A program made the translations under genes and the position numbers. Positions 1 to 41,283 of a DNA stretch of 41,283 bases are shown here, piece after piece (position 1 is the stretch's first letter; every line of letters starts with the position of its first letter). The stretch comes from Chromera velia (taxonomy: Eukaryota; Sar; Chromeraceae), in contig JAHBMJ010004831.1 of the NCBI GenBank assembly GCA_018398765.1, forward strand, positions 1-41,283, read 5' to 3'. The notes beneath the pieces are model-generated. The model saw only the letters and a list, made by a program, of their open reading frames with translations. It did not search any database and was not told where the DNA came from.

Positions 1-15
1 CAGGGTATGCGCATG

Positions 16-253
16 CAGACTGAATGGGTTCCCTCTTTCTTCTTTTTCTCTTTGTTTGTGATGAAAAGCATTTATTCGTTCGTCCATACAGACTGAATCA
101 GTTCCCTCTTTCTTCTTTTTCTCTTTGTTTGTGATGAAAAGCATTTATTCGTTCGTCCATACAGACTGAATGAGTTCCCTCTTTCTTCTTTTTCTCTTTG
201 TTTGTGATGAAAAGCATTTATTCGTTCGTCCATGCAGACTGAATGGGTTCCCG
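16..253. repeat. 73-bp tandem repeat, about 3.2 copies
   Basis: The block starting CAGACTGAAT recurs at 16, 89, 162 and 235, giving an exact 73-bp period. Copies are nearly identical: the base pair after GAAT varies (GG, CA, GA, GG), as does ATA/ATG just before the next unit. The fourth copy breaks off after GGTTCCC near 253. The unit combines a pyrimidine-rich stretch with an ATTCGTTCGTCCAT segment. It lies directly upstream of the first kinase exon, so it is in an intron, 5' leader or promoter. No open frame in it looks like a protein. Confidence 0.95.
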
Positions 254-300
254 GTTCTGTCACGGGAAGATACGTGATGGTGGGCCGTGACGTTGAGTAG

Positions 301-1352
301 GACAGCTGTTCACCGTTGGGATCTGGCTTCTTTAGTGAAGTCTTCCCGGGGCTACAGAACGGATGTCCTGTGGCGGTGAAGGTGATCAAGAGAGCGGAAG
401 GGCAGAAGTATGCAGACTTTGAGAGGGAGGTCGGGAATGAAGCCGAGGCGATGCGAAAGTTGGCGTCGCATCGGAACGTCTGTACTTTGTACAGCCGTTA
501 CATTTACAAGGTCAGTCCGTCCGTCTGAACTCTTCAGTACAGTTTCCTTCCTTTCTTTCTTCTGACCATTCGAGAGAGAGAAAGAGCCACCAGAGGGTAA
601 AACAAATCAAGCTCTATTCCGTCTTTTGGCGCTCTCGTCGCCTCTCCCCTTACAACATACATCCCTCCTTGTGATTCATGGTGTGGTCATTTTCATGCAG
701 TACCGCGCTTTTTTGGTGATGGAGCTGTGCGAGACGGACCTGAGGAGCCTCATCATCCGACAGGGGGGGAGGGTCTCGAAGAAGGTGGCCCTGACGATCG
801 GTGCTGCCCTCGCGAGGACGGTTGCCTTGATGCACAGTGAGAACGTGATCCACTTCGACCTCAAAGCCAGAAATGTTCTTTTCCGCCGCGTTCCGACCTC
901 AGCAGCAGAGTGCCGTCAGTATCTTCGCATTTGTGATCTGGGTCTTGCGAAGCTAGAGGGGGCTGAGGGGATCGTCGGGTCAACCGGTGGAGGCACGTAC
1001 ACCCACCAGACCCCCGAGCAGTTTTGGGGACTCCAGAGCAACGCCGACCTGACAAAGGTCGACGTGTATGGGTTGGGGGTCGTTCTGTGGGAATTGTTGA
1101 CTGGAGAGAGACCGTGGAAGGGGAAGACCAAAGAAGAGGTGACCCGAGCAGTGTGCGAGGGCAAGAGGCCGTCCCTGAAGGTTTGTCGATCCTTTTCTTC
1201 TTCTGAGGTTTCTTTGTTTCTTCTCTGTCTACGCCTGTCTCTGAATATGAATGCCATCCCCTCTGCTTTCTCTCAGGCTTGTATTAGATCTTGATCTGCA
1301 AAAATTTTCTGTCTGCTTTTCTGTCTCCAGTCTCTCTCTCTCTCTCTCTCTC

Positions 1353-1421
<69 letters not shown>

Positions 1422-1909
1422 TGCGAGTGAGTGTCCATGCAAATGGATGGTTGCAGAAAATCGGCCACGGTCAGCGCTGGCTTCTGAAGTGGATGTGGGA
1501 CGAAGATCCGTCAAAGAGACCGACCGCAGAGAAGTGCGCTGAGGTCCTGGAAGCCCAAGTCAGTGTCTTTCGCTCTTCTTTCTTGCAGTGGCAATCGTGT
1601 GTGCATGTGTGTGTGCATTGGATTTTCCCCTTAAAAAAAGACTCTTGACAAAGGCAGAGGCCATAAGTGGCGAGGGGCGAGACCCGCAACGTCGGAATCA
1701 TGCAGAGTCCCTCTCACTCACGTCGTGTGAGGACCTCAGTGATTCATTCGTCCCCTGACCTCAGCTCACGTCGTCTGCAGGGGACGGCCGAGTATTCTTC
1801 GGACCTGCACTCACGCACTCATCCTTTCTTTCTTTCTTTTTTTTTTTTTTTTGAGGGAACCGAAGCTCCTTGTCCTTCAGGCCCCCTTTGGCTCCTTTCC
1901 CCTCAGTGA
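301..1909 (+). CDS. Protein kinase catalytic domain, TKL-like; four exons, 5' end missing
   Basis: Proposed exons are 301-510, 701-1180, 1457-1558 and 1781-1909; the junctions keep one frame. The acceptors are TAG at 298-300 and GCAG before 701, 1457 and 1781; donors are GTCAGT, GTTTGT and GTCAGT. In order the protein shows a glycine loop (LGSGFFSEVF), the lysine strand VAVKVIK, a hinge (FLVMELCE), the catalytic loop HFDLKARN, DLG in place of DFG, TPE in place of APE, a DVYGLGVVLWELLTGERPW helix and a terminal WDEDPSKRP block. This order and the WxxDPxxRP ending fit TKL/Raf-like kinases that phosphorylate Ser/Thr. HFD instead of HRD makes it a non-RD kinase; the catalytic Asp and Lys are kept. 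No start codon is visible, so upstream exons are probably outside the window. The last exon runs into a poly-T tract and its end is uncertain. Confidence 0.82.
1331..1418. repeat. Compound (CT)n-(GT)n microsatellite in a kinase intron
   Basis: A CT run interrupted once by AATT passes directly into a GT run. It lies inside the 276-bp intron 1181-1456, shortly before the acceptor. The same arrangement occurs at 20089-20158 in the first intron of an unrelated gene. Confidence 0.95.
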
Positions 1910-3017
1910 GAAAGAACATTCCCGCATGCACGCTGTTGATTGCTCTCTCCCTCCTCCGCGTGCATGCAGGCTCTCAATTGTTGAAAAAAAAAAAAAAAAG
2001 AGAGAGAGAGAGAGAGTCCTGACCCTTCCCAAGGAAAGAGACTATCCACGTGCAGAAGGGGGGGGGGGGAATCAAAAACGCAAAGAAAAACCAAAACCCC
2101 CTTGACAGAATGAGACACGCATCTCATTCAAGCACCTCTCTCACACACCGGCGTTCTGCTGTCGGTGGGTCGCTCGGCCCTCCTGCGTGCGTCAGTGTGT
2201 TGTTTCGGGGGCGTGTGTGCAGTTGTGGACGAGAGGTAGGCGTGTTTGCCTTTCCTTCGCATTCGCGTTTCTTGCGTTCTTTCCCTTTCCCCCCCCTCTG
2301 TCCCAGGCCGCTGCCGTTTTTCTGGGAGGCAGAAAGAAAAGCACAGGGGCATGGCCGGACCTAGGAGGCCTGAGTGAGTGAGTGACTGAAAGCGCCCGGC
2401 CGAGAGGGGGGGAACCAAGAAAATAGAGGCATTCGGGGGGGGAAGAAACCGAGGGGCAATGAGGAAAAAAAAGAAACAGAGGGATCGGACACAGAAAGCG
2501 AAGGGCGAGGGGCGTTGGGTTTTCCTGTTTGAAGCAAACGAAAAAAGACTCATCTTTTTAGACTGACACAAAAGAGGACAGGGTAGAAAGGAAGGGAGAA
2601 GGAAAGGGAAGGCGAGGAAAGGAGGCATACTCAGAGATGCTTTGTCAACAAAATGTCCGTGCACATCGAAGGAACATTTGATGAGCGGACGGACACCGGC
2701 TCGATAAAGCATCTGTCTCTCTGTGTGAGCTTCCTTTCTTCATTCATTCCTTCTTTCCTTCCTTTCTTGCCCTGTGGCGCTGGCTGAACAGGCATGAAAT
2801 AGGAAAAGGGTGGGGGGGTTGGGAAAGAGAGCGCGGGTCTGGTTGGGGAAGCGGATTCAATGTGTGTGCGTCCGCGTATGTGCGCATGGATGTGTGATCG
2901 CTTTCTCCGGCGACTTGAAGGGAGGGAAAGAAACGGACAGACAGAGGCCGTAGCATTGGCAGACGGGGAACGGCTACTTCTCTGTGTCGTCTTTCTTTCT
3001 TTCTTGTTTTCTTTTTT

Positions 3018-3054
<37 letters not shown>

Positions 3055-3990
3055 TTTTCTCATTCTTTCTTGCTTGCGTGTTGTCTGCTGGGAGGAAGGA
3101 AGTCCGTCTTCTGTTCGTTTTCGGACTTGAGGAGGAGATCTTCATTTTTCTTGGAGGACACGGTACCGTCTCTCCTTTTCCGCGCCCTCGCTCTCTCCCT
3201 CTCCCCCGCCTCGTCACCCGAAACTCAGGGGCTTCGTCCTTCCTCCATTTTATTTCCTTCTTCTTGTTTTTTTTTTCGTGTCCCTTCATAGCTCTTTTCT
3301 GTTAACGAACCCTTTTTTCTTGTACAGCCTTTTTCGATGGGTGTACGTATTGACGGTGCACCCCCATTCGTTTCTGTACTTCTACGTCGTTTCAAGCATG
3401 CAACCAATCGTCATTTTTGGCGCTTCTTCTTCTGTCATTGGCACAAGGCGGCTGTGCGGCTCGGCTTTCACTCTCAGACGTGACGAGAAGGCTGTCAGTC
3501 TCATGTGTTCGGCCTCTTTTTTCTTACGTGTTCTGCTGCTGGTGCTGTTTTGTGTTGTTTCCCTTTTTCGTTTTTCCTTCTCGTCTCGTTTGGATCCTCT
3601 TGGCTTCTTGTTTGTGATGATGGACAGGAACTTCAAGTGGCAGAAATGCGAATAAGCAAAGGCGTTCCTCCCTCCCTACTGTCAACTCTGTCCAGAAGTA
3701 CTAGTTTTCCCGCCTTTCTATGCGTGTAGGCACAAGTACATGTGTGTGAGTGCGGATGCATGCTCACGTACCATCTTTCTTAATTCGATGATGAATGAAG
3801 TGGATGTGGGTGCACTGAAGGCATGCAAGTTGGTGCATACGGCTTCAGCGTGGAGCTAGAAGCATCCATGACCTTTTGAAGGTCCTTTTCAGGCGGCAAT
3901 GCGGAAATGGTTTGTCACGAACGAGACAGGAGAAGGGAGAATGAGAACAAAATTAACAAAACGCAGCAACATCAGAAGCCGAAAGTTGTG
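1910..3990. other. Low-complexity intergenic region without a credible gene
   Basis: The region holds an A-run followed by (GA)n at about 1984-2016, a G-run near 2059, several pyrimidine-rich stretches and a CTTT tract. Open frames on both strands are translations of these runs (poly-S, F, K, R) and show no domain, no splice logic and no usual codon pattern. The kinase 3' UTR may extend into its start. Confidence 0.6.
2991..3060. repeat. (CTTT)n microsatellite
   Basis: Nearly pure CTTT repeats with a few interruptions. Frames read through it give artificial poly-FLS or poly-KKE proteins on the two strands. Confidence 0.95.
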
Positions 3991-4472
3991 GAATCCGCGG
4001 AAGTCATATCTGCATGAAGAATCCCATAAATTCGTTAAAATCCCACAAAATCCTCCAAAATTCTAGCTAAAATCATAGCTAAAATCCTATAAAATCTGCA
4101 AAAATTAATCTTCTATTCTTAAAATCCGATAAAGTGTTATTGCATCCTATAGATTGCATCACATCTTATACGTACACTCCCGGCGGTCCCCCGCACGGGG
4201 CTAGGTGAATGTGGAAAACCCCGTATAACCAAAAATTGGTTACCAATCGATTGGTAACCAAAAATTCTAGTTTGATTTTCAAGTTTATATGTAATCGACT
4301 TGTTAGTAATTAAGTTGTTATATATGTACATTGTTATTAGGTGGTCTCAGTGTAGACCTAAGTGTAGATCATCGATCATGCTGCTGATTCATGCATGCAT
4401 GGCTACCATCATAGAATAATAAAACGTACAATGAAAATAGATAGAGAGAGAATAGGGAGAGCCCTTTTTTGC
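3991..4472. other. AT-rich island with a 26-bp perfect palindrome
   Basis: AT-rich sequence with a loose repeated AAAATCC(C/T)AtaAAAT pattern at about 4018-4135. A perfect 26-bp palindrome lies at 4236-4261, centred on ATCGAT, and is flanked by direct copies of AACCAAAAATT (4228-4238 and 4257-4267). No gene seen. Confidence 0.75.
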
Positions 4473-4980
4473 TACACAGTACGGTTAGGAGTAACGATAG
4501 TAGGACGGTTACTAGGCGGCCGCTAGGCCGCCCGGTTACTAATTTTGTGGTTACGCTAGTAGTGTTCCAATGGTAGTGGTAGTAGCTAAAAAAAGGCAGA
4601 TTTTGCCATATTCTGAGTCAAACTTAACCTACAAAACCAATTTTAGACTAGTAAAAATCATATTTGTGGTATTCATTAAAAATTCATTCTAGTAAAATTT
4701 AATGTTCATTATTTTATGACTGAACTCTAACTAATATATCATTATGTATAGCATATATTATTTGAGTATAATCATTTTAAGGCTTTAAACTGCTAATGAA
4801 TTAAGTGGTCAGACTTTTAAAATACGTTTAATAACTGTTTTTACTAGAGGTTTTCCTTGAACTACCATGGTAGTGGTATATGCCTTCAAGTCTGCTGGTT
4901 ATCATTTCATGGTTACCAAACTGGCGGTAACCCGCTACTGGCTTAAAGGGGCCGGTAGTAACTCCTAACCATACTGTGTA
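4473..4980. mobile_element. MITE-like non-autonomous DNA transposon, 508 bp
   Basis: The ends are 23-bp terminal inverted repeats (4473-4495 and 4958-4980) that begin TACACAGTA and match at 21 of 23 positions. They are flanked by a near-perfect duplication, CTTTTTTGC on the left and CTTTTTGC on the right (one T fewer). Internally there are several GGTTAC motifs, inverted near the right end, and a GGCGGCC/GGCCGCC stem (4515-4521, 4526-4532) between two CGGTTACTA copies. It encodes no transposase. An 8-9 bp duplication would fit hAT or Mutator families; alternatively the outer TA could be a Tc1/mariner TA duplication. Flanks on both sides are purine-rich and seem continuous, so it probably inserted into the LINE to its right. 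Confidence 0.8.
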
Positions 4981-5844
4981 CTTTTTGCTATACGAGAGTG
5001 GCGCCGCGATTGGAACACAGGAGGAGAGCAGCATGCAGGGTAGGAGACAGGGCTGTGGCTGCGACTTAGGGAAAAATTCCGGTAAGGGGGAGAGAGAAGG
5101 TGCCGTCACAGAAAAGGATGTGCCAGTTCTCTTGAGGGTGGTTGGGAATCGAGGTGGTGGAAGATAAAATCCATCTGGTGAAAGAATGTCCTGTTTTTAA
5201 CAGAGAGAGAGCAGAGATGTTCAGGAAGATAGAAGAGAAATGGGACAGCAAGATGAAAGAAAGAGCTAGAAAGGCAGCCACAGAAAGAGAAAGGCTCAAC
5301 AAAGAAGAAGGAAAAAGAGATAACTCGATGCTTTTCTGCTTTCTGTTGAATGAATTTTATACTGCAGTGGATGACTTTTAAGGATGGGCATCATTCAGAC
5401 GGAGGGTGTTTGAGGAGTGTTCAGGACGGTATGGACACATAAAGGGAAACGCTCTGGCGGCCAGACATGCAGGAATCACCGGAAAGCAGCGGGCGATCGA
5501 GAGACTAACAAAAGAATATGAGGAGACGATTGATAACTTAGAGACGACCGAAGGAGCGTTAGGGTGGGGAAGGAGGGAGCCGCAGAAGAAGATTAATAAA
5601 GTGAACAAGAAGAGCAAGGAAGCCCAAATCGCATGCCGTTTCAGATCGATTTTCAGACCGGAAAGCCAACACGGATCCAGAGCCGTAGCTCGAACAACGA
5701 ACAATCATGCAGTAGCGGCCAGGGCAACAGACTCTGGCGAGCCCCGATGGCAGGGTCTGATACCTCAGCTTAGGCTGGGGAACACCCCGCCCTGCTAGCT
5801 CTGGCGACAGATAGACATAGCGGGAAGGCCCTAGAGCGGAACAT

Positions 5845-5874
<30 letters not shown>
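4981..5874 (+). pseudogene. 3' end of a decayed non-LTR (LINE) retrotransposon
   Basis: One frame runs from about 4992 to 5798. It carries the C-terminal zinc-knuckle-like motif of LINE polyproteins, with a Cys at about 5121, then EDKIHLVKECPVF followed by NRERAEMF (the usual form is C..C..E..H....C). A charged tail follows. The frame has three internal stops (TAG near 5067, TGA at 5133, TAA at 5379) but no frameshift, and ends at TAG 5796-5798. A short 3' UTR leads to an (ATCA)n tail at 5845-5874, which is typical of LINE clades that end in microsatellites rather than poly-A. The reverse transcriptase and endonuclease parts are absent, as in usual 5' truncation. Clade not assigned. Confidence 0.75.
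5845..5874 (+). repeat. (ATCA)n 3' tail of the LINE
   Basis: About seven tandem ATCA units directly after the LINE 3' UTR. Unique AT-rich sequence follows. Confidence 0.9.
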
Positions 5875-5875
<1 letters not shown>

Positions 5876-5967
5876 CCTATTACTGCCAGTGAGTCCCTAG
5901 ACTCATGCATCATTAGCAGCAGTTTCTAACTTAAATTGAGCCCAAACCTACTATTATAATATAAAAC

Positions 5968-6239
5968 AGAATAATTAGTCATGTTCAGTGGTTACGTCTT
6001 GAAAAAGTCTGTTATTCCAGAGTCGCTATCTGGATAGAACAAAAAATAATCCACAAGATTCAGAAAGCAAATTGCATTCAACACGGAATTTAATCGACTC
6101 CATGAGGTGCGCACACAGTGCAACACATTGTCAATCGGTTTGACAAAATTCGAATTTCCGCGGTTCGCCTTGCGGCGGCGGTATACACGGCGACGGCTCA
6201 CGCGGCTCTTTCTGAATGATACACTGATACTTCTTAACT
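5968..6239 (-). repeat. 3' LTR of element 1
   Basis: 272 bp, matching 11870-12136 with about 19 substitutions and two indels (1 and 6 bp). In element orientation it begins AGTTAAGAAG and ends AATTATTCT, so it lacks the common TG...CA ends. A polypurine tract lies immediately before it. Confidence 0.93.
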
Positions 6240-6371
6240 CCCCCCCTCTGTTGACTCAATCGATTTATGGGGGAGTCGACAGACTATTAATCAATGGAAC
6301 TGCCCTTCAAGACCAAAATCTTTAGGCCATGTGATCTCGAGTTTCTTCCATTTTATAAGTCCATCAGCAAG

Positions 6372-8201
6372 CTACTCACGTTCACTAAAAACATGCTGAA
6401 GCTTCACATTCATTCCACCAAGTTCCTGTGCACACCACTTCAGAATTCCTGTCAATCCTTGTTCTTTCTTGCTGACACCTGACTCTGTCTGACCGAGGGA
6501 AGTCGCACTGTCCGTAAACATACGCACACTCAAAGAACGAAACAGAATTCGAAGAGAACGGACAAGAAGCGGTAGTCTTTTCAGACCAGCGTGGATAGCA
6601 AGCAGCTCTTCACCAGGTGTTGACAATACCAGTCGCTTCTCTCTATGTGTGGCCCAATCAAGAATGTTAAGCCAACAATGTAAATTTCAGGATCGATCAG
6701 CAAGTTGAATTATCAAAGCAGATCGAGCACTGTACGTCTTTCCTTTGAATCCACTAGCAACAAAGATTCGCAGTTCGGCATCAGAGACCGAAACAAAAAC
6801 AATCTCTTTCGGACGTGCTGCACGCATACGGATCAAAGTGATGATGACAGTAAGATGTTTCTCTGTAGGTGTCTTACTGAATGCCGCTAACTCACTTGCT
6901 GCAAATACCAAATCGAAACGAAGACGAGCGAGCCAGGCCAGACGACCAATCCATTTTAAGTAAGTCCCCTCCAAAGTCATGTCAATTTCCTCCGGTTCTG
7001 GAGGAGAGAAGTCGCTCTCAACGACCACTCCACTTGCCTTTCCTTTCGGAAGAGATGAGAGAAAAACATATTCGTTCATTCCCTGAAAGATGCGATCGTC
7101 CGATCTTCTCACATCGAAGCCGACTTGCTTCTGAGACAAGTCAGTCAGCAACTGAGGATCGTCTATCTCAATTAGTCCCTCGCGTGCAATCTTTCTGAGG
7201 GTAGCAAGAGGGTCGGCAGACGTGAGTACAACATCGTCAACATGCTTGGAGAGCAAACCATCAACCTTCATGTGCTTCACTTGTGTGATTGATGCGTCAT
7301 CTTGTGTCGGAAGAGGAGGAAGAGAAAGACTAGAACGAACCAAAACAAAAGTACTTTCCATCAATTCAGACCATCGAAGTCGAATCAACACACAAAAAAG
7401 AAAACGAGCAAAAATCAAAGGAGCATCTTTCAATCCATACGCAGCTGCCTTCAAGATGTAGACAGCTCCAGCCTTCAGATCAAGACGAAGAGCAGCAGGA
7501 GGGAGCCACGCAGGCATGCGCACACCAATGTTTCAAACCGATGACAGGAGAGGCGCTTGAAGAAACGCACAAGTAATATCAGCAAAAGCAATCTGCCAGC
7601 TCATCGACAAAGTAAAAACAAAGAGAATGCGAATCAAAAAGACGGCTGGCGTCCCTGCATAAGTCTTGACAGTCCGACGATTGAAAAACTTGTTGCCTGC
7701 CAAACATAGGTGCGCTTTCGCTTTTCTTGCTGCTCCTTTCATAAGTTTCTAAGTCAGAACCCAAATCAAAGAAATGATTGTTAAGAGGCTGTACGTCTCG
7801 CTTCCTACTTTCACCTCCTTTTCATATGTAGAGAAGCGCTCCCACTTCTCCATCTCTCTATCTCCCGCTCCGTCAAATTTCTCTTCCATCACCTCTCGCT
7901 TGTCTGCCTGCACGTGTATCTTGCCTATCTCGTCTGAACTATCCTTCTCAAGATAAAAAAGCTTCCTATCAGGTCTTGTCTTTGCTTTCGCTGCTGTCTG
8001 AACTAAGTGCCCATAACAAGGAAAAGAAAGAAGACAGGCAGTGCAGACACTCTCTTCATCACATGAAAAGAAGTCGCGGGGGCGTCTGCGATCATTATGA
8101 AAAGAAGAAGAGTCATAACTGGAATCGGAACTCTCTTCGTGAGACGCTGAAGGAGCCATCTTGGAGGAGTTAGGACCAAAAAAGTTCCTCAAAAAGAGCA
8201 A
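6372..8201 (-). pseudogene. Element 1 reverse transcriptase and RNase H region
   Basis: A single minus-strand frame covers a linker (8201-7749), the first reverse-transcriptase part (7742-7533; KAHLCLAG, TYAGTP, FADITCAFLQAPL), the palm (7523-6687; AAYGLKDAP, HVDDVVL as the YVDD box, YLKWIGRLAWLA) and RNase H (6626-6372; STPGEELLA, FTDSATSLG). These are the usual copia blocks in order. The frame is kept, but single in-frame stops lie at 7749 (TAG), 7533 (TGA) and 6687 (TGA); each can be explained by one transition. It would make cDNA from the element RNA if intact; here it is dead. Confidence 0.9.
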
Positions 8202-9770
8202 AAAGGTCGGATCCTTCTATATTCTTATCTGGCTGACCAGCAGGAGCATGCGCTGGAGGATCAATCACCTGAACGATCAACTGAGGAATTCTTTCTGTCT
8301 CTCCGTTCTTCTCCAAATTGAAAGGATGCATCAGACGGTCGGGTTGAACTTTCTGAGTGTTGTTTCTGTCTGGAAGCACAAGTTCGTACCCTGTCACTTC
8401 CCCCCCCGAGTTTTTGTGAATGAGCGAAACAGAAACGAGACCAGTGGGTGTCCGAGACATGCAACGAACAGGATGAAACACACCGTTCACAGAAACAAGA
8501 GCACAAGAAAGGGAAGAATCAGCAGAAAAATTAAAAGGATTCACCCCCCCCCCCCAATGCAGTCCCTCCGTTCAGTGGTGCTTGCGTTTCCTCATCAGAG
8601 GAGAACTCATAAATTAACGACTGTCTGAGAAGGACTTTGAATGGAGGGATGCACCGTACCGCACATTCGAGAGACGACAAAAGACCAGAGGCCCGACTGA
8701 GTGAAAACACCAGGAGTTGCATGCTTCACATCCTTTGTATTTGTCTTGACTGCGTGAAGCCAGCGAAAACAAACAGTGCACCACTCAAAAATAACACATT
8801 TAGCTCGGAAAATTCCAAAAGCAAACACTTCAAAACAACCATATAGAGGAATGGACTTGACACGCTTGGTGGGAGAAAAAACAACGGGATCACCAGGCAT
8901 GAAAATGATGTCAGGCACCCTTCCTGTCGCAAGGCGCAAGGGAGATGCTTTACGGTACATGGCAGTTCTGTTGTAAGACCATTCAATAAGAAGACAGAGA
9001 AGAGGAACAAAAGAAAGAGGAAAACCCTAAGTTGCAACCAAAGAAATCATTCCTGCCCGCAAAACGGTCCACCACTTCTCCATTGGCCCTCGAGAAGAGT
9101 TGGAAGCGAAAGGACGACAAACAGTCCCCGCTCGATTCAACACAGTCCGAACGTCCCCTTCCAGGATGCCTTTCTCATTGTCGGAACAAAGCAGCTTGAA
9201 GGCTCCATAGTTCAGATTCTATTCATTAAAGAATGGAAGGAGGTCTTTGCCTGCCCTGGAGGGTATCGATCTACACTGCACAAGGCCGGTGCGAAGGTCA
9301 GTGGTGGTAAGAAAAATCAAAGTGGAATAGGGAGTAGAACCGTAGACGGGATCAAGATCAGATAAAAACATCAAATCAGTCCAAGCCTCATCAAGAAAAG
9401 AAAGAGGAAAAGAAGAGTCAGGGTCGGAAGGATCTCTCGATTGAAACTTTCTGTTCATTGCATACACCCGAGGATAAGAGACACACCACGGGAGCGCAGC
9501 TTCAATCTTTTGTCTGGGGATGGAAAGGAAACAAGTGTTGTCTTATTCCTTCTAAGTGTCGATTAGTTAGGAAAGAGAAGGATGGATATGTCTGTAATGC
9601 TGCATGAGGATAGAGTTTCGAACAGATACAGGCACATGTGTCGTGTCAAGCACGAACGGACCAGAGGTCTCGCAATGACCCTTGCGATTTGGACCTTGTC
9701 GTATGGGGGCAGCAGCAACACGCTCTATGGAGGGAAAGACTTGTGAGAGAAAAGAAGAAATGAAATGCAA
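8170..9770 (-). pseudogene. Element 1 integrase region
   Basis: Minus-strand pieces in order: an HxRxxHPS motif near 9590 (pre-integrase zinc-binding region), the integrase core with WTDLMFL and LIFLTTTDLRTG (9467-9219), then after an in-frame TAG at 9219 an SDNE motif and GPMEKWW, which supply the second Asp and the Glu of the DDE triad. A C-terminal part (8960-8607) has ASPLRLATGRVPD. Downstream the frame shifts twice between about 8720 and 8170; a 13-14 base C-run at 8543-8556 sits at one of these shifts. The spacer 8544-8170 continues toward reverse transcriptase. The function would be insertion of cDNA into the genome. Confidence 0.8.
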
Positions 9771-10003
9771 ATAGAGAAGTTTAAAAGAAAAGAAACAAAG
9801 TGAATTCAGTTACAGTCTTTCTAGCTCGGGTCTTATCTCCTCATTTTTATCTCAGTCATTACACGTCTTTATCCCCCCACCCATCGATCTGTCAATGGCT
9901 CCTTTGTGAAAAGGATTTCTACGAATTGACTGCTTTGGATGTATATGGATCAACAGAAGTTACAGCCCTCTAAGTCCCCCTTAACAACAATATGAAAAGC
10001 TCT

Positions 10004-11617
10004 TTAGACCTTACTGACCCTTTGCGCAGTGACGATCGTCGTGAAAGGAAACTCTGCACTCGGAGACGCGCGTTGGAGCTTTGCCCACACAATCTCTCTC
10101 CCGGCGGAGACGAGGGCAGCCAGACCGGACAGGTGGCAGATCATCGGAGTGGTAAGCAGAACGTGCTTTGCTCCAGGGTGGTCGGTGAGATTTCCCTCGA
10201 GACGGACAACCGCCTCCTCTCCTGAGTAGAGAGGAACTCTCACCTCGATAAGAGCCCTCTCGTGACAGACCACACCCCCCCCCTCTCGCACTCCAAATGC
10301 TTCTGAGTATACTGACTTGTGCTGCCAGCGGTAGACAATGAATGGAGCAACAAGAAAAAGGGGAAAGAAAGAAAACGAACATTTGATGTCCATGTATATA
10401 CCGAAGCCGTTTTCCGTCAGCACTCTGCAGGACTCGGTGACCATATGCGCCATATGCAGTCGCTTGTAGGAGGTGTCAAACCCATCCTTGTTTCTCTCAC
10501 TCATCTTGATATAGTGAAAGAAACGAGCCATGAAGGCCTCTTTATCGAAGTTGGAACCCCCCATCTTACTGGAAGCGTCGCCCTCTGCCTCCTCGTCTTC
10601 ATCTTCATCATCTCCGTCTTCTGTACTGGCGTGTCTAATACGCTGCTGCTGCTGCTTCTTCTTCTTTGTTTGCCACTGGGCGCTGCCTTTGGTGCTACTG
10701 GGTTTCTCCTTCATCTTCATATAGGTCTCAGCCACAGCCTCCACAAAGCGGGCGGAGGAGAAGTTCTTTCCCTTCCCCCTCACCTGCATCTGACCACCAC
10801 TCCCAGAAGAAGAAGAGGAACTCGACTGCTTCTGTGAAGGGTGGTTATCCTGGCTAAACTTTCCTTTCCCCGCGCCCTTTCCCCTCCTCTGCCTCCAACC
10901 TCTATACTTCTGGGTGAAGTGTTCCAACTTGGCGACCATCTCTTTTTAGAGGTTGTGGAAGTCGGTACTCTCTGACAGCAAGCAAGCCGTCTCTGTAATA
11001 GCTGCTTCCAAACCTAGTTCCAAACCCTGGGGAAGGGAAGAAGGAATAGGAGAGGACGGGACGGTAAAAGTCTTCATAGCAGTCCCATTTAAGACTGAAA
11101 GAACACCAAACGAAACGGAAGGGATCCATGTGTTCCGATTGATCCTGTTAACTGAATCAAATCGGGAAAAGATCTCTCCAACGAATTGAATTTCGGTTTG
11201 GAACTTAAACGACGACTTCACCGGCACGGCCCCATTAGCTACTACGACTGTCTTCGTTCCCCAGGATGGAGCGAGCTTCTTGATATCCTTTGGAATGCAT
11301 TTGTAGAAACGAATGCCCAGAAGATGGTCTGAAAACTTCAATCCGACTTGGTCGGATGAAGCAACTTCATTCAGAGACGTGAAGGCATTGAGAGCCTCAC
11401 AAAGAGAAAGCCCGAACTTCGAAACGCAAAGGAAGAAGAACCAAATCGCATCGGCCAGGAGTTTGAACTCCCGGTCTTTGTCAATCTTCTTATCGACAGA
11501 CTCAATCGTCTCCACGAATGTGTCGAGGGCCCACTTGCTCAGGGCGGCCAAATGCACCGCATCGGTACTGGTTTTCTCGGGGGCTTTCTTGGAGACATCT
11601 GCCAAGATTTTCTCCAC
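10004..11617 (-). pseudogene. Element 1 gag and protease region
   Basis: Two open stretches (11617-10946 and 10939-10004) are in the same frame and separated by one TAA. The first is a mixed helical polypeptide typical of gag; the second starts basic (GWRQRRGKGAGKGK) and has Q/S-rich and acidic linkers. Its end carries KHVLLTTPMICHLSGLAAL, which matches the conserved copia segment after the protease (usually VLyvP..NLlS). No CCHC zinc knuckle is visible. A pyrimidine-rich minus-strand stretch ending TGGCAG (10322) interrupts the coding character, see findings. Gag would form the virus-like particle. Confidence 0.75.
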
Positions 11618-11869
11618 AGAGAACAGAGAAAAGGATCAACGTCTAAACAAAGAATGAAAAGAGAAGGACCGACATTGGTCAGGCCCGACATAGAGGCAAT
11701 GCTGTTTATCCATACCCTCAGAACCTTCGTATAAGACTGGACCTGTTTGTAGTCAGAGCGAGAGAGTGGGCGTTCGGTCGACCAGACGACCTTGCTTTCC
11801 TTCTATGTAAACATTGAAAGGAAGGCCTGGGAAGGAAAGGACAGAGAGGGTAGAGCACTGTTACACTGC

Positions 11870-12136
11870 AGAATAATTAGTCATGTTCAGTGGTTACGTC
11901 TTGAAGAAGTCTGTTAATCCAGAGTCGCTATCTGGATAGAATAAAAAGTAATCCACAAGATTTAGAAAAGCAAATTGCATTCAACATGGAATTTAATCGA
12001 CTCTATGAGGTGCGCACACAGTGCAACACAATTGGTTTGACAAAATTTGGATTTCCACGGTTCACCTTGTGGCGGTGGTGCACACAGCGGCGGCTCACGC
12101 GGCTCTTTCTGAATGATATACTGATACTTCTTAACT
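11870..12136 (-). repeat. 5' LTR of element 1
   Basis: 267 bp, paired with 5968-6239. Compared with that copy it has lost eight CpG sites to TpG or CpA, while no CpG was lost the other way. Confidence 0.93.
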
Positions 12137-12141
12137 AAAAC

Positions 12142-13180
12142 CTAATCTAGTAACCTATCATAATACCAAATTTATAAGTATCCTAGATAAGCATCACAAT
12201 ATCTCCTATTAAACCTAATTTAATGTAAGTTTTATTCTATATGTCGCAATAAAACACCCCCTCATTTTTTTTTATTTCAATTAAGTACAATTAAGTGCCT
12301 AAACGAAGATACACCGTCCACATTAGAGTAACTATGAGAGTCTCTTGCTAAGTCTCTTAACTCACTGCTAGACTCATTGAGATTTATTGTTATTCCTGTT
12401 ACTGTTTTTCTATGGTTTTACACCTTTAGCGTGCTGAAACCACCTCTAAGGTTTGTTCTCCATTTCACCTTACACAATTTGTGACTGCCAGAACAACTGG
12501 AGAGAACTTTGCCCACGTGCAAACTCTGCTGTTGCTCTTCTCTTCCAAGAATGTTTAGAAGTGAACAAGAGAAAAGAATATATCACTGAAGAGAAACGAA
12601 TGGCGCCCTGCATGTACAGTGATCCCCCAACTCCTACCCTCCTTCCCTTGTTAAATTACCGTCAATCTATCACCTCTAGTATTATAACCATCTGGCCCTC
12701 CTTGCCAAGACCCCAATCGCCATTCACCAAGCCTCTTCAGTGAGCTACTTACCATTCTGCCTTTGTGATGCTAGGGGAAAGCAGAGGAAGAGTAAGAATC
12801 AACGATATCAAGAATGCTACCAATTGATAAAATCATTTAGTTCCATTTCTATTTCATCTTGGATGACCTTTGTGAGCCGTTATGTGAAGTTTCACCCCCA
12901 CTCAAATCCCACCGCCCGTTTCCATTTCTCCCCTACAAACTCCGCCTAATGCATGGGAAAAGTCAAAGAAAATAATCTATCTACCAGCGAAAACAAAATA
13001 AAAATAAGGGTGCCCCGTATGTACTATGAATGCTATGCAAGCCCTCCCCCCCTATCCCTACTTCAGTCCCTCGAATGATCAGGTGCCCCCGTCTCAACAT
13101 CATTCAACCCCAAACCTTCTTGCCAAGCCTTGCAGTTCGATCACTCTTCACTCAAATCTTCTTACTTCTCTTTCTGCCTC
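12142..13180. other. AT-rich flank of element 1, no gene recognised
   Basis: The sequence is AT-rich to about 12480 and continues the island at 5875-5967 that element 1 split. From 12480 it becomes more balanced and pyrimidine-rich. Short plus-strand frames (12453-12743, 12740-12949) match nothing I know. Confidence 0.6.
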
Positions 13181-13190
13181 TCTACTGGAA

Positions 13191-13312
13191 GCAGGAAGAG
13201 GAAGAAGAGGAAGAGGAAAAAGAGGAGGAAGAAGAGGAAGAGGAGGAAGAAGAGGAAAAAGAAGAGGAGGAAGAAGAGGAAGAGGAGGAAGAAGACGAAG
13301 AGGAGGAAAGAG
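13191..13312. repeat. GAA/GAG purine tract
   Basis: Trinucleotide-like runs of GAA and GAG. They encode poly-Glu on the plus strand and poly-Ser on the minus strand; the minus frame joins the decayed ORF, so the poly-Ser may have been real protein sequence. Confidence 0.9.
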
Positions 13313-15259
13313 CAGATGATGGGGAGTGCTCTATCTCAACGTCCTTATCCTCATCTCCATACTGTGCTAACATAGACTCCAAGGAGATAAAAGGGGCACG
13401 CTTATTGTATTTATCAGGAGGCAGACCTCCCAACTCTGCATATGGTTATATAAACCCGTCAAGCATTTCTTGTGGGGCATCAAAACAGTGCCTGTACTTG
13501 ACTTTCGAGAACAAAAAGTCAGACATCGGCCCGTCAATATAATTTGAATACTTTGCGTTCCTTTTAATCTTTCTCAACTCCTCATTCACTTTCCTCTTTC
13601 TCTCTTCATGCGCTCGCTTTTCCTCCTTAGTCTCCAAGTAGGCTCGGGAGTGCGGCTTTTTCGGAAGAGGGGGGGGACGCACTTGCCCCCGGGCTCCTCG
13701 GGCATAAGCTAGAAGTTCACATTGAACAATTTCATGTCTCTCTCCACAACACCTCCCATTGAGACCACCCATAAATGTCAACTATTTCCCCTACCTTACT
13801 TTCCTCCCCCCGCCTATGATCCACTCCGTTATCCTCATCCGTCTCCTGTGCGATCTCGAAGCATTTGAGGAAGTATGCTTGGGCTTTCTCCGAGTGAAGA
13901 TTGCCAGACGCGATGATGCGGTTTCCCTCTTCCTCAAATTCTCTATCCATCCTCTTGAATCCCCTCCGCTTTCTTTTCTGCTCTATGTCCTTCAACAACC
14001 CCTCGACTTCCTCCATGCACGCCTGTTTCCCCTCCTCTGTCTCCAGGTCATAGGGGCAGGTCTCCGGCTTTAAATCGTCTGCAGTGATGGGACGGTGGTC
14101 GTTGAATGTCTGTCTGAACCACTCGAGGTTCTCGTGGAGGTCAAAGGGGGGTACGGTCGGGTCTGCCTCATTTGAGGGGGACAAAGGGAGTAGGGGGACA
14201 CTGGTAGAAGCCTCTGGAGCAGAAGCAGGGCCTCCATCTACAGAGGGGTAATGTTGGAAGTCTTAGAGGGAACCCGGACTCAGAGGGGGGGACTTGTCGT
14301 CAGTCACCATGTGTCGTCGACTGAGAAAAGATCTGATTATTCCCTCAGGTCCCTGGTTACCTTTCTTGGGTGGGAGAAGAGATTCGGTAGTCTGTTAAAC
14401 TGTAGGAAGTTGCTGGGATGAGAGAAGAGAGGTTAGCTGAGGCGCTTGCGGAGGAGATGGGAGGGATGCTGCTCTAAAACCAAACAGGTGCTTGACTGGT
14501 CGTACAACTGCAAGAGATCGCATGCCATTAGATTCTGAAGCACTCTCACCGGTTGGAGAAGGAAGCAGTGCGTCTTTGGGTATGTGTACTGGAGAAAAGG
14601 GGGCGGGACTTTGTGCAGCTCTGCTCAGACTGAGGCTTGAGTAGGCGGTGGGGGGTGCGATGAACTTAGTAGAGTAACGGTTATCAAAGGGAAGACAGAA
14701 AGAGGGACTGGCTGTAGCAAGAAGATAAGCGGCCTGGAAAGGCTGCTCTTCCTTTCTCTCTTCATCTCCGTCCTCTTTCTTTTCTTCCTCTGTCTTAGGT
14801 TTCTTTAATCTCCTCATCCCCGTCAAACACCAGAGCTGACACACCAGGAGAAGAGGGAGAAAGCTCTATATGCTACTACTGTAGGAATCTCTTTCGGCTG
14901 CCATCTGCAACACCCAGAGGCAGTTCTGAGGTAGGCAGACGGGAAGAGGAAGCGGTGGAGGTGGAGGGAACATCTGTGGAGGGAAGCTTTTTTAGTGCAC
15001 TTCTTCGTTTGCCCTTCGGTTTTGCCTTTCTCTTTAGCTTTGCAGCAGCAGGGGCACGAACTCTCTCAGACTGGCCTTCTACAAAGGGAGGAGGAAATGG
15101 ATGGGGCTTTGGAGCCAGAAGAGGTGCAAGTGCGGCGGGCCTTGGGGATTTCTTGGGGGTTGCTCCCACTCGATCCTCCCGCCTCCTCTTCACTCCCGGG
15201 ACCGTCGTTTTCTTCTCCTGAGTCAGTCTGAGAGCCTAGCTTGCACGTACGCAACATAA

Positions 15260-15293
15260 AAGGTCGCGGCAGTGAGAAGGTCGCGGCAGTGAG
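15260..15293. repeat. Perfect 17-bp tandem duplication
   Basis: AAGGTCGCGGCAGTGAG occurs twice, head to tail, at 15260-15276 and 15277-15293. Confidence 0.95.
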
Positions 15294-15299
15294 CACAAA

Positions 15300-17953
15300 A
15301 GCAGTATCTCTAGCCTCTCTGCCCCCCTTTCTAACTTATTACTGTATCTTATCTCTTTCTAACATATCTTTTTTCCTTCTATGCTATCTCATTATCCACA
15401 GTCGTTGATCGATCCGTTGGGAGTGTGACCTGTCTCCTTCCTATCTTCCCTCACCTTCTCACTCCAATATCCCTTATCCGAAGCGCTTCTACACTAAATT
15501 TCTCACTTGAACCTTACTGAGATATCCCAGGAGATATCTTTTATCCTTTTACACTATTATTCATTTCTGGCTGCTGCTTTCTATAGCTCCATTTACGTCA
15601 GCCTTCACTCTATCTTATTTTTCTATCACAAACTATTTGTGTGCTTCCTGAATTACACTATCTGATAACACCCCTCTCCAGACCCCTCTGCTCCCTTATC
15701 AATAGTCTACACTGCCGGTTTCTGCTTTCTCGGATTCAAACAGTACTTCATGTCCTCTGTTTGGCGAGTCAACCTGATCGACCAGTGAATGAACACTAGC
15801 AAAGAAGGAGGTCACGCTGGAGAACCCGCAATGGACGTACTCTACCACTGGTTACCCAGCAGTTTTCCAGCCCATTCTGGCAAACCAACAAAGCCGATGC
15901 AAAGAGCCATAAATCAGTGGCAGTAATGACAGGAACTCTTTGGACCTGGTCTTTTTTCAAAGCAATGATGAAACCGTTAGTTGTGTTGCAGCCGTGCACC
16001 CAAACAGGTTCCCACGTTATACGTGAGAGCTGACCTCTCAAGTTCATTGCCGGTTTGGTGCGCACGCTAAGTCTTTGCCTTGATAACCTCCTGGCCCTTT
16101 CTATCATGACCCTGTATAACAAGCATGAAAGACAGATTGACTATCCAACAATACAGCTGTGCGTGAAGTACCGGAGAATAATCGTGGCTTAAGTTGTCCT
16201 TGAGCCTTGAGGAAAAGACTTCTCAAAGCAGCAAGAAGATACGCCTGGAGGAAATCTTCCGGCCCACACCTATCTATCTAAACATGTGAGCGGAGACTCT
16301 GCGCTCCCTACATCAACATTCAATATGTTTTCCTCGATTTCTTAGTTAAAGGCTACATAGAGGAATGCGGGGGCCTAGAGAAAGGGTAGAGAAGGAGACA
16401 TACTCAGACTGTCAGACTGACAAACGTGAAGATCAAATTTGGTGAAGAGGGAAGAAGACATCTTCTGATGCTCCTCGAAGACACCCCAGCTTAGTCCAAT
16501 CCACTGTCAAGTCTGAAGTTAAGTACCAGGCCGTCTTGGTTCTTAAACAGGACGCGGTGGCGGGGAAAGTCAGATCGACAGAAAAGTGTACACAAAACCT
16601 CGGGGTACTTCGTTCCACAAGAACATTCAACAGCGTTCCAAGACGTATAAGAATCGTCAAATCATGCTCTTAAAAGCAGAGAGTCAATGCACTTACTTCA
16701 ATTTGCATTTCTCTGTCCTCCATAATACGTACGCTCCTTCGAGTTTGGCTTTGGTCATATGCAAACCTGGACAACGCCTCCCTCCTCAACAGTGTTCGCC
16801 TCCCTCCACAGAGTCTTACTTATCACTGATAACGAACGAGGATCAAAACACAGCTGAGAGATGACTCAAGTGAAAACTGTGTCCAACCTATTCCTGGATG
16901 GCAATGACTGCTGAGTCTGCCACAGATCAAGCACATTCGCGATTCAACAGATTGCAAGACACGGAACATCACACTAATCATCCATGCAACATCACAGAAC
17001 GTTCGCTAGCTAAACAATCTTAAATTGCTGCAATTTAAACTAAATCCCCTGAGCATTAATTTGTTTTACTTTTTAAAATCACTAGGTTTTTCTATATATT
17101 TGTTCTCTAATTAATGCCACTCACAACCCTGCATACATCTCTTGGTAGGGGCAGAGCGTGAGAAGAGACATGACGGTGGCGCAGCCGCCGTTTCCCTCCC
17201 TGCTCAGCAAAAAAGCGGCTTCTACACGAGGGGCGGCACCAAAAAAGTAGCTGTTTTAGCCTGAAAATATACGGAAACGACCGGACAAATAGTTAGGATC
17301 ACGAATCTGGTCTTATTTTTCATGAAGCTTACCTGCCTGACATCATGATCAAACAATCGAAAAGAGACAGATCTGTATTCACATGAGACTGTACAGAAGT
17401 TGCGTGACTGTGTGCATGCATGCGGTGCAATGCCGAGATGCATAAGGCTGGTACCCGTAGCCCCTGGCACCGAATGGCACCTGATCTGAAACTCAGGCTG
17501 AAAGACATGCCAAAGCCAAAAAAAAGTGGAACAAATTAAAGCTCAGGGGATCCGGTCCGATCGCGCGCATTTCGCGCGCGAAATCCCCCCTCGCGATCGA
17601 GTCTGAGGCGCGCAACGGTGGCCCGGCCACGTATACGCGCGCGCTTCTGAATGACTTCGATCGAACTCGATCAGTTCATCCTGAGTCGTGAAGCTGCGAT
17701 GTTGATCGAACATGATCGAATTAAACTCTGTCTGTGTGACTCAATGACAAGTGCATGATGTGCCAGAAGACAGAAAAGCATCTTTTTTGAGTCTTTATTT
17801 GTTTGTCCAAAGAGGAAGATTCGCAGGAAAGAACTCGAAAACGGGCGCAAACAACACACACGAAGACATACATACAAGGACCAACTTTGGTCGGTCCATC
17901 TGACAGCCGACATTTTCAATTAACAGAATCCTCTTCAATTCCGCAACTCAAGC
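15300..17953. other. No recognisable gene; CG-rich palindrome near 17569
   Basis: 15300-15780 is pyrimidine-rich on the plus strand. Two minus frames (16122-15796 and 16660-16433) have ordinary composition, but I can assign neither. 16980-17110 is AT-rich. A perfect 16-bp palindrome ATTTCGCGCGCGAAAT lies at 17569-17584 in a CpG-dense patch (17555-17645). The end must hold the promoter and leader of the AT-hook gene; I see no clear TATA element. Confidence 0.5.
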
Positions 17954-20080
17954 ATGAAATCCTCAACAGCCAAAGCTGAGGAGAAGGACAAGCGGCAGCC
18001 AATCTCTTTTTTGTTTCCTCAATCACTTCCCTCTGCAACACCTCATGCAACAGCACAACCAAAAGAAGAAACTCAGAAGGGAAAGATCGAGGACGGGATC
18101 GGAAAGTCACCGGAACCTCTTCATCTTCCAAAGGGGATCTTCACTTCGTCAACTGCTACAGGCAAACCACTATCGACTACCGCGGGAGCACGCGCCTTTG
18201 CGTCTGCTTTCACGGGTGTCCGTCCGCAATCCCCGAAAGACTTTTCGACAAAGACACAAACCCAAACAACCGCCAAAAACAGTTCACAATCCGGACAACA
18301 AACTCTCGCCATGTTGAATGCAGAGAACAACCTTCTGGTCTCTCTCTGTGCCTCCCTATTTTCTCCAGACGTGTTAGAGAACATGCTCAAGGGAGGCTAC
18401 GATGACTCCAGCACCGGGTCACTCCAACAGCAGCAGACGAACAACACACCTAGTGCACGACCCAACAACCCCCCAGGCCCAGCCCCGATCTTTTCTTCTT
18501 CGAGACCCTCCAGGGGAGAACTGCAGAAGAAGCGAGAGACACCATCTACTTCCTTGAAACTTCCTGAGCCTTCCACAAGTTCCCACACCACCCCACTGGT
18601 CACAGCCCCTCTGGGAACACGTCCAGAATCCGCTCTGGCGGCACCGACCTTAGAACAAACCCCACCTATCTTTCCACCCCCTCTGCAATCCATTGCTGTT
18701 TCTGCAACACCTAAAAGCACCGAAAAACCGACTGGAGGGTCCCCTGACGATGCCTCAGGGCCCCCATCAAAGCCAACTGAGAATCCTGAAAGCATAGACA
18801 AACCGCAACACACACATGCAGACAAGACCAAGCACAGCGATAAGCCAAAGACAGCCCCACCCCTAACAGGTCTCATCAGAGTGGAGGATTACTTTAAAGG
18901 CCTGCAGTGCGCACAGCCGAACGCTCTCGGATTGGCATCATCCCGGACCGGGTCTCTCTCAGGAAAGTTCACCCCTTCCCTCAGTACCCTAGTAGGGGGG
19001 CCTCTTCCTCTCTTTCGCGTCGAAAAAACCAAAAGAGGCCGCCCCATCGGATCCAAAAAAGTCCACTCAGACAAAGACAAACGACTGGGTAGCAGTGTCA
19101 ACAAAAGCAAAGGTGCGTCCAACCGAACGAAGACGTCCCCCCTCAACCCCCAAGGACCCCTGCCGAAGAAACGCCCCGTGGGAAGACCTCGAAAGACTCC
19201 CTGTCCACCCACAGACCGCCCAATTCGGCCGGCCACTGACGCACGCCTTTCTTCTCCCACCCCCTCTTCTCCCCCCCCTCAGGTGCCGTCTCTTCCCCAT
19301 CTGCCCGAGGGGGCCACCAACAGCTTCGAAGAGGACCCCGGCACACACCTCAAACGAGAGACTTCCAAGGGCCCAGGCACAGGTATGGAATTTCCTTCTG
19401 GTGGGGGCCCCTTCAATCAGGTCAAGGGAGGCAGACGACGCCACAGCGAAGCCGGGGTCCTCAAGAGATCTGCCAAAAAGTCCGGGGGCAACATGAGGAC
19501 AATTAAGTCAAACAACAGCAACAACCAGTTTCCCAGCAGAACACCCGGACGTAGAAAGACTACCACAGAGCAACCTCTGCAATCCAGACAAATGCCCCCC
19601 CCAGATCCGGCTTTCCGCCTCCACCATCCACTCGCATGCCATCCTCGGCACATCGACATGTCCAAACAAACGCATAATCTACCCAACAAGACAGACGAAT
19701 TTTCCGCACAGCAGCCACCCCAATCCCAACAACCCCAACAGCAGCCGCCTGCCGAGCACGGACTGCTGCCGGGGAAGTTGGGGGCCTGGGGGGCTCATCT
19801 TTGGGATTCCCTCCCTCCGGCCCCCTCCGCCAACTTTGAAGACCCCGGCATTGCCGGAAGGTTGACGTTCGGCAGGAGCAAACGCACAGGGGCCCGTCCT
19901 GCCTACCTCCTCCCCAGTGCCCCCTCCTTCTCCTTGGGAAGAAACCAGAGTCCTTCCTCTGTTCCGTTGAGAGGGAGAGGGGAGGGGGGGGATGTGTGCA
20001 GGGCAATGTTGAACGGGGATGCGGAGAAACTCCCCCCTGGGACGCCATTGCAAATCTGCAGGTGGGGAGAATTTCTTTTC

Positions 20081-20159
<79 letters not shown>

Positions 20160-23100
20160 GAAACATCGGAGTAAAGTTGGGGCATGTGAGCTTGATGCGA
20201 AGCTTATGCGACTTTTCTGCATCCTCTCTCTGTCTTTTCTGTTTCTTTATTGACTCAAAGAAAAAGGATAACCCTAAAGCAACCACCAGATCTTCATTGC
20301 CATTTTTCATTGAAGTTTTTCTTTTCACCGTTTTCACACCGATGTGTGCAGAGAGCAGCAAGGCGAGAGACTTAACAACGGATGAGTGAGTGATAATAAA
20401 GAAAGAATAATGGCACGAGTGGGGAAGTAGTAAGAAAGCAAGGAAGGAAGAAAAGACGAACGAGAGAAGTAAACTGCACTCATCCGACTTGGCTGCGCTC
20501 TGCCGTTCCTTTTTCCCCACCGAACACAAGCACTTCTTGTTGTTCTTGTGCACTGTCTTCGTCTTCTTCACTGCAGACCCTCTCAGTACGGCCTCACAGG
20601 CAACTCTCTCATGACAGAGTGGGTGTCCGGACGTCTCCAGAGCATTGAGACACAGAGCACAAGAGAGAGTGAGGAGGAGGGAGACGGCCAATCAGATCCA
20701 CAGTCTGTCTCTGTGTCTGTCAGCTTCAAAGTCCCAGAGAGAGGAGACACAGAGTTCACTCAAAGGTTCGAGTGGAAGAGATTTGTCGACACAGACGGTC
20801 AGCCACAAAGACAGAGAGACAGGCAGACAGCCGGACAGACTGAGAGACAGACAGAGAGACAGAGAGTGGCAGACGCTCATGCTCAAACAGCTAGTCAGCT
20901 ACCCAGGCAGGCATGCATCCACGTTCTACTTGTTCTGAAATGAACAGACAGGCAGACAAGCAGCTAGGCAAGATGCAGATATACCTCCATCGCTTCTTCT
21001 TTTCTTTCTTTTTTTTCTTCGTTCTTTCTTTCTTCCTTCCTTTCTTTCTTTCTTTCTTCATCTATTTACTTCTTTGCGTGCGTTTTTTTTGGAGCCTGTC
21101 TGGTTTTCTCTTTCCGTTTTTTCCTTAGCTCATGTAAAGCTGAAGGCATAGGGCATGCGTGCGGCTTGTGAATGGGCCCTTTTTTCTGTCCGGATATTTC
21201 CTTTCTGTCTGGGGCGAGGGCTACAATGCCCTCTGTGTGCCTTTCAATCTCAAATTGTGGTCCTCAGGCGGCGATAGGGACGGGAGGAGGGAGAACTAAT
21301 GAGATTTGAGTGATGATTGATTGATTGATTGATTGATCCGAGTGAGGCTGATTCCTCCTCTTGTGAATTTGTGTTTGCTGTCCCCCCCCTGCAGTGCCCT
21401 GCATCTGTCCACCAGAGGGGACCGTGAGAGTACGGCCCCCCCGTCTGCAAATGGAGGAGATCTTTCCTGGTGGGTGGGTGGGTGGGTCTCTCTCGTCCCG
21501 TTTCTATTCGCAGAAAGAAAGAAAGAGTGGCTGAGTGATCGACTGGCTGACTGATCATTGATGGAAGGAGGAAGGAGAATTTGGTGAATGAATGAGCATA
21601 TGAATCAACTCACAGGCAGGGGACCTGGAGGGTATGGATTCAACTTGTCCTTTTTGGTGCCTAGAAAGGAGAGATGGGCTGATCTGAATGCGGGCAGGTG
21701 ATCAACAACTCTCTTCCATGTCTTTAAAAAGAGAGCATAGAAAGACTGCTAGGCAGAAATAATGGAAGCAGAGGGAAACCCCAGGCATGTAGAAAGAACA
21801 TTTATAAGTGGACAGAGACAAGGAGAAGTATCCTTCTATGCACCTCCCTGTCCTCCCCCCTATCTCCATTCCATCTTGTTGCATGCAGGCAAGTTGGTCA
21901 CCGTCTTGAGTCGTCAGTCTCGTGAGGGAAGAGGCACCTTGGCTGAGCGAAGTGACTCTGCTGCAGTGTGCGACGCCCTCATCTGTGACGTTCGGATCTT
22001 CCTGGAAGGAGGGGGGAATCAAGAGGTGCGTGCGTCAGTCAGTCTGTCAGTCTCTTACGTTTGGGGTTCATTCAACCAGTTCATCCGCAGTTTTGCTCGG
22101 AGGGTACCTTGACATCTCAGTGATATTTTTGCACTCCTTGCACTTGAGGATCGAGCATTTTACTTCCCCAATTCTTTCATCCCCCTCAATTTTCTGCCTT
22201 CCTTTTTCCCTGCTTGCTGTCTCTCTGTTTGCAGGGATTTGTTGACCTGATCTATTTGAGTGACGGGAGTCTGGAGAGGCACGTGCCTCTGTTTGACCTC
22301 CAGCACAGCCTCCCCATGATGGCCTCACACGACAGAACCAGACACTGGTGGCTGCACGGAGAGCCTTTGGTGACAGCAGAGTGTCCGATGTTTCCGCTGG
22401 TGAAGGTCTTCGTTTCTTCTGGTGGGGGGGACGGGAGAGCAGAGACAACACAGGTACGTTTGGGGGGGGGGATTTGCATTTGAGCATTTGTGATCAAATG
22501 TGTTGGAAAGATAGATCTCTCATTTCACGTTATGGGAAACAAAGACTGCAAAGTTTTCTACCTTCCTTTTGTTTTTCTTTCCTTCCTTCCTTCCTTTTGG
22601 ATTTCTGTCTCCTGCTTCGCTTGGTCCTGCCTTCAGGAGACCCACCCCGAACAAGTGGAGCGCGTCAGACCTCGTTGCACTCTGTTTGACGACTCAGAGG
22701 AAGAGGAGGACTATGTGGATGAAGCTAAAAACGCAGAAGAAGGAGTGCACAAAGAAGACGAAGAAGAAGAAGATGCGCCACCACTTCCCCCCCACTTCCC
22801 AATTTCAGCAAATTCTTCTTTCTCCTCTTCCTCTTCAGTAGAGATTGCCGCCAAAATCCAATCCCAAACCTCCCACCAGCCTTACACAAAAGTACGACCG
22901 CACTCCAGGGGGAACTGCCCACAGCGGTGGCCCTCTTTCCAAGAGACGGTAGCGACTCGGGCAGAGATCTCAAACAGTCAGAGCACAGTCACTGTCACCA
23001 ACGGCATGTGGGGGGAAGGGGAAGAGGACGGAGAGGAGGGGGGAGGCTTTTCTGACAGCGAGACGAGTCAGATCCCAGACAGATGCAGTAACAGCAACAG

Positions 23101-24256
23101 AGTAAAAGAGGATTCTTCAAGTTCCTGTCCGCAGCAGGAGAGGTCAGACTCCCCTCAATCCTCCCGTGTGCTCCTTCTTTTCTCTTTCCCCTGCGACTAC
23201 TACCGCACCGCCTCTCCAGAAGAGAGAAGCGAGCTGCAAGCCTCAATGCAAAGAGAAATACAGACTTCCACCAAACAGAGCATCTTCCCTTTCGACGTCA
23301 ATCTAGACGAAGGAGGAAAGACAGAGAAGGAGGCTGAGCATCAAGACCACACAGACAGCCGATCTCACGAAGCACCAACCGCTTTGTCAAATTTAAATTT
23401 CAATCATTTTGGGGAAGACCGCCGTGAGCATACAGAAAGACAAGGTGGGAGGGATGAGGTTAATGTTGGACCTCCATCTCTGTCTCTCCTCGTCAGCCCT
23501 CCTTCTTCAGAAGCCGCCCCTCTGTCTCTTCCCCCCTGGCAGGAGCACTCATGCTTCCACAGTCAGAACTTAATGATGCCCTCATCTCACGAACATGCAG
23601 GCAGATTTGGGGGTCCTCTGTCCTTCCCATCTTCTCAATTTCTCAAACCCCCCATGCACTCACAGTCACTCTTACAACTTCAACATCACATAGGAGGACT
23701 GCATGGGCACACCGATGACAGTCGGCATGCGCCCCCTTCCCCTATGCAGCCCCCCTACTCATTCGGGGGGATGAACTTCCACCCTGCAGATGCAGACCCC
23801 TGCAGAGAGAGGGACAGACACGACGAACATAACCCATTCGCGTGCCTCCCGGGGTCCTCCCCGGTGCACCCGTTTTCGGTCTCTCCCTCTCGAGGGGGGG
23901 GGGAATCAGTGTCGCTTCCTCCTCCTCCTCCTCCTCCTCAGTCTCATGGGGGGGCAGATGCAGATAGAGACGATCTGATGGGCGTAGGTCCGTTTGGCTG
24001 CTTAGGAGAAGGAGGGAGATTTCCTTCCTCCAGCAGCTTCTCGAACCTCCCCGGGGGGACGATGGGGGGTGATGGGGGGATAGGCTTCCTCCCTTCGGGG
24101 GCAGGGGGGGCAGCAGAAGAGGGGGACATGGAAGGGGACCTTGACTTTGGCCGACACGATTTCCCTCCACACGGAGTTTCGCTTTCCGGGTCCCTTTTGA
24201 ACTTTGAGATGGGGGGAGGGACGATGGACGGCAGCGGTGACTTCCTCATGCAATAG
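17954..24256 (+). CDS. AT-hook DNA-binding protein, six exons, 1459 residues
   Basis: Proposed exons: 17954-20061, 20577-20797, 21395-21469, 21889-22025, 22235-22453, 22637-24256. They total 4380 nt and every junction keeps phase; all introns are GT-AG, and all acceptors end in CAG after a pyrimidine tract. Exon 1 encodes about 700 residues of Pro/Ser/Thr/Gln-rich disordered sequence with two AT-hooks, KRGRPIGSKK (RGRP at 361-364) and KKRPVGRPRK (GRP at 410-412), so minor-groove DNA binding in the nucleus is likely. Exons 2-5 encode a more ordinary, probably folded region of about 220 residues (FTQRFEWKRF, LICDVRIFLEGG, FVDLIYLSDG) that I do not recognise. Exon 6 is acidic, then Ser/Gly/Pro-rich, and ends in TAG. 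The ATG at 17954 is the first in frame. A chromatin or transcription role is inference from the AT-hooks alone. Confidence 0.8.
20089..20158. repeat. Compound (CT)n-(GT)n microsatellite in intron 1
   Basis: The CT run changes directly to a GT run, as at 1331-1418. It lies 27 bp after the exon 1 donor; frames reading through it give artificial SLSLS/CVCVC protein. Confidence 0.95.
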
Positions 24257-26760
24257 AATTAAAAGAAGGGAGAAAAAGGGAAGGGAAGGGAATGGAAATT
24301 AAGGAGCTCGGTCGGGAGGGAATGTCGGGATGGATTTCCTTCCCTCTCTGTATGTTTGTCTTTTGCGCCCTTCATTTTATCTTTCTGTCATTCAATGTGT
24401 GTCTCTTTCTTTCCTACTCTCTCTCCTCCCCCCCCTCTCCTCACTCTCTCTTCTGCTTTCCCCCTCCCTAAGTTTTACACTACTACCCTCTCCGTGTGTG
24501 TCGCCTATCTGTCTTTTCACCCCCCTCCCGGGACTTTCCGGGAGAGGGAGTTTCTCTCTAGATTCGGAAAAAGAAAGAGTGGACTGAAAGTTCTCATAAC
24601 GATTCGGGTAGAAAGAAAAAAGTCATGAATGGAACAGTGCAGAAAGAAGTAGAGACAGACAGACACAGAAGTCGACTGACGCACAGACGGGTCACGTGGA
24701 CACACACACACTGGATGATCTGGAAAGAAACTTCATCGATCGATCAGTCAAAAAACCGCAATGACAAGTAGGGTTCTTCAAAAGTGAAATCACCATAGCT
24801 GTTGAATCCAGGAATTCAATCGAGATGATCAAAAGCAGACTTCACCCAACGATCGACCTTCCATCCAAGCGTCTGCAAGAACCTGCATGAGGAAATCAAA
24901 CAGAAGGACGAGATGCAGGAATTATGGAAGAAGGGAACCACGGAAACAGGCAAACAAACAGACGAACAGAACAGGCAAACAAACAAAAAACAAGGGCGGA
25001 AAATGAATGGAAAGAAGGCAGGACGGAGAAAAAAAAAACGCGAAACATTAGACAGGGAAAATTTTGTAAAAGCCGACAGCCGTACACTACAAATTAATTC
25101 ATTTGCGATACTTCCATCGCTTTGTGCGTGTTTGGGTGGGTGAAGGGCTCCGCAGGCGTCTTCACAAAGGAAAGGAGGAAATTTGTTCCATTTCGGAAAG
25201 TTGAGAAAGATATTAAAGAACAATCACGCATGGGGAGGGAGTGTAGGGGGAAAGGGATGGGAAACAACTTTGCAGGACAAGTAAGCCAGGCCCTACATAG
25301 GCGTGAAACTTGAGGGGAAGGAAGAGTCGATCGATCGACGGACACAAAGGATTGACAAGAAGAGAGCCGAAAGGATTCAACAGAGAGAGGAAAGGAAGAA
25401 CCCAAGCGGGTGTGTTTGTCCTTTCTTTCTGCCTCTCTGTGTCTCTCTCTGTCTTTCTTTCTTCGGTGCGTCTTTCTTTCATTCGTTCGTTCTTTTTTTT
25501 TTTCGTTCTTTCCCTTCTGTCTGCCTGCCTGTCTCTCTTTCCCTTTCTCTGTCTATCTCTTTCTCTCTCTGTGTTTCCCGTATGGTGCCCTTTTCGAACA
25601 AATCTGGTCTTCTAGAAAGATGTATTCCTTCATTTGCAGGTATCCGTTGCAAGTGATCAATCATCTAGTCAATCAAAAATGGTAAAAGGCGCATTATCGC
25701 TTTCTTGCTCTGAGTCCTGCTCATCTTAGAAAAACAATGTTCGTATAATAACCTTTCATGCATGCATGGTGCGTTCTCTGGCATGCATGACAATGTACTA
25801 CAGATCTTGAATATTCCTAATAATGTCCTACTCTTAAATTCAGAATAGAGTTCCATTGCGAAAATAAAACAAATATTACGGAAATTAATTTGTTTGTCCC
25901 CATTAGATTCCGAAAGAAATTTGCTAAGAAATTTGAATTCAATTACATGGTATATGCTCTAGTCTTAGTTGTAGCCTCTAGTACAGCATGGCTTTCATTC
26001 CTGCTAGCATTCCTGCTACATTTATCACAATCCATCTGTTGCCAACTAAGTACAACTAAGTTACTATAATTAGTAGGCTAGTTGATATGATTAGGATTAA
26101 AATTTATGTCCAGATCGAGGATTGGCTTCCCGTTTCAATGCCGAACTTGAATATGCGACATGTAGCAATTAAAATGAAACATATACCGGTGATATGGACC
26201 TAATTAATTAAGGCTATTAAATTCAAAAAAAATTAAAATTTAAGGTATTTATCTAAATTACATGTACGGATTACATGCATGATATATGAAATATAAAAAA
26301 CAATCTATATCTATAGAGGAATTACTTGAGTACTAATTTCAAGTTCTAGTTCAAATTATTAAAGTTGCTATTTGTGTTTTTTTTTTTTGGTTAGTATAAC
26401 TTACTACTACTTACTACTAAACACTGCTGGGAGTACTGCATGGGGTTGTTTTATTAGAAGTGCAGATGGACAAATCTGGGTGATGCCGAAAGCATCAACC
26501 TGCCGCCAGACACAATTCTTGGTGGGCAGTTTCCGGCTGAGATAAGTTTTTGACTCGATCTATCTAAATATCTGTAAATTACGCTAAATTACTCTATATA
26601 CTTTATATTCAAAAATTATGTTGTTACGAAGGGCAATTCGATCTAGGTTTGTATAGGGGTTTAACTTAGCCATGGTACATTAAAAAGTATGGAGCTACAC
26701 AAAATAAAATAATAGGAGCAGTGAAAGCAGGTTTGCAGATGGGACCTCCCTGAATCTAAC
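24257..26760. other. Pyrimidine-rich then AT-rich region, no gene
   Basis: 24257-24600 is probably the 3' UTR of the AT-hook gene. 24600-25700 alternates purine-rich and pyrimidine-rich stretches (CTTT/CTGT runs at 25420-25570) without a plausible protein. 25700-26700 is strongly AT-rich. A short patch at 26460-26545 reads as ordinary protein in one frame (TNLGDAESINLPPDT), without a family match that I know; it may be a relic. Confidence 0.55.
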
Positions 26761-26766
26761 TACTAC

Positions 26767-26935
26767 TTGAAAGTTCAAGCCGCATTTTTGGATAAGCTTG
26801 AAAGTCCGCACCGCAGGCGCGGATCATTTACGGTATCTTGAAAGCCAAAGCCGCATATCTGGACGGTGTCTTGACCGTCTACGCCGCAGGCGTGGACGGT
26901 CTCTTAAAAAACGATGTTGCAGATAGAGATTATCT
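26767..26935 (+). repeat. Degenerate 33-bp repeat encoding an 11-residue motif
   Basis: Units start TTGA or TTAA at 26767, 26798, 26838, 26871 and 26904; two are exactly 33 bp, others vary. In frame they read like LKAKAAYLDGV and LTVYAAGVDGL, that is L-x3-A-A-x2-D-G-(V/L). The protein-level similarity is better than the DNA-level one, which suggests a once-coding solenoid-like repeat. The first two units are out of frame with the rest. No start or complete ORF exists. Confidence 0.65.
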
Positions 26936-27392
26936 TCAAGACATCTTGATTATTTTTCTGTTAAGTGGGACTTAGGTTCAAGGAGGTTGCAGATGGCAGT
27001 GCTTAGAGTAGCGTCAGTATGCAATGATTCGGAGAGTAAGAGGAACACGGGCGACAACGAAGACACTGTTCAACACTGTTCAAGACAGGGGCTATGTTAT
27101 TAGCTACAGCAGGAGGTGTGGCTGCAGCCTGTAGCATAGGTTCCCGAGGAGGAGGGCGACTGGGCGTCAGGGTACGTGAGGGATTAGTTGAGAAAAAAAA
27201 CTAGTTAATTCAAAACAGATAAAAACAGAGAAGAACGACATGCATACAATACTATACATAGCTATACAATGCAACACTGAAAATCATTATCACAAAAAAA
27301 AAAAATTCTAGATTTGTCGTTGTCCACATGTATTTACAGGGGGACTCCGCATGATGATTCACAGCTTTCTGCTTACTTCTGCTTTTTTCAAT

Positions 27393-27861
27393 ACCGGCAT
27401 AGCTCAGTGGTAGAGCGCGTATTTTCTTTGACAACCTTGGAAATGATGATTGAGGTTTTTATTATGCATGCTGCGTCCCCGTGTATGAGGGGCGGATCTA
27501 GCCTAGTCTGTCAAAAGGTTCCGGTTCGTCCCGTCTGTTCTGAATCTAGGAATATCTAGGAACACTGCACATTGATCCCTTGGAAATTAAGGAAGATGTT
27601 TCGGTCTTGGTAGACTTTCGTCCACCACGGGGCTATGGCTATCCACTGGGATACACTCCTCCGGAGTCAGTCCCATACCCCATATGCATGTCTGCTCCCC
27701 CTTCCACTGGGGCAGTCTAGCAAAACTTCAGTTGTGCAGGATGTCAAATCTACTTCCCTGACTATACCTCTCCGTGGCCAGTTTACCTCTTCGAACCCTC
27801 AATCATCATCTTCGAAGAGAGTCAACCTACAAGGTCCCGGGTTCGAATCCTGGTGCCGGCA
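27393..27861 (+). tRNA. Interrupted tRNA-like gene (two halves about 400 bp apart)
   Basis: The 5' half (27393 on) reads ACCGGCA TA GCTC AGTGGTA GAGC G: acceptor strand, D-stem and a good A box. The 3' half has the T-arm CCGGG TTCGAAT CCTGG (27837-27853, a good B box) and acceptor strand TGCCGGC (27854-27860), then discriminator A at 27861. Six of seven acceptor pairs form; position 1-72 is an A-C mismatch. The anticodon arm cannot be folded across the gap, so amino acid identity is unknown. The gap is far longer than usual tRNA introns. It may be a tRNA gene split by an insertion, a tRNA with an extraordinary intron, or a tRNA-derived SINE. Confidence 0.55.
27441..27500 (+). repeat. Dispersed repeat, copy A (inside the split tRNA)
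   Basis: This segment, from AAATGATGAT through GAGGGGCGGATCTA, recurs on the opposite strand at 33623-33677 with small gaps. It lies between the tRNA halves, so the interruption contains mobile or repetitive DNA. Confidence 0.8.
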
Positions 27862-27862
27862 C

Positions 27863-27867
27863 TTTTT
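27863..27867 (+). terminator. RNA polymerase III T-run terminator
   Basis: TTTTT begins two bases after the discriminator of the tRNA-like gene, where a pol III terminator would be expected. Confidence 0.6.
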
Positions 27868-28374
27868 CAACACATTCGGTACTTTTTGGGCTGCCATGCA
27901 TGCAATGGCATCGCGAGCGCAAGGGGCCCGGTTTGACCTTCGCAAGCGTTTACTAATATGCGCGTTTGACCTTCCTTGCAGTTCCTCAGACTTCCTCTGC
28001 CTTCCAACATCTTCCAATGATCGTCGGATCAAAGTGTAATTGAGTGTCCACCAGATAGATCTAGAAAAAGTCCTGAGTGCCTCCTTGAAGAATCATTTCG
28101 AATCACAAGAATCAGACAGACGGTCTGAGATTCAGACTGAGAATTGAACACCGAGACAGCGGGCAGGTCGATCGCAAAGTGGTTTGGCCATACGTCTATA
28201 TATCGACACTTCCTGCGACAGTGCATGATTCCTCGAGCTTTGAGATCGAGTAACTAGAAGAGAGCCAGATATCCTGACAGTTTTTGGCGTCGATCCATCT
28301 GCTTGTCCTCCCTCCAACAGTCGCTGATCGTGCCGTTGCCTTCCTTCAAGTTGAAGGTCATCGAGGCACCTGTG

Positions 28375-28490
28375 GTAAGTCTGTTCTCTCCTGCTCTCTT
28401 CTTTGGCGTCAACTTCATAATTTGCTTCTTTACAACTGATTTGATTGCATAACAGTAGTCTAAAGCTTGTGAGTTTGCGAATCTGTGCAG
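28375..28490 (+). other. Likely intron in the leader of the CBM20 gene
   Basis: A strong donor GTAAGT (28375-28380), a pyrimidine-rich interior and the acceptor CTGTGCAG (ending 28490) define a 116-bp intron upstream of the ATG at 28584. Joined flanks give a frame that stops before 28584, so it is probably a 5' UTR intron or the end of a small upstream ORF. Confidence 0.6.
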
Positions 28491-28583
28491 GTGACCGCCA
28501 AATCAAACGAGGCCGCAGGAAGCCTTGTTCCTTCTTGACACTCACCTCCTGATCAAAACCGTCTACCTGTCTGCATTGGCACG

Positions 28584-29620
28584 ATGAAGGGGTTCATCGC
28601 CTTCATTGCACATTGCCCGGAGTTGCGAGAGAATCAACGCGTTGTGGTTATGGGAGAGTGCCCTGAGCTGGGTGGGTGGGAGTTGGGTGGTGCGTTGTCT
28701 CTGAGTCCTGCACCGTGCGGGCGTCCGTGGTGGGCGTCAGGTGAGGTGAAGATAAATCTCCCAGAATCCACGATGGGTGTCGCTGGAGATTCGTGAATGG
28801 CGTGGAGACGGGGGAAGAGGGTGGGGGCGTGGGGGTGTCAGAATTGAAGTTTCGACTGCTTGCGATTCCGAACGATTGGCAATGCACAGAGTTGGAGGTT
28901 CCACATCCTTGCGACCTCGTGTCTCTTGAGCCGTTGATGGAGGGAGACTTTCGTATCGTGCGTCTCGTTGGTGCGCCTCCTCTTTCTGACCGTTCTTCGG
29001 TCGGAGCAAGAGGAGTCAACACAATCCATGTCTGTGCAGAGGGAGGAGAGGGACAGGAGAGGGAGGTGGTTGGGATTTCGGTCGAATGGGGGGTCCCTGA
29101 GAGCGTGCAGCTCGCTCTTCTCCCTCTGCCCACGAACAGACAGATGGAAAACCTGCACAGAGAATATCAGCATAATGGTCTGTCTGAGAGCCAGCCAGAG
29201 ATTGCGTGTCCGCCTTTCTCAGAGGGAAGAACCGAAAAGACGTCCAGAATTGAGAAAGGAAACGGTGGTTCAGAGGGCGTCCCCATTTGCCGCCCCCAGT
29301 CGGCTGTCAAATCCTAAAGGTCTGATCATGACAGGGGAAGCGATGAGGGTAACCACCCCGCTGACTTCGAGTTTGACCACCCTCCAACCCAAAGGACTGT
29401 GGGGGGAAGAGCATCTGTGAGCGTGGCCGACAGCGCTATCAGTGCAAGGACTGTGGAGGAAAGGGCATCTGTGAGCACGGTCGTATTCGCTCTCAGTGCA
29501 AGGATTGTGCAGCGAAAATGTTTTGCGAGCACGGTCGGCGGCGCGATCGATGCACAGATTGCGGAGGGGCGCATCTGTGTTCACTCAAAGGACCGCCGAT
29601 ACTGCCGGGAGTGCCTCAAG
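28584..29620 (+). pseudogene. CBM20 starch-binding protein with C-x-H-G-R repeats, frame broken
   Basis: From the ATG at 28584 comes a CBM20 domain: FIAHCPELRENQRVVVMGE, PELGGWE and a PWWASGEVKINLP strand match the family pattern (G..v.l.Gs.peLG.W...W...v.lP). CBM20 binds starch or glycogen, or related glucans in signalling phosphatases. The frame then shifts near 28780 and continues (WRFVNGVE, ELKFRLLAIPNDW) to a TAA at 29315. Beyond lie four Cys/His repeats of the form (I/F)C-E-H-G-R-x-R-x2-C-x2-C (29392-29620), probably zinc-binding; the first three are one frame off and the fourth returns to the frame of the middle part. A donor GTGGCC follows at 29621. Either the gene is dead or the sequence carries indel errors; the domain calls hold in both cases. 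Confidence 0.7.
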
Positions 29621-29649
29621 GTGGCCTCTTCTCTCCCTCATTGATCCCT

Positions 29650-31146
29650 CCACTTTGATGTTCTGTGCCCTTCGTCCCCTTCTTTGTCTCTTCCTACACG
29701 TATGCAAGATGAATGGATGGGGGCAGCAAGGGGTCCTTCTCGATTTGTCCTAGAGGGAAAGGGGGATGAGGCGGTGAGTGCTGACAGTCTTCTCAGTGGT
29801 GCTTGCCGTCGTTGTGCTCGTACGTGCATTGTGCACAGACTTTCGGAGTACGTGTGTTTGTATCCGTCTGTTCTGTCTGCCCCCTTTCCTTGCTTGGCTC
29901 GACTTTTGTTTCTCTACCCTAAGATACTTCGACCCTCGATCTGTCTCTCTCTTGAGCTACTTGCTTTGTGTTGTGCTCTCTTGGTTTCTGTCTCTGTTTT
30001 TTTCGTCGGAGACTGTAGGGGGACAGAGTCAGAAGAGCCACAGAGACGGGAAGGGGGGAGAGGCATGACTGTGAGGAGAGAGAAAAAGAAGCGGAACACT
30101 TGCAAAAGAGGAGAATTCTTGGCGTCAGTGAGCCGTATGATTACAGATTGTTTTGATCTTTGTTCTAAAGATCTTTTCTCTTCCTTTGCCCCCAACACTG
30201 GCTGGCGGTTTGAATGTCCTTTGATTTCCTCTTTTCGTCTGACCGGCCATATGTTTGTTTTTTCCTCTTTCTTCCTTCCTTCTGTCCGTCGTTCTTCCTT
30301 CCTTCCTTCCTTCCTTCCTTCCTTCGTTCCTTCCTTCCTTCCTTCCTTTCTTCCGCCTTTCTTTCGTTCCCTTTCTTTCGGTCTTCCTTCCTCCCTTCCT
30401 TCCTTCCTTCCTTCCTTTCTTCCGCCTTTCTTTCGTTCCCTTTCTTTCGGTCTTTCTTTTGTCCCCTCCTTCCTTCCTTCCTTCCTTCCTCAAGAGTTTC
30501 TTCAGGCATTATGACACGGCGGAATCGCTCCTCTCTTGGGCCGGACTGTATGTGTATTTGGCGTAGCGACAATTTCTGGTTATTTTTGTTGGCAGCTCGC
30601 CACTACTCGCTGTCGTCGTCTTCCCCCTTTCTCTATTTTTTCCCCCGACACATACACCCCTCTGTGGACATGTCTTATCAATACACCTTTTTATCTACAC
30701 ACTTCAGACACTACCCCAAATTTTGCTTCTTGGCATACTAGGTTATGATTCAAAAGGAATCTAACTAGGTGCTCCTGCTTTCTCTTGAGATAGCTTCATA
30801 AAGAGGGAAGGGTGCATCATGTATCTGCTTTTAATATACAGACAGCTGGACAGACAGTTTTTTAAAACTTGTTTTTTGTTCAAAATTTTTATATGACTAG
30901 TTATGTGAGTTTAAAAGAACATCAACATGATTAATCACTAACAATCGTGAAATCAATCATTTTTATTATGGCCATGTACACATCGGCACATTAATATTGC
31001 TGGCAGCATATTGCTAGTTAGAGTTTTAGGCTAGCTGATAAAATTAAATTCATACAATATTCTGGAGTGAGTGGATGTAGATCTACTTTATGCACAAAAC
31101 TAATTAAATACGAACAGTCACTTCCAGTACTAGTTCCAATAGCTCT
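29650..31146. other. No recognised gene; pyrimidine repeats then AT-rich sequence
   Basis: Downstream of the CBM20 gene the sequence is pyrimidine-rich to about 30660. Frames here are repeat translations. 30750-31146 is AT-rich and holds the 3' flank of the minus-strand helicase gene. Confidence 0.6.
30291..30490. repeat. (CTTC)n tract with a 69-bp higher-order repeat
   Basis: CTTC/TTCC repeats dominate. The block starting TTCCGCCTTTCTTTCGTTCC occurs at 30351 and again at 30420, a 69-bp period. Confidence 0.92.
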
Positions 31147-33282
31147 TTACATTCCAATCTTCTGGCCATGCTTAAGTCTTTGTTGAGTGGCAGGGTGGAT
31201 GCTCAGCTCGTGAGGCACGAAGTTCTTCGACTCCAACAAGCGCTGTTTGAGGTCGTAGAAGAGGTGATGGTCGTCCTCTGTCACAAACGAGACGGCAGTG
31301 CCTTTCTCACCTGCACGCCCAGTCCGTCCGATGCGGTGCGTATACTGTTCAATGTGGCTCGGCATGTCGAAGTTCACAACAAGCCGCACACCAGGGACGT
31401 GGATGCCCCGACCCACGACATCGGTGGCGATCAACGTCGTGTACTCTCCCTCTTTGAAGCCCTCCAACGCCCTGCTTCGCTCATCCTGATTCTTCTCCCC
31501 ATGAATGGCGATACAGCTGTATGATCCCATCATCCGATCCAAGGACCTCTCCAGCTGTTTGGCCACCACAATTTGGTTCACAAACACAATTGAGGGCCCG
31601 TCCACCCCCCGACCGTTGAGCAGCTCTCGCAGTCTGGCCTCCTTTCTCGCCTGGGGTACAAATTCGATGCGCTGCTCGATCTCTTTCTTTCCCTCCCCCG
31701 GGTCCCCGATGGACATGTACACGGGGTTTCGGAGGAAGGACCTCGCGATCTTTTCAACTGCAGGGGTCATGGTGGCGGAGAACATGGAAGTCACTCTATG
31801 CCGGAGTCTATGCTTGGTGGCCTTCCCCTCCAGCTCTTCTCTCAACCTCTCGTCTTCCTTCTCGCCCTTCATCAAAGTTGTTGTACTAACAGGAAGTTGA
31901 TGGAGAATCCAAGAAACCACCTCCTCGAACCCCTCCTCAATCATGCGGTCGGCCTCGTCTATCACCACGTAGTTGCACTGATTGAACACGATGTAGGACC
32001 TCTCGATGAAGTCTTTGATCCTGCCCGGAGTGCCCACCAAAACCTCCACACCCTGTCTAAGGGTAATCCCCTGAACCTCCGGATTCACCCCCCCGATCAC
32101 ACACGCAGTCCTGATCTTCGTTCGGTCTGCGAACTTTCGGGTCTCCTCATCTATCTGCACTGCCAACTCGCGGGTGGGTGCGAGAACAAAGCAGTAGGGC
32201 CCGTCAGAAGCCGTCTGATCGTTCAAGAGAGGGAGCGTCATGACGTACTGCAGCATCGGAAGAACGAAGGCCACAGTCTTGCCTAAGCCCGTCTCTGCGA
32301 TTCCAATCATGTCCCTCCGTTGACAGCCAATGGGAATGGCCTGCATCTGCACAGGTGTGGGACTCTTGTAGCCCTGTTCCTCCACAGCCCTCAAGAGCTG
32401 CGCATTCAAGGGGGCCTCTCTCCAAGTTCTGATCGGAAGGGGGACCTCCGAATTCGATGGGGTTTTTTTTATGTGGATTCTGAAGTCCTCTCTGAAAATC
32501 TTCCAGTCCCTTTCTGTCATCTCTGCAAGTGGCTTCTCACTCCAGTGTGCACAACTATCTGCATCCCTCCCTCGGTCTTTCCCGTGCTGCCTCTCAGGCA
32601 TCTCTGTGTCACCCTCCATCTGCATGCGGCGCTTGACAAGCGTGTCGTAGAAATTGTTCTGCTTGCGCTGCATACGACTGTCTATTCCCCCCTGGAAGCC
32701 GCGGCCGAACAATAGCTGGGGCTCCACCCGTTTTTTATACAGCGGGTTGGCGTCCCCCAGGGCAGTGTCCTCGGAGGCATCCCAGTCGAATTTGAAGACT
32801 CTCTTCTTGGACTTTTGGGAGGACTTCACGGCCTTCTGCTTCTTCTCTGTTGTGCCCAGATAATGGGATCGGATCTGTGTCCGCTCCTGCGGGGCGTGAA
32901 GACTTTGTTCGTGGCGGCAATGATCGGTTGGGGAGAGCTTGAGAAGGCGCAGAGACGCAAGGGCGGAATTTCCCTTCTGCCTCTCCATCTCTCCTTCCCG
33001 GCGTGTTCTCTTCTTTTCTCTCTGTATTCTCTCCTGCTCTGTTGCCTCCACACGAATCAGACGCTCTTTCTCCTTCCGGACTTCCTTCTGGGCAACAAAG
33101 TCCATTCTCGCCTTCTCGGCTGATTCTCTCTTCGTTTTGTCCCCCAACGCTTGTTCTTCCTTCTGCTTCTGTCGCATCTCATCACGTTGCTGCTTCGTCT
33201 TGAAGGCGACCCTGAAAGGTGCGTCACTTGCGGCCTTTGTAGACGGGTCCACATTTCTCTTCTGCGGCAGGAACCTGTCCAT
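31147..33282 (-). CDS. PRP28: DEAD-box RNA helicase, Prp28/DDX23 type
   Basis: An intronless frame of 711 residues starts at the ATG complementary to 33280-33282; the frame is open 23 codons further up, but without ATG. The N-terminus is charged and coiled-coil-like. The segment KFDWDASEDT, NPLYKKR, LLFGRGFQGGID and ERDWKIFREDF before the helicase core is diagnostic of Prp28/DDX23. Core motifs: PTPVQMQAIP (Q motif), AETGLGKT (329-336), PTRELA, DEAD (442-445), SAT (502-504), ATDVVGRGIH (H628 where Asp is usual) and HRIGRTGR (649-656). Prp28 is the U5 snRNP helicase that displaces U1 from the 5' splice site when U6 takes its place, in the nucleus. The length is close to yeast Prp28 and shorter than human DDX23, which has an RS tail. 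It fits an intron-rich genome. Confidence 0.95.
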   Translation of the reverse strand: MDRFLPQKRNVDPSTKAASDAPFRVAFKTKQQRDEMRQKQKEEQALGDKTKRESAEKARMDFVAQKEVRKEKERLIRVEATEQERIQREKKRTRREGEMERQKGNSALASLRLLKLSPTDHCRHEQSLHAPQERTQIRSHYLGTTEKKQKAVKSSQKSKKRVFKFDWDASEDTALGDANPLYKKRVEPQLLFGRGFQGGIDSRMQRKQNNFYDTLVKRRMQMEGDTEMPERQHGKDRGRDADSCAHWSEKPLAEMTERDWKIFREDFRIHIKKTPSNSEVPLPIRTWREAPLNAQLLRAVEEQGYKSPTPVQMQAIPIGCQRRDMIGIAETGLGKTVAFVLPMLQYVMTLPLLNDQTASDGPYCFVLAPTRELAVQIDEETRKFADRTKIRTACVIGGVNPEVQGITLRQGVEVLVGTPGRIKDFIERSYIVFNQCNYVVIDEADRMIEEGFEEVVSWILHQLPVSTTTLMKGEKEDERLREELEGKATKHRLRHRVTSMFSATMTPAVEKIARSFLRNPVYMSIGDPGEGKKEIEQRIEFVPQARKEARLRELLNGRGVDGPSIVFVNQIVVAKQLERSLDRMMGSYSCIAIHGEKNQDERSRALEGFKEGEYTTLIATDVVGRGIHVPGVRLVVNFDMPSHIEQYTHRIGRTGRAGEKGTAVSFVTEDDHHLFYDLKQRLLESKNFVPHELSIHPATQQRLKHGQKIGM

Positions 33283-33577
33283 TCTGATTGAACGGACCGG
33301 GGTGCAGTCTGTGACACGCTGAGGCTGAGAAGAGCTCCCAGAGAACGTCAAACACTGGTACGTACTTGGTTGAGCGAAGATCCTTGTCGCAGATAAGAAA
33401 CCGGTATAGATTCAACCGATTCAAGGTGGACCTAGATTCAAATCTTCAGATCGATTGGCAACTTGGAACTGCCACGGGTTGATAGTCACAGAAGAATTTA
33501 AGGCTGATGGGTCCCGCGTGGAGCTCCACACAAATCAGAAACCCGGGCAACCATGAGCAACCCGATTCATCGGATCG

Positions 33578-33677
33578 GCGCGCGATTTCGCGCGCGCGCA
33601 AGCTCCTTAGTTTTTGCGCTAATAGATCCGCCCCTCATATATGGGCATGCATAACAAAAACCTCAATATCATCATTT
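33578..33677 (-). repeat. Dispersed repeat copy B and CG-rich hairpin
   Basis: 33623-33677 is the inverse copy of 27441-27500. Next to it, 33578-33595 is an 8-bp inverted repeat (GCGCGCGA, two-base loop, TCGCGCGC), similar in composition to the palindrome at 17569-17584. Confidence 0.75.
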
Positions 33678-33739
33678 GTTTTTTCCAAACGTCGATCAGT
33701 GTCATTCTGATTCATTCAGTGATGATCAGACTCAGATTT

Positions 33740-34022
33740 TTTTTTTGTTAGATCAGGTGACAAAAAAATAACTCATTGAAACTCATTGCTAGCTCTTGAA
33801 CAGTCTTTATCTATGTACTGACAAGATTCCATATTATTCTAGGTCCGATTTCTGAGAGGCTAAACACGATATCGATAGGCTACCATAGGCTACGATATAC
33901 AAGATAATATACAATATATACCAGTCTATTGCTAAAACTTTAAAGCGGTGTAAAAAAGCCTTAACATTTTTAATTGAATCTAACTTAAAACTAATTAAAA
34001 CGTTTTAACAGTTTAAAATTAA
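33740..34022. other. AT-rich island left of element 2
   Basis: Strongly AT-rich, no gene. Together with 40302-40700 it forms the island that element 2 split. Confidence 0.7.
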
Positions 34023-34330
34023 GTAGAACGTGCAAGCGGGCCGGCACCGGCCAACCAGTCCCGCCGCACAGCGCGCCTCCAGAGAGCCATGACCGAGCAC
34101 GTACGCATCTTGCAGATCAATGCATGCAGAATTAATTGCATGTACGTAAATGCATGTAAACAGTAATTCGACAATACAGAATGATGGAGTCAGATAAGTC
34201 AGAGACTTGATTGATGGTTAGAAGTGAAGTAGCCTTGCTTCAGACACCTTTTGACAACGAATACATAAAAGTGCTGTGTACGCTCGGAGGGCAAAGACGC
34301 CCCTAGACAAGCAGTGTCTAGCTCTTTCTA
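34023..34330 (+). repeat. 5' LTR of element 2
   Basis: 308 bp, from GTAGAACG to CTCTTTCTA. It contains repeated TGCATG motifs (about 34120-34155) and probably the element promoter. Noncanonical ends. Confidence 0.95.
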
Positions 34331-34359
34331 GTAACAACCCAGCGAGAGAATAAGTGAGT

Positions 34360-35358
34360 CGGGATCGTCGTTTCCGGTTCTACAGAATGACCAGGTCTTC
34401 AAGCCCTGGTGGGATCAGTGCGTATCGAAAACAGAAGGGGCAGAAAAGCTCTTCGGTGCCTCTGATGAGAATATTGCATAATGGCAGGCAAGCAAAATTT
34501 ACTCGGCAACTCATAAGCATCCAATTGTTGGAAAGTCCATCCAACATCTTTTCGATCAAAAGAATGACTCCCATGATACGATGTTCCACAATGCTGGCAC
34601 CCTTAAGATAGATTGGGTCAAGTACAGGGACGCCCTTTTAGACAAAATCAAACAGCTCCTTGAAGAAACTGCGAAGGCCAAATCTAAAAAGAATGCGCGT
34701 GAATGGCGCATGCTTGCGGATAACGGCCGAGATTTTGCATCGTTTCAACTTCTTGTCGACTTCTTTGAGGTACTGGAGAAGGAGATGAAGGACTCAAAGG
34801 GAGAGAAGGACGTGCCTGATTCTCCGAGAGGGGAAGCTGTGTTGCTTGCTTCCCCGCCTACAACCAGAGGATGTTGGGGACAGATTGGGATGAAGACAAT
34901 CTGTCTGACTACGGAAAATTGATTGCGGAGGCAAAGAAGCTCGCATGCAAGACCTAAACCAACATCATCACGGAACTAGCAGGAAGTCCGCCTGCCTGGC
35001 AGACCACCACCACCAACAACATCACTCAGATGAAGAAAGCCACAGTTGACGACTCGTCAAGCAGGAGGCTGCCTTTGTCGGTGGCGCTGGTTTTCCTCCG
35101 AGGGGGAGGAATAGAGGCAGAGGGCGGGGAAGAGGCAGTTCAAGGGTAAGTCGAGGAGGAGGTCATGGGAGGCAAGAGAGACGCCAAGAAATGAACCCAA
35201 ACGATTGCCCAAAGTGTGGCAGGGCAGGGGGGCATGACCCAAAATGGCTTGAAAAGAATGATTGTCCAGAGAAGACACACACGTGCGAGATCTGTGGGAA
35301 ATATGGACACAGGCCACGCGTGTGCAGGAAGAAGAGGGACACTGCAAACACCCCCTAA
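34360..35358 (+). pseudogene. Element 2 gag with CCHC zinc knuckle
   Basis: A gag-like frame runs from about 34360 to 34922 (FKPWWDQC, WVKYRDALLDKIKQLLEE, helical and charged) with one TAA at 34479. No ATG lies at its start; an ATA at a plausible place could be a mutated ATG. Near 34860 the coding character moves to another frame (TDWDEDNLSDYGKLIAEAKK), which has a TAA at 34955, then to a third frame with CPKCGRAGGHD and a classical CCHC knuckle CEICGKYGHRPRVC, ending at TAA 35356. CCHC knuckles bind the element RNA during packaging. The frame changes mean at least two indels or unrecognised splicing. Confidence 0.8.
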
Positions 35359-35568
35359 GCATCCACATCCAAGTCCAGAGGCAGACTGAGGAGGCCCCCA
35401 TTCACAGAGGGGACGTGGAGGGATGCAAGCTGCTTGAGGTGGTGGCCCCGGACGATTCGATGGCAAGGCAGCCTACTACGCTCAACATGAGAAGAATGGT
35501 CAAGGGTGCACACCTGATTAATATGAGGTCAGCAGACTTGCGGGACATCATTCCCAGTCTGGAAAAGG

Positions 35569-35671
35569 TTCTCAGAAGGCAGGCCACCTTCTTAAGTGTT
35601 TTCGAAATAATATGTGCATGTCTGTGCTTCCTCATTCATCTCCCTTCTTTCTGTCTCTCTGATATTGGCAG
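35569..35671 (+). other. Intron-like segment between gag and pol of element 2
   Basis: GT at 35569, then a strongly pyrimidine-rich stretch and the acceptor GATATTGGCAG ending at 35671. The surrounding element is purine-rich, so the stretch stands out. The pol frame is open directly after it. Confidence 0.4.
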
Positions 35672-38600
35672 GGTGCGGAGGGAGGAATTCGACAGACATT
35701 ACACACGACATTCCAGATGAGGGATGGTGCGCCCCAACCATTCTTTATCGACGTGAAGGAGCACCACGCCTACATGGTGGACTCTACTGGAGATGACGCG
35801 AGACCCCCAGATAAGTCAGTATCGGTCAGTCAACACAGACCTGCTGCATGCCGTCGGATGCACATCGACTCATGCACCACGGCACCCATAGGATGGGAGA
35901 GAGAGCTGGGAGGAATGGTTGTCTGGAGTAGGCCATCTGACATGTCTTTTGGGCTTATGCAGAAGGAGACAGAAAAGAAGATCTAAATCTCCCGTCTCGT
36001 ATGCATTGCACAGAAATGCAAAGTCAGAGGGGTAGGCTGGAAAGTCCTTTTTGTCATGGTCTATCTGACGCACGACCCAGTGCCATATCTGATGAGACAG
36101 GATGATGCTGAGGGGGAGACGATTTTACGAAAAGAGGGGAAGGAATCATATGTGGTCGTGAGGGATGCCAGGGGGTTCTTAGCGGAGATCCTTGTTGACA
36201 ATCCAAGGGGAGACGGCCGCACAACAAACCTTCCGTTCACAGACGTCATTGTTCCCCGTACTAACGAAGTAGCAGCAGCAATGAGAGACGAGGGGAGCGT
36301 GTGGGCTGTGGGGTTGTGCACCATTGGGTTTGAGGAACTGAGGGCAGAACACAGGAGATTCGGGCACGTAGGCAGAGATAAGCTAGAGCCCACACTGGCC
36401 TGCAGAGGGATGCAGGCAAGAAGTGAAGACTGGAAGAGGCTTGAGACAGAGTGCCGACTGAGTCCCCTCAAAAACGTAACCATCCCCACTCTAGCTCCAG
36501 TACCCACCCGACATAAGGATGCGGGTGGGCTTTTCGACATCATACAGATTGATCACTGGTTTCCCAATGATGATGAGATGGCAGGGCCTCACAAATGCTG
36601 CATGTGGGTGATTGATCAGTGGGGGGGACTTGACCTTGACTACCCCCTCAGGTTATAAAACTAGTCCGTCGAGGGGTTCAAAGAGCATATCGACTTTGTT
36701 GAGTCGTTTGGGGGAGTACAATTCCAAAAGGAAGGGCTGAAGGCAGTAGTAGCACGCATCTGGTGCGACGAATCGGATGCACCTGAATTCCGAGGGGGGG
36801 AGTTTGGAGCGTTTGCAGAGCGAAGGGGAATAAGATTTTTGGACCATCCGTCCAGAATCAAAGGAGCTCTGGGTTTTATGAAGGGGAAAAACAGGCATGC
36901 AAGAGCAGAGCTTAGTGCCTTCCGGGCTGAATGGAAGCGCTAGTTTAGTTCATGCCCCAAATCCCTCTGGGGTCATATGGCCAGAGGGATCAGCATCACC
37001 AGAGCTAAGACATACAGCAAGGTGCTTCGCACCTCCCAATGGAAGAAAACCTTCGGCTCTGACCCTCCCTACCATTTTTTTTGCGGAGATGTGGGTGTGT
37101 TGCGAACTGCAGAGAGTGGAATCGAACTTCCAGGCAGCGAGGTTGTGTGGCTCTATGAGAGGAACAAAAACCTTGCTGTCGTGACTCGAAAGCAACCGAA
37201 CCGTGACGTGTAGGACATCATTCACACGTATCCTCACTACATCAAACCAGTGAAGAGGGGTATTGTAGCATGTTGGGGGGGGCCTGAATGGGTCCCCGAG
37301 AGCAACGAATCGCAACAGCAGCAGCCCTACGCCATTCCTCCTTTTTCTGAAGAGTCCTCCCAGAATGATTTCCTTCCCGCCCCCCCTGTCCAAGGAAATG
37401 CATCCAATGAGGGGGTGCATGGTCACGCCTCTGGTGGGGGGGTGCAGCAAGCCCTAGAGCAAGCCGATGGACAGGCAGCAGTCCCAGAGCAGCATGGGGC
37501 TGATGTGCCACCAGCTTCACAGGAACACTACACAGGCATCCTTGTGCAGGGAAGGAATAACCAGCTGGTCCCCATGGCCATGACTGGAAAGGCATTCAAA
37601 CGGACCGTCCCCGTCTTCTCACTCTCAAAGCAGCCAGATGGTACCTAAAATTTTTCTGGCATCTCCTCGAATGTGCGCAAAGCAGATATGCTGCATTATT
37701 TCGAGATTGTAGGGGGTCGTATTCCATCTGCAATCGAAACACAGATTTCACCCCCTCTTCCATTGCAGGCGGAGGGGTGTATGAATAATCAAGCACCTGC
37801 TCAGGGAGAGGGAGATGGAGACAGAAAGGGAAGGGACGACTCACCTAATGGGAGAGACCATAAACTGAAACACAGTGATGATGAGGATTCTCTCTTCGGA
37901 GAGAACTTCCTCGCATCCGATGCCCTGACAGGAGGGCAGTTAGATAGAAACAACAAACAGGAACAGGATGGGGGGCCTCCAGGGGCAGACTTTGGAGATG
38001 AGCCTCCTGCAGACAACGTCTTCTTTCTTACTCTTCCCCACGACTGCTTCTACCTAAGACCAGACCCCGAGCATCCTATCATAGTCCCTGACGACTTCAA
38101 GCAGGGATCCACGCAAACCCCTGCGCTTCCGGAAGAGGTCGAGAGGGGAGACTTCGATGAGGCATGCAGAGACGAGTGGCTAAAAAACATTATAGGTAAG
38201 GGAGTACTGGGTAGGGTGGTCGACAGAAAGGAAGTGGACTCTGTCATGCGCATGGGTTGGAGACTCACTTAGAAAGAGAAAGAAACCAAGCAGGCAGAGA
38301 AAGAAAAGGAAGAGAACAGGCAGAAGCAAGAGAAAGCAAGAATTGATCGGCAGTCAGGACGACAGGCAGACGGTTCTCAGGGAGACAGAGAGGTACAACA
38401 GCCTTGCAAGTACAAGGGCAGGAAAGGAAGGATGAAAGAGAACGAACCGAGACAGGCAAGGCCAGAGAACAGAAAGCCAAAAGCAAGATGCTTCGGAAAG
38501 GGTTTCACAGACAAAAGAGCGGTTGACACTTATGTCGGCACACCTTCCGTCTGGGCAATTCTTATATTCTGCATTTTTTCATTAACTTTCTGTCTCTCTC

Positions 38601-39922
38601 GTTTTGTGGGGGACATCTCTGGAGCATTCCTCACTGCCCCTGATAAGAATAAGAAGAGAGCCGCAGTCATCATTCCCGATTGGCTGCCGCACATTCCAGC
38701 TAAGAACTCATATGAAGACATGAACGACAGGGACTACGAGACCCTCAGAAAAGCAGCCCTCGAAATCAAGCCGGGGGAGCTTCGATTAGTGGAAAAGGGA
38801 CTCTACGGGATGCCCTGCTCAGGTAACATCTTTGACAAAAGCCTTGCAGGAGTCCAAGGTGAGGCAGGATATGAACGACTAGAGACAGGGGTGGCAGTCA
38901 AAAGAAGTGAGGCAGGTGAGCCCACTGTGGGTGTCCAAATCAATTGTATTGATGATGTATTCGGGGCAAGGAGGGGTAGGAAAGAGACCACAGACGAAAT
39001 TGTATTCCTCAGAAGCAGGTTTGAATGGGGACACCTCTCCAAACTTCTCTCTGATGCCAGTATCAAGTATACCGGCATGGACTTCTCTTTCTTCAATGAG
39101 ACAGTGGAGGTATCTCAGAACTCATACAGCAGGGGGGTCAACACAGATGCCCTTTGGAGAACGATTGGAGAAAAGAAAAAGAAGGGGGAAGTGAAAGCCA
39201 CAGAACTTGAACCCGCAATCGAAATGGAGAAAGAGGGGGGATTGGAGCCGCTCATACGGAGTATCAATGGTGTGTTGCATTGGATGGTGTGCACACGACT
39301 CTCTAGACGTGTCTGGGCAGATGAGCTCAGTTACCACTCCACCCAACCATGCAGGAGAGTTGTTAGAGCAGCAGTCAGGGTCTTAGAAATGGTAAAGGAG
39401 AAGAAAGAGCCGATCCGTCTGTGGGCACTGAAACGATTTAAGAGAGTTATGCTAGCTGTGCTAGGTGACAGCTCCTACTCCCAAACCACCTACAGTAGAA
39501 GGTTGGGTTAGCTGATATTCTTGGTTGAAGAAGGATAGACTCCAGAGACAGCAATACAGGAAGCCAACCCATGGCAGAACATAATAGCATGGCATACTGA
39601 ACGCCACAACCACAAACATAGGAGTAACACAGCAGCAGAAGCAACTAGCTTCAAAAACATCATCAAGCATCTTCCCCGTTTAAAGACACTCGCAACCCAC
39701 CTGTAGGGTTAGGAACCGAAAGTACAATTCTTTACTGATTGCAACCCGTTCTTTGAACAGTTGAGGACGGGCATAGCAGCAGATGGTACCTCACAGGGGA
39801 TGCTTGATTTCATCATACAGGAACTCGGACAGACCAGAGGGTCAGTGACTTGGTGCAGGAGAGAGGTCCAGATGGCCAACGGGCTGACTAAGCCGTGTTG
39901 GCCTGGGAAGGAATTTTCATGA
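35672..39922 (+). pseudogene. Element 2 pol polyprotein, one frame with 11 TAA/TAG codons
   Basis: One frame of 1417 codons covers a protease-like region (FFIDVKEHH), a pre-integrase HRRFGH motif (about 36355), integrase (IQIDHWFPN, RGGEF; the Glu of the DDE triad appears replaced in GFMKGKNRHA), a spacer, reverse transcriptase (DISGAFLTAPD, KGLYGMPCSG, CIDDVFGA as the YVDD box, MVCTRLSRRVWADEL) and RNase H (FFTDCNPFF, VQMANGLTKP as the terminal ADxLTKP). Internal stops are TAA at 35984, 36656 and 37646, and TAG at 36662, 36941, 37211, 38270, 39509, 39536, 39704 and 39710; the end is TGA 39920-39922. There is no TGA inside and no frameshift. Confidence 0.92.
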
Positions 39923-39993
39923 ACAGAGAAGAACAAATGACAGAACAAGGATGACAGAAGAAAGACATAGATCTTTGTAAGATAGGGGGATGA

Positions 39994-40301
39994 GCAGAAC
40001 GTGCAAGCGGGCAAGCACTGGCCAACCGGTCCCGCCATACAACGCGCCTCCAGAGAGCCATGACCGAGCACGTACGCATCTTGCAGATCAATGCATGCAG
40101 AATTAATTGCATGTACGTAAATGTATATAAACAGTAATTCGATAATACAGAATGATAGAGTCAGATAAGTCAGAGACTTGATTGATGGTTGGAAGTGAAG
40201 TAGCCTTGCTTCAGACACCTTCTGATAACGAACACATAAAAGTGCTGTGTGCGCTCGGAGGGCAAAGGCGCCCCTAGACAAGCAGTGTCTAGCTCTTTCT
40301 A
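39994..40301 (+). repeat. 3' LTR of element 2
   Basis: 308 bp, paired with 34023-34330; 17 of the 18 differences are transitions. A G-rich polypurine tract lies just upstream. Confidence 0.95.
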
Positions 40302-41283
40302 ATTAAAATAAGAGATCGACATAACTACCACCTCCATCTCACCTATAATTGAAAAGCTATCTTGCAACATGAGGCTCTACTAATAATTGAGAACGCTTGT
40401 ATCACATAGTATGGTTAAGTATAGGACTAGGTATAAGAGTTTTATCTTTAGAAATCTTTATTCGATTTCGGGCCAAATTTCAGGCCTACTCAGCCCTAAC
40501 GATAGCAAGATATATATACCAAGTTTAACTGAGACATTAGCAAAATTAATCTTTATGGCTCACTTAGCCTAATGACTTAGGCTTAATCTTGCCTTAGATT
40601 CCTTAGAAATCAAAATTATTTTGAAGACGTTAATCTAGACTTTAATGAGCTTTCAGATATTTAAGTTAAACATACACTAAAACATGCATTAACAACAAAC
40701 CTACTAGTAAAACGAATGTAGTCTATAGAACGTACTAGTACACGTACGCACTGTACTACGCACGCAAGGTAAACATGAATCGATGGTGACAAACGAGCCT
40801 CTTAGTCAGTCCAGCGAATCTGTGTGTCATCCTTTTTCACGTTCCTTCAAATAAAGTCTTTCTCTAGTTCTTTCTCTGCTGTCCAACGTGGTGGCGGTCT
40901 CGGAGTGGAACTCATTCGCGAAGACGATTGATGGGTGGGTGCAATACATTGAATGTCCCAGACGAGGCATGCACAGAACAGGTGGGAAAAGTGAGAAGCA
41001 ACTTGCAGAGAGATTGTACTAAGCTAGGTCAAATTCCTCACGACAGGTCGACTTATCATCGACATAAACAGCCACCAACTGCTCCAGCTTCTCCTGGGTC
41101 GTTTCGTCTGTGCGTCTACTCATAAATCGGTCCATCCTATCCACTCATTCATTCATCAATTCGTTCACGCATGCCAAGCATACAGTCACTCACGCACGCA
41201 CTCACTCACTCACTCACTCACTCCCAGCCGTGTAAAACCGACAATCGTTGCTCTGCGCCTCTCTCTTTCTCTCCCCCCCCCCC
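40302..41283. other. AT-rich island and repeat-rich window end
   Basis: 40302-40700 is AT-rich and is the right half of the island split by element 2. 40800-41180 has a mixed composition; the 65-codon plus frame at 40928-41125 is not recognised. (CACT)n occupies about 41191-41222, and the window ends in a C-run. Confidence 0.6.

Follow-up and report, generated by a model that had tools for sequence, protein, structure and literature searches.

Transitions between the two LTRs of element 2

What process lets the two long terminal repeats (LTRs) of one element diverge almost only by transitions? The question is raised by an LTR element of Chromera velia, here element 2, in contig JAHBMJ010004831.1 (assembly GCA_018398765.1), which was analysed over a stretch of 41,283 nucleotides (the window). 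The element lies between target-site duplications ATTAA at 34018-34022 and, matching them, at 40302-40306, and consists of a 5' LTR (34023-34330), an internal part (34331-39993) and a 3' LTR (39994-40301), all on the forward strand. The longest listed open frame of the internal part has 359 aa. A Pfam search with four open pieces of this part gave no match at E 0.01, and two of the pieces had no match even at E 10.

An ungapped recount of 34023-34330 against 39994-40301 gave 18 differences in 308 positions, namely 17 transitions (Ti), one transversion (Tv) and no indel, exactly the counts of the original prediction. Its ten sites with TpA in one LTR against CpA or TpG in the other and its three CpG losses were recovered as well, and the remaining transitions fall at CpT (two), at CpC (one) and in a changed context (one). 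Relative to the partner LTR, the derived C-to-T state is found at 7 sites of the 5' LTR and at 9 sites of the 3' LTR. CpA accounts for 10 of the 16 transitions with readable context, compared with 34% CpA among the cytosines of 30 paired LTRs (P = 0.02). Taken by itself, the pair in the window is modest evidence.

C-to-T substitutions across the LTR family

We searched the window's own assembly (177.8 Mb, 4040 contigs) with the 5' LTR of element 2, and 40 scored matches of 72 candidates yielded 15 LTR pairs and 10 single LTRs. Over 4614 aligned positions the members of the 15 pairs differ by 185 transitions and 27 transversions, with a single gap. When the direction of change was set by the state of the other LTRs, it turned out that 178 transitions are C-to-T and only 6 T-to-C, with one undecided, and the C-to-T changes are shared almost equally by the two strands (86 on the plus and 92 on the minus strand). 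The rates depend on the next base: 5.9% at CpA (90 of 1528) and 5.8% at CpG (56 of 964), against 1.8% at CpT (22 of 1212) and 1.3% at CpC (10 of 779), and the odds ratio of CpA against CpT and CpC together is 3.8 over the 15 pairs (P = 6e-12). The target duplications of the other pairs fit better with an LTR edge one base upstream; with this edge the 5-bp duplications are identical in 12 of the 15 pairs, while C2364 agrees at 4, C296 at 3 and C3862 at 2 of the five bases. The pair on C3862 (assembly handle G000, positions 120971 and 126788) differs by only 2 transitions and 1 transversion in spite of these poorly matching target duplications, a combination that points to an exchange or an assembly join.

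The number of C-to-T changes per LTR is near-Poisson (mean 5.93, variance 7.93), the mixture of strands within a copy is as chance predicts (P = 0.61 over the 29 LTRs that were hit), and neighbouring changes lie on the same strand in 72 of 149 cases. Only 22 of the 178 derived states are private to one LTR. The shared states are unlinked among copies: in the 20 LTRs that carry five or more hits the maximum overlap is 2.55 where chance predicts 2.48 (P = 0.02 in one LTR). This rejects exchange between copies as their source and indicates that recurrent hits at the same CpR sites explain the sharing. Steady deamination at marked sites would be expected to leave such a pattern.

Internal pieces and a second element family

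Element 1 (5967-12136), with terminal repeats at about 5967-6239 and 11869-12136, represents a second family of LTR elements and has a weak match to RVT_2 (E 0.03). Both ends of the internal part of element 2 were used for the comparison of copies, and singletons were counted in these end pieces (12 and 12 copies) and in those of element 1 (4 and 4 copies, so that the direction of change in the latter is read from four copies). The spectrum of element 1 resembles that of element 2, and the two families together have 698 C-to-T, 64 T-to-C and 104 transversion singletons, the C-to-T changes being divided 362:336 between the strands. CpG is changed most often (5.2%; 179 of 3422), followed by CpA (4.0%; 268 of 6759), CpT (2.1%; 146 of 6985) and CpC (1.7%; 105 of 6085). 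The rate at CpG exceeds that at CpA (P = 0.004), and the preference for CpA and CpG is weaker here than in the LTRs. The enrichment at CpA/TpG, on whose presence in further copies the original prediction depended, is therefore found in the 15 LTR pairs as well as in the internal pieces. Among 25 copies of the element 1 LTRs the bias is not seen, with 26 C-to-T, 22 T-to-C and 17 transversion singletons.

The base before CA shows no preference in the internal pieces (TCA 69 of 1724, ACA 71 of 1531, CCA 64 of 1622, GCA 64 of 1881), and an apparent avoidance of TCA in the LTRs (3 of 334) was dropped because it is absent here. CAG (83 of 2023) behaves like the other CA sites (185 of 4736; P = 0.73) and lies above CTG (38 of 2052), with CCG at 9 of 847, which means that the next base alone counts and that the plant-type rule of CHG above CHH is rejected. 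A rule based on the palindrome CATG was also dropped (CATG 11 of 415, CATH 53 of 1236). In the whole genome, 99 of 150 scored RVT_2 matches (514 candidates) contain stop codons (115 TAG, 40 TAA, 32 TGA), which is suggestive and confounded by codon use.

Spectrum of comparison DNA

The spectrum control is based mainly on one duplication in the window, a region of about 2.7 kb with a paralogue on C3426. The region 27809-30811 encodes a CBM20 starch-binding domain, for which reason we judged it to belong to a host gene, and its exon limits were read by eye. The gene with its flanks occupies 27809-30250 on the forward strand and encodes the CBM20 domain and C-x2-C repeats; the distal 3' stretch of the duplication lies at 30467-30811 (345 bp). 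The segment 28539-29655 belongs to a large gene family with many paralogues, in which the CBM20 domain is followed by 54-bp C-x2-C repeats.

Compared with the paralogue, the duplication has 140 transitions, 66 transversions and 20 indels in 2740 positions, a count that omits a short CCTT-rich stretch (47 positions with 4 transitions, 4 transversions and 2 indels). Its Ti:Tv of 140:66 differs clearly from the 185:27 of the LTR pairs (P = 2e-6). The proximal 2400 positions have an ordinary spectrum of 103 transitions and 59 transversions without CpA excess, since CpA stands to CpT and CpC as 16:49 compared with 88:30 in the LTR pairs (odds ratio 9, P = 6e-11). Nor was a CpA excess found in the 1.6-kb stretch of the duplicated gene with 90% identity, or in the flanks judged non-coding (27809-28570, 24 Ti : 19 Tv; 29661-30250, 31 Ti : 23 Tv). 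A third paralogue polarises the central part of the duplication only, in which 26 changes are C-to-T, 10 T-to-C, 11 transversions and 9 undecided. The outcome that would speak against an element-specific bias, the same Ti/Tv and context elsewhere, is thus mostly not what we observed, the gene duplication being largely free of it.

The distal stretch is element-like, with 37 transitions and 7 transversions in 340 positions, 10 of 40 CpA and 9 of 22 CpG changed (CpA against CpY, P = 0.04), and it is low-copy, with three genomic matches when the stretch itself is counted. The sparing of the proximal part beside an affected distal part means that the process respects some boundary and is not strictly confined to known elements.

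Eleven tandem arrays gave 81 Ti : 34 Tv (CpA 16, CpG 15, CpT 12, CpC 11, changed context 27) and are mixed as a control; three of them outside both elements are rich in transitions (20:2 in one, 15:0 and 13:1 in two arrays that are related). Two LHC paralogues, from three fetched of 58 matches, differ in the coding frame by 14 Ti : 6 Tv (CpA 2, CpG 4, CpC 8). The genome encodes light-harvesting proteins of the FCP type, which, like the 48% GC of the window, suit C. velia. Two further repeats of the window are a tandem array at 12-252 (73-bp unit, 3.3 copies) and a dispersed repeat of about 510 bp at 17044-17558, which has at least 13 other matches above 400 bp with 84-93% identity (39 of 2750 candidates scored).

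Explanations of the substitution bias

The counts support a C-to-T process beyond the control background which acts on LTR elements. CpG and CpA are hit about 2 to 4 times more often than CpT and CpC, on both strands and gradually; the C-to-T direction, the context, the strand symmetry, the recurrence in two element families and the sparing of most of one gene duplication are all established directly by these comparisons. The best explanation is that cytosines of the elements are probably methylated at CG and CA, without a CHG rule, and then deaminated, so that of the two options in the original prediction it is the second, non-CG methylation followed by deamination, that fits best. Element DNA would be recognised as transposon (or silent) chromatin and methylated by a putative enzyme that prefers CpG and then CpA, and deamination of 5-methylcytosine would then produce T, a base that escapes uracil repair, with slow inactivation of the elements as the likely outcome. 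Since an excess of transitions is also seen in the distal 345 bp of the duplication and in three tandem arrays, the process may be directed at non-genic DNA as a whole rather than at elements alone.

The first option had been repeat-induced point mutation (RIP), an active mutator that recognises duplicated DNA by homology and converts its cytosines in bursts, as in ascomycete fungi. The RIP indices suggested there as a check are 0.66 (TpA/ApT) and 1.28 ((CpA+TpG)/(ApC+GpT)) over the whole window, which by the usual thresholds are not RIP-like, and for young copies such composition indices are uninformative. The changes themselves share with fungal RIP the conversion of C:G to T:A on both strands of repeated elements (178 C-to-T against 6 T-to-C, 86:92) and the place of CpA, well above CpT and CpC, among the preferred sites; PMC4352252 describes CpA as preferred in most species and RID as required, with some fungi also showing CpG. 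CpA is however not predominant in C. velia, where CpG equals it in the LTRs (5.8% and 5.9%) and exceeds it in the internal pieces (5.2% and 4.0%). The duplicated gene, with its 90%-identical stretch, is largely spared although the distal 345 bp of the duplication are hit, the near-Poisson hits lack strand clustering, only about 6% of CpA sites are changed per LTR, and a RID/Masc1-type gene was not recognised by the exon-by-exon profile search of the genome. RIP proper is therefore unlikely here. An algal RIP would not be absurd, as a relationship between RID/DMTA and diatom DNMT4 has been described (PMC9998398), but our data do not call for it.

A spontaneous genome-wide spectrum rich in C-to-T at CpR in unconstrained DNA, masked in the control by selection and gene proximity, would account for the transition-rich arrays and for the distal stretch, low-copy as it is. 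We regard it as possible though doubtful, since the flanks judged non-coding show neither the transition bias nor the CpA excess, and the transition rates of the elements would take DNA to about 9% GC, yet the window has 48%. The dominance of C-to-T is also what a cytidine deaminase of the AID/APOBEC kind would produce on single strands or on the cDNA of elements; it is very improbable in view of the equal strands (86:92 and 362:336), of the preceding base being without effect at CA in the internal pieces, and of the reasoning that editing of cDNA would mostly predate the formation of two identical LTRs. Even less credible is an artefact of sequencing, assembly or recombination in which LTRs of different copies were joined. 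The incomplete target duplications of C3862 and C296 would suit it, but thirteen of the 15 pairs agree at five bases (12 pairs) or four (one pair), mixing of copies cannot produce the C-to-T direction, the shared states are unlinked, and most of the control, taken from the same assembly, lacks the bias.

Comparison with known systems

Methylation followed by deamination, the explanation we prefer, has parallels in several lineages. In wheat, Ti/Tv is 2.8 in elements and 1.9 in introns and UTRs while transversions are unchanged (PMC2996936), and in C. velia Ti/Tv is likewise higher in elements than in other DNA (185:27 against 140:66). Plants differ in that CG and CHG stand above CHH, whereas in C. 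velia the rate depends on the following base alone (G and A above T and C) and a CHG effect is absent. The order of CpG first and CpA second is also reported for C-to-T changes in elements of Tuber melanosporum (PMC4352252, Table 2), a fungus which, unlike C. velia as far as the profile search recognises, has a RID-like and a Dim2-like gene. Symbiodinium is an alga too, in which transposable elements are enriched in CH methylation and CHG does not differ from CHH (PMC5890265). Its CH methylation, however, was determined by direct measurement and reaches about 1%, and the sections of PMC5890265 considered here describe no CpA mutational trace. For DNMT3A/B, only CpG is a better site than CpA (PMC7335073). 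A comparable C-to-T signature in a chromerid or another alga was not found among the titles and abstract openings of the literature searched.

The analysis provides evidence at the level of sequence that an algal lineage marks cytosines selectively in its elements, in the uncommon combination of CG and CA, and the genes described below are candidates for tests. Besides, at the Ti/Tv of the control the 27 transversions would go with about 47 to 57 transitions and not 185, so that LTR ages are inflated, the transition clock being about 3 to 4 times too fast.

Candidate methylation genes

Profile searches read the genome exon by exon, and genes split by introns can escape them. Within this scope the PF00145 search recognised no DNMT1, DNMT3 or DNMT5, nor the RID/Masc1 type mentioned above, and a Tet/JBP search gave nothing at E 0.1. 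C2797 encodes an SRA domain related to UHRF1, which speaks for the methylation reading in that it would supply a reader, while the only candidate for a methylase other than the DNMT2 type and the weak match on C1422 is a fragment (C788, below). A search for MBD produced a match at E 0.035 and another at E 0.06, one of them just over the curated cut-off.

PF00145 detected loci on C3982, C1092 and C675. A weak match is found on C1422 (E 0.72), and the locus on C788 shows motif I only (PF00145, E 0.006; methylase 3g7u, E 0.009), the rest being not readable. It is conceivable, albeit rather improbable, that this red-lineage alga, in which DNMT1, DNMT3 and DNMT5 were not recognised, has a transposon-directed mutator of CpG and CpA cytosines that is a counterpart of RIP outside fungi and has sharp limits, one of them near 30.4 kb in the window. 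It might be run by an unrecognised methylase, for instance from the partly read C788 locus, or by several DNMT2-like genes.

The loci on C3982 and C1092 have DNMT2 as their best match among solved structures, while that on C675 was judged DNMT2-like when its open frames were inspected by eye and otherwise matches only PF00145. One genome thus holds three DNMT2-like or DNMT2-consistent loci (L039, L040 and L041), more than the single DNMT2-type gene that is usual.
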